In this document: positions 1-64,000 of the stretch, piece by piece | Layout: each line of letters begins with the position of its first letter | How positions within the stretch are numbered: the first letter of the stretch is position 1 | The notes under the pieces: model-generated | Told to the model about the DNA's origin: nothing | The model's input: only the letters and a program-made list of their open reading frames with translations | Databases searched by the model: none | Source: Streptococcus sp. X13SY08 | GTDB taxonomy: Bacteria > Bacillota > Bacilli > Lactobacillales > Streptococcaceae | DNA: 64,000 bases | NCBI RefSeq assembly: GCF_001182825.2 | Contig: NZ_LFYO02000002.1 | Span: forward strand, 248,001-312,000 | Reading direction: 5' to 3' | Made by a program: the position numbers and the translations under genes

Positions 1-297
1 GAATGTGCAGCTTTACGTGGTGCGGGATGGGGACGTCCACATGCGACGGTTGATTATGTATTTGCACATTCTCCATATAAGCTCTATCATTACCATCTCT
101 TGGTCATGCAGGAGATGGAAAAATGTGGGTACAAGCCTGATGAGCTTTGGAAAGAGGCAACTTATCGTGGGAAGAAAGAAGTTGCTTATAGCGATTTGGA
201 AGCTCTGCCCTTGACCCAACCGATATATCCTGAACATGACAAAGCCTACCTCCAAGAATGTTTGGAGAATCTGTGTGGAAAGGGAATTTTTCTCTAA
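1..297 (+). CDS. TIGR02328-like / pyrimidine-dimer-glycosylase-like protein, 5' end outside window
   Basis: The frame is open from base 1 to the stop at 295-297, so only the C-terminal ~98 residues are present. The visible part (WGRPHATVDYVF, then a YHLLVMQEM segment and PIYPEHD near the end) resembles the short TIGR02328 family of Firmicutes, which is related to the Pyr_excise pyrimidine-dimer DNA glycosylases. That assignment is from memory of the family. No catalytic claim can be made from this fragment. A strong terminator follows, so it is the last gene of its unit. Confidence 0.6.
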   Translation, partial: ECAALRGAGWGRPHATVDYVFAHSPYKLYHYHLLVMQEMEKCGYKPDELWKEATYRGKKEVAYSDLEALPLTQPIYPEHDKAYLQECLENLCGKGIFL

Positions 298-299
298 TA

Positions 300-340
300 A
301 AAATGTGGGCAGTCGTCATTAGACCTGCCCACATTTTTTT
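300..340 (+). terminator. Rho-independent terminator
   Basis: The stem aaaatgtgggcag / ctgcccacatttt has a 12-nt loop and runs into a T tract. It ends the upstream gene; the T tract runs directly into the -10 region used for apt. Confidence 0.85.
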
Positions 341-348
341 GATATAAT
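340..348 (+). promoter_or_regulatory. Extended -10 promoter for apt
   Basis: TGaTATAAT sits directly after the terminator T tract, with no recognisable -35 box at 17 bp. This extended -10 arrangement recurs at 9144-9151 and 28491-28499. Confidence 0.6.
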
Positions 349-425
349 GAAGAGTAATATTATTTTGACTGCATGAGTCAGAAATGAAAGGAATATTCCT
401 AGAAATAGCTCTAGGGATAAACATT

Positions 426-944
426 ATGGATTTAACAAAATACATTGCAACAATTGAAAACTATCCTAAAGAAGGTATTACCTTCCGTGACATTTCGCCT
501 TTGATGGCAGATGGCAAAGCTTATAGCTATGCAGTACGTGAGATTGCACAATACGCTTGTGATCATGAAATTGACATGATCGTGGGACCTGAGGCACGCG
601 GATTTATTATCGGATGTCCCGTCGCAGTTGAATTGGGTGTCGGTTTTGCTCCAGTTCGTAAATCAGGTAAATTGCCACGCGAAGTGATTTCAGCTGATTA
701 TGAAAAAGAGTATGGTGTGGATACATTGACCATGCATGCTGATGCCATCAAACCAGGACAACGTGTCCTCATCGTTGATGATCTCTTGGCAACAGGAGGA
801 ACGGTCAAAGCAACGATCGAGCTCATCGAAAAACTTGGCGGAATTGTCGCAGGCTGTGCCTTCATCATTGAGTTGGATGGTCTCAACGGACGCGATATGA
901 TTGGCAACTACGATACAAAGGTCCTTATGAATTTCCCTGGCTAA
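426..944 (+). CDS. apt: Adenine phosphoribosyltransferase
   Basis: Cytosolic purine-salvage enzyme that converts adenine and PRPP to AMP and pyrophosphate. The 172-residue length is normal for the family. The PRPP-binding loop [13 protein letters not shown] is at about residues 114-126, and the VGPEARGF segment at 53-60 is typical of Apt. An upstream in-frame ATG at 384 would add 14 residues that do not look like family sequence; the ATG at 426 gives the usual MDLTKYI start, with a weak AGGG Shine-Dalgarno. The gene has its own extended -10 promoter and is followed by a hairpin-rich spacer before dnaD. Confidence 0.95.
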
Positions 945-1045
945 AACAGTCTACGGATAGGCTATTTTAGGTTGGAGATAGGAAAAGCCGTAGCTTTGTC
1001 CTAAACAAACAGTGTAGGGCACTGTTTTAAGTTGGAGAAGGGGAG
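943..1045 (+). repeat. Small dispersed repeat / hairpin region after apt
   Basis: Contains aaacagtct...ctattttagg, a module seen again at 34860-34888, and a perfect hairpin aaacagtg-tnnnn-cactgttt at 1008-1029. It lacks a good T tract. I read it as a small interspersed repeat that may weakly terminate apt. The rest of the 945-1274 spacer holds only a TATAAT at 1204-1209 that may serve dnaD. Confidence 0.4.
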
Positions 1046-1274
1046 TCCTTCTGGATTTCCTCCTTTTGTTTCTAAAAATTAGATGTCTTTTGGTTAAGGT
1101 TAAAAAGAGAATAAGTACAGCTGTGATTTTTTCTTATGGGAATTTGTCAGGAAGGCAGTTTTTCAGTAGTTAGATCAACGACGCAGTTTACCGACAAACG
1201 GTTTATAATTGGGTTGTTTCAATAAGCATTTTCAGCTAGCTTACAAGGTGAGACAGGATAAGGTAAAAGGAATT

Positions 1275-1946
1275 ATGACCTATTCAAAACAATTTCAATC
1301 TGGTAACTTGGTTCTACCAAGTGCCTTATTGTTTCATTTTCAAGAATTATTTCCGTCGGCAGATGACTATCTGATCTGGCAATTTTTCTTTTTACAGAAT
1401 ACCAGCCAATTGGAGTCTCTTGCGCCCAGCGAGATTGCTCAAGCGACGGGGAAAACGGTAGCAGAAGTCAATCGCTCCATTGAAATGTTACAAGAAAAAG
1501 GTCTATTGGAATACAAGACCATCAACCTTGGTGGCGAAATCGAAGTCATTTTTGATGCCTTGCCAGCTTTGAGTCTACTGGATGAGTTAGAAGAACAAAA
1601 CCAAGAGCCAAAACCATTTGAGACTAACTCTGTCAAGGATTTGGTCGGTGATTTTGAACGGGAATTAAGTCGGTTCTTGTCACCGTTTGAAATTGAGGAC
1701 TTGCAAAAGACTATTTCAGAAGATCATGTATCAGTGGAATTGGTCCGTACAGCCTTGCGTGAAGCAGTCTTCAACAATAAAACCAACTGGCGCTATATTC
1801 AAGCGATTTTACGTAATTGGCGTCGAGAAGGCATCACGACTCCTGCACAAGTGGAAGCACGAAATGCGGAACGCGATGCGAAACAATCACAAAATTTGGA
1901 GCCGTCTGATGATTTTCTGGCGGCCATGAATCTTTGGAAAGACTAG
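1275..1946 (+). CDS. dnaD: DnaD-like replication initiation/restart protein
   Basis: Firmicute-specific DnaD takes part in replication initiation and PriA-dependent restart, helping load the helicase. The 223 residues contain an N-terminal winged-helix region (about 20-110, with SEIAQATGKTVAEVNRSIE as the helix-turn-helix) and a C-terminal DnaB_2-type domain (about 130-205) with the signature NNKTNWRYIQAILRNW. The ATG at 1275 follows AAAAGGA; an upstream in-frame ATG at 1209 would add a non-homologous tail. The gene is one base from trmK, so the two are probably co-transcribed with the Nif3-like gene. Confidence 0.93.
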   Translation: MTYSKQFQSGNLVLPSALLFHFQELFPSADDYLIWQFFFLQNTSQLESLAPSEIAQATGKTVAEVNRSIEMLQEKGLLEYKTINLGGEIEVIFDALPALSLLDELEEQNQEPKPFETNSVKDLVGDFERELSRFLSPFEIEDLQKTISEDHVSVELVRTALREAVFNNKTNWRYIQAILRNWRREGITTPAQVEARNAERDAKQSQNLEPSDDFLAAMNLWKD

Positions 1947-1947
1947 G

Positions 1948-2631
1948 ATGGAAAAAACGAAATTGTCACAGCGACTGGAAGTTGTCGCGAATTTTGTTCC
2001 CAAGGGAGCGAGGTTAGTAGATGTAGGGAGTGATCACGCTTACCTCCCTCTTTTTTTGGTAGAAAAAAATTGGCTGGATTTTGCTATTGCAGGTGAAGTG
2101 GTGCAAGCTCCCTACCAGTCAGCTAAAGCAAATGTCGCTGCGGCTGATCAATCAGACAAGATTCAAGTGCGTTTGGCAAATGGTCTTGCAGCTGTTGAAG
2201 TTGAGGATCGGATTACTGTCGTAACCATAGCCGGTATGGGTGGTCGTTTGATTGCGGAGATTTTGGCGACTGGAAAGGATAAGTTGCTCGGTGTTGAACG
2301 GTTGATTTTACAACCTAATAACCGTGAGGATGATGTGCGGATTTGGTTACAAGAAAATGGCTATCAACTCGTCGCAGAGAACATTTTAGAGGAAAATGAC
2401 AAGCTTTATGAAATCTTGGTAGCAGAGTCAGGTCCGATGTCGCTGTCGCTGACGGACTTGCGTTTTGGACCATTCCTCCGTCAGGAAGCGTCGCCTGTTT
2501 TCAGAAAAAAATGGCTTAAGGAAGCAGATAAATTAAGCTATGCCCTTTCTCAAGTACCAGAGCATCACGAGAAGGAACGCGCAGCTATTTCTCAAAAAAT
2601 CCAAGATATAAAGGAGGTACTTTCATGTTAG
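1948..2631 (+). CDS. trmK: tRNA (adenine(22)-N1)-methyltransferase
   Basis: SAM-dependent enzyme that methylates N1 of A22 in tRNA (TrmK, YqfN family). The SAM-binding motif [13 protein letters not shown] lies at about residues 23-35, and the catalytic-site segment [14 protein letters not shown] is typical of the family. The C-terminal part is helical and charged, as in TrmK. The 227-residue length is normal. The start lies one base after the dnaD stop and the 3' end overlaps the Nif3-like gene by 7 nt, so translation is probably coupled. Confidence 0.92.
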
Positions 2632-3419
2632 CTAGTCAAGTCATTGATCGTTATCAAGCATTTTGTCCACCGACTTTGTCTATGGAAGGTGATGTGTCTG
2701 GACTCCAAATCGGAACACTGAATAAAGAAATTAAGTGTATTATGGTGGCGCTCGACATCCGTGAAACAACAGTTTCTGAAGCTGTCGAGAAAAAAATTGA
2801 TCTGATTATCGTCAAGCATGCACCTATTTTTCGTCCCTTGAAAAATCTGATATCGGATGATTTGCAAAACCAGATTTATTTAACATTAATCCAGCACAAT
2901 ATCGCTGTCTATGTTAGTCATACAGATATTGATGTAGTGGAGGGAGGACTCAACGACTGGTTTTGTGAACTTTTAGGCATCCAACATGTGGAAGTTCTCC
3001 ATGAAACTGCTGTAGGCCAAGGAATTGGTCGTGTTGGGAACATAGCAGAGCAGACTTTGGAAGAATTGGGATTAAAAGTCAAAGAAGCGTTCGGTTTAGA
3101 GACGGTACGCTTAGTAACCTACAGCCATCAAGCGCAGCAATATGTGAACCGAGTGGCTATCTGTGGTGGTAGTGGGGACAGCTCCTATAAAGATGCCCTC
3201 AAAAAAAAGGCTGATGTCTATATTACAGGCGATATCTACTATCATACGGGACAGGAAATGCTAACGCAGGGACTGTTAGCAATTGATCCAGGGCACCATA
3301 TCGAGGTTTTATTTGTTAAAAAAATCGCTGAAAAATTGGAGCAATGGAAAAGGGAAGAACATTGGGATATTGATATCTTTGCCTCAACCGTTTCGACTAA
3401 TCCATTTAGACACATCTAA
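2625..3419 (+). CDS. Nif3-like dinuclear metal-centre hexameric protein
   Basis: Member of the Nif3/YqfO family (264 residues), usually encoded next to trmK. Metal-ligand segments are visible: KHAPIFRP at about residues 65-72, SHTDIDVV at about 98-105, and the C-terminal GHHIEVLFV. The family's physiological role is uncertain; GTP cyclohydrolase-like folds and metal binding are known. It overlaps trmK by 7 nt and has GGAGG just upstream of its ATG. It is the last gene of the dnaD unit and is followed by a terminator. Confidence 0.9.
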
Positions 3420-3427
3420 TCATAGAG

Positions 3428-3456
3428 AAAATGCGACCGTAGGTTGCATTTTTATT
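3428..3456 (+). terminator. Rho-independent terminator
   Basis: AAAATGC / GCATTTT stem with an inner gacc/ggtt helix, then TTTATTTT. It closes the dnaD-trmK-Nif3 unit. Confidence 0.75.
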
Positions 3457-3513
3457 TTGCTTGAAATATAAATGGAAATAAGGTAAGCTGGAAAGTACAT
3501 AAAGGAGTTTTTC

Positions 3514-4278
3514 ATGTCTTGGTTTGAGCATCAATCTGTTATTTTACAAGCTTTGCTGGCTGGATTATTTACTTGGTCCTGTACGATTGTAGGGTCGGCA
3601 ATTGTGTTTTTCTTTAAAAGGGTCAGTCGTCGTTTGCTGGATGTCATGATGGGATTTGCGGCAGGCGTCATGATTGCCACCTCTTTTTGGTCGCTTTTAG
3701 CGCCTTCCATTGAGTATGCAGAGCCGGCTTATGGTAAGTTTTCTTGGATACCAGCAGCGGTTGGCTCTCTTTTGGGTGGTTATTTCCTGCGATTTATTGA
3801 TGCAGTGGTACCCCATTTGCACTTGGACAAGGAAAAAGCCGATGCTGAAGGTGGAGGTACCAAGGAAAGGAAACGTTTGTCCAAGACTGCTTTGCTATTT
3901 TTTGCCAACAACTATACGACCGCCGCCTACATCGGTGCACTTGGATTGGCTATAGGGATTGGCCTGCAAAATATCCCAGAGGGTGCAGCTCTGTCGATTC
4001 CGATTCGAACAGATGGCAAATCTCGGAAGCAAGCATTCTTCTGGGGGGCTATGTCAGCGGTTGTGGAGCCCATTGCAGCTGTCATTGGTGCATTCGCCGT
4101 CATCGCGATGACACCGATTTTACCTTACGCTTTGTCTTTTGCGGCAGGTGCGATGATATTTGTTGTTGTGGAAGAATTGATTCCCGAATCTCAGACCAAT
4201 GGCAATACAGATTTAGCGACCTTAGGGCTCATGGCTGGTTTTGTCATCATGATGATTTTGGATGTTGCATTAGGATAA
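3514..4278 (+). CDS. ZIP family metal transporter
   Basis: 254-residue polytopic membrane protein of the ZIP family (zinc/divalent cation uptake), resembling the bacterial ZupT/GufA branch. Transmembrane segments alternate with a charged loop around residues 108-125 (KEKADAEGG..KERKR). The metal-site motifs GLQNIPEGAAL (about 150-160) and VVEELIPES (about 222-230) are both present. The ATG follows AAAGGAG. It is a single-gene unit with its own terminator. Confidence 0.9.
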   Translation: MSWFEHQSVILQALLAGLFTWSCTIVGSAIVFFFKRVSRRLLDVMMGFAAGVMIATSFWSLLAPSIEYAEPAYGKFSWIPAAVGSLLGGYFLRFIDAVVPHLHLDKEKADAEGGGTKERKRLSKTALLFFANNYTTAAYIGALGLAIGIGLQNIPEGAALSIPIRTDGKSRKQAFFWGAMSAVVEPIAAVIGAFAVIAMTPILPYALSFAAGAMIFVVVEELIPESQTNGNTDLATLGLMAGFVIMMILDVALG

Positions 4279-4280
4279 GA

Positions 4281-4310
4281 AAATGTTCACAAATACGTGA
4301 GCATTTTTTG
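4281..4310 (+). terminator. Rho-independent terminator
   Basis: Ten-pair stem aaatgttcac / gtgagcattt followed by TTTTT. Confidence 0.85.
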
Positions 4311-4942
4311 TTGAATGCTGGTGTAGAGCAATTTTCTTTATTATAAGATAGGTAAAATAATACAAAAAATCAAATGATTAGAGACCATAAAACAAACTGT
4401 TACAGCGGAACAAAATGGATTGTTTTTTGTTGAAAATTAAAAAAGAATAGGATAGACTGAGAATGTTAGATATTTGGAAAAGAATAGATAAAGACAGTGC
4501 CTAGAGGACGGTGTCATATTTATTTGACCAGAAACTGATAGGTGCGTCCAGTAAAAAGGAGGAACATTTATGTTTCAAAAACAGTATCTCAATCGCTCTC
4601 AATTGGTGTGGAAATACAGTCGGCTTAAACAGTGACCTTCCATTTTACACCGAATACCAAAGAAGCGTTACTACAAATTTCTCTTGCTAACGATGCTTCT
4701 CTGCGGAACAACTATAACAACAAATCCCAAAACATATGCAGAGGAGCCAAGTCAAGTAACGACACAGCAACAGGAAAAAGGAGTGTCGGGGGAAGTTGAT
4801 TTGCGATTTGCTCCTAGTTCGCCGGCTAAACGTCATTCTTTACAAAGCGTTACCTACACCTATAGTCCAGAGACGAAAACGTTGATATATACAGTTAAGG
4901 TTGACCCGTATGCTAATATTGAATTTGGTCCTACGAAAGATA

Positions 4943-4960
4943 ATATATATATATATATAT
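4943..4960 (+). repeat. (AT)9 dinucleotide tract inside a coding sequence
   Basis: Nine AT units lie within the surface-protein gene. Loss of one unit, or gain of two, puts the following segment in frame. Confidence 0.9.
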
Positions 4961-5033
4961 TGGTCTTGGCGTGGGTACGGACAAGACAAGCACTGTAGAA
5001 ACAATCACTCCGACTGACGGTGTGGTACCCTTC

Positions 5034-5042
5034 GGGGGGGGG
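5034..5042 (+). repeat. G9 homopolymer inside a coding sequence
   Basis: Nine consecutive G residues. Eight would join the upstream VVPFGGG frame to the downstream GDDGFYS frame. Poly-G tracts of this length are classical slipped-strand sites. Confidence 0.9.
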
Positions 5043-5898
5043 AGAGTTTCTTGGGGATGATGGCTTCTATTCTGTAACAAGCGACCATAAAGTTTCAAAC
5101 GTTTCTGCTGCTTATTATAGACGTGGAAATAATGGACCATTGACCTATACAATCAAAGTAAAAACAGGAGAAGGGGCGAAAAATCACCTCTATTTGAGGC
5201 TTGGTTTCGGTGGATATTACACTGTTAAACAGTATGTTCAAGGCGGAGGAAATCCAAATGATAATCGTCTTGATTTTACAGAAAAACTCACTGTAGATTT
5301 AAGTCAACAGACAGTTCAGCCGCCTGTTTCCACGGAGGAGCAAATTCCAAAAGAAGCACCGAAAGAGCTGGCTTTACCTCTTGCACCAGTAGTTACGGAA
5401 GAAGAAATTCCACCGGTAGCACCGCAGGAGCCAGCAAAACTTACTGCCCCAACGCCGACGGATATTAGTACATCATTCGAAACACTGCCCTCCTCATCTT
5501 TATCAGCTACTGCAACGAAGCCAACTAAAACCAACTCGCAGAAAAAACTACCAACTCCTAATGATAAAGTCCAATCTCAAAAAAATAAATCTACTGCTGG
5601 TGATATGACGAGAACTGTTTCGGTTGATGGCCCAAGTGCTAAAGTAGGAGCACTCCCAAACACGGGTGTTAAAAACCTGCCTGCGTTAGTCTGGGCAGGG
5701 GTCAGCTTGTTATTTGGTGTATTTGTAACTTTTTAAAGAAGTTAAGAAAAAGCTTCAAAAGACGTCAGCTACTAAAGAGTCTAGGGCGTAATCTGAAAAA
5801 TTGATGTTGCACTTGAAAACTGTTTTTTTGATACCTATTTCTGTTCAATCTCCTCTTGAAAGGTCTGGGTCACATTTGGCTCAGGCTTTTTCTCGTCC

Positions 5899-5927
5899 GT
5901 GACATCACTTCCAAAGTATGATATAAT
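5899..5927 (+). promoter_or_regulatory. Promoter for rmlA
   Basis: -35 GTGACA (5899-5904), 17-bp spacer, -10 TATAAT (5922-5927) with an upstream TG extension. AAAAGGAG follows just before the rmlA ATG. Confidence 0.8.
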
Positions 5928-5957
5928 CAAGTGATTTATTAAAAAGGAGTCCTTGAC

Positions 5958-6827
5958 ATGAAAGGTATTATTTTAGCAGGTGGTTCAGGCACTCGTCTTT
6001 ACCCATTGACGCGTGCGGCATCAAAGCAACTCATGCCCATCTATGATAAACCCATGATTTATTATCCCCTATCAACTCTGATGTTGGCAGGAATTAAAGA
6101 AATTTTGATTATTTCTACCTCTCAAGATTTGCCACGCTTCAAAGATATGCTTGGAAATGGTTCAGAGCTTGGTATTTCTTTGGAATATGCAGAGCAACCA
6201 AGTCCAGATGGACTTGCGCAAGCCTTTATTATCGGTGAAGAGTTTATCGGTGACGACAGTGTTGCACTTGTCCTTGGTGATAATATTTATCATGGAAATG
6301 GTCTGACGAAAATGCTTCAACGTGCAGCTAGAAAAGAATCTGGTGCAACTGTATTTGGTTACCAAGTAAAAGATCCAGAACGTTTTGGTGTGGTTGAGTT
6401 TGATGACAATATGAATGCTATCTCTATTGAAGAGAAACCAGAAGAGCCAAAATCAAACTTTGCAGTGACTGGTTTATACTTCTATGATAACGATGTTGTT
6501 GAAATCGCTAAAAGTATCAAACCTTCACCTCGTGGAGAACTCGAAATTACAGACGTCAACAAGGCCTATCTTGAACGCGGTGATTTGTCCGTGGAACTCA
6601 TGGGACGTGGGTTTGCTTGGTTAGATACAGGGACTCACGAATCTCTTCTTGAAGCTGCGCAATACATTGAAACAGTACAACGTCTGCAAAACGTACAAGT
6701 AGCCAACTTAGAAGAAATTGCTTATCGCATGGGCTACATCACAAAAGAACAAGTCCTTGAATTGGCACAACCATTGAAGAAAAATGAGTACGGACAGTAC
6801 TTGCTACGTTTGATTGGAGAAGCCTAA
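5958..6827 (+). CDS. rmlA: Glucose-1-phosphate thymidylyltransferase
   Basis: First step of dTDP-L-rhamnose synthesis: glucose-1-phosphate and dTTP give dTDP-glucose. The 289-residue protein has the nucleotide-binding signature [11 protein letters not shown] at residues 8-18, followed by [12 protein letters not shown], and the LGDNIYHG metal-site motif. The length is normal and no damage is visible. It overlaps rmlC by one base (TAATG), so the two are translated from one message. The product feeds the rhamnan cluster downstream. Confidence 0.96.
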
Positions 6828-7420
6828 TGACTCAACAATTTTTTGATAAAGAATTAGCTTGTCGTAAGATTGATGCTATTCCAGGATTGTTAGAATTCGA
6901 TATTCCTGTTCGTGGTGACAACCGTGGTTGGTTTAAAGAAAACTTCCAAAAAGAAAAAATGGTGCCGCTAGGTTTTCCAGAAAGCTTTTTTGCAGAAGGA
7001 AAATTGCAAAATAACGTGTCATTTTCTCGCAAAAATGTCCTTCGTGGTCTCCATGCAGAGCCTTGGGATAAGTACATTTCTGTAGCTGATGAAGGGAAAG
7101 TTTTAGGTTCATGGGTTGACCTCCGTGAGGGAGAAACCTTTGGGAATGTTTATCAAACGGTTATTGATGCCTCTAAAGGTATCTTTGTGCCACGCGGTGT
7201 CGCTAATGGCTTCCAAGTTCTTTCGGACAAGGTTTCTTATAGCTATCTTGTCAACGACTACTGGGCGCTTGAACTCAAACCTAAGTATGTCTTTGTCAAC
7301 TATGCCGACGAAACGCTTGGTATCAAATGGGAAAAATTGGCAGAAGCTGAAGTGTCAGAAGCAGATAAAAATCACCCACTTCTCAAAGATGTGAAACCTT
7401 TGAAGAAAGAAAATTTGTAA
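6827..7420 (+). CDS. rmlC: dTDP-4-dehydrorhamnose 3,5-epimerase
   Basis: Cupin-fold epimerase, third step of dTDP-rhamnose synthesis. The 197-residue protein has the catalytic-histidine motif RGLHAEPWDKY (His at about residue 76) and the IFVPRGVANGF segment. It belongs to the streptococcal RmlC branch, in which the usual RGLHYQ is replaced by RGLHAEPW. The ATG overlaps the rmlA stop, and a nucleotidyltransferase-like gene follows after one base. Confidence 0.94.
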   Translation: MTQQFFDKELACRKIDAIPGLLEFDIPVRGDNRGWFKENFQKEKMVPLGFPESFFAEGKLQNNVSFSRKNVLRGLHAEPWDKYISVADEGKVLGSWVDLREGETFGNVYQTVIDASKGIFVPRGVANGFQVLSDKVSYSYLVNDYWALELKPKYVFVNYADETLGIKWEKLAEAEVSEADKNHPLLKDVKPLKKENL

Positions 7421-7421
7421 C

Positions 7422-7840
7422 ATGTTTAGCAGCTTTTTGGAAATTGCAGAGCGGCTCAATCAAATCGGCATTACACCTCTTTTGATGGGGAGTCTTGGGT
7501 TAGAAATTCGTACGGGCGAGACTTTTCATCCACAGGATATTGATATCCACGTGCCTAGCGATCCTCGAGGTTGGGAAGCACCTGATGAAGGTCGCATTTA
7601 CCAATTTGATGATCTTAACCAAATCATGGAAGATTTAGGTTATGGTTATCACCTAGTTGATCGCCGTGAACATGCATTTCAAAAAAAGACCTTTCGGTTG
7701 AGTTTGGTGGCATCAATTCCCTCCCTGAGTGCGCAGGCATATTTGCAAGTGGAAGCGCAGGATGGCGTGTCATTCTATCTTCCAACCCTTGAACAATACC
7801 TGAAAATCTAGATTATTTGAAACAATTGTTAGATAACTAG
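7422..7840 (+). pseudogene. Nucleotidyltransferase-fold protein, 3' part deleted/frameshifted
   Basis: The ORF reads 129 residues with LLMGSLGLEIRTG and a QDIDIHVP motif (an acidic pair like the metal site of nucleotidyltransferase-fold proteins), then stops in TAG right after EQYLKI. The next bases in another frame encode LDYLKQLLDN and stop at 7838-7840, which looks like the true C-terminus. I infer a loss of several tens of bases between the two, as in neighbouring rmlB and rmlD. The function is unknown. It starts one base after rmlC, so it was probably part of that operon. Confidence 0.6.
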
Positions 7841-9114
<1,274 letters not shown>

Positions 9115-9116
9115 CT

Positions 9117-9151
9117 CAAAAATAGCCTCAATGGCTATTTTTTGATATAAT
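9117..9151 (+). terminator. Terminator fused to the rmlD promoter
   Basis: aaaaatagcc / ggctattttt stem with a T tract, directly followed by TGaTATAAT (-10 at 9146-9151). This is the same compact terminator/promoter arrangement as upstream of apt. Confidence 0.75.
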
Positions 9152-9184
9152 GAAATAGAATTACAGGACTAAAAGGAGTCAACT

Positions 9185-9972
9185 ATGATTTTAATTACAG
9201 GTGCAAATGGTCAGTTAGGTACAGAGTTGCGTTATCTTTTGGATGAGCGTGGTGTAGAGTATGTAGCAGCTGATGTAGCAGAAATGGATATTACAGACAG
9301 CAAGAAAGTGGATGCTTTCTTTGCGGAAGTAAAACCAACCATCGTCTACCATTGTGCGGCATATACAGCGGTGGATGCAGCAGAAGATGAAAGTAAAGAG
9401 CTCAACTACAAAATCAATGTCACGGGTACTGAAAATGTAGCCAAAGCGGCAGCAAAATACGGTGCAACCTTGGTTTATATTTCAACGGACTATGTGTTTG
9501 AAGGTCAAAAACCAGTTGGATTAGAGTTGGAAGTAGATGAGCCAGCCAATCCACAAACAGAATATGGTCGTACCAAACGTTTGGGTGAAGAAGCAGTTGA
9601 AAAATATGCTGATAAGTTTTACACTGTGCGTACCGCTTGGGTATTTGGTAACTACGGTAAAAACTTTGTCTTTACTATGCGGAATTTGACAGAAACACGT
9701 GACACTTTAGGTGTTGTCAATGCAAGCAAGCATTTGGTTACTACCATTTATCAAATGACTCTGACAAAGGTATTTCTTGGTATGATTTTGCTAAAGAAAT
9801 CTTGAAAGATAAAGATGTGACAGTCAACCCTGTCTCGTCTGATCAATTTCCTGCTAAGGCAAAACGTCCACTCAACTCAACCATGAGTTTGGCAAAAGCA
9901 AAAGCAACAGGATTTAAAATCCCAACTTGGCAAGAAGCTTTGGAAGCATTTGACAAGCAAGGACAAAAATAG
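9185..9972 (+). pseudogene. rmlD: dTDP-4-dehydrorhamnose reductase with internal frameshifting deletion
   Basis: Last step of dTDP-L-rhamnose synthesis (GacA in group A streptococci). The N-terminal NADPH motif GANGQLG (6-12), AAYTAVDAAE, YISTDYVFEG and the catalytic YGRTK are intact. After GVVNASK (about 9732) the expected segment containing GRPTWT and the following ~20 residues is missing. The protein resumes in another frame with AFGYYHLSNDSDKGISWYDF and runs to KQGQK, stop 9970-9972. The loss is about 70 bp by comparison with the family. AAAAGGAG precedes the ATG. Confidence 0.85.
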
Positions 9973-9977
9973 AGAGG

Positions 9978-10002
9978 AAAGCGGGTGCAAGCCCGTTTTT
10001 TC
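9978..10002 (+). terminator. Rho-independent terminator after rmlD
   Basis: Short cggg / cccg stem followed by a T6 tract. Confidence 0.55.
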
Positions 10003-10022
10003 TATGATTTGAAGTTGAAATA

Positions 10023-10031
10023 TGGTATAAT
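10023..10031 (+). promoter_or_regulatory. Extended -10 promoter for the rhamnan cluster
   Basis: TGgTATAAT upstream of the rgpA-like gene, without a clear -35 box. Confidence 0.6.
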
Positions 10032-10062
10032 AATCTGATTACATTTTTTAGAATGAACATTT

Positions 10063-11211
10063 ATGAAACATATATTTATTATTGGTAGCCGTGGCCTACC
10101 TGCTCAATATGGCGGGTTTGAGACTTTTGTAGAGCAGCTCGTTTCGCATCAGGTTTCTAACCACATTCGCTATCATGTGGCTTGTCTTTCAGATACTAGC
10201 CACCATCAACATACAACTTATAAAGGAGCCGATTGTTTCACCATCAATCCTCCAAAACTAGGACCAGCCCGCGTCATTGCATATGATATGATGGCCATTT
10301 CCTATGCCTTAGAATTGATAAAAAAAGAAGCCATTGCGCAGCCGATTTTTTATATTTTGGGGAATACCATTGGCGCCTTTATTGCGCCATTTGCCAAGAA
10401 AATTCATGCAGTGGGTGGCAAACTTTTTGTCAATCCAGATGGTTTAGAATGGAAGCGGGCTAAGTGGTCTAAACCTGTACAAACCTATCTCAAGCATTCT
10501 GAAAAAGTGGTGACCCAGTATGCAGATTTGGTGATCGCAGATAATGAAGGGATTAAGTCTTATATCCAAAAAGCCTATCCTTGGTCAAAAACAATTTTCA
10601 TTGCTTATGGGACAGACTTATCACCGACTAACTTACATCAGGAAAGCCCTCAAGTTCGTGACTTTTTTGCAAAATGGAATTTGAAAGAAAAAGGTTATTA
10701 CCTGATTATTGGTCGATTTGTCCCTGAAAATAATTATGAAACGATTATTCGTGAGTTTATGAGGTCTCAGACTCGGCGTGATTTGGTCATTGTCTGCAAT
10801 CATAAAGGTTCTGCTTATTTTGAAACGTTGAAAGAAGCTACTGGCTTTGAAAAGGATGAGCGTATAAAATTTGTTGGAACGGTTTATGACCAGAACTTGC
10901 TCAAATATCTTCGACAGGAAACGCGTGCTTACGTGCATGGTCATGAAGTCGGTGGGACCAATCCAAGTCTTTTAGAAGCTCTTGCTCAGACCAATGAAAA
11001 TTTGATTTTAGGAGTTGACTTCAATAAAAAAGTTGCCTTGGATGCAGTTCATTATTGGGACAAGGCTAGTGGCTCTTTATCGACTCTGATTGACAAAGTT
11101 GATCAGCAAGAAGAAAGACTAGACTTGGGTCAAAAAGCCAAGACACATATGCAAGGCCGCTACACTTGGGAGGAAATTGTCCGCCAATACGAGGACTTAT
11201 TTTTATCATGA
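10063..11211 (+). CDS. rgpA: DUF1972 rhamnosyltransferase, RgpA/GacB-like
   Basis: Starts the rhamnose-polysaccharide assembly genes. In group A streptococci the homologue (GacB) transfers the first rhamnose onto the lipid-linked GlcNAc acceptor. The 382 residues open with IIGSRGLPAQYGGFETF, the hallmark of the DUF1972 N-terminal domain. A GT-B C-terminal half follows, with the nucleotide-sugar segment HGHEVGGTNPSLLEAL (about residues 295-310). The gene overlaps the next one by ATGA, so translation is coupled. Assignment is from the family and the neighbouring genes. Confidence 0.9.
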   Translation: MKHIFIIGSRGLPAQYGGFETFVEQLVSHQVSNHIRYHVACLSDTSHHQHTTYKGADCFTINPPKLGPARVIAYDMMAISYALELIKKEAIAQPIFYILGNTIGAFIAPFAKKIHAVGGKLFVNPDGLEWKRAKWSKPVQTYLKHSEKVVTQYADLVIADNEGIKSYIQKAYPWSKTIFIAYGTDLSPTNLHQESPQVRDFFAKWNLKEKGYYLIIGRFVPENNYETIIREFMRSQTRRDLVIVCNHKGSAYFETLKEATGFEKDERIKFVGTVYDQNLLKYLRQETRAYVHGHEVGGTNPSLLEALAQTNENLILGVDFNKKVALDAVHYWDKASGSLSTLIDKVDQQEERLDLGQKAKTHMQGRYTWEEIVRQYEDLFLS

Positions 11212-12137
11212 AAGTAAATATAGTATTGTCCACCTATAATGGTGAGCAATTTTTAGCAGAGCAAATCAAGAGTATTCAAGAGCAAACCTTTACTGACTGG
11301 AATCTATTGATTCGCGATGATGGTTCAACCGATGCAACGCATGAAATCATTCGGCGATTTGTAAACGAAGATGATCGCATTCGCTGGATTAATGAAAAAA
11401 CAGTGGAAAATCTTGGTGTAATCAAAAGTTTCTATGCCTTGATAAAGTACGAGGAAGCAGATGTTTATTTCTTCAGTGACCAAGACGATATCTGGTTGTC
11501 TGAAAAAATTCAACTAGCTTTGGATGAAGCAGATTTGTATTTGGATGAAGAACCACTGATGATTTATACAGACTTAAAGGTGGTGGACCAAGACTTACAA
11601 GTCTTGAGCGAGAGTATGATTCGTACACAATCCGATCATGCCAATACTGAATTGGTGCAAGAGCTAACCGAAAATACCGTAACAGGTGGTGTCGCGATGA
11701 TCAACTATGCTCTAGCACAGTTATGGAATGAGACAGATGACATTCTCATGCATGACTGGTACTTGGCGTTGCTAGCGACCGCATTTGGGAAGCTGGTTTA
11801 TATTGATGTGCCAACGGAGCTCTATCGCCAACATGACAATAATGTGTTGGGAGCGCGTACTTGGTCTAAACGAATGTATAAATGGTTACGCCCGCAATTG
11901 TTATTTTCCATGTATTGGGATTTAATCAAACGTAGCCAGACGCAAGCCCGCCATCTTTTAGCTCTGCCATTGTCCAAAGAAAAAAGAGAAGTCATAGAAT
12001 CTTTTGTGACCGTTATGGATCAAGGGATGATGCAGCGATTTAAGACTTTAAAAAAATATGGTTTGCAAAAAAATAAGGCATTTCATACCTTTGTATTTAC
12101 CTGTCTGATTGTGACAAAATTTGCCTATAAGGAGTAA
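11208..12137 (+). CDS. rgpB: GT2 rhamnosyltransferase, RgpB/GacC-like
   Basis: 309-residue family 2 glycosyltransferase. The nucleotide-sugar and metal motifs RDDGSTD (about 39-45) and SDQDDIW (about 97-103) are clear. In the characterised gac/rgp clusters this position holds the alpha-1,3-rhamnosyltransferase that extends the primer. The ATG at 11208 overlaps the rgpA stop (ATGA); an earlier in-frame ATG at 11166 lies inside rgpA and is not used in homologues. Confidence 0.88.
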   Translation: MKVNIVLSTYNGEQFLAEQIKSIQEQTFTDWNLLIRDDGSTDATHEIIRRFVNEDDRIRWINEKTVENLGVIKSFYALIKYEEADVYFFSDQDDIWLSEKIQLALDEADLYLDEEPLMIYTDLKVVDQDLQVLSESMIRTQSDHANTELVQELTENTVTGGVAMINYALAQLWNETDDILMHDWYLALLATAFGKLVYIDVPTELYRQHDNNVLGARTWSKRMYKWLRPQLLFSMYWDLIKRSQTQARHLLALPLSKEKREVIESFVTVMDQGMMQRFKTLKKYGLQKNKAFHTFVFTCLIVTKFAYKE

Positions 12138-12139
12138 AA

Positions 12140-12943
12140 ATGGATATTCTTTCCAAGAAAAATCGAATTCTCTTAAAAGAATTGATTAAAACTGATTTTA
12201 AATTACGTTACCAAGGTTCCGTTGTCGGCTATCTCTGGTCTATTTTGAAGCCGCTCATGATGTTTGCGATTATGTATGTGGTGTTTGTTCGTTTCCTTCC
12301 CTTGGGTGGCAATGTGCCCCACTGGGCAGTGGCCCTTTTATTAGGGAACGTTGTTTGGTCTTTCTTTTCAGAAGCGGCCAATATGGGTATGGTGTCTATT
12401 GTTAGCCGTGGGGATTTACTCCGTAAATTGAGTTTTTCTAAGCATATTATCGTTCTATCAGCCATCTGTGGTGCCATGATTAACTTCGGAATCAACTTGA
12501 TTGTTGTCTTGATTTTTTCCATATTGAATGGTGTATCCATTTCGTGGAATGCAATTTTGGCAATCCCTCTATTTTTGGAACTCTTCTTACTAGCTTTTGG
12601 TTTAGCTTTGCTCTTGTCTACATTATTTGTAAAATTCCGGGATTTAGGACAAATCTGGGAAGTGGTTATGCAGGCTGGAATGTATGCGACACCGATCATC
12701 TATCCGATTACCATCATTACTGAAAAAAGTATGGTTGCAGCAAAAATTATGATGTTAAGTCCATTGGCTCAAATTATCCAAGATTTACGTTATTTGTTGA
12801 TTGATACAGCGAATGTTACTATTTGGCAAATGTCCAATCACTGGTGGTATATCATGATTCCTTACTTAATTCCTGTTGTGGTTTTTGTGGTTGGCTTGAC
12901 GGTTTTCAATCGCAGTGCTAAACGTTTTGCGGAGATTATTTAA
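12140..12943 (+). CDS. rgpC: Polysaccharide ABC exporter, permease
   Basis: 267-residue ABC2-type membrane permease that exports the lipid-linked rhamnan across the membrane with RgpD. The N-terminal amphipathic segment LIKTDFKLRYQGSVVGYLWS is characteristic of O-antigen/teichoic-acid type permeases, and about six transmembrane segments follow. AAGGAG precedes the ATG. The stop overlaps the rgpD ATG by one base. Confidence 0.92.
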   Translation: MDILSKKNRILLKELIKTDFKLRYQGSVVGYLWSILKPLMMFAIMYVVFVRFLPLGGNVPHWAVALLLGNVVWSFFSEAANMGMVSIVSRGDLLRKLSFSKHIIVLSAICGAMINFGINLIVVLIFSILNGVSISWNAILAIPLFLELFLLAFGLALLLSTLFVKFRDLGQIWEVVMQAGMYATPIIYPITIITEKSMVAAKIMMLSPLAQIIQDLRYLLIDTANVTIWQMSNHWWYIMIPYLIPVVVFVVGLTVFNRSAKRFAEII

Positions 12944-14190
12944 TGACAGAAAAAAATATTGCAGTAAAAATTGAACATGTCAGCAAGTATTTTCGCTTGC
13001 CGACAGAACATACCCATAGTCTAAGAACGGCTATGGTCAATCGCTTCAAAGGCATTAAAGGATATCGTGAACAACATGTTTTACGTGATATTTCTTTTGA
13101 AGTGGAAAAAGGAGATTTCTTTGGAATCGTAGGACGAAATGGTTCTGGGAAATCCACTTTATTGAAAATTATTTCGCAAATTTATGTTCCTGAAAAAGGG
13201 ACTGTTGAAATTGATGGGAAATTGGTTTCATTCATCGAGCTGGGGGTTGGTTTCAATCCAGAATTGACCGGACGTGAAAATGTCTACATGAACGGTGCCA
13301 TGCTGGGCTTTACTACAGAAGAAGTAGATGCCATGTATGATGATATTGTTGAGTTTGCTGAACTCAAAGATTTCATGAACCAAAAACTTAAAAATTACTC
13401 TAGTGGGATGCAGGTTCGTTTAGCTTTCTCTGTTGCCATCAAAGCCCAAGGTGATATTCTTATTTTGGATGAAGTTTTAGCCGTAGGTGATGAGGCCTTT
13501 CAGCGTAAATGTAACGACTATTTCATGGAGCGTAAAAAATCAGGGAAGACAACCATTCTCGTAACCCATGATATGGGTGCCGTTAAAAAATACTGTAATC
13601 GAGCAGTGTTGATTGAAAATGGTTTGGTGAAAGCCTATGGTGATCCAAGCGACGTTGCTAACCAGTATAGTTTGGACAATACAGTGGTATCAGTAGCTAC
13701 TGATAAAGAAAATACAGACCAATCAGAGGAGTCCAATGACGAGGCTTCACAGGAGAAGACAACCTTTCTCGTTGATAATCTAAAAGTAAAACTCTTGTCA
13801 CCTGTTAAAGTCACGCAAAACGACCAAGTAGAATTTGAAATCTCTTACGACGTCTTGGAAGATATTGAAGCGCATCCAGTCTTTTCGATGACAGATATTG
13901 ATCGAAATATTTGGATTTACAATGATAATGCATATGATACACCAACGAAGACAAAAGGGCATAAGGTTCTACGTTACTCATGTAGCCTTGCAGCGGTCAA
14001 CGATATTAAGCTGAAGCTCCAAGTGACGATTTTGGGTAAATACAGAGAAATGTTGGCATATGCTAATTCTGAAAATGCCCCTATCATCATGGTGACGCGG
14101 TCAGATATTGAAAAAGAAGATTTTTCAGCAATGGATTCGGCTGCAGGACTCATTCGTAGAAATGGAAGTTGGCGGATTACTGAAAAATAG
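12943..14190 (+). CDS. rgpD: Polysaccharide ABC exporter, ATPase
   Basis: 415 residues. The nucleotide-binding domain has Walker A GRNGSGKST at 64-72, signature YSSGMQVRLAF and Walker B ILILDEVLAVGDE. After about residue 250 there is a linker rich in acidic residues, then a Wzt_C-like carbohydrate-binding domain to the end, as in exporters that recognise a finished or capped polysaccharide. It partners with RgpC. Confidence 0.92.
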   Translation: MTEKNIAVKIEHVSKYFRLPTEHTHSLRTAMVNRFKGIKGYREQHVLRDISFEVEKGDFFGIVGRNGSGKSTLLKIISQIYVPEKGTVEIDGKLVSFIELGVGFNPELTGRENVYMNGAMLGFTTEEVDAMYDDIVEFAELKDFMNQKLKNYSSGMQVRLAFSVAIKAQGDILILDEVLAVGDEAFQRKCNDYFMERKKSGKTTILVTHDMGAVKKYCNRAVLIENGLVKAYGDPSDVANQYSLDNTVVSVATDKENTDQSEESNDEASQEKTTFLVDNLKVKLLSPVKVTQNDQVEFEISYDVLEDIEAHPVFSMTDIDRNIWIYNDNAYDTPTKTKGHKVLRYSCSLAAVNDIKLKLQVTILGKYREMLAYANSENAPIIMVTRSDIEKEDFSAMDSAAGLIRRNGSWRITEK

Positions 14191-14201
14191 GAGGAAATAG
14201 A

Positions 14202-15620
14202 ATGCAACCTCTTGTATCTATTGTTTGTACGGTATACAGTAAAGCGCCCTGGCTTTCGAAAACAATTGACAGTTTTTTAAAGCAGGAAACAGATTTTCCT
14301 TTTGATATCATTCTCATTGACGATTGTTCAACGGATGGTTCAAAAGCAATTATTCAAGAATATGTTCAAAAATATCCTCTTCAAATTAAGGCATTTTTCA
14401 ATGATGAGAATATGGGAATTGCACGAACTTGGTTGAAAGTTTGTGACCTAGTATCTGCTCAGTATCTTGCACGGTGCGATGGAGATGATTATTGGACGGA
14501 TTCGTTGAAATTGCAGAAGCAAGTGGAAACTCTAAAAGCTAACCCAAAATCAAAATGGTCAAGTACAGATGTAGATTTTGTTAATGAAATTGGTGAAATC
14601 ATGGGGGCTTCTATTTTTGAAAGTCAGCAAATGCCCTATGTACATGATTTTGAAACGATGTTAGCTACGAGAGGTTTTTTAGCTCCATCAACTTGGTTAG
14701 TGGATACTAAATTAATTCAAGAAGTGAATCATGGAATTGATTTAGATACTGCGGATGATACATTCGATATCCAACTCGATTTGTTTGAAAAAACAGAACT
14801 CACTTATTTGCCGCAATCAACGGTAGCTTATCGTGTGAACCAAGGGTCGGATTCTCGACCAACTGACTTTGAGAAGATTCATAATCGATTTAATAAATTA
14901 TTAGCCACTCAAAAAAAATACTTAGATAAGTATCCTAATAGTGATTATCGAAAAATGTTAGACATTCTGTTAGAACGGAACAACCGATATGAACTAGAGT
15001 TAACAAGGCAAGCTGCGGGATTGGAACAACTTGGATTTGAACGTGTAACCATTTATTACGACCAAGATGGACAGGGATTCAACCAAGAAGGGATTCAACA
15101 ATTTTCCTTGTCTAATAAGGATGAGATTGGGTTAACTTTACCTGAAAATTGTCATCGTATCCGTATTGATTTATCAGAAAAACCTAGTTTTTACGATAGC
15201 GTCGCCTTAATTGCTAGAGATACAGGAACGCAAATTTTACCAGCTTATACTAATGGAATTGCTTTAGGAAATGCCATTGTTTTCCCAAATCCAGATCCGC
15301 AAATGATTTTTGAATTACCGCAAAATCAGTATGGTCAAAACTTTGTGCTAACTTATCAAACCAGTCAAATCAATGATGTCTACGCACCAGATTACATCGG
15401 AAAAAATTTGGCTCAGAAATTGTCAGATTTGAAAGGTGCACAACATGTCCTGTTAAAAGAAAAAATAGTTCTGTTAACTCAACAAAAAGATTTAGAAACC
15501 AAAATTGAAGAACAGCGAGAATCTCTGGAGCGGATTACTCAATTGTATCACGGTGCAATCGGTTCCCGTCGCTGGATTATCCCTACCAAAATTATCAATT
15601 TCCTTAGGAGAAAAAAATGA
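14202..15620 (+). CDS. rgpE: GT2 glycosyltransferase, RgpE-like
   Basis: 472-residue glycosyltransferase. The N-terminal GT2 domain (about 1-230) has IDDCSTDGS and RCDGDDYW motifs. The middle region has a beta-rich stretch of unknown role. Residues about 420-455 form a predicted coiled coil (KEKIVLLTQQKDLETKI) before the basic C-terminal tail. Position and domain match RgpE of S. mutans-type rgp operons, but the extra C-terminal half makes the exact linkage uncertain. GGAGG precedes the ATG, and the stop overlaps rgpF by 4 nt. Confidence 0.8.
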   Translation: MQPLVSIVCTVYSKAPWLSKTIDSFLKQETDFPFDIILIDDCSTDGSKAIIQEYVQKYPLQIKAFFNDENMGIARTWLKVCDLVSAQYLARCDGDDYWTDSLKLQKQVETLKANPKSKWSSTDVDFVNEIGEIMGASIFESQQMPYVHDFETMLATRGFLAPSTWLVDTKLIQEVNHGIDLDTADDTFDIQLDLFEKTELTYLPQSTVAYRVNQGSDSRPTDFEKIHNRFNKLLATQKKYLDKYPNSDYRKMLDILLERNNRYELELTRQAAGLEQLGFERVTIYYDQDGQGFNQEGIQQFSLSNKDEIGLTLPENCHRIRIDLSEKPSFYDSVALIARDTGTQILPAYTNGIALGNAIVFPNPDPQMIFELPQNQYGQNFVLTYQTSQINDVYAPDYIGKNLAQKLSDLKGAQHVLLKEKIVLLTQQKDLETKIEEQRESLERITQLYHGAIGSRRWIIPTKIINFLRRKK

Positions 15621-17365
15621 AGCGCCTGCTTTTATACGTTCATTTTAATAAATACCAATCGCTTAGTTCGCATGTCATCTACCAGTTAGAGAAGATGCGT
15701 CCGCTTTTTTCGCGTCTTGTCTTTATTAGTAACAGCCCTATATCAGCAAAAGACCAAGAGTACTTGCAAGGTAATCACTTGATAGATGATTTTTTGCAAC
15801 GGGAAAATATTGGATTTGATTTTGCTGCTTGGCGAGACGGGATGAATCATATTGGTTTTGAAAATCTAGCAGATTATGACTCGATTACTGTGATGAATGA
15901 TACTTGCTTCGGTCCTTTATGGGATATGACACCGATCTATCATCGATTTGAAAATGATCCAGAGATAGATTTTTGGGGAATGACCAATTTCCGTAAGACA
16001 GCTGCTTTTCAAGAGCATATACAAAGTTACTATCTCTCTTTTTCTAAAGAAGTGGTTTCATCACAGGCATTTCAACACTTTTGGATCAATGTACAAAATT
16101 ACACAGCTGTCCAAGATGTCATTGACCATTATGAAACGCAAGTAACGACTAGTCTGACAGATGCCGGTTTTAAGTATAAAACTGTTTTTGATACAGTGGA
16201 TGCGGATACGACTGGTATGTTGCATCCTGATTTTTCTTATTACAATCCAACGGCAATTCTGAAACATAAAGTTCCTTTTATTAAGGTAAAAACAATTGAT
16301 GCAAATCAACATATTACTCCTTATATCCTGCATCAAATTGAGCTAGAGTCTGAATACCCTGTTGATTTGATTGTGTCACACATGTCTAAAATCAACCATC
16401 CAGATTTCAAATACCTTTTAGGGCGTAAATATCTGCAACCAGCACAAGCTGATTTATCTGGACAAAAAGTGGCGGTTCATCTTCATGTTTTTTATGTAGA
16501 TTTGTTGCAAGAATTTTTAGATGCTTTTAGAGCGTTCGATTTTGCTTATGATCTCTTTATTACGACGGACATTGAAGCAAAACGCTCTGAGATTGAAGCT
16601 GTTTTAGCGGAAAATCAGACCAGTGCAGCTATTTTTGTTACTGGAAATATTGGTCGTGACGTACTTCCTATGCTTAAATTAAAAGAGCAGTTGGAACAAT
16701 ATGATTACGTTGGGCATTTCCACACCAAAAAATCGAAAGAAGCTGATTTTTGGGCAGGAGAATCATGGCGTAAAGAACTAATTTCCATGCTAGTTCGCCC
16801 TGCTAACCATATCCTGTCTAACTTTGTGCAGCACGAGGATCTTGGTCTTGTCATTGCTGATATTCCAAGTTTCTTCCGTTACAATAAAATTGTTGACGCT
16901 TATAATGAGCACCAAATTGCACCAGCTATGAAAGATTTATGGCAAAAAATGGGCATGCAGAAGTCTATTGATTTTGGAGCTTTTCCTACTTTTGTGATGT
17001 CTTATGGAACTTATGTTTGGTTCAAATACGATGCTCTTAAGCCACTGTTTGATTTGGATTTAAAAGAAGAAGATGTCCCAGCGGAGCCCTTGCCACAGAA
17101 TTCAGTTTTACATGCTATTGAGCGTCTCTTGGTTTATATTGCTTGGGACCGTCAATACGATTTCAGAATTTCACAAAATCCAGTAGCCTTGACGCCGTTT
17201 ATTGATAATAAATTGCTCAACGAGCGTGGAGATGCACTTCCGCATACCTATGTTAATTTTGACCATTTGGGTGGCATCAAAGGAGCAGCAAAGTATATTA
17301 TTATTGGCCCAGCGCGTGCTATGAAATATATTGTGAAACGATTGATGCATAAAATGAAGTCTTGA
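15617..17365 (+). CDS. rgpF: RgpF family rhamnan synthesis protein
   Basis: 582-residue protein matching the RgpF family (rhamnan synthesis protein F). It starts with LYVHFNKYQSLSSHVIYQLE and contains a NIGFDFAAWRDG motif and GNIGRDVLPML, both typical of this family, which has tandem glycosyltransferase-like halves. In characterised clusters RgpF/GacG polymerises the rhamnan backbone. The ATG overlaps the previous stop (ATGA). Confidence 0.9.
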   Translation: MKRLLLYVHFNKYQSLSSHVIYQLEKMRPLFSRLVFISNSPISAKDQEYLQGNHLIDDFLQRENIGFDFAAWRDGMNHIGFENLADYDSITVMNDTCFGPLWDMTPIYHRFENDPEIDFWGMTNFRKTAAFQEHIQSYYLSFSKEVVSSQAFQHFWINVQNYTAVQDVIDHYETQVTTSLTDAGFKYKTVFDTVDADTTGMLHPDFSYYNPTAILKHKVPFIKVKTIDANQHITPYILHQIELESEYPVDLIVSHMSKINHPDFKYLLGRKYLQPAQADLSGQKVAVHLHVFYVDLLQEFLDAFRAFDFAYDLFITTDIEAKRSEIEAVLAENQTSAAIFVTGNIGRDVLPMLKLKEQLEQYDYVGHFHTKKSKEADFWAGESWRKELISMLVRPANHILSNFVQHEDLGLVIADIPSFFRYNKIVDAYNEHQIAPAMKDLWQKMGMQKSIDFGAFPTFVMSYGTYVWFKYDALKPLFDLDLKEEDVPAEPLPQNSVLHAIERLLVYIAWDRQYDFRISQNPVALTPFIDNKLLNERGDALPHTYVNFDHLGGIKGAAKYIIIGPARAMKYIVKRLMHKMKS

Positions 17366-17404
17366 TAAATGAAAATTAGTTAGGAGATTGAAAAAGACAC
17401 TATA

Positions 17405-20008
17405 ATGAAAAACATATTTAAAAAAAATATCTTTTCAAGAGGTCAAATATTTGTTAGTTTATTAATTATTCTTTTGATGTCAGTTTTTTTATTCCTTTTT
17501 CGAAATGAATTTTATACAGGAATAAATAGTGGAAATATAAAAATTGTTGCTTCAAGTGAAAAAAATGAGTCTTCTATTGCCACTGATGAAAATATTCAAG
17601 ATATTGTTGTGAATGGTTTTAAGACGACAGGTTTTCAAAGGAATGATTGGATTACCGAAGATAGTACTCACTTAGTGGAACAAACTTACTATTCCAGCGG
17701 TGAAGAACAGGTGATAGAGATTCAAGCGGATACTCCAATAGTTACTTTGTCCTTTATTAGTCAAAATATGCCAACAGGTGGAATTTTACAGGTATATGTA
17801 GATGATCAACTCCATACAGAAATAGATTCATTTGCTTCAGAGCAGTCTCTTGATTCTCATACCTATGTATTTCCAGGCGTAATAAGGGTCACTAAGGATA
17901 ATGTTCTTTGGTATCTAGGGACCATCGTGCTAATCGTATTTTCTATCGTTTTTGTTTACAAGAGATTATACGAACAGTTAACCATCAAAGATGGTGTTGT
18001 ATGGATAATATTATCAGCTCTTTCATTCTTTGTAATGAGTTGGGCTTTTCAACATCACACCTTAGGATATGTTGATTTTTGGAAAAATACATTTGGAGAT
18101 CTCACCCTTTTCATTTTACTTCCAGTTATTTTCGCACTGTTACTTATTTGTTTTAAAGTCTTATATTATTGGTCGCAAACAGGGGACGCTGCGAAAATAG
18201 TCAACAAATGTATCACAGCTGCCACTTATGCTAGTGTTCCATTTCTTACTTTTTACATTATTGAAAATGGGTACTCATCTTATTTGAATGTTGAATCCTC
18301 ATTTGTTTTATATAATCTAGTTGCTTACATAGCAATTTATCTGGTGTTTTCGTGGCTATTTGGAAGTTTTAAACCAGCTGGCGTTCTATTATTAACAATG
18401 GCATTGATATTTGGAGTGATGACAAATATCTTGATTGGAACGCGTAGTGAACCACTCTTGCCACATCACTTTTATCAGTTGACAACTGGCCTCAGCGTTG
18501 CAGGTAAAACAACATATGTCTTTAATAACCGTGTATTGCAGAGTTTTTTATTGACTTTTTTAAGTGCTGGTATTCTATTATTGAATCCAGAGAAACTAAA
18601 TGGGTTCAGTTACCTAGTAGCAAAAAAACAATTAAGTAGGAAGTGGAAGTGGTCTGCAAGACTGGCATCTGTTATCCTCGCTATCCTTTTTGGACTATTT
18701 TTATTGCCAAACATGCTATTAGGGTATGCTTGGCAAGCCGATTTTGAGTTAAATACACAGCGAATGCAATCAACCTACGCTAAGAAAGGATTCTATTTAG
18801 CGTTTTCACATTATTATCTAAGTGCGCAGTTGGAAAAACCTGAGAATTATGGGAATGATACTGTTGAAGAAATTTTCTCTAATTATAAGAAAATTGAGTC
18901 GACCTCCAGCCAAATGCCAAATATTATTATCATTCAAAATGAATCACAGTCTGATTATACTCAACTGACTAACCTTGAATTTTCTGTAGATCCCATGGAG
19001 TTCCAACATTCTTTGACAGAAAATTCCATTTCAGGGGAAACCTATGTTTCTGTATTTGGTGGAGGTACCTCTAATACCGAATATGAGATGCTGACAAGTA
19101 ATGCTTTAGCAGGACTACCGCTCAATATTTTTCCATTTCAACAATTAGTCAATGGAAAATCTGATAGCTTGGCATGGACTTTATCAAACTATGGTTATGA
19201 AACAGTCGCCATGCATCCAGAAACGAAGAATAATTATCGTCGCGAACGTGTCTATGATTATCTTGGGTTTGATTCCCGTTATTTTAAAGACTCAGAGCCA
19301 TCTATCATGAAGTTAATTGGAGACGTAGAGTATGAGCGTGGATTTATGTCTGACAAATCACTTTATAAGGGGATTCAGAAGTTATTAGAAACAAAATCAT
19401 CCAATCAACCCCTATTTAATTTTGTCGTGACAATGCAGGGACATGGGAGTTACGCAAGTAGTCCAGCCGACTATGAGCGTACCGTTACCGTTACAAATGT
19501 TCCAGAACAAAATGATCCTGCCACAGAATATCTAACTAGCTTGAAAAGTAGTGATGCGGCTCTTAAAGATTTGGTAACTTTCTTAAAATCTTATAAAGAA
19601 CCAACTGTCTTAGTAATGTATGGTGATCATCATCCAACATTAAGTAGTGAATTTTTTGGAAATTATATGGATAAAACCGATCCGAGTGCAAAATATCAAA
19701 CACCACTCATCATTTGGAGTAATTTTGATATTCCTGAGCAAACAGATGTTTCACTAAGTGTTAATTATCTTGTGCCGTACTTATTGGCTATGCTATCAGA
19801 AACAGATCATCAAGTGCCAATTTCATCTTATTACAACTACATGTATCAGCTATATAAAGAAGTACCGATTCAAATGACATGGGGATATTACGATGCACAA
19901 AACAACTTTATGGATTCGCCTCTAAATTCAGATTTGCTTCAAGACTACCCAAACATACTGTACAATCATGTTGAAGATAGCAAACATTTTCTAAACTATT
20001 ATCAATAA
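17405..20008 (+). CDS. LTA-synthase-like glycerol-phosphate transferase, GacH-like
   Basis: 867-residue membrane protein of the alkaline-phosphatase/sulfatase superfamily. There is one N-terminal transmembrane segment, an extracytoplasmic region to about residue 165, a block of transmembrane helices to about 445, then the catalytic ectodomain. The ectodomain has IIIQNES, GGGTSNTEYEML (candidate catalytic Thr at residue 555), QGHGSY and VMYGDHHP. In group A streptococci GacH at this position adds sn-glycerol-1-phosphate to the polysaccharide side chain. I infer the same reaction here; the acceptor sugar is unknown. Confidence 0.85.
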   Translation: MKNIFKKNIFSRGQIFVSLLIILLMSVFLFLFRNEFYTGINSGNIKIVASSEKNESSIATDENIQDIVVNGFKTTGFQRNDWITEDSTHLVEQTYYSSGEEQVIEIQADTPIVTLSFISQNMPTGGILQVYVDDQLHTEIDSFASEQSLDSHTYVFPGVIRVTKDNVLWYLGTIVLIVFSIVFVYKRLYEQLTIKDGVVWIILSALSFFVMSWAFQHHTLGYVDFWKNTFGDLTLFILLPVIFALLLICFKVLYYWSQTGDAAKIVNKCITAATYASVPFLTFYIIENGYSSYLNVESSFVLYNLVAYIAIYLVFSWLFGSFKPAGVLLLTMALIFGVMTNILIGTRSEPLLPHHFYQLTTGLSVAGKTTYVFNNRVLQSFLLTFLSAGILLLNPEKLNGFSYLVAKKQLSRKWKWSARLASVILAILFGLFLLPNMLLGYAWQADFELNTQRMQSTYAKKGFYLAFSHYYLSAQLEKPENYGNDTVEEIFSNYKKIESTSSQMPNIIIIQNESQSDYTQLTNLEFSVDPMEFQHSLTENSISGETYVSVFGGGTSNTEYEMLTSNALAGLPLNIFPFQQLVNGKSDSLAWTLSNYGYETVAMHPETKNNYRRERVYDYLGFDSRYFKDSEPSIMKLIGDVEYERGFMSDKSLYKGIQKLLETKSSNQPLFNFVVTMQGHGSYASSPADYERTVTVTNVPEQNDPATEYLTSLKSSDAALKDLVTFLKSYKEPTVLVMYGDHHPTLSSEFFGNYMDKTDPSAKYQTPLIIWSNFDIPEQTDVSLSVNYLVPYLLAMLSETDHQVPISSYYNYMYQLYKEVPIQMTWGYYDAQNNFMDSPLNSDLLQDYPNILYNHVEDSKHFLNYYQ

Positions 20009-20018
20009 AGGAGACAAA

Positions 20019-21539
20019 ATGTCAAAACTCTTAAAAATAGGAAATGCCATTTTTTTAGCATTCGGCTTAGTTTGGTTATTCTTTTCTGTCAATTTTTTAT
20101 ATGAATATTTAAATTTTAATTTTCAAAATTTGAAAGATGATTTGGCGAAAATTCTTCCATTCTGTCTTTTACTATTAATTGTTGCATTCTATTTTCGTGA
20201 AGCAACGATGAAAAAGTTCAATTGGTTAGTTAGGTATTTAAATCAACATAAATGGATGATTTTTCTCTTTATGCTCGGATTCCAATTGGTCCTTGTATTT
20301 ACAAGTATAAGAATTGCTTCTCATGATGGTTCCTGTGTTTTCTACATGGCTACAGACTCTGCCTATGCAATGGAGTCAGACTATCTTTCTATCAATCCCA
20401 ATAATTATCTCTTGATCATTTGGGATAAAATCAATTATTTGATATTTCATCATAATACTGTCTTAGCATTAGGACTTTGGAATATCTTCTTTATAGATAC
20501 TAGTATTTTATTTATTTTTATGGCAACTAAAGACTATCTTTCAAAAAAGATTGCCGACACGAGCTTTTTCTTGTTAGTACTGATCCTTGGTTTTTCACCA
20601 CAACATATCTATACTTATTCGGATCCCATTGCCCTTTTCTTCCTTAGTCTAACCATATTCCTATTTATCAAGGCTTTAAAGAATAATCTCGCTCCAGTAT
20701 ACCTAGCTGGTGCAGGATTCATCTATGCTATCGCCTTTGGATTGAGACCTACTGTTTTGATTTTTGGCATCGCAGGCTTGATTGTTTTTGTTCACCATCT
20801 TATTCAGAAGAACATCTACCACTCCATGAAACGTATTGTAACTGGAGCTCTTGCTTTCTGCCTTGTCTTTCTCGCAATGAATCAGGCTATCTCTTATTCT
20901 CTTCATCATCAAAATTTTGCAAAATATGAAGAAGGCAAAAGTCGGACTCTGTTTTATTTTGTTGATCTAGGGCTGACCTTTGTTGGAAACAATCATGCGG
21001 AATTACCAGCGGATGTCTTATCAGCAACGGGTGAGGACCGGAATGAAGAAGCGATTGAGGATATCAAATCACGGATGGCTGCCTACTCTTATAAGGACTT
21101 TGTTGGACATCTGTTTTATAAATATTATTGGATTACCAACGAAGGGATGTTTGGCTGGTTTCAAGAGCGCGTCTTAAATGAAGCAAGCCCATTAGATAGT
21201 GCGTGGTTGATGAATTTTCAACAATGGACGATTTCAAAATTAGTTCGAACTTATGTGTATGTTGAAGGTGAAAATTACAATTACTATGCACGAGCTATTC
21301 AGATGGTCTGGATTTTGATTTCCTTTGGTATTGCATTTTATCCTTTCTTTTATAGAGAGAAATTTTATCCACTTTGGATGCAAATTACAGTCTTTGGAGC
21401 CCTACTGTTCTTGATGATTTTTGAAGGCGGGCGTACTCGTTATTTAATCCAGTTTTTACCAGCTATTATTACAGTCAGTGCTTGTGGGTTGGTGGCAGTC
21501 CATGATAGAATGACACTGCATAAAAAAGGAGATTCTTAA
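20019..21539 (+). CDS. Polytopic membrane glycosyltransferase-like protein (GT-C type, GacL-like)
   Basis: 506 residues with about eleven or more hydrophobic helices and a large extracytoplasmic loop around residues 300-400. It resembles the TIGR03766-type integral membrane proteins found in streptococcal polysaccharide clusters (GacL in group A). Such GT-C proteins transfer side-chain sugars from polyprenyl-phosphate donors outside the membrane. The donor would be made by the GT2 protein encoded directly downstream (one-base overlap). The sugar cannot be told from sequence. Confidence 0.7.
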   Translation: MSKLLKIGNAIFLAFGLVWLFFSVNFLYEYLNFNFQNLKDDLAKILPFCLLLLIVAFYFREATMKKFNWLVRYLNQHKWMIFLFMLGFQLVLVFTSIRIASHDGSCVFYMATDSAYAMESDYLSINPNNYLLIIWDKINYLIFHHNTVLALGLWNIFFIDTSILFIFMATKDYLSKKIADTSFFLLVLILGFSPQHIYTYSDPIALFFLSLTIFLFIKALKNNLAPVYLAGAGFIYAIAFGLRPTVLIFGIAGLIVFVHHLIQKNIYHSMKRIVTGALAFCLVFLAMNQAISYSLHHQNFAKYEEGKSRTLFYFVDLGLTFVGNNHAELPADVLSATGEDRNEEAIEDIKSRMAAYSYKDFVGHLFYKYYWITNEGMFGWFQERVLNEASPLDSAWLMNFQQWTISKLVRTYVYVEGENYNYYARAIQMVWILISFGIAFYPFFYREKFYPLWMQITVFGALLFLMIFEGGRTRYLIQFLPAIITVSACGLVAVHDRMTLHKKGDS

Positions 21540-22474
21540 TGTCCAAAAAGATACTTTCGGTCATTGTTCCTTGTTACAATGAAGAAGAAACAATTCGCCC
21601 ATTTTTGATGGAGATAAAAAAAGTAGAAGCACAAATGGCTAGTGATGTCATCTTTGATTATATCTTTGTCAATGATGGTTCCAAAGATAATACTTTAGCG
21701 GTGCTTCGTCAAGTGGCCGATGAGTTTGACAATGTTCACTATTTATCTTTCTCACGGAATTTTGGGAAGGAAGCCGGTTTGCTAGCTGGTCTAGAAGCTG
21801 CCGATGGTGACTTGGTGACCGTCATGGATGCTGATTTGCAGGATCCACCTGAGATGCTGGTAGATATGTATCACCTGATAGAAGAAGGTTATGATGTAGT
21901 AGGTACCCGTCGCGCGGACCGTAAAGGGGAGCCAGTGATTCGCTCCTTCTTTGCCAAGCTGTTTTACAAGATGATAAATGCTGTTTCGGATACAGAAATG
22001 GTCGACGGAGCACGTGATTTCCGTCTTATGACCCGTCAGGTAGTGGACAGTATTTTAGAGCTTAATGAAGTCAATCGATTCTCTAAAGGAATTTTTTCGT
22101 GGGTCGGCTATCAGGTGACCTATTTGCCGTATGAAAATCGTGAGCGCATAGCAGGAGAGACTTCGTGGAGTTTTTGGAGCTTATTGAAGTACTCGATTGA
22201 AGGTTTTATCAATTTCTCAGAAGCGCCGTTGAATCTGGCGATTTGGTCGGGAATTGTCTCTTTCTTAGCATCAAATGTGGGTATCCTTTTTGTGGTTATT
22301 CGGAAATTGACGGTTGGTGGAAGTATCACAGGTTGGGCAAGTTTAGTTTCAATCATTTTGTTTATTGGAGGCATTCAATTATTGGCTTTGGGAATCATCG
22401 GAAAATATATCTCGAAGATTTTTCTGGAAACAAAAAAACGACCAGTTTATATTGTTAAAGAGAGAAGTAAGTAA
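21539..22474 (+). CDS. Polyprenyl-phosphate glycosyltransferase, GtrB/GacI-like
   Basis: 311 residues. A cytosolic GT2 domain has VPCYNEEETI, NDGSKDNT and the metal motif DADLQDPPE, followed by two C-terminal transmembrane helices (about 230-250 and 265-290). This is the layout of GtrB/GacI enzymes, which load a sugar onto undecaprenyl phosphate for side-chain addition. With the GT-C and GacH-like genes it forms the side-chain decoration module of the rhamnan. Confidence 0.85.
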   Translation: MSKKILSVIVPCYNEEETIRPFLMEIKKVEAQMASDVIFDYIFVNDGSKDNTLAVLRQVADEFDNVHYLSFSRNFGKEAGLLAGLEAADGDLVTVMDADLQDPPEMLVDMYHLIEEGYDVVGTRRADRKGEPVIRSFFAKLFYKMINAVSDTEMVDGARDFRLMTRQVVDSILELNEVNRFSKGIFSWVGYQVTYLPYENRERIAGETSWSFWSLLKYSIEGFINFSEAPLNLAIWSGIVSFLASNVGILFVVIRKLTVGGSITGWASLVSIILFIGGIQLLALGIIGKYISKIFLETKKRPVYIVKERSK

Positions 22475-22603
22475 ATAATCATCAATTAACTAGTAACAAG
22501 GATCAACTATCTTTTGCAATGAGTCTATTGATTATCGCAACTATCAGAATTTAGTCCCTCACTGACAGCATATAAACAGTCCGATTAGCCATTTTTAAGC
22601 AAA

Positions 22604-22640
22604 CAAAAAAGCCAAATGTAACGTCTGGCTTTTGGTATTT
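22604..22640 (+). terminator. Rho-independent terminator of the rhamnan cluster
   Basis: aaaagcca / tggctttt stem with an 11-nt loop. Nothing else is recognisable in 22475-22690 apart from an extended -10 candidate TGaTAAAAT at 22695-22703 for ebsA. Confidence 0.7.
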
Positions 22641-22721
22641 TTGCAATAAATTAAAAAATTCTTCATCCTCATCATAGGAAAAATAGTTGAATTATGATAA
22701 AATAGTTCAAGGAGAGTAAAG

Positions 22722-23216
22722 ATGATTAAAATTTTTGGAAAGATAAGGTATCACTGGCAACCAGAGTTGTCATGGTCGATTATTTACTGGTCTCTAGCTC
22801 TGATTCCTGCCTTAGCAGGCTTCATTCTCTTGTTAGAAAAATTAAAAATTTCCCTCTTGATTTTGGCCTTGATAGGTCTTTCTCTTATCATGATTGCTGT
22901 TGGACTCCATCGGTATTTTTCGATTAAAGAGGACACGCTTTATATCGCGGATGCTAACCCATTCAAGGATTGCAAGATTCCCATTTCCTCTATTGAAAAG
23001 ATCGCAGTTACCTATCTGTCGATTGCGTTTTATACCAAAGAGTGGCCAGAAGGAAAAATTTACTATATGCGCAAGTGGCCGAAAAAGTATTTTGTCAATA
23101 CGCTAGCCATCAACCCGTATTTCCAAGGAGAAGTGGAGCTGACAGACCATCTGATTCAGCAAGATTATTTCGAGACTTATTATGCGCAAAATAGCAGAGC
23201 TAATCCGATAAAATAG
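22722..23216 (+). CDS. EbsA family membrane protein
   Basis: 164-residue protein with two N-terminal transmembrane helices (about 18-60) followed by a PH-like beta domain containing KDCKIPISSIEKI. It resembles the EbsA family (first named from enterococcal aggregation-substance studies), whose role is not settled. An AAGGAG site precedes the ATG. The 3' end overlaps the convergent ferredoxin gene by 17 bases. Confidence 0.75.
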   Translation: MIKIFGKIRYHWQPELSWSIIYWSLALIPALAGFILLLEKLKISLLILALIGLSLIMIAVGLHRYFSIKEDTLYIADANPFKDCKIPISSIEKIAVTYLSIAFYTKEWPEGKIYYMRKWPKKYFVNTLAINPYFQGEVELTDHLIQQDYFETYYAQNSRANPIK

Positions 23217-23400
23217 CCTTCGTAGGACAAGATTTACTAGCTAGAAGAAGATCTGCATCGTCGGGAAAATTAGCTTCGAGCCCATCGTGATTGGCAAAAA
23301 CTACAATGCCATCATCATCATCATCGTAGTCGAATTCTTTAGAATAAGTTTGACAAAGACCGTAGGCAATGCATTTTTCAGGGAGTAATTTAATATTCAT
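23200..23400 (-). CDS. Small ferredoxin with one cluster cysteine replaced
   Basis: 66-residue acidic protein of the single-cluster ferredoxin type found in streptococci. Cysteines are at residues 10, 16 and 58 (KCIAYGLC and SCPTKAI). The usual second cysteine (CIACGLC) is tyrosine (codon TAC), so only three of the four 4Fe-4S ligands remain; this would suit a 3Fe-4S cluster or a non-cysteine ligand. A run of five Asp codons comes from an (ATC)n repeat at 23311-23325. Convergent with ebsA. Confidence 0.8.
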   Translation of the reverse strand: MNIKLLPEKCIAYGLCQTYSKEFDYDDDDDGIVVFANHDGLEANFPDDADLLLASKSCPTKAILSD

Positions 23401-23449
23401 ATCTCTATTTTAACGATAATTTATAAAAAATACAAGGAGTATACCAACT

Positions 23450-23947
23450 ATGTCAGAATCACAAGAACCATGGAACGAAGAAATTTACGATTCAAACGAA
23501 AACACTAGACGGAGTCGTCGTGACAAAGGAAAAGCAAGTGCAACGATGTTTACTGTTTTAGCCGTGATTTTTGTGATTATTGTAGCTGCCATTACGATGT
23601 TAGCGATTTATCTATCACATGGGGGTAGCGACACGGATTCGGCGAAGGAATTTTATAATTCGACAGCATCTAGTGCAGTTGAAAGCTCAAGTAGTAGCTC
23701 AAGTGCAAGTTCAAGTAGTGTAATAGAATCGTCTTCCACTACAGTAGAATCAAGTATAGAAGCAACAACGCCAAGTTCTAGTCAAGCAGTGGATGGAGCA
23801 ACTTTGACTGTTAATGCTGGTGAAGGCGAAGCATCCATTGCAGCTCGTGCAGGAATTTCTATTTCTGATTTGGAACGATTAAACCCAGATAAAATGTCTA
23901 CTGGTTCATGGCTTGCTCACCCAGGGGACACAGTACGTATTAAATAG
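23450..23947 (+). CDS. SAG1386/EF1546-family surface protein with LysM-like domain
   Basis: 165 residues. A charged cytoplasmic N-terminus (RRSRRDKGK) is followed by a single transmembrane helix (about 32-53), a Ser-rich linker (about 75-110) and a C-terminal LysM-like domain with [11 protein letters not shown] and HPGDTVRIK. This is the layout of the SAG1386/EF1546 family, which sits next to cmk in many lactic acid bacteria. It probably binds peptidoglycan. AAGGAG precedes the start region. Confidence 0.85.
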
Positions 23948-23954
23948 AGGAATC

Positions 23955-24632
23955 ATGAAAACTATTCAAATTGCCATTGACGGACCTGCTTCAAGCGGGA
24001 AATCAACAGTAGCCAAAATCATTGCAAAAGATTTTGGCTATACTTATTTAGACACGGGTGCTATGTACCGTTGTGCTACTTATATTGCTCGCACACACAA
24101 TTTGACGGCGACAGATGTGCCAACCATTTTAGAAAAATTAGCTCAAGCTCCTATCTCTTTTAAGAAAGCAGCAGATGGTAGTCAACTGGTTTTTCTTGGT
24201 AAAGAAGATGTGAGCCTAGCTATTCGTCAAAATGATGTCACCAATAATGTTTCTTGGGTTTCAGCTATTCCAGAAATTCGTGAGGAACTCGTTCGCCAAC
24301 AGCGTCTAATTGCAGAAACTGGAGGCATTGTGATGGATGGTCGTGATATAGGAACTGTGGTATTACCAAATGCAGAGTTGAAGATTTTCTTGATTGCATC
24401 TGTTGAAGAACGTGCTCTTCGTCGTTTCAAAGAGAACCAAGAGAAAGGCATTCCGACAGACTTAGAAATCTTGAAAGAAGAAATTGCTGCGCGTGATTAC
24501 AAAGATAGTCATCGGGAAGTTTCTCCTTTGAAAGCGGCGGAAGATGCTATTGTCTTTGACACGACTGGTGTATCAATTGACGGTGTTGTCGCATTTATTT
24601 CAGAAAAAGCAAAAGAAATCCTTGACAAGTAA
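23955..24632 (+). CDS. cmk: Cytidylate kinase
   Basis: Phosphorylates CMP/dCMP with ATP. The P-loop GPASSGKST is at about residues 10-18, the CMP-binding segment LDTGAMYR follows, and [12 protein letters not shown] is present. The 225-residue length is normal. The ATG at 23955 follows GAGGAATC; the in-frame ATG at 23913 lies inside the upstream gene. The -35 box of the infC promoter overlaps the 3' end of cmk. Confidence 0.95.
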
Positions 24633-24650
24633 TGACTAGGATGGTATACT
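24622..24650 (+). promoter_or_regulatory. Promoter for infC-rpmI-rplT
   Basis: TTGACA (24622-24627), 17-bp spacer, TATACT (24645-24650). The -35 box overlaps the end of cmk. Confidence 0.9.
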
Positions 24651-24812
24651 GATTACATTGAGAAAAGCAGAAGTGAGAGCTTCTCGCCTTGCGACTAACG
24701 TTGTCTGGCTCTACGTGTAAAAGATTTCTTAGGAAATATAGACTGTAGAGACGGACTTGTGAAGCAAGTCCGTTTCGTTTTTCTCGAAAAAATAAAAAAT
24801 GAGGTGAAAGCC
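24651..24812 (+). promoter_or_regulatory. infC leader with attenuator-like hairpin
   Basis: The ~150-nt untranslated leader ends in a perfect stem acggacttg / caagtccgt (24751-24773) followed by a T-rich run, i.e. a terminator placed before infC. infC-rpmI-rplT leaders in Firmicutes are known to be controlled by L20 through premature termination. I infer the same here, but did not verify the L20-binding fold. Confidence 0.7.
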
Positions 24813-25334
24813 ATAGCAAAGCAAGATTTGTTCATCAATGATGAAATTCGTGTGCGGGAAGTTCGTCTAATCGGTCTCGATGGTGAACAGTTAGGTATCA
24901 AACCGCTCAATGAAGCTCAGTCACTAGCAGACGCTGCTAATGTTGACTTGGTATTGATCCAGCCGCAAGCTAAACCACCGGTTGCGAAAATTATGGACTA
25001 CGGTAAGTTCAAATTTGAGTACCAGAAAAAACAAAAGGAACAACGTAAAAAACAAAGCGTTGTAACTGTTAAAGAAGTACGTCTTAGCCCAGTTATTGAT
25101 AAGGGTGACTTCGAGACGAAACTTCGCAACGGCCGTAAATTCCTTGAAAAAGGAAACAAGGTCAAAGTATCCATTCGATTTAAAGGTCGGATGATTACGC
25201 ACAAAGAAGTTGGAGCGAAAGTTCTTGCCGAGTTTGCTGAAGCAACACAAGATATCGCCATCATCGAGCAACGTGCTAAGATGGATGGTCGCCAAATGTT
25301 CATGCAACTTGCCCCAATTTCAGACAAAAAATAA
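24813..25334 (+). CDS. infC: Translation initiation factor IF-3, non-canonical ATA start
   Basis: IF-3 binds the 30S subunit and checks start-codon selection. The conserved core runs from [20 protein letters not shown] through [15 protein letters not shown] to [10 protein letters not shown]. The best start is the ATA at 24813, six to seven bases after TGAGGTGA. Upstream GTG at 24804 overlaps that Shine-Dalgarno, and the TTG-type start at 24759 lies inside the attenuator. Rare AUU/AUA starts on infC are a known self-control device, because IF-3 discriminates against them. rpmI follows after a short gap. Confidence 0.92.
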
Positions 25335-25360
25335 GCTTAGAAAGCTAAAGGAGAATAAAC

Positions 25361-25561
25361 ATGCCAAAACAAAAAACACACCGCGCATCAGCTAAACGTT
25401 TCAAACGTACAGGTTCTGGTGGCTTGAAACGCTTCCGCGCCTTTACTTCACACCGTTTCCACGGTAAAACTAAAAAACAACGTCGTCACCTTCGTAAAGC
25501 AGGTATGGTACATGCTGGTGACTTCAAACGTATCAAATCTATGCTTTCACAAATGCGTTAA
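25361..25561 (+). CDS. rpmI: 50S ribosomal protein L35
   Basis: 66 residues, highly basic. It begins [20 protein letters not shown] and contains [14 protein letters not shown], typical of bL35. AAAGGAG precedes the ATG. Second gene of the infC operon. Confidence 0.98.
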
Positions 25562-25606
25562 GCATAGGCACACTAGAAATTAGAGAATTATTCGGAGGAA
25601 AATTAA

Positions 25607-25966
25607 ATGGCACGTGTTAAAGGTGGCGTTGTTTCACGCAAACGTCGTAAACGTATTTTAAAATTAGCTAAAGGTTACTATGGTTCAAAACATCTCTTGT
25701 TCCGTACTGCAAAAGAACAAGTAATGAACTCTTACTATTATGCATACCGTGACCGTCGTCAAAAGAAACGTGATTTCCGTAAATTGTGGATCACACGTAT
25801 CAATGCGGCTGCTCGTATGAATGGTTTGTCATACTCACAATTGATGCACGGTTTGAAATTGGCTGAAATCGAAGTAAACCGTAAAATGCTTGCTGACTTG
25901 GCAGTTAACGATGCAGCTGGTTTCACAGCTCTTGCAGACGCTGCTAAAGCAAAACTTGGTAAATAA
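25607..25966 (+). CDS. rplT: 50S ribosomal protein L20
   Basis: 119 residues with the usual [20 protein letters not shown] start and the [19 protein letters not shown] segment of bL20. L20 is the known repressor of its own operon in Firmicutes. CGGAGG precedes the ATG. A strong hairpin terminator follows. Confidence 0.98.
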
Positions 25967-25971
25967 TAACT

Positions 25972-26009
25972 AAAAATAAAACTTGAGTTTTCTCAAGTTT
26001 TATTTTTTT
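25972..26009. terminator. Bidirectional terminator between rplT and the ltaS unit
   Basis: Long stem aaaataaaacttgag / ctcaagttttatttt with a 4-nt loop, T tract on the plus strand and A tract on the other side. It serves both convergent units and overlaps the end of the small minus-strand gene. Confidence 0.85.
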
Positions 26010-26209
26010 GTTTCAATTCAAAAAATAGGGCACGGACTAGTAGACCTATTCGCCATAGGCCGATAGACATGAGGGGGACAAGAAGAACGATCCACCATTT
26101 GAAAACACCTGTGAAAGTCAAATAAATGTTTAAACAGCTGATAGTCAAGCAAAATAGAAATAAAAGTGAAAAAATAAGTAAGAATAAGATTATTAAAAGT
26201 TTTTTCCAT
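25993..26209 (-). pseudogene. Small two-helix membrane protein downstream of ltaS, frameshifted at an A6 run
   Basis: On the minus strand the ATG at 26209 reads MEKTFNNL, a frame without meaning. If the A6 run (plus T6 at 26200-26205) had five bases it would read MEKLLIILFLLIF and continue open to TGA at 25993-25995. That gives about 71 residues with two hydrophobic helices (LLIFSLLFLFCLTI and WWIVLLVPLMSIGLW) and a basic tail FELKQKNKT. The start overlaps the 3' end of ltaS by 17 nt, the pattern of a coupled gene. The function is unknown. The single-base difference could be a sequencing error. Confidence 0.5.
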
Positions 26210-28388
26210 TTTCCGCCCGGATGTTTTCCGTTGAACTAGAAGTACCTGTTGAACTACTTGATGGCTTGCTTTCGTCTTTTTCTCCATATAAGGCTTTATA
26301 ACTTGGAGATTGGAAGAGATCCACAGTTGAGACGCCTTTATTTTTACTAAAGAGACTGCTTGATTGGTCTCCCAATTCTTTTTCAATGGATTTTTCCGTT
26401 TCTAAGGAATCAATGTAGCTAAACTTGCTAGCATCGAGTGGTTTAAGTCCATTGTCAAGGAAGCGAAGAAGATCTCCTGTTTGGATAGCATCACTCATGT
26501 TTAGTTGTTTATCAGCTGCAGTTTTTAGGTCATCTAAGGCTTTCTGAGTTGTTTCATCTGGAATGGTGATTTCTTCTCCAGTTTCAGTGTAATAAGTTTT
26601 TCCACCATAGCTAGTATAAGTTGGGCTAATAAAGGTACCAGATGTTCGCATAGCCACTAGTTGATCATGTTGATCCGATAGGAGATCTTGACCAACTTGC
26701 ATATATTGATTGGCTTCAATTCCCAAAAGGTGTTCGAGAGTTGGAAGAGCATCAATTTCGCCGCCGTATGTGTCGACAATTTTACCTTTATTCATTCCAG
26801 ATACGACTACCATATACGGTACTCGTTGGAGCATGGCATTATTGTAATCGGACCAAGTTTCAGGATCTTTACCAAGAAGTGGAGCGAGGTCAGGATTACG
26901 AGAATTTGAAATTCCGTAGTGGTCACCATAGAGAACGATGACAGAATTTTCATATAATCCAGTTGCCTTCAGATAATCAAAGAATGATTTGATAGAGGCA
27001 TCGAGATAGTTAGCGGTAGCAAAGTAGCCGTTGATGGTTTCATCATCAGTATCCGCAAGTGGGAAACCAATTTCATCACCAATAAGGCTTGTTGTATAAG
27101 GGTAGTGGTTTGAAACGGTGATAAATTTTGTGTAAAAGGGTTGTTGCATATGTTCCAGATATTGAATGGAATCCGCAAACATGACCTTATCATTTAGACC
27201 GTATTGGAAAGAATTTTCTTCTGTAGGTGTTGAAAAATAGGACTGGTCAAAGAAGTAATTATATCCCCATTGTTTATAGGTATTATTTCGATTCCAGAAA
27301 CTTGCTGAATTGCCATGGAAAACAGCAGAAGTATAGCCACCTTCTTGAGAAAGAATATGAGGTGCAGCCTGTTGCGTATTGCTTCCACCGTATTGAACCA
27401 TGAAGGAACCTTGAGATAAGCCAAAAAGCGATGTTTCAATCATGGTTTCGGCATCTGATGTCTTACCAGCCTTCACCTGGTTAAAGAAGTTAGAGAAGGC
27501 AAAGGTTTCCTTGGAGTGATAGAGGGAGTTTAGAAATGGTGTTACTTCATATTCTGTTCCGTCTACATTTAATTTATAATTAATAATGAACTGTTGCAAG
27601 CTCTCCAGATGTAAATAGATAACGTTACGACCTTTTGCAATACCAAAATAATCTGGATTTGGTGCAGCATAGTGCTCTTTGACATAGTCTTCTACGGGAA
27701 TTAAATCGTCCGCGGTAGCTTCTGAACGATCCATGTGAGCATTATAAGTTTGATAAGCGTTGTAACCTAAGAATGCAGGTAATCCTAACCCCCGAACCAC
27801 GTAGGTGTTGGAGAAGCCACGTGAGAGCAATTCTGGTCGGTCGATTTCTGCTAAAAAGAGATTAGCTGAAAAAAGCATGATAGAGAGTGCCGTTACGGCA
27901 AAAGAAGCTCGTTTATTAAATGGACGTTGATCTGGAATCAATTTTTTCTTGGTAAATAGGTAAATACCATAGAAAAAATCTAGGAAATATATGGCATCCC
28001 AAATTCGGAAGAGTTTCATGGCGGATTCACCGAGGCCAGAAGAAACTTTGCTACTTGCTAGAATCGTAGAAATAGAGATATAATCCGTAAACTCGCGATA
28101 ATAGAGTATATTTGAAAAAAGCCAAATGAAAAGTAGTATATAGAAAAAGTTGGCTAGATGATAGAAAACACGTGTATTTTTAACGTAGAGTGCAAGTCCA
28201 ATCAATAAAAGGGCGACGGGCAGAGGATTGACAAAGGCAATAAAATTCTGGAAGAATCCCTTTGTATCTAGATTAAAATCAATAGTATAGGCCCAGAGCG
28301 TTTTTATCCAATAAAGTAAAACAAGAGTGAGCACATATCCAAGTCGTGTTTGCCACCCTGTTTTTACTAATTTTTTCAATTGTTTCAC
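26193..28388 (-). CDS. ltaS: Lipoteichoic acid synthase family protein
   Basis: 731 residues: five N-terminal transmembrane helices (to about 190), then an extracellular sulfatase-fold domain. Active-site segments are HLESLQQF, the nucleophile region GKTSDAETM (Thr at residue 310) and LYGDHYG. Polymerises glycerol phosphate from phosphatidylglycerol. The C-terminus ends in a Ser/Thr-rich extension (KPSSSSTGTSSSTEN). The start is GTG at 28388 with GAGG eight bases upstream. A minus-strand TGaTATAAT (28428-28436) is its likely promoter, divergent from the methyltransferase gene. Confidence 0.93.
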   Translation of the reverse strand: MKQLKKLVKTGWQTRLGYVLTLVLLYWIKTLWAYTIDFNLDTKGFFQNFIAFVNPLPVALLLIGLALYVKNTRVFYHLANFFYILLFIWLFSNILYYREFTDYISISTILASSKVSSGLGESAMKLFRIWDAIYFLDFFYGIYLFTKKKLIPDQRPFNKRASFAVTALSIMLFSANLFLAEIDRPELLSRGFSNTYVVRGLGLPAFLGYNAYQTYNAHMDRSEATADDLIPVEDYVKEHYAAPNPDYFGIAKGRNVIYLHLESLQQFIINYKLNVDGTEYEVTPFLNSLYHSKETFAFSNFFNQVKAGKTSDAETMIETSLFGLSQGSFMVQYGGSNTQQAAPHILSQEGGYTSAVFHGNSASFWNRNNTYKQWGYNYFFDQSYFSTPTEENSFQYGLNDKVMFADSIQYLEHMQQPFYTKFITVSNHYPYTTSLIGDEIGFPLADTDDETINGYFATANYLDASIKSFFDYLKATGLYENSVIVLYGDHYGISNSRNPDLAPLLGKDPETWSDYNNAMLQRVPYMVVVSGMNKGKIVDTYGGEIDALPTLEHLLGIEANQYMQVGQDLLSDQHDQLVAMRTSGTFISPTYTSYGGKTYYTETGEEITIPDETTQKALDDLKTAADKQLNMSDAIQTGDLLRFLDNGLKPLDASKFSYIDSLETEKSIEKELGDQSSSLFSKNKGVSTVDLFQSPSYKALYGEKDESKPSSSSTGTSSSTENIRAENGKNF

Positions 28389-28470
28389 AAGAAAACCTCA
28401 TACATATTCTAAAATAAATCTTTGTCTATTATATCATATTTTTGAAAATCAGCTAAAAGTAAAAGTTTTT

Positions 28471-28499
28471 TTGAGATATGAAGGCGTTTTTGATATAAT
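28471..28499 (+). promoter_or_regulatory. Promoter giving a leaderless transcript
   Basis: TTGAGA (28471-28476), 17-bp spacer, TGaTATAAT with -10 at 28494-28499. The ATG of the next gene starts eight bases after the -10 box. Confidence 0.8.
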
Positions 28500-28506
28500 T
28501 AAAGAC

Positions 28507-29670
28507 ATGCATACATTGAAAGTAAGTCGCTTTGCGGAAAAAAAAATCAAGCAAGGCATTTGTGTTTTAGATGGAAGAGACTTTGAAGGGTTAGACTTAG
28601 AAGATTCCTTTGTTACCCTTGTCTCTGGAAAAAATGAGATTTTGGGGCAAGCTTATTTGTCACAACAAAATAAAGGGATTGGCTGGCTGATTAGCGATCG
28701 TCCTCAAAAAATTAATCAAACTTTTTTTGAAGCTTTATTTGAAAAAGCTCTTCAAAAACGCCATTCCTTTGCTAATTCAGACCTGACGACTGCTTACCGA
28801 GTCTTCAATCAAGACGGTGATGGCTTTGGTGGATTGACCATTGATCTTTACAATGAATATGCTCTCTTTTCATGGTACAATTCTTTTATTTATTCCTTGA
28901 AAGATATGATTGTGGCTGCTTTTAAGGCTGTTTATCCTCAGATTATGGGTGCTAATGAAAAGATTCGATTTAAGGGATTAGACTATGAAAGTGCTCATCT
29001 TTATGGTCAAGAAGCTCCAGAGACTTTTCTGATTCAAGAAAATGGTATTTCTTATCAAGTCTTTCTCAATGATGGCTTGATGACAGGAATTTTCTTGGAC
29101 CAGCATGAAGTGCGTGGTAGTTTGATGGATGGTCTGGCAGCTGGCAAAAGCTTGCTCAATATGTTTTCCTATACAGCAGCATTTTCTGTTGCAGCGGCAA
29201 TGGGGGGAGCTCCAGAGACGACATCTGTTGATTTAGCTAAGCGCAGTCGCGAGCTCTCACAAGTACATTTTGAGGCAAATGGCTTACCGATAGAGAACCA
29301 TAAATTTGTGGTCATGGATGTGTTTGATTATTATAAATATGCCAAACGTCATGGATTAACCTATGATGTGATTGTCTTAGACCCGCCCAGCTTTGCCCGT
29401 AATAAGAAAGCAACTTTTTCGGTAGCAAAAGATTACCATCGCTTGATAACTGAAGCAGTGGATATTTTAAATCCGAATGGGATTATTATTGCTTCAACCA
29501 ATGCATCTAATGTCAATCGAGCGAAGTTTAAGCAGCAAGTCGAAAAGGGAATGGGACAAAAGAATTACCGTTATCTGACAGAGTACGGATTGCCGAGCGA
29601 TTTTGTTTTCAATAAAAATGATGAAAGTAGTAATTACCTCAAGGTATTTACAATAGAGGTAGAAAAATGA
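28507..29670 (+). CDS. Class I SAM-dependent rRNA methyltransferase (RlmI-like)
   Basis: 387 residues. An N-terminal PUA-like domain (about 1-75) is followed by an RlmI-type methyltransferase domain with [29 protein letters not shown] (SAM binding) and the catalytic DPPSFARNK motif. The closest characterised relative is RlmI, a 23S rRNA m5C methyltransferase; the exact target is not known. The ATG at 28507 lacks a Shine-Dalgarno and lies at the expected transcription start, so it may be translated leaderless. The stop overlaps aroD by 4 nt. Confidence 0.88.
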
Positions 29671-30347
29671 AAATAGTTGTTCCATTTATGCCGAGAAGTA
29701 TGGAAGAGGTAGAGGCCTTAGATATAGAACGCCTAGCAGACGCAGACTTGATTGAATGGCGTGCCGACTATCTTCCTAAAGAGGAAATTTTACGAGTGGC
29801 GCCAGCTGTTTTTGAAAAATTGCTTGGACGTGAAGTTATTTTTACACTGCGTACAATACATGAAGGTGGACAAATTGATTTGACCGATCAAGAGTACGTT
29901 GACTTAATTAAGGAAGTTGCAACACTCTACCAGCCTGATTTTATTGATTTTGAGTATTATTCACACAAAGATGTCTTTGACCAAATGTTAGAATTTCCAA
30001 ATTTGGTACTTTCTTATCACAATTTTGAGGAAACGCCTGAGAATTACATGGAAATCATGTCTGAGTTGACCAGCCTTTCACCAGCTGTTGTTAAAATTGC
30101 CGTCATGCCACAAACGGAGCAGGATGTTTTGGATGTGATGAACTATACGCGCGGTTTTAAAACTTTAAATACGGGTCAGATGTATGCAACGATTTCCATG
30201 GGGAAATTAGGCATGCTATCCCGCTTGTCTGGAAAATTAACAGGTTCTTGTTGGACCTTTGCTAGCTTAGACGAAGAGAGTGTACCAGGTCAGATTTCCC
30301 TTCGTCATATCAAGAAGTTTTTGGAAATATTGGACAGTGAAAATTAG
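29667..30347 (+). CDS. aroD: 3-dehydroquinate dehydratase, type I
   Basis: Shikimate-pathway enzyme (226 residues) converting 3-dehydroquinate to 3-dehydroshikimate. The type I features are present: EWRADYL near residue 31, a catalytic His in LSYHNFEE (about 118), Schiff-base Lys in VVKIAVMP (about 144) and the [11 protein letters not shown] segment. The ATGA overlap with the methyltransferase suggests co-transcription. Aromatic amino-acid relevance fits the transporter operons downstream, though that is only proximity. Confidence 0.94.
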
Positions 30348-30368
30348 GAAATAGAAAAGAGGATTCGT

Positions 30369-30707
30369 ATGACACAAAATATTTATGATCTTGCTAATGA
30401 ATTAGAACGTAGCATTCGTCACTTACCAGAATATGAAGCCGTTCAAGCTTCACGCAAGGAAATTGAGGCAGACAAAGATGCAAAAGAGTTGTTGGATCAG
30501 TACATTTCTCATCAGACTGAATTGCAACAAGTTTTGCAGACAGGACAAATGCCTTCTGAAGATTTCCAAAAAAACATGCAGGACCTAGGTCAAAAAATTC
30601 AAGAAAATCCGTTACTGACAGAGTATTTTGGTAAACAACAGCAATTGTCTATCTATATTGCAGATATTGAGAAGATTATCTTCAAACCGTTACAAGACTT
30701 GATTTAA
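30369..30707 (+). CDS. YlbF/YmcA (YheA-like, UPF0342) family protein
   Basis: 112-residue all-helical protein with YDLANELERSIRHLPEY and KDAKELLDQY, typical of the YheA/UPF0342 branch of the YlbF superfamily. Cytosolic; the role in streptococci is not established. GAGGATTC precedes the ATG. Its stop codon lies inside the terminator hairpin. Confidence 0.85.
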   Translation: MTQNIYDLANELERSIRHLPEYEAVQASRKEIEADKDAKELLDQYISHQTELQQVLQTGQMPSEDFQKNMQDLGQKIQENPLLTEYFGKQQQLSIYIADIEKIIFKPLQDLI

Positions 30708-30720
30708 CAAGTCTTTTTTC
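30694..30720 (+). terminator. Rho-independent terminator
   Basis: aagacttg / caagtctt stem followed by T5; it contains the stop codon of the preceding gene in its loop. Confidence 0.8.
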
Positions 30721-30770
30721 TTTGCAAGCGGGTATCATTTAAAAAGTAGGAAAAAATATTCAGAAAATTG

Positions 30771-30798
30771 TTGACAAATGAGAAAAAAGGTTTATCAT
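30771..30798 (+). promoter_or_regulatory. Promoter of the attenuated ABC transporter operon
   Basis: TTGACA (30771-30776), 16-bp spacer, TATCAT (30793-30798). Confidence 0.75.
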
Positions 30799-30837
30799 CT
30801 TACTAACCTATAAAAAATAAGAAGAGAGAAACGGAAC

Positions 30838-30900
30838 ATGAAACAAGTAAGTCGAAGCCTTTCAACGAGTCATCGTTATTACTACAGCTATTTTAGATAG
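30838..30900 (+). CDS. Tyrosine-rich leader peptide
   Basis: A 20-codon ORF starting ATG AAA CAA and ending SHRYYYSYFR-TAG. Four of its last seven sense codons are Tyr (three consecutive at 30877-30885) and one is Phe. It lies between a good promoter and a chain of alternative hairpins ending in a 16-bp terminator, which is the layout of ribosome-mediated attenuation. The GGAAC five bases before the ATG is a weak ribosome site. The codon content suggests sensing of charged tRNA-Tyr. This is inference from layout. Confidence 0.75.
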   Translation: MKQVSRSLSTSHRYYYSYFR

Positions 30901-31098
30901 TGTTTGTAGACATGCGAGTCATGGATGCAAACACGTTGAACGTTATGTTTGTATCTATGTGGCTTTGGTTATTCGACGTGTGTCCACATTAGATAAGAAA
31001 ATCTAAATGGGCGCTGGTAACTCTTCTGTTTCTTTGCATACAGAAATAAGGGACTGTTTAGATTTTTATATCTAAACAGTCCCTTATTTTTATACTTT
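30900..31098 (+). promoter_or_regulatory. Attenuator: overlapping hairpins ending in a terminator
   Basis: Helix 1: GTGTTTG 30900-30906 with CAAACAC 30928-30934. Helix 2 (excludes 1): GATGCAAACA 30924-30933 with TGTTTGTATC 30946-30955. Helix 3 (shares 30953-30955 with 2): ATCTATGTGG 30953-30962 with CCACATTAGAT 30984-30994. Helix 4 (excludes 3): 30984-30994 with ATCTAAATGG 31001-31010. Antiterminator (excludes 4): ATCTAAA 31001-31007 with TTTAGAT 31057-31063. Terminator: 16-bp perfect stem 31048-31063 with 31070-31085, then a T-rich tail. Each pairing was read by eye; no folding energy was calculated. Confidence 0.75.
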
Positions 31099-31142
31099 TT
31101 TCTTCCAAATTTCCTTCTAATTATTCAAAAAGGAGAACTTTT

Positions 31143-32107
31143 ATGAATTTTAAACGATTTACACTGATTTCTTTTGCTGCTTTATCTACTTTTGGTCTAG
31201 TGGCATGTGGAGCCGATTCTTCGGATGTTTCTTCTGAAAAAGTATCAGTTGGGATAATTCAATATGCTGAACATGAGGCGTTGGATTTGTCAAAAGATGG
31301 CTTTTTAGAAGCACTAGAGGATGCCGGTTACAAGGAAGGCAATAATTTGACAGTTGATTTTCAAAATGCTCAGGGAGATCAGGCTAATTTGCAGACCATG
31401 GTGGATCAGTTAGCAAGAGAGCATGATCTTAACTTTGCCATTGCAACACCAGCAGCACAAGCTATGCTGAATGTGGATACTGAAACACCATCTGTCTTTA
31501 CAGCAGTAACAGATCCTATAGGTGCAGAATTAGTGGATTCTCTAGAAAAACCTGGCGGCAACATGACAGGATCTATTGATGCCACAGATGTGAGTGGTCA
31601 GATTGATATGTTGGTCAAGGTCGTATCAGCTGTCAAGAAAGCTGGAATTTTCTATAATTCAAGTGAGGTCAAATCATCGAAAAAGCTAAAGAAGCACAAA
31701 AAGCATTGGAAGATAAGGGAATTGAAGTGGTCGTGAAGACCGTCACCTCTACCAATGATATGCAACAGGTCATGACTTCCCTTGCTAACCAAGTTGATGC
31801 TCTTTACTTTCCAACAGATAATACGGTGGCTTCGACAGCAACAACCATCGGAGAAATTCTTATGGAAGCAAAAGTTCCAGCTATGGGAAGTGACGAAGCG
31901 GTGATTGATGGCGTCCTCTTTACTTACGGAGTGGATTATCATGCTATTGGTGTTCAAGCTGGTAAATTGGCAGTGGAAATCTTAAAAGGTGCGAATCCTG
32001 CGGACTTAGCGGTTGCAACTCCTGAAAAAGCGGCTATTGCAGTCAATGGGGAAATGGCGAAAGCTGTTGGTATTGATACTGCAACAATTAAAAATTTGAA
32101 TAAATAG
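31143..32107 (+). pseudogene. ABC transporter substrate-binding lipoprotein (TrpX-like), frameshifted
   Basis: ABC_sub_bind family lipoprotein. The signal peptide ends in the lipobox LVACG (Cys about residue 23), followed by VGIIQYAEHEALD and ATPAAQAML, both typical of this family. The frame breaks near 31665-31680 after FYNSSEV; the rest (IIEKAKEAQ... to TIKNLNK, stop 32105-32107) is intact in another frame. A short deletion there, possibly between gaggt repeats, would explain it. First of two adjacent substrate-binding genes behind the tyrosine attenuator. Confidence 0.8.
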
Positions 32108-32123
32108 ACTTGGAGATATTCTT

Positions 32124-33109
32124 ATGAACTATACTTGGATAAAAAAATACTTGCCATTTCACTTGTGGGACTTTCAGCGTCTGCTTTGGTTGCATGCAGC
32201 GATAGTAGCACAGAAAAATTTGATAGCAATGGTACAAAAGAAGTAAAAGTTGGTATTTTACAATATATGGAGCATGAATCCTTGGATGCAGCGCGTGAGG
32301 GATTTATGGCTGAGTTGAAAGCTAATGGGTACAAAGAAGGTGACAATATAACAGTAGATTATCAAAATGCCCAAGGGGATCAAGCCAACTTGCAAACTAT
32401 TTCGGAACAATTGGTGGGTGATAATGATGTGATTTTAGCGATTGCAACACCAGCAGCACAAAGTTTGGCAACTGTATCAACAGATGTTCCCGTCCTCTTT
32501 ACTGCAGTAACAGACCCTGTTTCAGCAGAATTGGTGGATTCTATGGATAAACCTGATGGTCTATTGACGGGGACAAGTGACCAAGCGCCGATTGATAAGC
32601 AGATTGAACTCTTGGGACAGGCACTTCCAGATGCGAAAAAAGTTGGTATTTTATACACCACTAGCGAGCGGAATTCAGAAGCTCAGGTAGAACAAGCTGA
32701 GAAACTACTCAAAAATGCAGGTTACGAAGTGGAGTTGAAAGGTATTACTTCCACAAATGATGTGCAAGATGCTACAACTAGCTTGATGAAGGATGTGGAT
32801 GCAGTCTTCGTTCCGACGGATAATACAGTTGCTTCTACTATGACCATGATTGGTGAATTGTCCATCGAGCACAAGGTGCCTGTTATTGGTGGGGCAACTG
32901 ATATGGTGGATGCTGGTGGTCTCTTGACTTATGGCACCAACTACGAAGCACTTGGTCACCAGACTGCTAAAATGGCTGTTAAAGTACTTGAGGGAGCAGA
33001 TCCTGCTGCATTGTCAGTTGAATATCCAGAAACAGTTGATTTGCATGTCAACCAAGAAATAGCTGACAAGTTAGGAATCAATGTTTCAAAACTCTCTGTT
33101 TCAAAATAA
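32124..33109 (+). CDS. ABC transporter substrate-binding lipoprotein (TrpX-like), start uncertain
   Basis: Intact ABC_sub_bind protein of about 324 residues with lipobox LVACS, VGILQYMEHESLD and LAIATPAAQSL. The open frame starts at TTG 32135, which has no good ribosome site. The ATG at 32124 is well placed behind GGAG but reaches the frame only if the A7 run (32141-32147) had eight As, giving MNYTWIKKILAISLVG. Either TTG is used or there is a one-base error or mutation. It is a tandem paralogue of the preceding broken gene. Confidence 0.85.
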
Positions 33110-33128
33110 GAACTAATCAGAAAGGAAA

Positions 33129-34019
33129 ATGACTGTGGACATCATATTATCAAGTATATCGCAAGGACTCTTGTGGTCCATTATGGCGATTGGGGTTTAT
33201 TTGACCTATCGTATTTTAGACATCGCTGATTTGACAGCAGAAGGAGCGTATCCACTTGGAGCTGCGATATGTGCGATAGCAATCGTTAGCGGACTCAATC
33301 CATTTTTGGCAACACTTTTGGCTATTATTGGAGGCATGTTAGCTGGTTTGGTATCAGGATTGCTTCATACCAAGATGAAAATTCCAGCCCTTTTAACAGG
33401 GATTGTGACCTTGACAGCTCTTTACTCCATTAACTTAAAAGTATTAGGGAAAGCCAATGTTGCTCTCTTGCGAAAAGAAACCTTGGTGACAGCTTTGCAA
33501 GATGCTGGATTATCAAAAACGAATGCTATTTTGTTGATCGGCGCGATTGCGGTAGTCGTTGTGGTTTTATTCTTGACCATATTGTTAAAAACGCAAGTCG
33601 GTTTGGCGCTGCGATCAACAGGTGACAATATTCCTATGAGTGAAGCTAATGGTATCCAAGTGGATCGTATGAAAATTTACGGCTATATGTTATCCAATGG
33701 TCTCATTGCACTTAGCGGTGCTCTTTTAACACAAAATAATGGCTACGCAGATGTCAATTCGGGGACTGGTACGATTGTTATTGGTTTAGCATCTGTCATT
33801 ATTGCAGAAGTCGTCATTCGTAATTTGACGATTGGCTGGCGATTGGCATCTGTAGTCTTTGGCTCTATTTTGTATCGTTTGATTATCCTAGCAATCTTGG
33901 AAATTCCTGGTATGGATGCGGATTTGGTGAAATTATTCTCCGCGATTCTCTTAGCAGCTGTACTATTTATTCCAGAAATGCAGAAAAAATTGAAAATCCG
34001 TCAGTTGAATTGGAAGTAG
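33129..34019 (+). CDS. ABC transporter permease (TrpY-like)
   Basis: 296-residue permease of the branched-chain-type BPD_transp_2 family, with about eight hydrophobic helices. It starts LLWSIMAIGVYLTYRILDIADLTAEGAYPLG, cut here to its recognisable core LTYRILDIADLTAEG. It pairs with the substrate-binding lipoproteins upstream and the ATPase downstream. Intact, with AAAGGAAA before the ATG. Confidence 0.88.
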   Translation: MTVDIILSSISQGLLWSIMAIGVYLTYRILDIADLTAEGAYPLGAAICAIAIVSGLNPFLATLLAIIGGMLAGLVSGLLHTKMKIPALLTGIVTLTALYSINLKVLGKANVALLRKETLVTALQDAGLSKTNAILLIGAIAVVVVVLFLTILLKTQVGLALRSTGDNIPMSEANGIQVDRMKIYGYMLSNGLIALSGALLTQNNGYADVNSGTGTIVIGLASVIIAEVVIRNLTIGWRLASVVFGSILYRLIILAILEIPGMDADLVKLFSAILLAAVLFIPEMQKKLKIRQLNWK

Positions 34020-34027
34020 GAGGAAGT

Positions 34028-34733
34028 ATGGCAACAATTTTATCTATTCAAGGAATTCACAAGACCTTTGAAGCTGGTACAATCAATGAAAATCATGGGC
34101 AGGAACGCTTTCAGTGGATCAAGGAGATATTCTTTTGGAGGGAAAACCGATTAAGAACCTCTCCGCTGTCAAACGTTCTAAGGATATCAGCCGGGTTTTC
34201 CAAGATCCAAAAATGGGGACTGCTTCACGGTTGACCATTGAAGAAAATATGGCCATTGCTTATCATCGTGGGCAAAAACGTAATCTGAGTTGGGGTGTGA
34301 AAGAGCCAGAACGCGCTATTTTGTGGAAGCGCTCAAAGAATTAGGTCTTGGCTTGGAAAATCGTCTAAAGGTCGATACCCAGTTTCTCTCTGGTGGTCAG
34401 CGACAAGCATTGACGCTTCTTATGGCTTCTTTGGTCAAACCAAAAGTTCTTCTTTTGGATGAGCATACAGCCGCTTTGGATCCTAAAACTAGTGATATGG
34501 TCATGGGATTGACCAAGAAGATTGTCGAGACACATCAATTGACTAGTCTCATGATTACCCATAATATGGAAAATGCCATCCAATACGGAAATCGTTTGGT
34601 CATGCTGCATCAAGGTCAGATTGTCGTGGATGTCAAAGGTGAAGAAAAAGCTAATTTAACTGTGCAAGATTTAATGGAACTCTTCCACAAAAATAGCGGA
34701 CAAGTGTTGACAAGTGATGAATTGATTCTGTAA
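34028..34733 (+). pseudogene. ABC transporter ATPase (TrpZ-like), Walker A lost
   Basis: Starts MATILSIQGIHKTF. After INENH (about 34095) about 30 residues, including the Walker A P-loop expected by alignment to the paralogue at 39022, are absent; GTLSVDQGDILLEGK follows in another frame. A second shift at 34317-34325 (one T missing in ATTTT) separates KEPERA from FVEALKELG. The signature LSGGQRQALTLL and Walker B VLLLDEHTAALD are present downstream to 34733. Without Walker A the product could not bind ATP normally. Confidence 0.85.
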
Positions 34734-34737
34734 AAAT

Positions 34738-34762
34738 AAAGGGACGCCACGTCCCTTTTTGA
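34738..34762 (+). terminator. Rho-independent terminator of the first transporter operon
   Basis: aaagggacg / cgtcccttt stem with a short loop and T tract. Confidence 0.85.
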
Positions 34763-34788
34763 CTGCTCAATACTCTTTGGAATGTAAA

Positions 34789-34957
34789 AAAGCTAGGACA
34801 AAAGTCCCAGCTTTCTATTTTGCTTTCATTTTAATGACTCAGCTGTGCGGAGGCGGGAGTAAAACAGTCTAGTAGACTATTTTAGGTCAGTACCCGAAAA
34901 TGAAAAAGTATTGAAAAAAAGAATTTCTACGAAATGACCAGCTTTTGTCCCGCGCTC
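34789..34957. repeat. Dispersed repeat region with hairpins
   Basis: Holds a hairpin AAAGCTaGGAC-aaaa-GTCCcAGCTTT (34789-34814) whose core recurs at 58494-58514; the module aaacagtctagtagactattttagg (34862-34886), related to 943-972; and at 34921-34957 a reverse copy of the sequence at 57031-57067 (29 of 37 positions match). These are small interspersed repeats in a gene-free spacer. Confidence 0.6.
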
Positions 34958-34965
34958 AAGAATGA

Positions 34966-36615
34966 TTATAGTTTCATGGATTTGATTTTTGATTCTTCTG
35001 GAGTGACACGTAAGGTCTTTTGGCCTCGGTAGGTCACAAAACCGAGTTTACCACCACTAGGTTTGTGTAGCTTTTTGGCTTCAATCATATCGACCTGAAC
35101 CAGATTGGAGTGGCGAGCTTTTGAAAAATAGGCAGCCAATTCAGCGGCGTCTGTCTTGACTTCGTCGGTTGGGTCCAGATTATCTGTGATGATGACATGG
35201 CTACTTGGGATATCCTTAGCATGGAACCACAATTCTCCTTTTTTGGCTATTTTAAAGGACAATTCATCATTTTGGAGATTGTTTTTTCCAACTAGAATAA
35301 TGGTTTTTCCATCACTTGCTAGGTAACGTTCAGGTTTCTTCCGTTTGGCTTGTTTTTCACGATGGCGTGCCTTGAGGTAGCCCGTCTCAACTAACTCTTG
35401 TCTGATATCGTCGATTTCTGACAGGCTAGCTTGACCCAGCATGGTTTCTACACTTTCAAGATAAGTAATGGTATCCTTTGTTTCCTCAATTAAGTTGGTC
35501 AAATGTTTGACCGCTTCTTTTAACTTCTGGTATTTTTTGAAATAGCGTTGGGCATTTTGGTTTGGTGTCAGGGCAACATCTAGCTCGATATTGATCGGTT
35601 GACCGGTATAGTAATTGTCCAAGGTTACGCTAGGTTTATCATTTGGCACTTGGTGAAGATAGGTAGTCAGCAACTCGCCTTTTTGGCGGAACTCTTCGGC
35701 ATGATCGGTCGCTAGGAGCTCATCTTCTTGCTTGATGAGTTTTTTGCGATTTTTATCAAGCTCGCTCGCTGCTCGTTTGATTAGTTCATTTGCTTGTTGA
35801 GCGACGCGGTCCCGCTCTGCTTTGTCCTGATAGTAGTAATCCAAGAGCAAAGATAGTGTGTCGAAGTTCCCATGGCTTTGGGGAAATGGCACAGCGCTAT
35901 AGGAAGTATCGGTGAGGGAAGCTTGGCTATCTTGGTCGAAGAAGTGGCGGAAATTTTTTAGCTTATCATTTGTCAATAAGTTAGATAAGACAATTGCTGT
36001 ATCTCGTCCTAATCCTTGAAAGAGTTTTTGAAGATTTTTTGGTGTCAGATCCTGAGTGGATAGAATCTCAAATAATTTTTCGTCACCAACCGTGAAAGGG
36101 TTGAGAGAGTCAGTTTGCGGCGGATGAATATAGGTGGAATCAGGCAAAATGGTTCGATAGGAATTCTGTGAAAAGCCGACATGCTTAATGGCTTCGATAA
36201 TGCGATGCTTACTCTTGTCTATCAGGATGATATTACTATGTTTCCCCATGATTTCGACGACCAGCGTCGCCTGAACATGGTCACCAATTTCATCCTTATT
36301 GGACACTGAAAATTCTAAAATTCGGTCATTTTCCAGTTGCTGGATATCTTCAATGACCGCACCTTGTAAATATTTCCGAAGAATCATGGTAAAGGTATTG
36401 GGAACCTTAGGATTTGCAAATTCCGTCTCGGTCAACTGGACACGTCCAAAGACAGAGTGAGCAGAAAGCAGTAATTTTTTATTTTTACGATTGCTGCGGA
36501 TACCCAAGACCAGTTCCTGATCAAAGGGTTGATTGATTTTTTGAATACGACCGCCAATTAGCTGGTCGCGCAATTCTGCTGTCATATGATGTAAAAAAAA
36601 TCCGTCAAAAGACAC
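34966..36615 (-). CDS. fbpA: Fibronectin-binding FbpA/PavA, NFACT (RqcH) family
   Basis: 549 residues. The N-terminal FbpA domain starts MSFDGFFLHHM and has LIGGRIQKINQPFDQE. A central coiled coil (about 290-430) follows, then a C-terminal NFACT-R domain with GLKW-like SFKIAKKGELWFHAKDIPSSHV. Known as PavA in pneumococcus; the family also includes RqcH, which tags stalled peptides on 50S subunits. No signal peptide. The GTG at 36615 follows GAGG; the earlier in-frame ATG gives a non-homologous leader. Confidence 0.92.
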   Translation of the reverse strand: MSFDGFFLHHMTAELRDQLIGGRIQKINQPFDQELVLGIRSNRKNKKLLLSAHSVFGRVQLTETEFANPKVPNTFTMILRKYLQGAVIEDIQQLENDRILEFSVSNKDEIGDHVQATLVVEIMGKHSNIILIDKSKHRIIEAIKHVGFSQNSYRTILPDSTYIHPPQTDSLNPFTVGDEKLFEILSTQDLTPKNLQKLFQGLGRDTAIVLSNLLTNDKLKNFRHFFDQDSQASLTDTSYSAVPFPQSHGNFDTLSLLLDYYYQDKAERDRVAQQANELIKRAASELDKNRKKLIKQEDELLATDHAEEFRQKGELLTTYLHQVPNDKPSVTLDNYYTGQPINIELDVALTPNQNAQRYFKKYQKLKEAVKHLTNLIEETKDTITYLESVETMLGQASLSEIDDIRQELVETGYLKARHREKQAKRKKPERYLASDGKTIILVGKNNLQNDELSFKIAKKGELWFHAKDIPSSHVIITDNLDPTDEVKTDAAELAAYFSKARHSNLVQVDMIEAKKLHKPSGGKLGFVTYRGQKTLRVTPEESKIKSMKL

Positions 36616-36661
36616 TATGGTTACCTCATTCTTACAAGTATTTTTTCTTCTAGGCTGCTCC

Positions 36662-36690
36662 ATTATAACATTTTATAGGAGAAATACCAA
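36662..36690 (-). promoter_or_regulatory. Promoter for fbpA
   Basis: Minus strand: TTGGTA (36685-36690), 17-bp spacer, TGtTATAAT (-10 at 36662-36667). Confidence 0.75.
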
Positions 36691-36697
36691 AAAGGTG

Positions 36698-36726
36698 TTG
36701 ACAAAATTTTACTCATAAGTTATACT
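36698..36726 (+). promoter_or_regulatory. Promoter of the T-box controlled operon
   Basis: TTGACA (36698-36703), 17-bp spacer, TATACT (36721-36726). Confidence 0.9.
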
Positions 36727-36734
36727 TTTCCTTA

Positions 36735-36983
36735 ATCAGAAAAGTAAACAAACAAAGTTTTCAGGGAGCTGACGGATATTGCGAGTCAGTAGCGAAGTTT
36801 GTTGAAATGGGCTGATGGGATATAATGAATGAAAAACAATGATCATTCGGTAGGCACACCTTACAGTGCAACTCCTTGTTAGAGGAGATGAGATAGAAGG
36901 GCTAATTCTAGACAATTCCTTCTAAGTGAGGTGGCACCGTGTCATTGACGCCCTCGCATAGTTAATCTATGCGAGGGCTTTTA
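36735..36983 (+). promoter_or_regulatory. T-box leader, UGG (Trp) specifier
   Basis: Stem I base atcag (36735-36739) pairs with ctgat (36812-36816). The specifier loop has AGTA on the 5' side and GAAATGG on the 3' side, giving UGG (36808-36810) as specifier. AGGGAG and the distal stem ctgac/gtcag follow the usual order. The T-box sequence aagtgaggtggcaccgtg is at 36924-36941, and the terminator gccctcgcata / tatgcgagggc at 36950-36978 with a T tract. It should permit transcription when tRNA-Trp is uncharged. Confidence 0.92.
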
Positions 36984-37179
36984 CTATTTGTGGAGAAAGG
37001 AATTGAATCCGTCCGGCAAATTCGGAAAATCATAGCCCGTTACTGAAATCAGGATTTCAGACGGTCTCCTATTTTTCAGTCATTTGCTAATCGGACTTGG
37101 TATCTTAATTATGAAACGATGGCGCAGTTTGCAAAGAGTGATTAGTGAATGAGGACATTTTAAATGAAAGAAGAAATAT

Positions 37180-38184
37180 ATGAAAAATAAAAAATTAATA
37201 GGAATTATAATAGCCATGTTAATAGCATTGGGACTTGAGATTTTCTTAGCACCGTCAAATGAGAATGAAATGGAACAAACAAACGAGAAAAAAACAGTCA
37301 AAGTAGGTGTCTTGCAATTTGTCACGCATGCCTCTTTAGATGAGATTTACAATGGTATTAAAGAAGGTCTCAAAGAAGGTGGTTACGAGGAACAAACCAA
37401 TTTGGAAATTGATTTCATGAATGCTGAGGGAGATCAATCGCAAGTGCAAACGATGAGTCATCAATTGGTCAATAATGGCAACGAGCTATTGATTGGAATT
37501 GCGACGCCAGCAGCGCAAGGGCTGGCAAATGCGACCACTGACTTTCCCATTATCATGGGAGCGGTGACCGATCCGATCGGAGCTAATTTGGTCACAGATT
37601 TAAAACATCCTGACGGCAATATCACAGGGGTTTCTGATCAAACGCCGGTCGTAGATGAGGTGAAATTGATGAAGGAAATCACGCCAGAAGCCAAAACAAT
37701 CGGAGTTTTGTATTCGTCAAATGAAGATAATTCAAAAATTCAAGTAGAAGAATTTGTAGCTGCGGCTGAAAAAGCTGGCTATGTCGTTGAAGAATTCGCA
37801 GTGCCATCGACCAATGAAATTGCGGCGACAGTTGAAGTCATGACTTCAAAAGTAGATGTCATCTTTACACCGATTGATAACACGATTGCGTCCGCATTTT
37901 CAACTGTAGTATCAGGAGCTAATAAAACAAAAACTCCAATCTTTACCAGTGTAGAGGATATGGTTGAAGGTGGAGGGATTGCTTCAGTGACGCTTAGCCA
38001 ATTTGACCTTGGTGTGGCAACTGGAAAAATGGCGGCTAAAGTCTTAGACGGTGATAAACCAGCGAATACGCCAGTCCAAATTTTCAATGAAGGGACTATT
38101 GTGGTTAACCAAAAAGTGGCAGAAGAACTAGGGATTACTTTGCCAGAAGCCGTATTGAAAAAGGCTAGTCGTGTCGTAGAATAA
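37180..38184 (+). CDS. trpX: Tryptophan-linked ABC transporter substrate-binding protein, TrpX
   Basis: 334-residue ABC_sub_bind protein. Paralogue of the two lipoproteins at 31-33 kb (VGVLQFVTHASLD, IGIATPAAQGL). Unlike them it has no lipobox cysteine; the N-terminal hydrophobic stretch (about 5-25) may act as a membrane anchor or be cleaved otherwise. The T-box with Trp specifier upstream makes tryptophan or a precursor the likely substrate. The preceding 37000-37150 stretch has a ctgaaatc/gatttcag hairpin and no gene. Confidence 0.88.
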   Translation: MKNKKLIGIIIAMLIALGLEIFLAPSNENEMEQTNEKKTVKVGVLQFVTHASLDEIYNGIKEGLKEGGYEEQTNLEIDFMNAEGDQSQVQTMSHQLVNNGNELLIGIATPAAQGLANATTDFPIIMGAVTDPIGANLVTDLKHPDGNITGVSDQTPVVDEVKLMKEITPEAKTIGVLYSSNEDNSKIQVEEFVAAAEKAGYVVEEFAVPSTNEIAATVEVMTSKVDVIFTPIDNTIASAFSTVVSGANKTKTPIFTSVEDMVEGGGIASVTLSQFDLGVATGKMAAKVLDGDKPANTPVQIFNEGTIVVNQKVAEELGITLPEAVLKKASRVVE

Positions 38185-38204
38185 AGAAACAAAAAGGAGA
38201 CAAG

Positions 38205-39025
38205 ATGATTGTATCAACTATTTCTCAAGGTCTACTCTGGACTGTTTTGAGTCTGGGAATCTTTATGACCTTTCGGATTTTGAAATTTCCAGATATGACG
38301 ACAGAGGGCTCTTTTCCATTAGGTGGGGCCGTTGCGGTCACTTTGTTAACAAATGGTGTCCATCCTATTTTAGCAACACTTGTGGCGATGATAGCGGGTT
38401 GTCTTGCAGGTTTGGTAACCGGACTTCTTTATACGAAAGGAAAGATTCCAACCATTTTGGCAGGAATTTTGGTGATGACATCTTGCCATTCTATTATGCT
38501 CATGATTATGGGGCGGGCTAATTTGGGTCTTCTCCATCGCTCAGTGATTCAAGATTTGTTGCCATTTTCTGATTCCATCAATAGCTTGCTACTGGGCTTC
38601 ATTAGTGTGGTTCTCGTCATCGGTCTTATGTATTTCTTCCTCCATACTCGTTTGGGACAGGCTTACATCGCAACAGGTGACAATCCTGATATGGCGCGTA
38701 GCTTTGGTGTCCATACTAGCAAAATGGAACTGATGGGTCTGGTGGTGTCAAATGGAATTATCGCACTTGCTGGGGCATTGATCGCTCAGCAGGACGGATT
38801 AGTCTTGTGATCGGCGAAGTCCTCTTTGGAAATCCGACTATGCTAGAGCGTCTCATAGCTATTGCAGTTGGAGCTATCCTCTATCAATTCCTGATTTTGG
38901 CAGTTATTCTCATGGGCGTCAATACCAGCTATCTTCGTATCTTCTCAGCCATTATTTTGGCAGCTTGCCTTATGATTCCTGAGTTCAAAGAAAAAGTTTT
39001 GAAAGGAGTGAAGCTGACACGATGA
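38205..39025 (+). pseudogene. trpY: TrpY-like ABC permease with internal deletion
   Basis: Permease of the same family as 33129-34019. The first 201 residues are intact to LIAQQDG. The expected segment corresponding to YADVNSGTGTIVIGLA of the paralogue is missing, and the frame ends in TGA at 38808. The remaining C-terminus (LVIGEVLFGNPTM to KGVKLTR) follows in another frame. Loss of about 46 bp is inferred. The stop overlaps trpZ by 4 nt. Confidence 0.85.
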
Positions 39026-39780
39026 AAGCAATTGTTGAATTAAAAAATGCTACAAAAGTCGTTAACAATGGTTTTGATGAAGATAAGGTCATTTTGGACA
39101 ATGTTAATCTAACCATTTATGAGCATGATTTCATTACTATTTTAGGGGGGAATGGTGCGGGTAAATCCACTCTTTTCAATATCATCGCAGGGACACTTTT
39201 TCTAACTAGTGGTTCAGTCCATATTCTTGGAGAAAATGTAACCAACTGGCCAGCTGAAAAACGGGCTAAATACTTATCTCGAGTCTTCCAAGATCCCAAA
39301 ATGGGAACAGCACCGCGGATGACTGTTGCGGAGAATCTATTGATTGCCATTCATCGTGGAGAATTTCGTGGTATGGCACCAAGAGATTTGGCAGCTCACA
39401 TAGAGGATTTTCGAAAACTCTTGGCGCGTGTGGGAAATGGTTTAGAAAAACATGTGGAAACACCTACAGGTCTTTTGTCAGGTGGACAGCGTCAAGCTCT
39501 CAGTCTCCTTATGTCAACGATCAAACGACCGGAACTTTTGCTTCTTGATGAGCATACTGCAGCGCTTGATCCTAAGACTAGCGTATCCCTTATGAGTTTG
39601 ACAGATGAATTGATTGCGACAAATCAATTAACCGCTCTGATGATCACTCATCATATGGAAGACGCGCTCAAACATGGGAATCGTTTGATTGTCATGAAGG
39701 ATGGAAAAATTGTCCAAGATGTCGCTCATGATGTTAAGCAGGCTATGAGTTTGGAAGATTATTACCAATTTTTTAAATAA
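39022..39780 (+). CDS. trpZ: TrpZ-like ABC transporter ATPase
   Basis: 252 residues, complete: Walker A GGNGAGKST (about residues 42-50), signature LLSGGQRQALSLL, Walker B LLLLDEHTAALDP and the H-loop MITHHMED. It would energise the T-box controlled transporter, although its permease partner is disrupted here. The ATG overlaps the trpY stop. Confidence 0.93.
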   Translation: MKAIVELKNATKVVNNGFDEDKVILDNVNLTIYEHDFITILGGNGAGKSTLFNIIAGTLFLTSGSVHILGENVTNWPAEKRAKYLSRVFQDPKMGTAPRMTVAENLLIAIHRGEFRGMAPRDLAAHIEDFRKLLARVGNGLEKHVETPTGLLSGGQRQALSLLMSTIKRPELLLLDEHTAALDPKTSVSLMSLTDELIATNQLTALMITHHMEDALKHGNRLIVMKDGKIVQDVAHDVKQAMSLEDYYQFFK

Positions 39781-39787
39781 GGAATCG

Positions 39788-39811
39788 AAGCTGAAGCCAT
39801 TCAGCTTTTTC
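39788..39811 (+). terminator. Rho-independent terminator of the trp transporter operon
   Basis: aagctgaa-gcca-ttcagctt stem with a T tract. Confidence 0.85.
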
Positions 39812-39840
39812 TTGAAAGAAAACGTTTTCTATTGTATAAT
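39812..39840 (+). promoter_or_regulatory. Promoter for the PrdX-like gene
   Basis: TTGAAA (39812-39817), 17-bp spacer, TGtTATAAT (-10 at 39835-39840). Confidence 0.8.
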
Positions 39841-39867
39841 AATACAGAATAAGGAGTGTGAATAAAT

Positions 39868-40350
39868 ATGAGCCAAGCTGTTCGTGATTGTTTGGATAAA
39901 ATGGGAATTTTCTATGAGATTGTGGAGCATCCACCTGCATTGACAACAGAAGAGGCCGATTCTTATATTGAAGGACTGGAAGGTGTACGCACCAAGTCTA
40001 TGTTCTTAACCAACAAGAAGAAAACTGCTTATTATTTGTTAATTATGGATGACCAAAAGCAGTTGGATATGGAAGCTTTCCGAGAAATTTCAGGGGCTAA
40101 CCGCATTCGCATGGCATCGGCAGATAGCTTGATGGAGAAGATGTCTTTACCCGCTGGAACAGTGTCAATTTTCGGTTTGCTCAATAATCCTGAAAAGGAT
40201 ATTCAAGTGTATTTTGATAAAGAGATTATGGACCAAGCTATTTTAACCTTCCATCCCAATATCAACAGTGAAACTATTTTTGTGAAAACATGCGATGTAT
40301 TAGAATTTGTCAAAGATTTGGGCTACGAGGCTCACATCATCAGTCTTTAA
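39868..40350 (+). CDS. Prolyl-tRNA editing / YbaK-PrdX family deacylase
   Basis: 160-residue freestanding editing-domain protein. The start YEIVEHPPALTTEEA and the central KSMFLTNKKKTAYYLLIMDDQKQLD match the PrdX/ProX branch, which hydrolyses mischarged tRNA-Pro in known members. The catalytic lysine would be in the KSMFL segment. AAGGAG precedes the ATG. Single gene with terminator. Confidence 0.85.
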   Translation: MSQAVRDCLDKMGIFYEIVEHPPALTTEEADSYIEGLEGVRTKSMFLTNKKKTAYYLLIMDDQKQLDMEAFREISGANRIRMASADSLMEKMSLPAGTVSIFGLLNNPEKDIQVYFDKEIMDQAILTFHPNINSETIFVKTCDVLEFVKDLGYEAHIISL

Positions 40351-40355
40351 ATACG

Positions 40356-40386
40356 AAAAACTCTGCTGAAATCAGTGGAGTTTTTT
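40356..40386 (+). terminator. Rho-independent terminator
   Basis: aaaaactc / gagttttt stem with an inner ctga/tcag helix and a T tract. Confidence 0.7.
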
Positions 40387-40413
40387 GAAAATTTTCGGGA
40401 AAGATAGTATAAT
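40385..40413 (+). promoter_or_regulatory. Promoter for rnjB
   Basis: TTGAAA (40385-40390), 17-bp spacer, TATAAT (40408-40413). A small gcgag/ctcgc hairpin follows at about 40425. Confidence 0.75.
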
Positions 40414-40460
40414 GAGAGAGATAGCGAGAAAGCTCGCAGCCGTCATTCGACTTGTTGACC

Positions 40461-40565
40461 ATGGGTAAAATTGACATAGCGCAGGCTGTTCAGATTTATC
40501 AAAACTTGGAGCAAGGACCGTTGGTAAGAAAATCATACATCATATATTTAGAAGGATTGCTATGA
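40461..40565 (+). CDS. Possible 34-residue ORF overlapping the rnjB start
   Basis: An ATG at 40461 opens MGKIDIAQAVQIYQNLEQG and continues to a TGA that overlaps the rnjB ATG (ATGA). No Shine-Dalgarno precedes it. It could be a coupling ORF or chance; the family is not recognised. Confidence 0.2.
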   Translation: MGKIDIAQAVQIYQNLEQGPLVRKSYIIYLEGLL

Positions 40566-42159
40566 GCGATATTAAAATTATTGCTTTGGGTGGTGTGCGG
40601 GAGAACGGTAAAAATCTCTACATCGCCGAAGTAGATGAGCACATTTTTGTGCTAGATGCAGGGCTTAAATACCCTGAAAATGAACAGTTGGGTGTGGACG
40701 TTATTGTTCCTAACTTTGACTATTTGGAAGAAAACAAGGATCGTGTTGCGGGTATCTTCTTGACGCACGGACATGCGGATGCCATTGGTGCTCTTCCTTA
40801 CTTGCTAGAAAAAGTCAAAGTGCCAGTTTTTGGATCTCATTTGACAATCGAATTGGCTAAGCTAGTCGTCAAAAACTACGCTGCCACTAAGAAATTTAAT
40901 GATTTCCATGTTATCAATTCTAAGGCAGAAATTGATTTTGGTGGACCAGTCATTTCTTTTTTCAAGACAACACACTCTATTCCAGAAAGTCTAGGAATTG
41001 TTGTCAAAACGGATGAAGGAAATATTGTCTATACAGGTGATTTCAAGTTTGACCAGGCTGCCAATCTATTTTACAGGACTGATTTTGCTCGTTTAGCAGA
41101 AATCGGCCGTGAAGGTGTCTTGGCGCTCTTGTCTGATTCATCCAATGCGGATAGTAATGTTCAAGTAGCTAGCATGCATGAAGAAGCTGAAGAAATTTTT
41201 GATACCATTGCAGATTGGGATGGTCGTGTCATTGTGGCTGCGGTGGCAAGTAACATTGCCCGTATTCAACAGATTTCCGCACAGCTATTTCTCTCAAAAA
41301 ATTGCACTTGGTTAGCGAGAAATTATTGATTAAACCAAAAGAAATGAATAAGTTTGACGACAGCGAACTCATTATTTTGGAGACAGGTCGCATGGGTGAG
41401 CCACTAGAGGGACTTCGTAAGATGTCTGTTGGTCGCCATCGTTATGTGGAAATCAAGGATGGAGACCTAGTTTTCATCGTTACAACGCCAAGTATTTCCA
41501 AGGAAGCTGTTGTAGCTAAAGTTGAGAATATGATCTACCAAGCGGGTGGTGTGGTTAAATCTATCACTAAAAACTTGCGGGTATCTGGTCATGGGAATGC
41601 GCGTGATTTGCAGCTTATGCTCAATATTCTTCGTCCAAAATTTCTCTTCCCAGTTCAAGGTGAATACCGTCAGTTGGATGCGCATGCAACAGCTGCACTA
41701 GAAATTGGTCACTTGCCAGAAAATATTTTCATCGTTAAGCGTGGTGATGTCATGCACTATGAAGAAGGTGACTTTGTCCATAATGGGGCTGTTCCAGCTG
41801 GTGACGTCATGATTGATGGAAATGCCATGGGTGATGTGGGGAATATCGTTCTTCGTGACCGCAAGATTTTATCAGAAGACGGGATTTTCATCGTGGCAAT
41901 CACAGTTAACCGGAAAGAAAAGAAAATTATTTCCAAGGCCAAGGTCCATACGCGTGGATTTGTCTATGTTAAGAAAAGTAAGGATATTTTGCGTGAGGCA
42001 TCTGATTTGGTCAATACATCGGTGGAAAATTACTTCACAAAAGATACCTTTGATTGGGGTGAATTGAAGGGAGCGGTGCGCGATGATTTATCCAAGTTCT
42101 TATACGATCAGACAAAGCGTCGTCCATCTATTTTGCCAGTAATTATGGAAGTTCGGTAA
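40562..42159 (+). pseudogene. rnjB: Ribonuclease J (J2-like) with internal frameshifting deletion
   Basis: Metallo-beta-lactamase/beta-CASP RNase central to mRNA decay. The N-terminal half is intact: the HGHADAIG metal motif, HSIPES, TGDFKFDQ and SDSSNA. After VASNIARIQQ (about 41272) roughly 20 residues expected before TAI-LKKLHLV are absent and the frame ends in NY-stop at 41329. LHLVSEKLLIKPKEM to ILPVIMEVR continues in another frame (from about 41302). RNases J are essential or nearly so in streptococci, so an assembly error is likely. AGAAGG precedes the ATG. Confidence 0.85.
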
Positions 42160-42171
42160 GATGTTACATCA

Positions 42172-42196
42172 AACAGCCTTCGGGGCTGTTTTTTCG
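42172..42196 (+). terminator. Rho-independent terminator
   Basis: aacagcc-ttcgg-ggctgtt stem with T6. Confidence 0.85.
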
Positions 42197-42209
42197 AAAG
42201 GAGAAACCT

Positions 42210-42992
42210 ATGGCTTTTATACAAATTGAGTATTATTCAGAAAGTTTGGGACAATTCCGTCAGGTAGAAGTTCTCTATCCAGATGCCAGCGAAGTGACCA
42301 AAGATGAAGCAACATCGACCGCTATTCCCGTGCTCTATCTTTTACATGGTATGAGTGGGAACCAGCACTCTTGGACAGGTCGAACCCATCTCACGCGTTT
42401 GGTGCGCTATACCAATCTTATTGTTGTGATGCCTAACACAGAAAATGGTTGGTATACCAATACCAAGTATGGAGTCAATTATTACGATGCCATTGCAACA
42501 GAATTGCCGCAAGTGATGCGTCGATTCTTTCCAAATATGACGGACAAGCGTGAAAAGACCTTTATTGCAGGTTTGTCTATGGGTGGTTACGGTGCCTTCA
42601 AATTAGCCTTTCTGACCAATCAATATGCTATGGCAGGTTCCTTTTCTGGAACTCTGCAATTTGACATGAACCTTAGAGGCGATACGCCGCAGGAAAAAGC
42701 TTATTGGAAGGGCGTTTTTGGAGAAGACGAGGAGTTTTTAGCTAGTGATAATCATTTGCTCAATGCCGCCAAAAAAGCGGATGGAAAGACCAAATTTTAC
42801 GCTTGGTGTGGTCAAGGAGATTTCCTTTTTCCAGCTAATGAAACTGCTATCGCAGATTTTAAAACAATTGGAATAGAGGTTGACTATAGAACAAACCACG
42901 GCACGCACGACTGGTATTATTGGGAAAAACAGATCGAACTTTTCTTAGAAATGCTGCCAATTGATTATGTAAAAGAAGAAAGATTATCTTAA
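42210..42992 (+). CDS. estA: Alpha/beta-hydrolase esterase (tributyrin esterase EstA-like)
   Basis: 260-residue esterase-D/EstA family hydrolase without signal peptide. LYLLHGMSGNQHSW (oxyanion region), nucleophile elbow GLSMGGYG (Ser about residue 121) and C-terminal HGTHDWYYW with the catalytic His are all present. Acts on short acyl esters in characterised lactic-acid-bacterium relatives. Gene order rnjB-estA is common in streptococci. GAAAGGAG precedes the ATG. Confidence 0.9.
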   Translation: MAFIQIEYYSESLGQFRQVEVLYPDASEVTKDEATSTAIPVLYLLHGMSGNQHSWTGRTHLTRLVRYTNLIVVMPNTENGWYTNTKYGVNYYDAIATELPQVMRRFFPNMTDKREKTFIAGLSMGGYGAFKLAFLTNQYAMAGSFSGTLQFDMNLRGDTPQEKAYWKGVFGEDEEFLASDNHLLNAAKKADGKTKFYAWCGQGDFLFPANETAIADFKTIGIEVDYRTNHGTHDWYYWEKQIELFLEMLPIDYVKEERLS

Positions 42993-42995
42993 GCA

Positions 42996-43026
42996 GAAGA
43001 CACTTGGTTTTTCAAGTGTTTTCTTT
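42996..43026 (+). terminator. Rho-independent terminator
   Basis: acacttg / caagtgt core stem extended by A and T runs. Confidence 0.75.
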
Positions 43027-43055
43027 TATGAAAATGGGAAAGTAGGGACAGTTTT

Positions 43056-43064
43056 TGCTATAAT
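43056..43064 (+). promoter_or_regulatory. Extended -10 promoter, probably leaderless
   Basis: TGcTATAAT with -10 at 43059-43064; the ATG of the ABC-F gene begins seven bases later. No clear -35 box. Confidence 0.65.
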
Positions 43065-43070
43065 AGACCT

Positions 43071-44920
43071 ATGATTATTTTAAGTGGAAATAAGATTGAG
43101 CGTTCCTTTTCAGGCGACGTTCTTTTCGATAATATTAACATTCAAGTAGATGAGCGTGACCGCATTGCTCTGGTTGGACGAAATGGTGCTGGAAAGTCGA
43201 CTCTTCTGAAGATTTTGGTGGGAGAAGAAGCACCTACTTCAGGTGATATCAACACCAAGCGTGATCTCAGTTTCTCTTACCTAGCGCAGGACAGTCGTTT
43301 TGAGTCGGAAAACACTATCTATGATGAGATGCTCCATGTCTTTGATGATCTTCGTCAGGATGAGCAGAAACTTCGTTCTATGGAGCTGAAAATGGCGGAG
43401 CTGACAGGTAGTGACTTGGATAAACTGATGCAGGACTACGACCGCTTGTCAGAAGAATTTAGACAGAGAGGCGGATTTACCTACGAGTCAGACATTCGAG
43501 CTATTTTGAATGGTTTCAAATTTGATCAGTCCATGTGGGAGATGAAAATCTCCGAACTTTCTGGCGGTCAAAATACGCGTTTAGCACTGGCAAAAATGCT
43601 TCTGGAAAAACCAGAACTCTTGGTATTGGATGAGCCAACCAATCATTTGGATATTGACACCATCGCCTGGCTGGAAAATTACTTGGTCAACTACCAAGGA
43701 GCTCTCATCATTGTCAGCCACGACCGCTATTTCCTTGATAAAGTAGCGACCATCACGCTGGACCTCAATCCACATAGTCTGGATCGCTACGTCGGAAATT
43801 ATTCCAAATTTATGGACTTAAAAGCGGAGAAATTAGTGACAGAAGCCAAGAATTATGAAAAGCAAGCCAAGGAGATTGCTAAGCTAGAAGATTTCATTCA
43901 GAAAAATATCGTCCGTGCCTCCACGACCAAACGAGCTCAATCACGCCGTAAACAACTGGAGAAAATGGAGCGCTTAGATAAGTCAACTGCCGGTCAAAAA
44001 TCTGCCCATATGACCTTCCATGCTGAAAAAGTATCAGGAAATGTCGTTCTGACAGTGACGGATGCGGCTATCGGTTACGACGGTCAGGTCTTAGCTGCGC
44101 CCATTGACCTTGATGTCAAAAAGATGGATGCCATCGCCATTGTCGGACCAAATGGAATCGGGAAAACCACCTTTATCAAGTCCGTCATTGGTGCTCTGCC
44201 ATTTATCAAGGGGACTTCAACCTACGGTGCCAATGTAGAAGTGGGCTATTACGATCAGACGCAGACCGCTTTGATGCCTAATAATACCGTTTTAGACGAG
44301 CTCTGGAATGACTTTTCGACGACACCGGAAGTGGAAATTCGTAATCGCCTCGGAGCTTTTCTCTTCTGGCAAAATTATCCATGGAAAATAATAATTTCCT
44401 GATTTTGGATGAGCCGACCAACCACTTGGATATCGATAGCAAGGAAGTGCTGGAAAACGCCCTGATTGAATTTGATGGCACGCTCCTCTTTGTCAGTCAT
44501 GACCGTTATTTCATCAATCGTGTCGCCATAAAAGTGCTGGAGATCTCAGAAAATGGCTCCACACTTTACCTAGGTGATTATGCTTATTATGTGGAGAAAA
44601 AAGCAGAGCTGGAAGCCATGGCAGCCGCTCAAGAGCAAGATGGTCAGGTAGCAGTAGAGGTACCAGTAACTAGCGCCAGCCATTATGAAGCCCAAAAAGC
44701 CAACCAAAAAGAAATCCGCAAAATCACTCGCCGCATCGCTGAAATCGAAGCACGTCTGGAAGTCATAGAAGCCGAAGAAGCTCAGCTAAATGAAGCCATG
44801 CTGTCAACCAACGACGCAGCCACCCTCATGGACCATCAGCGCCAAATCGACGCCTTTCAAGAAGAACAAGAAGCCCTCATTGAAGAATGGGAAGAATTGA
44901 GTATGCAGGTTGATGAGTAG
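43071..44920 (+). pseudogene. ABC-F ATPase with internal frameshifting deletion
   Basis: Duplicated ABC-ATPase without membrane domain, of the translation-associated ABC-F type. The first cassette is complete (GRNGAGKST, LSGGQNTRLALAKMLL, VLDEPTNHLD), as is the linker. In the second cassette GPNGIGKTT is present, but after NRLGAFLF (about 44360) the signature region (SGGE) is missing, about 64 bp, and the frame shifts. AKLSMENNNFLILDEPTNHLD continues in another frame to 44920. No Shine-Dalgarno precedes the ATG, which is where transcription should start. Confidence 0.85.
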
Positions 44921-44966
44921 GTGCTTGATATTCGGAAATTATAATAACCATGCAGAAAGGATTCCC

Positions 44967-45829
44967 ATGCCCAACTACGGTGAAGTTTTCAAAGAATTAC
45001 GAATCAATCGAAATTTGACCCTATCTCAGTTGGCAGATGAGGAGGTTTCAATAGCCCAGCTATCGCGCTTTGAGCGGGGGGAATCAGATTTGTCCATCAG
45101 CAAATTTTTCCATGCTTTGGATAAGATGCATCTAACAGCGGATGAATTCATGGATCGCGTACATGATTATAAGCGAATTGATCAGATTTCCCTCATGTCA
45201 CAGATGGCAAAACGACATTATCAGTCTGATGTAGCAGGCTTGGAATAATTGCGCCAGGCGGATCTAGAAAAGTATCAAGCCAATCCTAAGAATGAACTTG
45301 CACTTCTCAACAGTATTCTTTTTCGTGGGATGATTTGTGAGCTCAATCCTCAAGAAAACATGTACCAGAAGAGTTGGATGTGGTATCTGATCATCTTTTT
45401 TGCACGGAAGAATGGCATATTGACGAGCTCATTTTGATTGGCAATCTCTATCGTTTCTACGATACGGACTACATGTGCCGGTTGATAGATGAGGTGCTTG
45501 ACAGGGATTTTCTCTACCAAGAAATCGCTACCTACAAAAACTTAGTCGAAGTGACCCTATTAAATGTCATTCAGACCTTGGTAGAACGCGGAGCATTGTC
45601 CGAGGCCCGGCGGTATGATCAAAAACTGCAACCCATGATTGTCAACGAACGAAAGGCTTACCATCGCTTGATTTACCTCTATGTCAAGGGATTCCTTCTC
45701 TATGCTCTCGGTCAGGAAAATGGCAGAGCGGACATGGAGCGTGCCATCCAAGCCTTTGAGTGGATGGGGAGTTCTTACCATGCGACTACCTATCGCAAGC
45801 ATTTTGGGGAATATGTTAGAAACAGATAG
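44967..45829 (+). pseudogene. Rgg/GadR/MutR family transcriptional regulator, nonsense plus frameshift
   Basis: Helix-turn-helix N-terminus MPNYGEVFKELRINRNLTL..SQLADEEVSIAQLSRFERG, followed by the helical C-terminal domain typical of Rgg regulators (LIGNLYRFYDTDYMC, ...HFGEYVRNR). An in-frame TAA at 45246-45248 follows GLE, and LRQADLEKYQ continues in the same frame. A second lesion near 45360 (one base missing before GTACCAGAAG) shifts to VPEELDVVSDHLF. Rgg proteins respond to short peptides; the peptide gene downstream is a plausible partner. AGAAAGGA precedes the ATG. Confidence 0.85.
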
Positions 45830-46048
45830 AAAACAAAAGTACTGGAACGATCAAAGGGATTTCGGTGCTTTTTATGTTTCCCAATCTTTAGGCATCAACG
45901 TACCATCATAAACAGCCTAAAATTACCATTTAGGACGTTTTAATGACTGTTCAGGATTTGGATAAAAATTTTTATGAAAAAATGGTATAGTGAATTCGTC
46001 AAGATTGCAACATGACAAAATTTATATATTATTTTGAAGGTAGTTATT

Positions 46049-46219
46049 ATGAATAATAAATCATTACTGAAACAGATTACAATTGAAAAAAAGATCCTAG
46101 AATCAATAAATGGTGGATACGCAGTTTTTTTACCAGATGAAAAGCCAGTTGATATTGATGGCGATGGTAAATTTAGAGGAATTCTTGTGCCCAAAGTTGA
46201 TTTAAGAGCTAGACCGTAA
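46049..46219 (+). CDS. Double-glycine leader peptide (bacteriocin- or signal-like)
   Basis: 56-residue ORF. The leader ends ILESINGG, with hydrophobic residues at -4 (I), -7 (L) and -12 (I) as in substrates of peptidase-containing ABC transporters. The predicted mature peptide of 33 residues begins YAVFLPDEKP and holds a DIDGDGKF segment resembling a DxDxDG calcium loop. GAAGG lies eight bases before the ATG, and TGgTATAGT (45983-45991) could be the -10. It sits between a broken Rgg gene and a CPBP protease gene. Role inferred from layout; no dedicated transporter is encoded in this window. Confidence 0.65.
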   Translation: MNNKSLLKQITIEKKILESINGGYAVFLPDEKPVDIDGDGKFRGILVPKVDLRARP

Positions 46220-46258
46220 TAGACTACTATTGACTGTAGATAGAGGAGAGGGGATGAA

Positions 46259-46978
46259 ATGCAAAAAAAGTGGATTACGTTGGTGCTGATGATATATAGC
46301 TTACGGTATTTTTTAGAAATACCTCAACTCTTGCCAGTCGATGTTACAATGGGACAACTGATGATGCTTCAGTTTGTGATGGATTGCGTACTCAGCCTTG
46401 TCATCATTAAACTGTTGAGACGTTGGGAAGAAGATTCTATTCTTCATTTTCCCAAACTAAAACTTAGTCACATTTTAATATGTATAGTAAGTTTTTATTT
46501 TTTAGACTGCATTCTCCCATTTATTGTACAACAGATTCCACAGGAAACTTCAGAAGAAGTGGTCAAAGTGAACAATGAGACTAGCCTAGCTTATTATCTG
46601 TACTCCATCCATGAGTATGGCAATTGGATGTTTCCTTTAGTCATGGCTGAGATTTGCATATTTGGTCCAATTTTTGAAGAGTTGCTCTATCGTGGACTTA
46701 TCATGACTCAATTTTTCAAAAATTCTCCTCTCTATTTAGATGTGCTTTTGTCAGCTATTATATTTTCTTTATCGCATTTAATAATCAGTCATCTAAGTTT
46801 ACTTGATTTCCTTATTTACTTTAATATAGGACTTGTATTTGCACTTATTTTTCGAAAAACTAAAAACATATATTATAGTGTCATGCTTCATATGGTGGTC
46901 AATATAGCAGCCTCTATTCCTGAACTCAAAAGTATTTATGTGTATGTCAAATTTTGGATTGTGATGACCTTTTTTTAA
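46259..46978 (+). CDS. CPBP (CAAX protease / bacteriocin-processing) family membrane protease
   Basis: 239 residues with about seven hydrophobic helices. The catalytic motif EELLYRG is at residues 140-146, followed by a second motif LSHLIISH (about 177-184) and the later HMVVN. CPBP proteins are common in bacteriocin loci, where some give self-immunity. A very strong Shine-Dalgarno (GAGGAGAGGGG) lies six bases before the ATG. The 39-nt gap to the peptide gene suggests one transcript. Confidence 0.85.
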   Translation: MQKKWITLVLMIYSLRYFLEIPQLLPVDVTMGQLMMLQFVMDCVLSLVIIKLLRRWEEDSILHFPKLKLSHILICIVSFYFLDCILPFIVQQIPQETSEEVVKVNNETSLAYYLYSIHEYGNWMFPLVMAEICIFGPIFEELLYRGLIMTQFFKNSPLYLDVLLSAIIFSLSHLIISHLSLLDFLIYFNIGLVFALIFRKTKNIYYSVMLHMVVNIAASIPELKSIYVYVKFWIVMTFF

Positions 46979-47047
46979 ATAGTGAATCGTTTATTTCTGG
47001 ACCTTCTAGTTGAACTCAACTAATTTACAGATATGCAAAAAATAAAA

Positions 47048-47092
47048 CCCTCTCAGGAAAATAGACTAAAATAGGTCTATCATCTTGGGAGG
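47048..47092 (+). promoter_or_regulatory. Two-tier hairpin covering the ribosome-binding site of the MFS gene
   Basis: Outer helix cctctcagg (47049-47057) with cttgggagg (47084-47092), nine pairs including two G-T. Inner helix atagac (47061-47066) with gtctat (47075-47080). The 3' arm contains the GGGAGG ribosome site of the gene starting at 47101. It could be a translational switch or simply the terminator of the CPBP unit. Confidence 0.5.
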
Positions 47093-47100
47093 TTATTTTG

Positions 47101-48296
47101 ATGAAGAAATCACTTGTAAAACTCTTAACTAGCCGCGCTATCAATAAAATCGGCAATATTTTTTATGACTATGGTAACAGCGTCTGGTTGGCTTCCATGG
47201 GAGCAGTGGGACAGCAGTTTTTGGCTTACTACCAGATGGCGGATACACTGACATCTATTCTTTTTAATCCTATCAGCGGAGCTTTGGTAGATCGATTCAA
47301 GCGTCGTAAAGTTTTGCCGTGGACAGATGCCATTTGTGCGCTGGTTTGTTTTCTGGCAGCTCTTATCAGTAAGGACAGCTGGATGCTCTATATGTTGGTC
47401 ATTGCCAATATGATTCTAGCCATTTCCAGCTCTTTTTCGCGCATCGCTAATAAATCTTTTCTGACAAAATTGGTGGCTAAAGAGGACATCATCACCTATA
47501 ATTCTCATCTGGAGATGGTGCTTCAAGTCATCGGTGTTTCCTCACCTATTTTCTCCTTCATCGTAGTGCATTTCACTAGCCTGCGCGTGACGCTTGTCCT
47601 TGATGGATTGACATTTTTCTCCTTATTTACGCCATTAAGCCCACAGAGATCCCTTATCAGACCAATGGAAAAGAAGGACTGACCGTCCCATCTCTTCTCT
47701 TGGACATGCTGGAAGGCTTGCAATTTGTGTGGCGGTAGAAGTCAGTTCTCTTTCTTTTGGTAATGGCTGCGCTGGTCAATTTTCTCTTTGCTGCATTTGC
47801 TTATTTGCTACCATTTTCCAATCAACTTTTTGAAAATGAAAGTGCCTACGCTACCATGCTCACTCTGGGGGCGGTCGGGTCTATTAGTGCAGCAGCTATT
47901 TCCAGCCGTGTTAAATCTAGTATTTATCATCTCTTATTCAATTTACTCTTAAGTGGACTTGGAGTTGCTATCATCGGATGGGCATTCTTTCTGCCAAATT
48001 TTGCTTGGATTTTCTACGTAGGAAATTTGGGGACCGAATTTTTCATGACCATTTTTAATATCCATTTTCTCAGTCAAATCCAGATGCGAGTGCCCAATGA
48101 ATTGATGGGACGTGTGTTTTCAGTTGTCTTTACAATAGCCATCGCCCTCATGCCTCTAGGAACATGGTTTATCTCGCATTTTCCAAATGCTATTCATCTC
48201 TTGACCTTTACTGGGTTAGGTCTGGGAGTAATGGTCTTGGCAATTTTGGGCATGCTTTATAATTGTCTGAAAGGTTTTGAGAAGTCAAATCTCTAG
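47101..48296 (+). pseudogene. MFS transporter, frameshift and nonsense
   Basis: Major facilitator protein of the macrolide-efflux-like (MFS_3) type; about 12 hydrophobic helices overall. The frame runs intact to DGLTFFSLF (about 47625), where a one-base difference shifts it. AIKPTEIPYQTNGKEG continues in another frame but meets TAG at 47737-47739 (after FVWR). From KSVLFLLVMAALVNF the rest is open to 48294-48296. GGGAGG precedes the ATG. The substrate is unknown. Confidence 0.8.
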
Positions 48297-48350
48297 ACCT
48301 ATACACTAATTAGTGATATAGTGGCCTAACAAACGTTAGTGAGGTTTTTA

Positions 48351-49126
48351 TGTATTCATCAGAATTTGAATTGGGATTGGTTGCTCTAAATGTGTCCAAT
48401 TTGGAATTACAGTCGCTTTTTTATCAGCAGGTTTTGGGCTTATCGCTTATAAAAGAAGAAGCGGGTCAAGTTGACTTGGGCGTGGGAGAAAGAGTGTCTA
48501 CCCTTTAGCCATCGTCCTTCCCAGTCGTCAAGCTTTGGGAGATATTTTCCGGCATTTTTTGACCAATCAGGTGCCATTGGTTGGTGCTTCGGACCATGGC
48601 TACAGCGGAGCTATTTACCTTGAGGATACAGAAGGAAACGGCATCGAAATTTATCGCGATTTGCCTGAGTCAGATTGGGACATTCGTGAAGATGGTCGTA
48701 TCATCGGGATTACTGATCCCATGGATGCGCAGGCTGTTTTTGATGCCGGAAGTGGTTTGACACCACCTTATAAAATGCCAGAAGGTAGCCGTATGGTTAT
48801 CAGTGGCTAATAGCAAAGCCAGCAGTCAGTTTTATGCGACGGTCTTTAGCGTGGATGAAAAATTTGCAGTTCCGACCGCATCTTGGCTGGCTTCCGGAGA
48901 TTACCATCACCATATCGCGGTCAATGAATGGTCTGGTCCTCATCAATCCAAACGCAGCTCTGGTATGCACGGTCTAGCCTATTTCCAAGTCCAATTCCAC
49001 AAGGAAGCTGCACTCAGCTCCGCCATTTCCAAGGCAAAAACAATGGGAGTAGAGGTCCAAGTGTTAGACAGCTACACAATTGTGACGGATCCAGATGGAG
49101 TGGAAATTCACTTAATGTTATTATAA
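48351..49126 (+). pseudogene. VOC/glyoxalase-dioxygenase superfamily protein (CatE-like), two lesions
   Basis: Two-domain vicinal-oxygen-chelate protein. The first domain starts YSSEFELGLVALNVSNLELQ and breaks at about 48500 after LGVGER. It resumes as AIVLPSRQALGDIF and then HGYSGAIYLEDTEGNGIEIY to about 48805. There a short loss removes the start of the second domain (expected GHVHL). VANSKASSQFYATVF to EIHLMLL finishes at 49126. Metal-ligand His/Glu positions (SDHG, EIY, HHHIAVNEW, EIHL) remain recognisable. Confidence 0.75.
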
Positions 49127-49151
49127 AAAGAGCTCTCGTAGCTCTTTTTTG
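49125..49151 (+). terminator. Rho-independent terminator
   Basis: aaaaagagct / agctcttttt stem with T6. A TTGCAT-17-TATAAT promoter candidate (49149-49177) starts in its T tract. The rest of 49180-49380 shows no gene. Confidence 0.8.
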
Positions 49152-49384
49152 CATCCCACTCCTGAAAACGATATAATCAATTAGTAGACCTAACATGGAA
49201 TAAGACAGACACAGTCTATAGACCAAACAGATTTTAGATTGACGAAACCTTATAGAGAGAGGAGTTTTTTCAAAACTCTCGTAGTCTTGACGGAATATGT
49301 TAATGAAATAATGATTACAATGGAAAAATAGTATTTTGTTAGCATATTTTAAGTATCAGATAGTTAAAATAAGAGGGGAAGCAT

Positions 49385-50140
49385 ATGAATCAAATTCGAA
49401 AGAAAATAACGAAAACGGCAACTGGAAAACTCGGTAAAGCCGCTGGGCTTTTTAACACTGTTTTTGGAATTATTCCAGATACAGTCGCCATTATTGGCAA
49501 AATTACTGACAAAGCAGCGCCTATTGTAGAGAAAAATTTAGACCGCAGTCATGAATACAAAAAAAGTTTGATTGCCATTCCTAATTTATTAGATGTAGAC
49601 GTGGATGTGGCAAAGGAGCACTTGAAAGTATCGGCTTAACAGTTATTAGTTATTCCTCTTTTGGCAAAAGCTAATAAGCGTTACGCTCATGCAGAGGTAA
49701 GAGAAGTGGTAGCTATGCAGCCCAAGTCAGGTAAGGTGCCATCTGGTAGTCTGGTTAAACTTTACTATGTGGATGAAATGTTCATTGAAAAAAGCCGAGA
49801 GAATTTTGTTTTGCCGGATGTGGTGGGATTGTCAGTGGATGAAGCCAAGTAAATGTTGGAAAAAGCAGGCTACTATCCCGCTCCGCTATTGGTCAAACCG
49901 CAGAAAAAATATGCCACTGTTCAGCTCAACGAGGTACTTTATACTCATCCTAGCAATCAGTTAATCGGTCCTGCACCTAAGAAAGGGGCGGTCATCAAGC
50001 TCTTTTATGTCAATGAAACGATTCGTAAATTGATTATCAATCGTTTGCCAAAAATGGCAGAGCTCAAAAAAGAAGCAAATCATGCACGATTTAAGGAAAA
50101 TGTCCAGAGTTTACAAGATATCCTTCCAAGACGTAAATAA
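49385..50140 (+). pseudogene. PASTA-domain-like protein with two in-frame stops
   Basis: All three segments share one frame. The first (84 residues) has LGKAAGLFNTVFGIIPDTV and ends TAA at 49637-49639. The second (NKRYAHAEVREVVAMQPKSGKVPSGSLVKLYY), a PASTA-like unit (cut here: MQPKSGKVPSGSLVKLYY), ends TAA at 49850-49852. The third (PAPLLVKPQKKYATV, then GPAPKKGAVIKLFY) is a second such unit. PASTA modules bind peptidoglycan in kinases and penicillin-binding proteins, but this protein lacks a visible export signal. AGAGGGGAAG precedes the ATG. Confidence 0.65.
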
Positions 50141-50147
50141 GATCATA

Positions 50148-50175
50148 AAAATCCCATTCGTTAGAATGGGATTTT
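50148..50175. terminator. Bidirectional terminator
   Basis: Perfect stem aaaatcccattc / gaatgggatttt between convergent units. Confidence 0.85.
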
Positions 50176-50180
50176 ACTGT

Positions 50181-50963
50181 TTATTGAAATTCTGCTTTTG
50201 ATTTGACGTCGCCGTATTCTTCAGCAACTTCTTTACTAAGGATGTCCTCATAGCTTGGTAAAAGGATATCCGAACCATACTTATTGTGAAGAGCAGTGGA
50301 GACAAGGCGATAGGCCAAGCGTGGATTACGAGAAAGAATCGGACCGTGGAAATAGCTAGCAAAGAAATTCTTGTAATGCATGCCTTCCCCGCCATCTTCC
50401 TTATTGTTGCCATTTCCATAAATCACCTTTCCTAGCGGTTTTTGATCCGCTGCTAGGAAGGTTCGTCCTTGGTGATTTTCAAAACCATAATAGGTTTCGT
50501 CAAATTCTTCATTGTGGATTTTGATGTCGCCAATAAAGCGATTGTTGGTTTGATTGAGGGTGTAGTGGCCCAATATCCCAAGACCATCAATCTTGCGACC
50601 ACCAGCTTCGATGTAATATTGCCCTAAAAGCTGGAAACCACCACAGATGGCAAGAACGACGCCATTATTTTCGATAAAGTCAGCGAGGTTTTCTTTCTTA
50701 TTTGGAAGATCTTTGGCTAGAATGGATTGTTCAAAATCCTGTCCACCACCAAAAAAGGCCATATCATAGAAATCTTTATCGAAGGGGTCTGCCATGGAAA
50801 CAATGTCGACTTGGACTTGGCACCCCAATTTTTCCGCTACGTATTTCAGCATAAGAATATTGCCATTGTCGCCGTATGTATTCATTAAATCGCCATAGAG
50901 ATGGGCGATGTTGATCTGGTAGGCAGTTTCTTTTTCTGGACTTTTCAGCGAAGTATAAACCAT
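50181..50963 (-). CDS. gatD: Lipid II isoglutaminyl synthase, glutamine amidotransferase subunit
   Basis: 260 residues. CobB/CobQ-like class I amidotransferase with the nucleophile in [10 protein letters not shown] (Cys about residue 106) and the C-terminal His in [11 protein letters not shown]. With MurT it amidates D-Glu of lipid II to D-isoglutamine, a step required for efficient cross-linking in streptococci. It overlaps the murT stop by one base. Confidence 0.95.
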
Positions 50964-52306
50964 TAGCGCATCTCCTTTCTGATAGCTTTACGATTGGCCA
51001 TGAGCTCACGGAATTCCAGCATAGCGGTATAAGTGGCCAGGATATAGACATGCGGATTGTCTTGGTTTTCAATGGCAGTAATCACATCTTCCAGACTAGA
51101 CTTTTCATTGATTCGATTTTCATCGTAGCCTGTGACACGGAGACGACGAGCAATTTCAGAAGCCCGAACACCGCCTGCGATGATTTGTGTAATGTCCATG
51201 TGATTGATCTGCTCAAAGTCTGCATCCCAAATCCAGCTGGTATCAATGCCATCAGCATAGTTTGCATTGAGTAATACGGCTAAACTGAAGGAGTAGGGAG
51301 CTAATTTCATCATTTCGATGGCTTGGGTAGCACCCACTGGATTTTTGATGAGGACCAAAGTACAGTCTTTGTTACCAATTTTGAAAGTTTCTTGACGTCC
51401 GAAGACCGCTTTACTTTTCTCAAAACCAGCCTTAATCTTCTCGGGTTCCACCCCTAAAAATTCTGCGATGCTGACTGCTGCTAGGGCATTATAAATATTG
51501 TACAGTCCACCGATGTTGATGGTGTAACCCTGTCCATCAATGACGAAGCTAGAAGAGATATTTGTGATACTTGTCAGAGCGATCAGTTTATAATCTAGCT
51601 CCGGACGTTTGAAATCACAATTAGGGCAGACATAGCTTCCCAAGTTAGCATAGGTGTTTAACTTGTACTGGATGATATGATGACAATTAGGGCAAAGAAT
51701 TCCTTCGGTGTTGTAATGAGCCAGTTTTGGTTCATGCTCTTCCGTTGCAAAACCATAGTAGCGGACAGGATTGATAACTGTCGTTGAATTGAAAAGTGGG
51801 CTATCGCCATTTGCCAAAATAGTAGCATTTGGCGCCTTAGCTGCACCATCCAACATCATCTGATAAGTCGTATAAATCTCGCCATAGCGATCCATCTGAT
51901 CACGGAAAACATTGGTAAAGACGATGAGACTTGGCTTGATGTATTCAGTGACCTTTGCCAGACTGGCTTCGTCAATTTCTAGGACCGCAATCTGTTTGCC
52001 ATTTTTGTTTTTCTTGGCAGATAAAAAAGTAGCGGTGATACCAGTAATCATATTGGCACCGCTGGTATTGGCGGTCACATTGCCAAAGGCTTCTTCTAAG
52101 ATCCCTACTGTCAAAGCAGTCGTCAGAGTTTTGCCATTGGTTCCTGTAATCACAACGATTTCGTAATTCTTTGCTAAGGTATCTAAAATATCTTTGTCAA
52201 ATCGAAGGGCAATTTTTCCTGGCAATGTTGTACCACGTCCCATTTTGTTAAGAATAAATTGGGTCGTTTTACCAGCCAGAATGCCAAAAGGTGTTTTTAA
52301 ATTCAT
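50963..52306 (-). CDS. murT: Lipid II isoglutaminyl synthase, Mur-ligase-like subunit
   Basis: 447 residues. ATP-binding motif [12 protein letters not shown] (about 53-64), a central zinc-ribbon insertion CPNCHHI...CPNCDF and the C-terminal DUF1727 domain that contacts GatD. It supplies the ATP-dependent activation for amidation. Transcribed away from cdaA, with the shared 52307-52422 spacer between them. Confidence 0.95.
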
Positions 52307-52372
52307 AGCCCCATTTTATCATAAAGAGAAGGGATTTTCTATTCTTGAAGTCGGGCAAAAGTAGAGAAACTG

Positions 52373-52381
52373 TGGTATAAT
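52373..52381 (+). promoter_or_regulatory. Extended -10 promoter for cdaA
   Basis: TGgTATAAT, -10 at 52376-52381, with no good -35 box. Confidence 0.6.
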
Positions 52382-52422
52382 ATAAAAAGTCACTTTTGTA
52401 GAATAGGAATGTATGAGAATCT

Positions 52423-53277
52423 ATGTTGAATTTGAGTCAATTGTTGGATGCCCATTACTGGTCTAGTTTAATTTTTAGCCCAGGGGTTGCTATTATCAAC
52501 TTACTGGATATTTTTCTAGTCATCTATCTGGTCTATCGATTTTCTAAAGCGATTGCTGGAACCAAAATTATGGTCCTCATCCGTGGAGTATTGATTTTTA
52601 TCATCGCTCAGATTGTAGCTTCCTTGCTGGGACTGCAAACTATTTCGTGGTTGATGAATCAGGTCATTACCTATGGAGTCATCGCCTCAGTGGTGATTTT
52701 TGCTCCAGAACTTCGCTCTGTTCTTGAGAAATTAGGTCGGACAACGCAATTGTTTACTGGACAAGGAATCAGTAATGAAGAAGCGCTGATCCAAGCCTGC
52801 GTTAAGTCGGTCAAGTATATGTCGCCTCGTAAAATTGGAGTTCTGGTGGCTATCGAGCAAGCTCAAACTTTACAAGAATATCGCTCAACAGGGATTTCTT
52901 TGGATGCGGATATTTCCAGTGAACTCTTAATCAATATCTTCATCCCTAACACTCCTTTGCATGATGGCGCGGTGATTATCAAGGAAAATAAGGTAGCAGT
53001 AGCATGTGCCTACCTTCCCCTGTCAGAGACGCCAGAAATTTCCAAAGAATTTGGGACGCGGCACAGGGCAGCTATCGGTTTATCAGAAGCGTCGGATTCC
53101 TTTGTCTTTATCGTTTCAGAGGAGACAGGTGGCATTTCCATCGCCTATCACGGTATTTTCAAGCATAATCTGACCTTGGATGAGTTTGAGGAAGAATTAC
53201 GCCACACTTTTGTAGTCGAACAGGAGATTAAAAAGCGCTGGTGGCAAGGATTAGGAGGTGGAAAAAATGCGAAATAA
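52423..53277 (+). CDS. cdaA: Diadenylate cyclase (c-di-AMP synthase)
   Basis: 284 residues. Three N-terminal transmembrane helices (to about 85), then the DisA_N (DAC) domain with the signature motifs HDGAVII (about 183-189) and RHRAAIGLSE (about 214-223). Makes c-di-AMP from two ATP; it controls potassium and osmolyte balance and is essential in many streptococci. First gene of the conserved cdaA-cdaR-glmM unit. Confidence 0.96.
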   Translation: MLNLSQLLDAHYWSSLIFSPGVAIINLLDIFLVIYLVYRFSKAIAGTKIMVLIRGVLIFIIAQIVASLLGLQTISWLMNQVITYGVIASVVIFAPELRSVLEKLGRTTQLFTGQGISNEEALIQACVKSVKYMSPRKIGVLVAIEQAQTLQEYRSTGISLDADISSELLINIFIPNTPLHDGAVIIKENKVAVACAYLPLSETPEISKEFGTRHRAAIGLSEASDSFVFIVSEETGGISIAYHGIFKHNLTLDEFEEELRHTFVVEQEIKKRWWQGLGGGKNAK

Positions 53278-53929
53278 AGTGAAAAATATTAGCTATATTC
53301 TCTTATCTGTTTTGGTTGCAATTGTTCTCTTTTTCTATGCAACAACTACTAATTATAAAAATAGTTTGGCTGTCAAGACGCAGAGTACAGCGACAGAAAC
53401 TTACACGCACACCATTACAAATGTACCTGTGACCATCGAGTACGATAGTGAGACCTATTTCATTTCTGGCTTTTCGCCAACTATCAATGTGGACCTGATT
53501 GGTTCTAATCGCGTGATTTTACAGAAGGAAACAGATGAAGCAACACGCAGTTTTCAGGTAACCGTTGATTTAACAGGTTTATCTGTAGGAACGCAGAGTG
53601 TTGATTTGCAGATTTCGGGTCTACCCTCCGGTGTGAATGCGATTCTCAACCCGTCCGTATTCGATGTGAAAATAGGAAAACGGGTGCGTAAGAATTTTGG
53701 CATCGTTGGAAAAATTACCAATTCTCAGATTGCTGAGGGATACAGTGTTGCAAGGATTACACTGGGACTTGAGACGGTTCGTGTTACCTCTGATGAAGAT
53801 ACATTGGCAATGATTGATCACGTGGAAGCTATCGTTCCAGATGCAAGCAAGCTTTCAGAAAATTATACTGGAACTGCGACTCTTCAAGCAGTAGATGCCA
53901 ATGGTCGTATTTTACCAGTCGTCTTATAA
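53267..53929 (+). CDS. cdaR: CdaR (YbbR-domain regulator of CdaA), probably C-terminally truncated
   Basis: 220 residues: an N-terminal transmembrane helix (about 9-25), then two YbbR-type beta repeats. Family members of about 300 residues usually carry further YbbR repeats; here the frame ends in TAA straight after GRILPVVL, and the glmM ATG follows after one base with no ribosome site. I infer a deletion that removed the C-terminus and the spacer. The ATG at 53267 follows GGAGGTGGA and overlaps cdaA by 11 nt. Confidence 0.75.
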
Positions 53930-53930
53930 A

Positions 53931-55227
53931 ATGGGAAAATATTTTGGGACAGATGGTGTTCGTGGCGAAGCAAATGTTGAATTAACCCCGGAATTGGCCT
54001 TTAAATTAGGTCGTTTTGGTGGCTATGTACTTAGCCAGCATGAGACGGAAATACCACGAGTGTTCGTAGCACGAGATACGCGTATTTCTGGTCAAATGCT
54101 TGAAGCTGCCTTGGTAGCGGGACTTTTATCAGCAGGAAACTGAAAAAGCCAGTGCTGGTGTGATGATTTCAGCTAGCCATAATCCTGCTCAAGACAATGG
54201 CATTAAGTTCTTTGGTGCGGATGGTTTTAAATTAGATGATGACAAAGAATTGGAAATTGAAGCCCTTTTAGATGCAGCAGAAGATACTCTCCCTCGTCCT
54301 TCAGCTGATGGTTTGGGCGATGTTGTAGACTACCCAGAGGGATTGCGCAAATATCAACAATTTTTAGTCTCAATCGGTGTGGAATTAGATGGCATGAAAG
54401 TTGCCTTGGACACAGCTAATGGAGCTGCCTCAACATCTGCGCGTCAAATTTTTGCAGATTTGGGTGCGGAATTGGCAGTGATGGCAGATATGCCAGATGG
54501 TCTCAACATCAATGATGGTGTGGGATCAACCCACCCAGAAAAATTGCAAGAATTGGTGAAAGAAACAGAAAGCCAAATTGGTTTAGCTTTCGATGGTGAC
54601 AGTGATCGTTTGATTGCAGTGGATGAAAATGGTGATTTAGTTGACGGTGATAAAATCATGTACATCATCGGAAAATATCTTTTTGATCGTGGACTCTTGG
54701 CAAAAGACACCATCGTAACGACTGTTATGTCCAACCTTGGTTTCCATAAAGCTTTGGACCGTGAAGGCATCGGAAAAGCTGTGACGGCAGTTGGTGACCG
54801 TTATGTTGTGGAAGAAATGCGCAAATCTGGCTATAATGTTGGTGGGGAGCAATCTGGTCATGTGATCCTCATGAATTATAATACCACTGGTGACGGTCAG
54901 TTGACAGCTGTTAAATTAACCAAGATCATGAAAGAAACTGGGAAGTCATTGTCAGAATTGGCAGCAGAAGTGACGATTTATCCACAAAAGTTAGTCAATA
55001 TTCGTGTAGAGAACAGCATGAAAGATAAGGCTATGGAAGTTCCTGCTATTGCGGCTATCATTGAAAAAATGGAAAATGAAATGGCTGGAAATGGTCGTAT
55101 CTTGGTTCGCCCAAGTGGAACGGAGCCTCTCCTTCGTGTCATGGCTGAAGCACCGACAGATGAAGAAGTGGATTATTATGTTGATACCATCGCAGACGTT
55201 GTACGTAGCGAGATTGGAATTGATTAA
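53931..55227 (+). pseudogene. glmM: Phosphoglucosamine mutase with internal frameshifting deletion
   Basis: Converts glucosamine-6-phosphate to glucosamine-1-phosphate for cell-wall UDP-GlcNAc. [15 protein letters not shown] and [11 protein letters not shown] are intact up to AGLLSAG (about 54138). About 18 residues (the HVYKLGVLATP region in relatives) are missing, and the frame shifts to [12 protein letters not shown], with the phosphoserine motif [10 protein letters not shown], then DGDSDR and [12 protein letters not shown], stop 55225-55227. GlmM is essential, so an assembly error is likely. No Shine-Dalgarno precedes the ATG. Confidence 0.88.
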
Positions 55228-55245
55228 ATAGAGATAAGATTGAGG

Positions 55246-55267
55246 AGACGGGTAACCGTCTTTTCTT
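55246..55267 (+). terminator. Rho-independent terminator of the cdaA unit
   Basis: gacgg-gtaa-ccgtc stem followed by TTTTCTT. Confidence 0.65.
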
Positions 55268-55283
55268 GAGAAAGAGGAAATAC

Positions 55284-56828
55284 GTGTCAATTTTAGAAGT
55301 TAAAAATTTGAGTCATGGTTTTGGTGACCGTGCTATTTTTGAAAATGTATCCTTCCGATTGCTCAAAGGAGAGCACATTGGCTTGGTTGGAGCCAACGGT
55401 GAAGGAAAATCAACCTTCATGTCTATTGTGACAGGAAAATTAGTCCCCGACGAAGGAAAAGTCGAATGGTCTCGCTATGTGACGGCGGGATATTTGGACC
55501 AGCATGCCAAGCTTGAAAAAGGGATGACAGTCCGTGATGTCTTGCAAACAGCATTTGACGAACTTTTTAAAACAGAAGAACGAATCAATGAAATTTATAT
55601 GTCCATGGCGGATGAGACTGCGGATATGGATGCGCTGATGGAAGAAGTCGGAGAACTTCAGGATCGCTTGGAGTCTCGTGATTTTTATACACTAGATGCC
55701 AAGATTGATGAAGTAGCGCGTGCTCTGGGGGTCATGGATTTTGGTATGGATTCTGATGTCACTGAACTTTCTGGTGGTCAACGAACAAAGATTCTTCTAG
55801 CCAAACTCTTGCTTGAGAAACCAGATATCTTACTATTGGACGAGCCGACCAACTATTTGGATGCGGAGCACATTGACTGGTTCAGACGCTATTTGCAAAA
55901 CTATGAGAATGCTTTTGTCCTCATTTCTCATGATATTCCATTCTTGAATGATGTGATTAATATTGTCTATCATGTGGAAAATCAGGAACTGACTCGTTAT
56001 TCAGAGAATTATTACCAATTCCAAGAAGTTCATGCCATGAAACGTGCACAGTTAGAAGCGGCATATGAGCGTCAGCAAAAAGAAATTGCAGATTTACAAG
56101 ATTTTGTGAATCGAAACAAGGCGCGTGTGGCAACACGAAATATGGCCATGTCACGCCAGAAAAAATTGGATAAGATGGATATCATCGAATTACAGGCTGA
56201 GAAACCAAAACCATCCTTTGATTTCAAGATGGCACGAACACCAAGTCGATTTATCTTCCAAGCCACTGATTTAGAAATTGGTTACGACCGCGTCTTGACG
56301 CGTCAGCCATTGAATTTAACCTTTGAACGTAATCAGAAGATTGCTATTATCGGTGCAAATGGTATCGGGAAATCAACTCTATTGAAGAGTCTGTTAGGAG
56401 TCATTCCTCCGCTTGCTGGTCAGGTGGAGCGTGGCGAGTATTTGGAATTGGGCTATTTTGAGCAAGAAGTTCCTGGGGGGAATCGTCAAACGCCTCTTGA
56501 AGCTGTCTGGGATGCCTTCCCAGCACTCAATCAAGCCGAGGTTCGTGCAGCTCTTGCACGATGTGGCCTGACTTCAAAGCATATCGAAAGCCAAATTCAA
56601 GTCCTTTCGGGCGGTGAGCAAGCTAAAGTTCGTTTCTGTCTTCTTATGAATCGTGAAAATAACGTATTGGTGCTAGATGAGCCGACCAATCACTTGGATG
56701 TGGATGCCAAAGATGAGCTCAAACGAGCGCTTCAAGCATATAAAGGATCCATCCTAATGGTTTGTCACGAACCGAACTTTTACCAAGGTTGGGTAGATGA
56801 CATTTGGGATTTTAATGATTTAACATAG
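55284..56828 (+). CDS. ABC-F family ATPase
   Basis: 514 residues, complete. Two ABC cassettes: GANGEGKST with LSGGQRTKILLAKLL and LLDEPTNYLD, then GANGIGKST with LSGGEQAKVRFCLL and VLDEPTNHLD. The interdomain linker is about residues 230-310. It lacks transmembrane helices, as expected for ribosome-associated ABC-F proteins. The start is GTG at 55284 behind AAAGAGGAAA; the in-frame ATG at 55266 adds a non-homologous MRKRKY. Confidence 0.9.
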   Translation: MSILEVKNLSHGFGDRAIFENVSFRLLKGEHIGLVGANGEGKSTFMSIVTGKLVPDEGKVEWSRYVTAGYLDQHAKLEKGMTVRDVLQTAFDELFKTEERINEIYMSMADETADMDALMEEVGELQDRLESRDFYTLDAKIDEVARALGVMDFGMDSDVTELSGGQRTKILLAKLLLEKPDILLLDEPTNYLDAEHIDWFRRYLQNYENAFVLISHDIPFLNDVINIVYHVENQELTRYSENYYQFQEVHAMKRAQLEAAYERQQKEIADLQDFVNRNKARVATRNMAMSRQKKLDKMDIIELQAEKPKPSFDFKMARTPSRFIFQATDLEIGYDRVLTRQPLNLTFERNQKIAIIGANGIGKSTLLKSLLGVIPPLAGQVERGEYLELGYFEQEVPGGNRQTPLEAVWDAFPALNQAEVRAALARCGLTSKHIESQIQVLSGGEQAKVRFCLLMNRENNVLVLDEPTNHLDVDAKDELKRALQAYKGSILMVCHEPNFYQGWVDDIWDFNDLT

Positions 56829-56839
56829 AATATGAAAGA

Positions 56840-56875
56840 GTTTGGAATAAAAAGTAGTTCCAAACTTTTCTTTTT
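56840..56875 (+). terminator. Rho-independent terminator
   Basis: gtttggaa / ttccaaac stem with a T-rich tail. Confidence 0.75.
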
Positions 56876-57030
56876 GATGTTTTTTTGAAAGTAGTAATGG
56901 CTGAGTGCTCAAACATTTTGAGAAAAGTTGGAGGTGGGAAGCATGGAAATCAAAATTTTTCACACCTTACTTTTGAGTTGTACGAGGTTAGAAGTAAAGA
57001 GGTTTTGATAGGCTTAACCTCTAAAAATTA

Positions 57031-57067
57031 GAGTGCGGGACAGAAATCAGTCATTTCGCAGAAATGC
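57031..57067 (+). repeat. Dispersed repeat copy
   Basis: gagtgcgggacagaaatcag and the following 17 bases match the reverse complement of 34921-34957 at 29 of 37 positions. Apart from this and the sstT promoter (TTGACC 57191-57196, 17-bp spacer, TAGGAT 57214-57219), the 56880-57240 spacer shows no gene. Confidence 0.6.
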
Positions 57068-57248
57068 TATTTTTGGCCTGTTCTCTTTTCTAATAGTTAT
57101 CAATTGTGCCAAGAATATTCACTAAAATGGCTCATGAGAATATTACTTAGTGAAAGTTTTTGCTTTATTTTCAATTTTTTCTGAAAATTGTTGACCTTTA
57201 ATATTTTTTTTGATAGGATAATGAGTATGTTTATTTGGAGGTAATCGA

Positions 57249-58460
57249 GTGAATAAAGTAGTATCTGTTTGGAAAAGAATGAGTTTAATTCGGAAAATTG
57301 GTATCGGAGTTGTCATGGGCTTATTATTGGGATTGGTATTCCCCAAATTACAAGTCATTGCTTTGTTTGGTACCTTATTTGTAGGGGCTTTGAAGGCTAT
57401 CGCTCCTCTTTTAGTTTTAACCTTGGTTGCACATGCCCTATCTCAAGCGCCTACTGGGCAAAAGTCCAATATGAGGACAGTTATTTTTCTTTATTTATTC
57501 GGAACTTTTGCAGCTGCTTTTGTTGCCATAGTAGCTAGCTATTTGTTTCCTGTTACATTAGTTCTTTCTAATGCGACTACTACAGATATTGCTCCACCGC
57601 AGGGAATTGCAGAAGTGTTTCAAGATCTGCTAATGAGAGTCGTTGATAACCCAATCAATGCTCTTGCGACTGCTAATTATATTGGAGTGTTAACTTGGGC
57701 GGCTGTTTTTGGTATTGCTTTTCGCCAAGCCAATGAACAAATGAAAGACTTGTTGCAATCAGCTGCAACAGTTACTTCCAAAGTAGTAGCAGGGATTATT
57801 GGTCTTGCTCCCTTTGGAATTATGGGATTAATTTTTGCTACCGTAGCGAGTAATGGATTGAGTGCACTAGCTGATTACGGGCTGTTGCTCTTAGTATTGG
57901 TGGGGAGTATGGTATTTGTGGCTCTAGTCATGAATCCCTTAATTGCTTTTATTATGCTCAAGAGTAATCCTTATCCTCTAGTCCTTGAATGTATGCGTGT
58001 GAGTGGAATGACAGCCTTCTTTACAAGAAGCTCCGCAGCCAATATTCCAGTCAATATGCAACTCTGTGAACGCCTAGGAGTGGATCCAGATACTTATTCA
58101 GTATCTATCCCACTGGGTGCAACCATTAACATGGCTGGAGCTGCTATTACCATTAATATTTTGACTATGGCAGCTGTCAATACTCTTGGGATTAGCGTTG
58201 ATTTTAGTTCTGCACTTCTCTTGTCCATTATTGCTTCTCTATCCGCAGCGGGTGCATCTGGAGTAGCTGGAGGTTCTTTGCTTTTAATTCCAATTGCTTG
58301 TAGCCTTTTTGGCATTTCCAATGATTTGGCAATGCAGGTGGTCGGTGTTGGATTTGTAGTGGGAGTGATCCAAGATTCTTGTGAAACAGCACTTAATTCT
58401 TCGACGGATGTCTTATTTACAGTAATAGCCGAAAAATCTGGTTGGCGTAAATTGTCATAA
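57249..58460 (+). CDS. sstT: Serine/threonine:sodium symporter
   Basis: 403-residue dicarboxylate/amino acid:cation symporter (DAACS) protein with eight or more helices and two re-entrant loops. Signature segments: [24 protein letters not shown] and [13 protein letters not shown]. SstT takes up serine and threonine with sodium. The start is GTG at 57249, six bases after GGAGGT. Single gene with terminator. Confidence 0.92.
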
Positions 58461-58493
58461 TCCTCTAAGAGCGTGGAATAAAAAGTGAAACGA

Positions 58494-58520
58494 GGCAGGA
58501 CTTTTGTCCCAGCCTTTTTT
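58494..58520 (+). terminator. Terminator shared with a dispersed hairpin family
   Basis: GGCaGGAC-tttt-GTCCcAGCC followed by T6. The GGAC/GTCC core and mismatch position are the same as the hairpin at 34789-34814. Confidence 0.8.
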
Positions 58521-58605
58521 ACTTCCACTATTGTGATATTTTTTCTAACCTGCTACAGATTTTATGATAAAATAGACTTACTTCATATACTGAAAAGGAG
58601 AAAGC

Positions 58606-60012
58606 ATGACAATTGATTTTAAAGCGGAAGTGGACAAACGCCGCGATGATTTGATGGCTGATTTATTTAGTCTTTTGGAAATTAACTCCGAACGTGACGA
58701 TAGTAAGGCGGATGCAGAGCACCCATTTGGTCCTGGTCCTGTTAAAGCTTTGGAAAAATTCTTGGAAATCGCAGAACGCGATGGTTACGAGACAAAAAAT
58801 GTCGACAATTATGCGGGTCATTTTACTTTTGGACAAGGTGAAGAAGAGTTGGGAATCTTTGCTCACATGGACGTTGTTCCTGCGGGCAGTGGCTGGAATA
58901 CAGATCCTTACAAACCAGAAATCATCGACGGAAAACTCTTTGCTAGGGGTTCATCAGATGATAAAGGACCAACCGTGGCTTGTTATTACGGACTCAAAAT
59001 CATTAAAGAATTGGGCTTGCCTGTTTCTAAACGTGTCCGTTTTGTAGTTGGTACAGACGAAGAATCTGGCTGGGGCGATATGGACTATTATTTTGCAAAT
59101 GTTGGTCTCCCAGAACCAGATTTTGGCTTCTCACCAGACGCAGAATTCCCTATCATCAACGGTGAAAAAGGAAATATTACAGAATATCTTCATTTTGGCA
59201 ATACCAATGGCGGTGCTTTCACACTGCATAGTTTCCAAGGTGGCTTACGTGAAAACATGGTACCTGAATCAGCGACAGCTATTTTCTCAGCGGAAGCTAG
59301 CTTGGAAGAATTGCAAGCACGTGTGACGACTTTTGCAGCAGAATACGGTGTTACAGCAGAGCTCAAAGAAGAAGATGGACGTTTCCATTTGACAGTGGTT
59401 GGTAAGTCAGCTCATGGTGCTCACCCTGAAGCTGGTGTCAATGGCGCAGCTTACCTAGCACGTTTCCTTCACCAGTTTGATTTTGCTGGCGCGGCTAAAG
59501 ATTATATTGCAGTGACATCTGGCTACATTTTTGAAGACCATGCTGGTGAAAAATTAGGCGTTGCTATCACAGATGAGCGCATGGGTGCCCTTTCCATGAA
59601 TGCTGGTGTCTTTAGATTTGATGAAACATTGCCAGATAATACTATCGCACTCAATTTCCGTTACCCACAAGGAACAGATGCTGCAACCATTCAGGCTGCC
59701 TTGCAAGAGTTGTCAGGTGTTCTTTCTGTAAGTCTTTCAGAGCATGAGCATACTCCTCACTATTTACCAATGGAAGATCCACTTGTGAAAACACTTTTAG
59801 ATGTTTACGAGCGTCAAACAGGCCTTCGTGGTCACGAACAAGTCATCGGTGGCGGTACCTTTGGTCGTCTCTTGAAACGTGGTGTCGCTTACGGTGCTAT
59901 GTTCCCAGGCTACATAGATACTATGCACCAAGCCAATGAATTCATTGATGTAGAAGATCTCTACCGTGCAGCCGCTATTTACGCAGAAGCCATCTATGAA
60001 TTAATCAAATAG
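58606..60012 (+). CDS. pepV: Dipeptidase PepV
   Basis: 468-residue M20-family zinc dipeptidase. Metal-site motifs: FAHMDVVPAGSGW, SSDDKGP and GTDEESGWGD; near the C-terminus GGGTFGRLLKRG and MHQANEFI. Cleaves dipeptides in the cytosol. AAAAGGAG precedes the ATG, and TGaTAAAAT lies upstream at about 58565. Confidence 0.95.
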   Translation: MTIDFKAEVDKRRDDLMADLFSLLEINSERDDSKADAEHPFGPGPVKALEKFLEIAERDGYETKNVDNYAGHFTFGQGEEELGIFAHMDVVPAGSGWNTDPYKPEIIDGKLFARGSSDDKGPTVACYYGLKIIKELGLPVSKRVRFVVGTDEESGWGDMDYYFANVGLPEPDFGFSPDAEFPIINGEKGNITEYLHFGNTNGGAFTLHSFQGGLRENMVPESATAIFSAEASLEELQARVTTFAAEYGVTAELKEEDGRFHLTVVGKSAHGAHPEAGVNGAAYLARFLHQFDFAGAAKDYIAVTSGYIFEDHAGEKLGVAITDERMGALSMNAGVFRFDETLPDNTIALNFRYPQGTDAATIQAALQELSGVLSVSLSEHEHTPHYLPMEDPLVKTLLDVYERQTGLRGHEQVIGGGTFGRLLKRGVAYGAMFPGYIDTMHQANEFIDVEDLYRAAAIYAEAIYELIK

Positions 60013-60020
60013 GATGAAAA

Positions 60021-60043
60021 AGGCAGGGGAACCTGTCTTTTTG
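60021..60043 (+). terminator. Rho-independent terminator
   Basis: aaaggcagg-ggaa-cctgtcttt stem with a T tract. Confidence 0.75.
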
Positions 60044-60060
60044 TCTAGGGAGGTATAGCC

Positions 60061-60624
60061 ATGTCAACCATTAAGGAAATTAAGAGAGCTATCATGACAG
60101 ACTCTCAGAATGCACTCTTTACGGAAAAAGGAATTGAGCTCTTGTTTGCAGCGCCCCCTACAGCAAAGATTTTGCTTATCGGTCAGGCACCTGACATTCG
60201 TGCGCAAGAAGCAAGAATGTATTTTAAAGACCCTTCAGGGAATCAGCTACGCGATTGGTTGGGTGTGGATGAATAAACTTTTTATGAATCAGGTCATTTT
60301 GCCGTCGTTCCTATGGATTTTTATTTTCCGGGAAGAGGGAAATCGGGTGATTTGCCACCAAGAAGGGGCTTTGCGGACAAATGGCATCCACAGATTTTAG
60401 AGACCATACCTGATATTCAGTTGACAATTCTTATTGGTGCCTATTTGAATCAGCCAGCAACTGTCAAGATTACAGACAATGTCCGCCATTTCCAGCGATT
60501 TTTACCGACTTATTTTCCCTTGGTCCATCCGTCGCCTAGAAATAATATTTGGCAAACTAGAAATCCTTGGTTTAAGGAGGAAGTGGTGCCAGCATTACGT
60601 CGTTTGGTAAAGGAAATCTTATAA
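60061..60624 (+). pseudogene. Uracil-DNA glycosylase superfamily protein with in-frame stop
   Basis: A single frame from ATG 60061 to TAA 60622-60624 is interrupted only by TAA at 60274-60276, after LGVDE. Around it are ILLIGQAPDIRAQEA (the GQAP motif of the family), TFYESGHFAVVPMDFYFPG and, at the C-terminus, VHPSPRNN. It is a stand-alone UDG-like protein of about 187 residues in relatives. One substitution would restore it. GGGAGG lies upstream. Confidence 0.8.
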
Positions 60625-61095
60625 TTTTATCTGCTACTTATTGCCATACTATATTTAAAAACAAGAACATACTACTGATAGATAGAGAGGCACGGGCTTA
60701 TCGTGTTCATCTGTTTACAATTGATCACATATTATGGATATTTTTTGTTCTTGAATATCTGTTTCGCAAATCAAATGAGGTAAGTTGCTACCATTGCCAC
60801 TTAAATGGATTGCGGGTATAGCCTAATGTAGTATTTTTCAGTGAATAGCTTTGCATTGTTTTTATAGAGACGTAAAAGACTAATTTTGTATTGATTTTTT
60901 CATTTATAAATGTTAAAGGTAACGAATCTAAAAAAGTATCTGTGTTCGATTTCCTATTAAATGTAGCAATGCTAAATTTTTCTCTACACAAGATATTTTG
61001 AGAGAAAATCTTCCTGAGATCAGTATTTGAAAGGAACTTTTTTACAAGTGGGATCTAAAAAGGATTTAGCTACAAAAACAACACAAATCAGATGA
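60625..61095. other. Gene-free spacer of about 470 bp
   Basis: AT-rich and without credible coding signal. A 67-codon minus-strand frame at 60788-60991 starts at TTG without a ribosome site and was not accepted. No terminator for the UDG-like gene was recognised here. Confidence 0.4.
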
Positions 61096-61129
61096 AAGAA
61101 TTGGATTTCCAATTCTTTTTTAGTATAAT
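61096..61129 (+). promoter_or_regulatory. Hairpin overlapping the promoter of the TPM/LemA genes
   Basis: Perfect stem aagaattgga-tt-tccaattctt with T6, overlapping a TTGGAT (61101-61106), 17-bp spacer, TATAAT (61124-61129) promoter. The hairpin may end upstream transcription just as the promoter begins. Confidence 0.7.
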
Positions 61130-61151
61130 GTAGTCTCAAGGAGGAAATCCT

Positions 61152-61940
61152 ATGAAAAAGTTTTTAGTCAGCATTCTTATGCTGGTTTTAGTGGGCTTAG
61201 GGATTGGTCTCAGCGGACCACAAGTCCAAGCGCAATTACCGAATCAACCGATTGACACGACTGTTGTGGATGATGGTAGTTACTTATCTAGCCAAACGAT
61301 TGCGACTATTGATAAGGAAAATAAATCTTGGTCACAGACGGATCAGCAATTGCAGGTCGGAGTCTATATCACAGATCGTTTACCTAGCTCATTAGAGACC
61401 TTCTCTAATGAGCTCTTTCGCAAATGGATGGTTGGGTATTCGGGAACCAATAACGGAACACTTTTAGTTATTGCTATTAAGGACCGTCAATTTCGAATTG
61501 AGACATCAGACCGAGCCTCAACGGTTTTAACCGATGTGACAGTCAAACGAATTTTAGATAGTTCACGAGATTTCTTTCGAGCTGAAGATTACGATAACGG
61601 TGTTCTTTATATCATTGATGCCATGGCCGACGAGTTTTATGGTACCAATCGTGCACAGACGCGTCTGGCCGAATTTGAAGAAAATCAAGGTAGCTCGTTT
61701 GATATTGGAGAGATTATTTTTGCGATTGTCTTCGTTCTATGGCTTATCATAGTCACATTAGGTAAAGGTGGTGGTCGTGGCGGCGGTTCAGGTACTCTTC
61801 TTTGGATTTTAGCAAATAGTTTCAGTGGTTACTCTAGTGGTTCTAGTAGAAATTCCAGTTCTAGTTCATTCGGCTCAAGTGGCGGCGGTGGCTGGTCTGG
61901 TGGCGGCGGCGATGGTGGTGGTGCCTCATCCGGTTGGTAA
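61152..61940 (+). CDS. TPM-domain (YgcG-like) membrane protein
   Basis: 262 residues. Signal peptide with VSILMLVLVGLGIGLS and a cleavage region near VQAQ. A TPM domain (about 30-180) has VVDDGSYLSSQTIATID and GTLLVIAIKDRQFRIET. One transmembrane helix follows (about 190-208), then a Gly/Ser-rich tail. TPM proteins usually pair with LemA, as here. The function is unknown; the tail is extracytoplasmic or cytoplasmic depending on topology. CAAGGAGG precedes the ATG. Confidence 0.88.
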   Translation: MKKFLVSILMLVLVGLGIGLSGPQVQAQLPNQPIDTTVVDDGSYLSSQTIATIDKENKSWSQTDQQLQVGVYITDRLPSSLETFSNELFRKWMVGYSGTNNGTLLVIAIKDRQFRIETSDRASTVLTDVTVKRILDSSRDFFRAEDYDNGVLYIIDAMADEFYGTNRAQTRLAEFEENQGSSFDIGEIIFAIVFVLWLIIVTLGKGGGRGGGSGTLLWILANSFSGYSSGSSRNSSSSSFGSSGGGGWSGGGGDGGGASSGW

Positions 61941-61987
61941 ATGTAACATGAAAGGAAAGAATTCTTCAGGAATTCGTAAGATAGAAA

Positions 61988-62572
61988 ATGAAAAAATATC
62001 TCCCAATTTTAATTCCCGTAGTTATTGTGGCTATATTAGCCATGATTGGTATTGGTCAGTACAATGGCTTAGTTGATTCTCACTCGCAAGTTGAAAATGC
62101 ACAAGCAGATGTGAATACGCAATTGCAGCGTCGATATGATTTGGTTCCGAATGTTGTATCTGCCGTTCGTGAAGCAATGGCGCATGAAGAAGAAGTCTTC
62201 ACGGCTATTGCGGATGCGCGTGCTAAAATCGGCTCAAGTGCTAAAAGATCAGAAGCTTATCAAGAGGGTCAATCTCAGTTAGATGCAGCAGTTTCTCGTC
62301 TATTGGTGTTGACAGAAAATTACCCACAGCTTAATTCCAACCAACAAGTTTCAGAATTGATTACTGAGTTGGAAGGAACGGAAAATCGTATTTTGGTTGC
62401 CCGAAAGGACTATAACGCTGTCGCAACCACTTACAACCGTAAAATCCGTCGCTTCCCTGCCTCTATCTTTGCAGGCATGTTTGGTTTTGAAAAAGCTGAG
62501 CTCTTCAAAGCAACAGAAACAGCTGCAACAACCGTCCCAAGTGTCGATTTGGAAAATAAAGGTAGTGAATAA
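61988..62572 (+). CDS. LemA family protein
   Basis: 194 residues. N-terminal membrane helix (PILIPVVIVAILAMIG), then the helical LemA domain with QLQRRYDLVPNVVSAVR and ENYPQLNSNQ. Forms a pair with the TPM gene 47 nt upstream. The role in streptococci is not established. Confidence 0.92.
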   Translation: MKKYLPILIPVVIVAILAMIGIGQYNGLVDSHSQVENAQADVNTQLQRRYDLVPNVVSAVREAMAHEEEVFTAIADARAKIGSSAKRSEAYQEGQSQLDAAVSRLLVLTENYPQLNSNQQVSELITELEGTENRILVARKDYNAVATTYNRKIRRFPASIFAGMFGFEKAELFKATETAATTVPSVDLENKGSE

Positions 62573-62573
62573 G

Positions 62574-62608
62574 AAAAAGGTTCTTGCTTGGAGCAGGAAC
62601 CTTTTTTG
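62574..62608 (+). terminator. Rho-independent terminator
   Basis: aaaaaggttc / gaaccttttt stem, strong T6 tail. Confidence 0.9.
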
Positions 62609-62714
62609 ATATTTGATGTACTAAAACGAAGAGAATTTATCTAAAAAAATAGTTATATGATAGAAAATGATACAATATATTAAAAATATAAATTCGAATT
62701 TACGAGGGAAGATC

Positions 62715-63278
62715 ATGAATCACAAAGGGACTAAAAAACTAGAAACAAATAGACTTATATTAAGGAAATATGAATCAAAAGATGTAGAGGACATGTTTCA
62801 TAATTGGGTTAACGATTCTGAGGTGATGAAATATCTAACTTGGAAAGCTCACGGATCAATAGAGGTAACACGTGAAATAAATTTGTTGGATATTTCCAAA
62901 TATGATTGTTTGGACTATTACAAATGGGTTATTATCCTAAAATCATCAAAGGAGGCTATTGGAGGCATTAATGTGGCTAAGGTTGATGAAAGTTGCAGTA
63001 GCGTCGAAGTTGCCTATAGATTAGGGAAAGCTTGGTGGAATAAAGGCATAGCAAGTGAAGCACTTTCTAGAGTTATCGAATTCTTATTTGAGGAGGTTGG
63101 AGTAAACCGTATAGCTGCTATGCATGATACAAATAATGCGAGTAGTGGATTAGTTATGAAGAAATGCGGTATGAGCTATGAAGGAACATTACGCCAAGCT
63201 GGTTTAAACAATCAAGGGATATACGATATTGCTTGCTATTCCATTCTTTATGATGAGTATATAAAAATGTTATCCTAA
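62715..63278 (+). CDS. GNAT acetyltransferase, RimJ/RimL-like
   Basis: 187 residues. Starts NHKGTKKLETNRLILRKYES, typical of the RimJ/RimL-type GNATs, with acetyl-CoA motif RLGKAWWNKGIASEAL (about 118-133) and NNASSGLVMKKCGM. The substrate is unknown. The ATG at 62715 follows GAGGGAAG; the in-frame ATG at 62667 adds an unrelated stretch. Ends one base before or overlapping the next unit. Confidence 0.88.
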   Translation: MNHKGTKKLETNRLILRKYESKDVEDMFHNWVNDSEVMKYLTWKAHGSIEVTREINLLDISKYDCLDYYKWVIILKSSKEAIGGINVAKVDESCSSVEVAYRLGKAWWNKGIASEALSRVIEFLFEEVGVNRIAAMHDTNNASSGLVMKKCGMSYEGTLRQAGLNNQGIYDIACYSILYDEYIKMLS

Positions 63279-63304
63279 TGGTAGGAAAAGGAGAATCTCT
63301 AAAA

Positions 63305-64000
63305 ATGAATGACTATGTAACATTAAACCAAGAAAGATGGAATAGAGTACATAATGATTATACTGAACCATATACGCATGAAGAATTGATGAATTTAAAA
63401 GATCAACCAATAAGTGTAAGTTTGACTGTTGGTAAACTTGTTCCAGAATCATGGTTTGAAAAGACAGAGGGCAAAAGGGTGCTTGGGTTGGCCTGCGGTG
63501 GAGGTCAGCAAGGACCAATTTTTGCTTTACATGATTATGATGTGACAATTATGGATTTTTCTAAATCTCAACTTGAAAAAGATGAAATGGTTGCAAGTAG
63601 GGATAACCTTAAAATTAAAACTATTTTAGGTGATATGACCAAACCATTTCCATTTGAAGATGAAACTTTTGATATTGTATTTAACCCTGTTTCAAATGTT
63701 TATATTGAAGACTTAGAGAATATGTATCGCGAGGCATCCAGAGTTCTAAAACAGGGCGGATTTTTGATGGTTGGTTTTATGAATCCGTGGATTTATATGT
63801 ACGATGCTGATGTAGTATGGGATAGGCCAGCTGAAGAACTTCTTTTAAAATATTCTCTTCCTTTTAATTCTCGTAAATTAGAAGAAGGAAAAATTAAAAT
63901 TAATCCTGAGTACGGTTATGAATTTAGTCATACACTAGAATCATAAATTAGAAGTCAACTTAAAAATGGATTGGCTATGATTGGTTTCTATGAGTCTTGT
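63305..64000 (+). pseudogene. SAM-dependent methyltransferase with in-frame stop, 3' end outside window
   Basis: Class I methyltransferase. MNDYVTLNQERWNRVHNDY is followed by the SAM motif LGLACGGGQQGPIF, TIMDFSKSQL and VLKQGGFLMVGFMNPW. TAA at 63944-63946 follows SHTLES, but the same frame continues IRSQLKNGLAMIGFYESC to the window end, which matches the expected C-terminus. One substitution (for example from CAA) would explain it. The ATG at 63305 lies downstream of AAGGAG with a long spacing; ATG 63278 is an alternative. Confidence 0.75.

Follow-up and report, generated by a model that had tools for sequence, protein, structure and literature searches.

The leader lies within a 64,000-nucleotide stretch of DNA from Streptococcus sp. 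X13SY08 (hereafter, the window), between a YlbF/YmcA-family gene on its 5' side (30369-30707) and a PF04392-type ABC operon on its 3' side (31143-34733), the latter encoding a pair of substrate-binding proteins (SBPs) along with a permease and an ATPase (Table 1). The leader peptide itself, MKQVSRSLSTSHRYYYSYFR, terminates in HRYYYSYFR, and its regulatory codons are Y14, Y15 and Y16 (30877-30885), together with Y18 and F19. Frameshifts affect not only the first SBP gene and the ATPase gene of this operon, but also a second permease gene (38205-39000), and two overlapping ORFs at 41302-41329 are what we take to be a split RNase J gene; given that several of these frameshifts hit conserved genes, they suggest errors of assembly rather than decay. 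The window additionally contains a ribosomal protein L20 leader (RF00558) at 24659-24787.

Table 1. Features of the leader and of the operon that follows it, in window coordinates
Feature	Coordinates	Strand	Remarks
Promoter TTGACA-16-TATCAT	30771-30798	+	11/12 consensus matches
Leader peptide ORF	30838-30900	+	20 codons
P1 5' arm	30883-30899	+	Codon 16 to UA of stop codon; RNAalifold and pair counts
P1 3' arm	30952-30967	+	Pair counts; own versus swapped arm pairing
Segment 1	30900-30914	+	H1 5' arm; UA to CG compensatory change in H1
Segment 2	30920-30934	+	H1 3' arm and H2 5' arm
Segment 3	30946-30962	+	H2 3' arm (30946-30959); overlaps P1 3' arm and H3 5' arm
Segment 4'	30980-30995	+	H3 3' arm and H4 5' arm
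Segment 4	30997-31014	+	H4 3' arm (31001-31014) and antiterminator 5' arm (30997-31010)
Segment 5	31042-31067	+	Terminator 5' arm (31042-31063) and antiterminator 3' arm (31054-31067)
Segment 6	31070-31097	+	Terminator 3' arm and U-rich tail
Helix H1	30900-30914/30920-30934
Helix H2	30920-30933/30946-30959
Helix H3	around 30952-30962/30984-30995
Helix H4	30980-30994/31001-31014
Antiterminator	30997-31010/31054-31067
Terminator	31042-31063/31070-31091		22 bp
First PF04392 SBP gene	31143-32107	+	Frameshifted in assembly
Second PF04392 SBP gene	32135-33109	+
Permease gene (BPD_transp_2)	33129-34019	+
ABC ATPase gene	34010-34733	+	Frameshifted in assembly

Over 30300-31500, promoter-like matches were no more frequent than in shuffled sequence (4 versus a mean of 4.0); a promoter-like site nevertheless lies within 95 bases upstream of each of the 62 unique leaders, all from the streptococcal set, for which the upstream sequence is long enough, against an expectation of 10.3 from shuffles. 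Shine–Dalgarno-like motifs precede 156 of the 180 leader ORFs chosen across all the taxa considered below, albeit the choice of ORF itself made some use of that motif. The variability of codon positions within the leader ORFs gave no sign of coding selection, and we regard this measure as uninformative on the question of translation.

A first-pass annotation of the locus, made from sequence alone, had described a promoter, a 20-codon ORF, a chain of helices and a terminator ahead of the ABC operon, with each helix sharing a stretch of bases with the next. This arrangement held, and the shared stretches match the coordinates that we computed. The list of helices held only in part, as it omitted P1, an extra competitor in the chain: RNAalifold, applied to 36 leaders, returned H1 together with P1, whose two arms are the stretch from codon 16 to the stop codon and the 3' half of helix 2. 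Segment 3, on which several pairings converge, contains the nearly invariant GUUUGUAUCUAUG. The folding energy of the leader is far below that of shuffled sequences (z = -7.7), much of which must be supplied by the long terminator hairpin; a hairpin of this kind is present in all 80 unique streptococcal leaders.

Among relatives, the leader motif was found in 78 of 80 loci fetched by way of their permease genes; in the other two, the contig starts approximately 1 kb ahead of the match to the permease. A DNA search gave matches in 133 of the 284 genomes from the genus (the genome of the window itself and a few weak or incomplete matches are among them), and it overlooked diverged copies such as those present in S. 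agalactiae and S. thoraltensis. Both the ORF and the conservation of its codons are directly observed: none of the 62 unique leaders in the streptococcal set, which takes in a Gemella locus (L035), lacks Tyr/Phe codons; at one further locus (L008) the automatic selection step yielded no ORF, although one is readable in a separate reading. The peptides combine a variable N-terminus with a constant aromatic end, the latter reading YYYSYFR, YFYSYFR, YFYGYFR, FYFSYFR, YYFSFFR or FEFSFFR in streptococci, and YYYSYY in Gemella. Sensing of Tyr only, as first proposed, was rejected, given that Tyr and Phe occur side by side in relatives and that certain leaders contain Phe without Tyr (FFFSFF); the proposal of attenuation is supported, with the refinement that the codons are those for both Tyr and Phe. 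The same annotation held that a lack of conservation of the Tyr codons or of the paired bases among related streptococci would refute it; this check was run and did not do so. In S. hyovaginalis (L050:2128-3850) and S. thoraltensis (L053:855-2641), two leaders occur within one cluster; those of the latter read FFNFSFFR and YYYFGFFR, respectively, a hint of separate Phe and Tyr control.

The P1 and H1 pairs covary. Opposite codon 16, the 3' arm of P1 offers GTA to TAC, AAA or AAG to TTT, and ATA to TAT; as the arm tracks the pairing of this codon, changes from Tyr to Phe are compensated there. Three P1 pairs have changed on both sides in 15, 17 and 13 sequences, respectively, and one H1 pair has done so in 10. 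In alignment A2, 98.7% of the P1/H1 cells are paired, compared with 26-54% for slid structures, and 55 cells are changed on both sides, compared with 20.8 in shuffled alignments (none of 500 shuffles was as high); in this alignment, neither the number of pairs with a both-side change (4) nor that of pair types (17) exceeded the shuffles. Wider alignments gave both-side changes at 11 and 19 of 23 pairs, versus 3.0 and 11.1 when shuffled, and alignment A4, the second of these, contains 255 both-side-changed cells, versus 63 when shuffled; the wider sets, A4 included, were aligned to the structure model and are, therefore, biased toward it. When 5' arms were paired with 3' arms from other leaders, the P1 energy rose from -12.25 to -8.01 ± 0.20 kcal/mol (148 non-redundant arm pairs, all groups), and the P1 5' arms of branched-chain leaders, described below, scored -10.3 with their own 3' arms versus -6.1 with those of Tyr/Phe leaders. 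For leaders with Trp codons, the swap test gives P1 no support (own -6.8, swapped -6.8; n = 3).

The complementarity of the other helices is also shown, with differing kinds of support. In 46 non-redundant streptococcal leaders, the energies of H4, H3 and the antiterminator are -16.0, -12.8 and -12.0 kcal/mol, respectively, versus -9.4, -8.9 and -7.1 after shuffling, and the own pairing is stronger than every one of 20 shuffles in 70, 46 and 57% of these leaders, respectively. Swapping between species weakens the antiterminator (-12.0 versus -10.05 ± 0.28 kcal/mol), and brings no such difference for H3, where the own partner (-12.8) gains nothing over that of another species (-12.6 ± 0.2). H2 is paired in 96.6% of cases, yet shows no compensatory changes. 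For the streptococcal set, one hallmark of an attenuator, a mutually exclusive antiterminator and intrinsic terminator, is met.

Tyr/Phe leaders served to build a covariance model (R1; 102 positions), which under-counts leaders with other codons. The model matches 242 of 395 sampled Lactobacillales genomes, in 58 of 80 genera and at up to five places per genome; across the class, 35 of 398 sampled genomes matched, five of which lie outside the order. The first-pass annotation considered ribosome-mediated attenuation to be uncommon in Firmicutes; this particular device is not rare, being spread over the order and present in Rfam as a supposed small RNA (RF02863). From one batch of 86 R1 hits, five that repeated other loci were omitted; an antisense chance hit (L244:320-408) was excluded, and identical leaders were merged. 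One locus (L188) is absent from the counts; its peptide ends SFYFSFFR and the downstream protein looks like an SBP, such that it would join the Tyr/Phe class. Read together with the streptococcal loci, 119 model hits gave 180 unique leaders (118 + 62).

Within this collection, the codon class follows the class of the downstream gene. In 149 of 161 cases, the gene behind a Tyr/Phe leader serves aromatic transport or synthesis, the products comprising 126 PF04392-type SBPs, two permeases, 15 AroB, AroC, AroE or AroF proteins, one PheA, two MFS-chorismate mutase proteins and three PatA-like aminotransferases (for which an aromatic role is assumed). Those with Ile, Leu or Val codons all precede branched-chain genes (15/15), namely, IlvA (2), IlvB (1, with a leader reading LLISVIR), IlvE (4) and LivJ-type SBPs (8). 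Trp codons occur in four leaders, with the endings IWQSWHR and RWQGWHR, which all stand ahead of a TrpX-type SBP and are the weakest of the R1 matches (E about 0.003-0.006). No Tyr/Phe leader (0/161) precedes a gene assigned to the branched-chain or Trp class. For the remaining 12 Tyr/Phe leaders, an aromatic link of the downstream gene is unproven or the gene is unassigned: three DASS-like transporters, six polar-type SBP proteins, one D-lactate-dehydrogenase-like protein and two without assignment.

Some of these associations merit listing in their own right. DASS-like transporters (L227, L230 and L243) and polar-type SBP/permease proteins (L238, L246, L250, L252, L262 and L272) are found under Tyr/Phe leaders, as is an MFS-like transporter that carries a chorismate-mutase domain (L255 and L256; in L256, the domain match is below the family cut-off). 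At L237, a D-lactate-dehydrogenase-family gene, possibly encoding an aromatic 2-hydroxyacid enzyme, follows a Phe-type leader reading VFFNSNFR.

Gene names derive from NCBIfam matches of 20 representatives, followed by BLAST to those. The curated cut-off was passed for AroE, AroC, AroF, IlvA, IlvB, IlvE and the dehydrogenase; below it remained (bits obtained/required) the LivJ-type proteins (149-178/477), TrpX (352/390), PheA (188/219), AroB (56/305), the chorismate mutase (60/71) and the DASS-like proteins (73/199). Since R1 was itself built on Tyr/Phe leaders, the correspondence was re-read using a scaffold pattern blind to the codons, which found 35 places in 75 genomes and none when reversed; the genomes were hand-picked among those with model hits and are not a random sample. 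We read 34 of these places; 31 of them are distinct, and many were already part of the model set. Tyr/Phe codons occur at 18 of the 31, ahead of 16 aromatic SBPs, one polar-type SBP and one dehydrogenase, and branched-chain codons at the other 13, all ahead of LivJ, IlvA, IlvB or IlvE, with zero cross-over. Two further hallmarks of an attenuator are also present, namely, a short ORF carrying codons for the regulated amino acid, whose translation is inferred, and downstream genes of the matching pathway. As the leaders share descent, and one operon can contribute as many as three SBPs to the counts, neither the permutation results nor the ratios should be taken as strict probabilities.

The SBPs themselves offer independent evidence on the substrate. 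In this family, a Gln at one position of the ligand pocket admits Trp, whereas a Tyr excludes it (PMC6816091). Of 172 aligned SBPs, the 168 that lie under Tyr/Phe leaders all have Tyr (156) or Phe (12) at this position, and the four under Trp leaders all have Gln; a second ligand-pocket residue showed no clear pattern with respect to Tyr or Phe codons. The window contains a second PF04392-type operon (36722-38184), which is preceded by a T-box (36722-36958; 97.1 bits) whose specifier, as read from the sequence, we take to be Trp, and the pocket residue of its SBP is Gln. It is, therefore, likely, albeit inferred from sequence, that paralogous importers only 6 kb apart have been split between sensors, with a T-box for Trp and the leader for Tyr/Phe. 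Control of the leader's own operon by a T-box was rejected for want of an upstream match: the RF00230 model found nothing within 30700-31200 at E values up to 5, nor in the loci of six relatives up to E 0.5. In S. suis, a Trp T-box upstream of trpXYZ acts by transcription attenuation (PMC9382623); we take this T-box to belong to the paralogous operon, as at window 36722, although the S. suis gene was matched to neither copy. A tandem arrangement of T-box and leader, an idea prompted by the same paper, was dropped for want of T-box matches.

We consider it very likely, in the absence of any expression, termination or ribosome data, that the leader is a ribosome-mediated transcription attenuator, reading the charging of Tyr- and Phe-tRNA to control a Tyr/Phe-type ABC importer. 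The comparative evidence for attenuation of this kind, which the first-pass annotation had already proposed, is strong, consisting of codon conservation, covariation of P1 and H1, and the joint change of codon and pathway; it is by inference that the ORF is taken to be translated, the ribosome to stall, the helices to exchange in a given order and the operon to respond. In the absence of a ribosome, or once it has gone, the segment from codon 16 to the stop codon would pair with segment 3 to form P1, enclosing H1, which would leave segment 4' free to pair with segment 4 (H4), and the terminator would form. With charged Tyr- and Phe-tRNA, a ribosome at the stop codon would mask segment 1, such that segments 2 and 3 pair (H2), again leading via H4 to termination. 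A ribosome stalled on the Tyr/Phe codons would instead mask the 5' arm of P1 and leave segment 1 exposed, so that H1 persists; segment 3 would then pair with segment 4' (H3), and segment 4 with the 5' arm of the terminator (the antiterminator), to give readthrough into the operon. The predicted polarity is, therefore, that H1, H3 and the antiterminator signify readthrough, whereas P1 or H2, followed by H4 and the terminator, signify a stop. In other Lactobacillales, the same scaffold bears Ile, Leu/Ile/Val or Trp codons and stands ahead of other amino-acid genes.

Equilibrium folding was simulated with the RNA taken to be free from 13 bases past the first base of the A-site codon, a value assumed for the ribosome footprint. 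Under this footprint model, a ribosome on codons 14-16 masks part of the 5' arm of P1 and leaves H1 exposed, whereas one at the stop codon masks most of the 5' arm of H1. Averaged over 42 non-redundant streptococcal leaders, the antiterminator has, at the decision point, a probability of 0.55 when no ribosome is present and 0.68 with one at the stop codon, compared with 0.86 when the A site is on codons -6 to -4 (0.83-0.88 over -7 to -3, where three aromatic codons are followed by Ser and a further aromatic codon); it is lower, at 0.73, on the Phe/Tyr codon at -2, and also high on the Ser codon at -4, both of which count against the model. The stalled state exceeds the stop state in 29 of the 42 leaders and falls below it in four, with a mean difference of 0.17, versus 0.003-0.04 in five shuffled sets. 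Relative to no ribosome, the gain upon stalling is 0.31, versus 0.08-0.15 with shuffled cores; given that the latter reproduce a part of it, that part requires no special core.

For the window's own leader, the antiterminator probability rises from 0.00 without a ribosome to 0.10, 0.30, 0.90 and 0.93 for stalls at Y14, Y15, Y16 and Y18, respectively, and is 0.24 at the stop codon. With stalls at Y16 and Y18, however, H2 (0.61 and 0.84, respectively) outweighs H1, and H3 never forms in the equilibrium folding of the window alone. Such folding, therefore, backs the outcome, in that a stall favours the antiterminator, and not the proposed path, which would need a co-transcriptional order of events that is inferred. 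We reject equilibrium folding as a proof of the relay for the window alone, retaining it only as an average over leaders, and, because the window departs from the proposed path, our confidence in the mechanism, and in the bolder reading given below, is slightly reduced.

Three other explanations deserve consideration, each of which we judge to be very unlikely. The leader might work by nascent-peptide arrest, as TnaC does, with a C-terminal ..SYFR and free Tyr or Phe as co-effector causing the ribosome to stall. The strong conservation of the C-terminal residues within streptococci speaks for this; against it, endings such as ISIIR, LISVIR, QSWHR and NSNFR occur on the same scaffold and are matched to other genes, the N-terminal part of the peptide is variable, and the conserved AGC and TAGATA bases are accounted for by P1 pairing. 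Alternatively, the conserved H1/H2 core could be a metabolite riboswitch that binds an aromatic compound, the ORF being incidental. Its core is indeed highly conserved, with the nearly invariant GUUUGUAUCUAUG; but one core is common to the aromatic, branched-chain and Trp gene classes while the codons of the ORF change, and three competing pairings of segment 3 can account for the conservation.

The remaining possibility, a trans-acting small RNA, follows from the filing in Rfam, where the sole family found for the scaffold is RF02863, sRNA_2410 ('Enterococcus sRNA 2410'), which by name we take to be the sRNA_2410 of E. faecium. The window matches this family at 34.5 bits (E 5e-4), short of the gathering score of 61, which none of six relatives passes either; within one related family, however, nine of 14 genomes pass it, and RF02863 and R1 coincide at 20 of 20 places in those 14 genomes. 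By these matches, it is the same RNA as the window's leader, although filed as an sRNA gene. The E. faecium RNA is 195 nt in length and gives two transcripts on Northern blots (PMC5593968), and its stability at about this length favours a role in trans; the relevant parts of that paper give no function. Against this, 178 of the 180 unique leaders have a same-strand downstream ORF similar to one of the 20 reference proteins, nearly all of which belong to amino-acid transport or synthesis, and no streptococcal leader lacks a terminator-like hairpin. Two transcripts are also what a terminated leader would give, which speaks for the attenuator; it cannot be excluded that such a terminated leader acts additionally in trans. 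We retain the ribosome-mediated attenuator as the preferred reading.

The enterobacterial trp and his attenuators consist of a leader ORF with codons of the pathway and a mutually exclusive antiterminator and terminator, and the Lactobacillales leader has both elements in common with them. Unlike these, it would, in the proposed model, need H1 (segments 1 and 2) for readthrough, part of its regulatory codons forms one arm of P1, and a single scaffold recurs with swapped codons across the order. The his leader, too, is a multi-helix chain, so the relay as such is not new. The Leu/phe leader of Lactococcus (RF01743; PMC2864571) is by name a leader-peptide class, yet kinship with it was rejected by model searches in both directions: RF01743 has no match in the window up to E 5, its matches falling in other genera of the same family, and R1 matched none of six RF01743 loci even at E 10.

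Among Firmicutes and their relatives, leader-peptide attenuation has also been shown or predicted for Rli60 of Listeria (PMC5864092), the Leu attenuator of S. aureus ilv (PMC5794164), the His leader of Bacillus hisZ/hisS* (PMC2965389) and the aroF uORF of Acholeplasma (PMC8632094). These are single operons or narrow taxa, unlike the order-wide scaffold, although their sequences were not compared with R1; the relevant parts of the four papers do not describe the R1 scaffold. The Trp T-box before trpXYZ likewise attenuates transcription of a PF04392-type operon, a paralogous copy, but senses uncharged tRNA directly, unlike a leader-peptide device. We found no description of the scaffold as an attenuator in the titles and abstracts of the open-access literature searched; subscription journals were mostly outside this search, and a prior description is not excluded.

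Overall, we conclude that the leader is likely to represent a known kind of regulation, newly seen as an order-wide variant with exchangeable codons. A bolder reading, which we favour only by a narrow margin, is that one ancestral scaffold has spread in the Lactobacillales as a general sensor of amino acids and acquired its specificities through swaps of codons and P1 arms, with only a parked ribosome giving readthrough, whereas one that is absent or has finished would permit termination by way of P1 or H2; the codon swap would resemble the change of T-box specificity through the specifier codon. In the Firmicutes literature that we searched, leader-peptide attenuation appears as scattered cases and T-boxes dominate the control of amino-acid genes. 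If our reading is correct, a whole order would possess an attenuator family on one RNA scaffold, with a specificity readable from its codons, and the Rfam 'sRNA' would gain a role. The leader would, moreover, predict an aromatic substrate or link for the DASS-like and polar-type ABC proteins, and the family would provide a natural codon-swap series with which to test how the position of the ribosome steers RNA folding.
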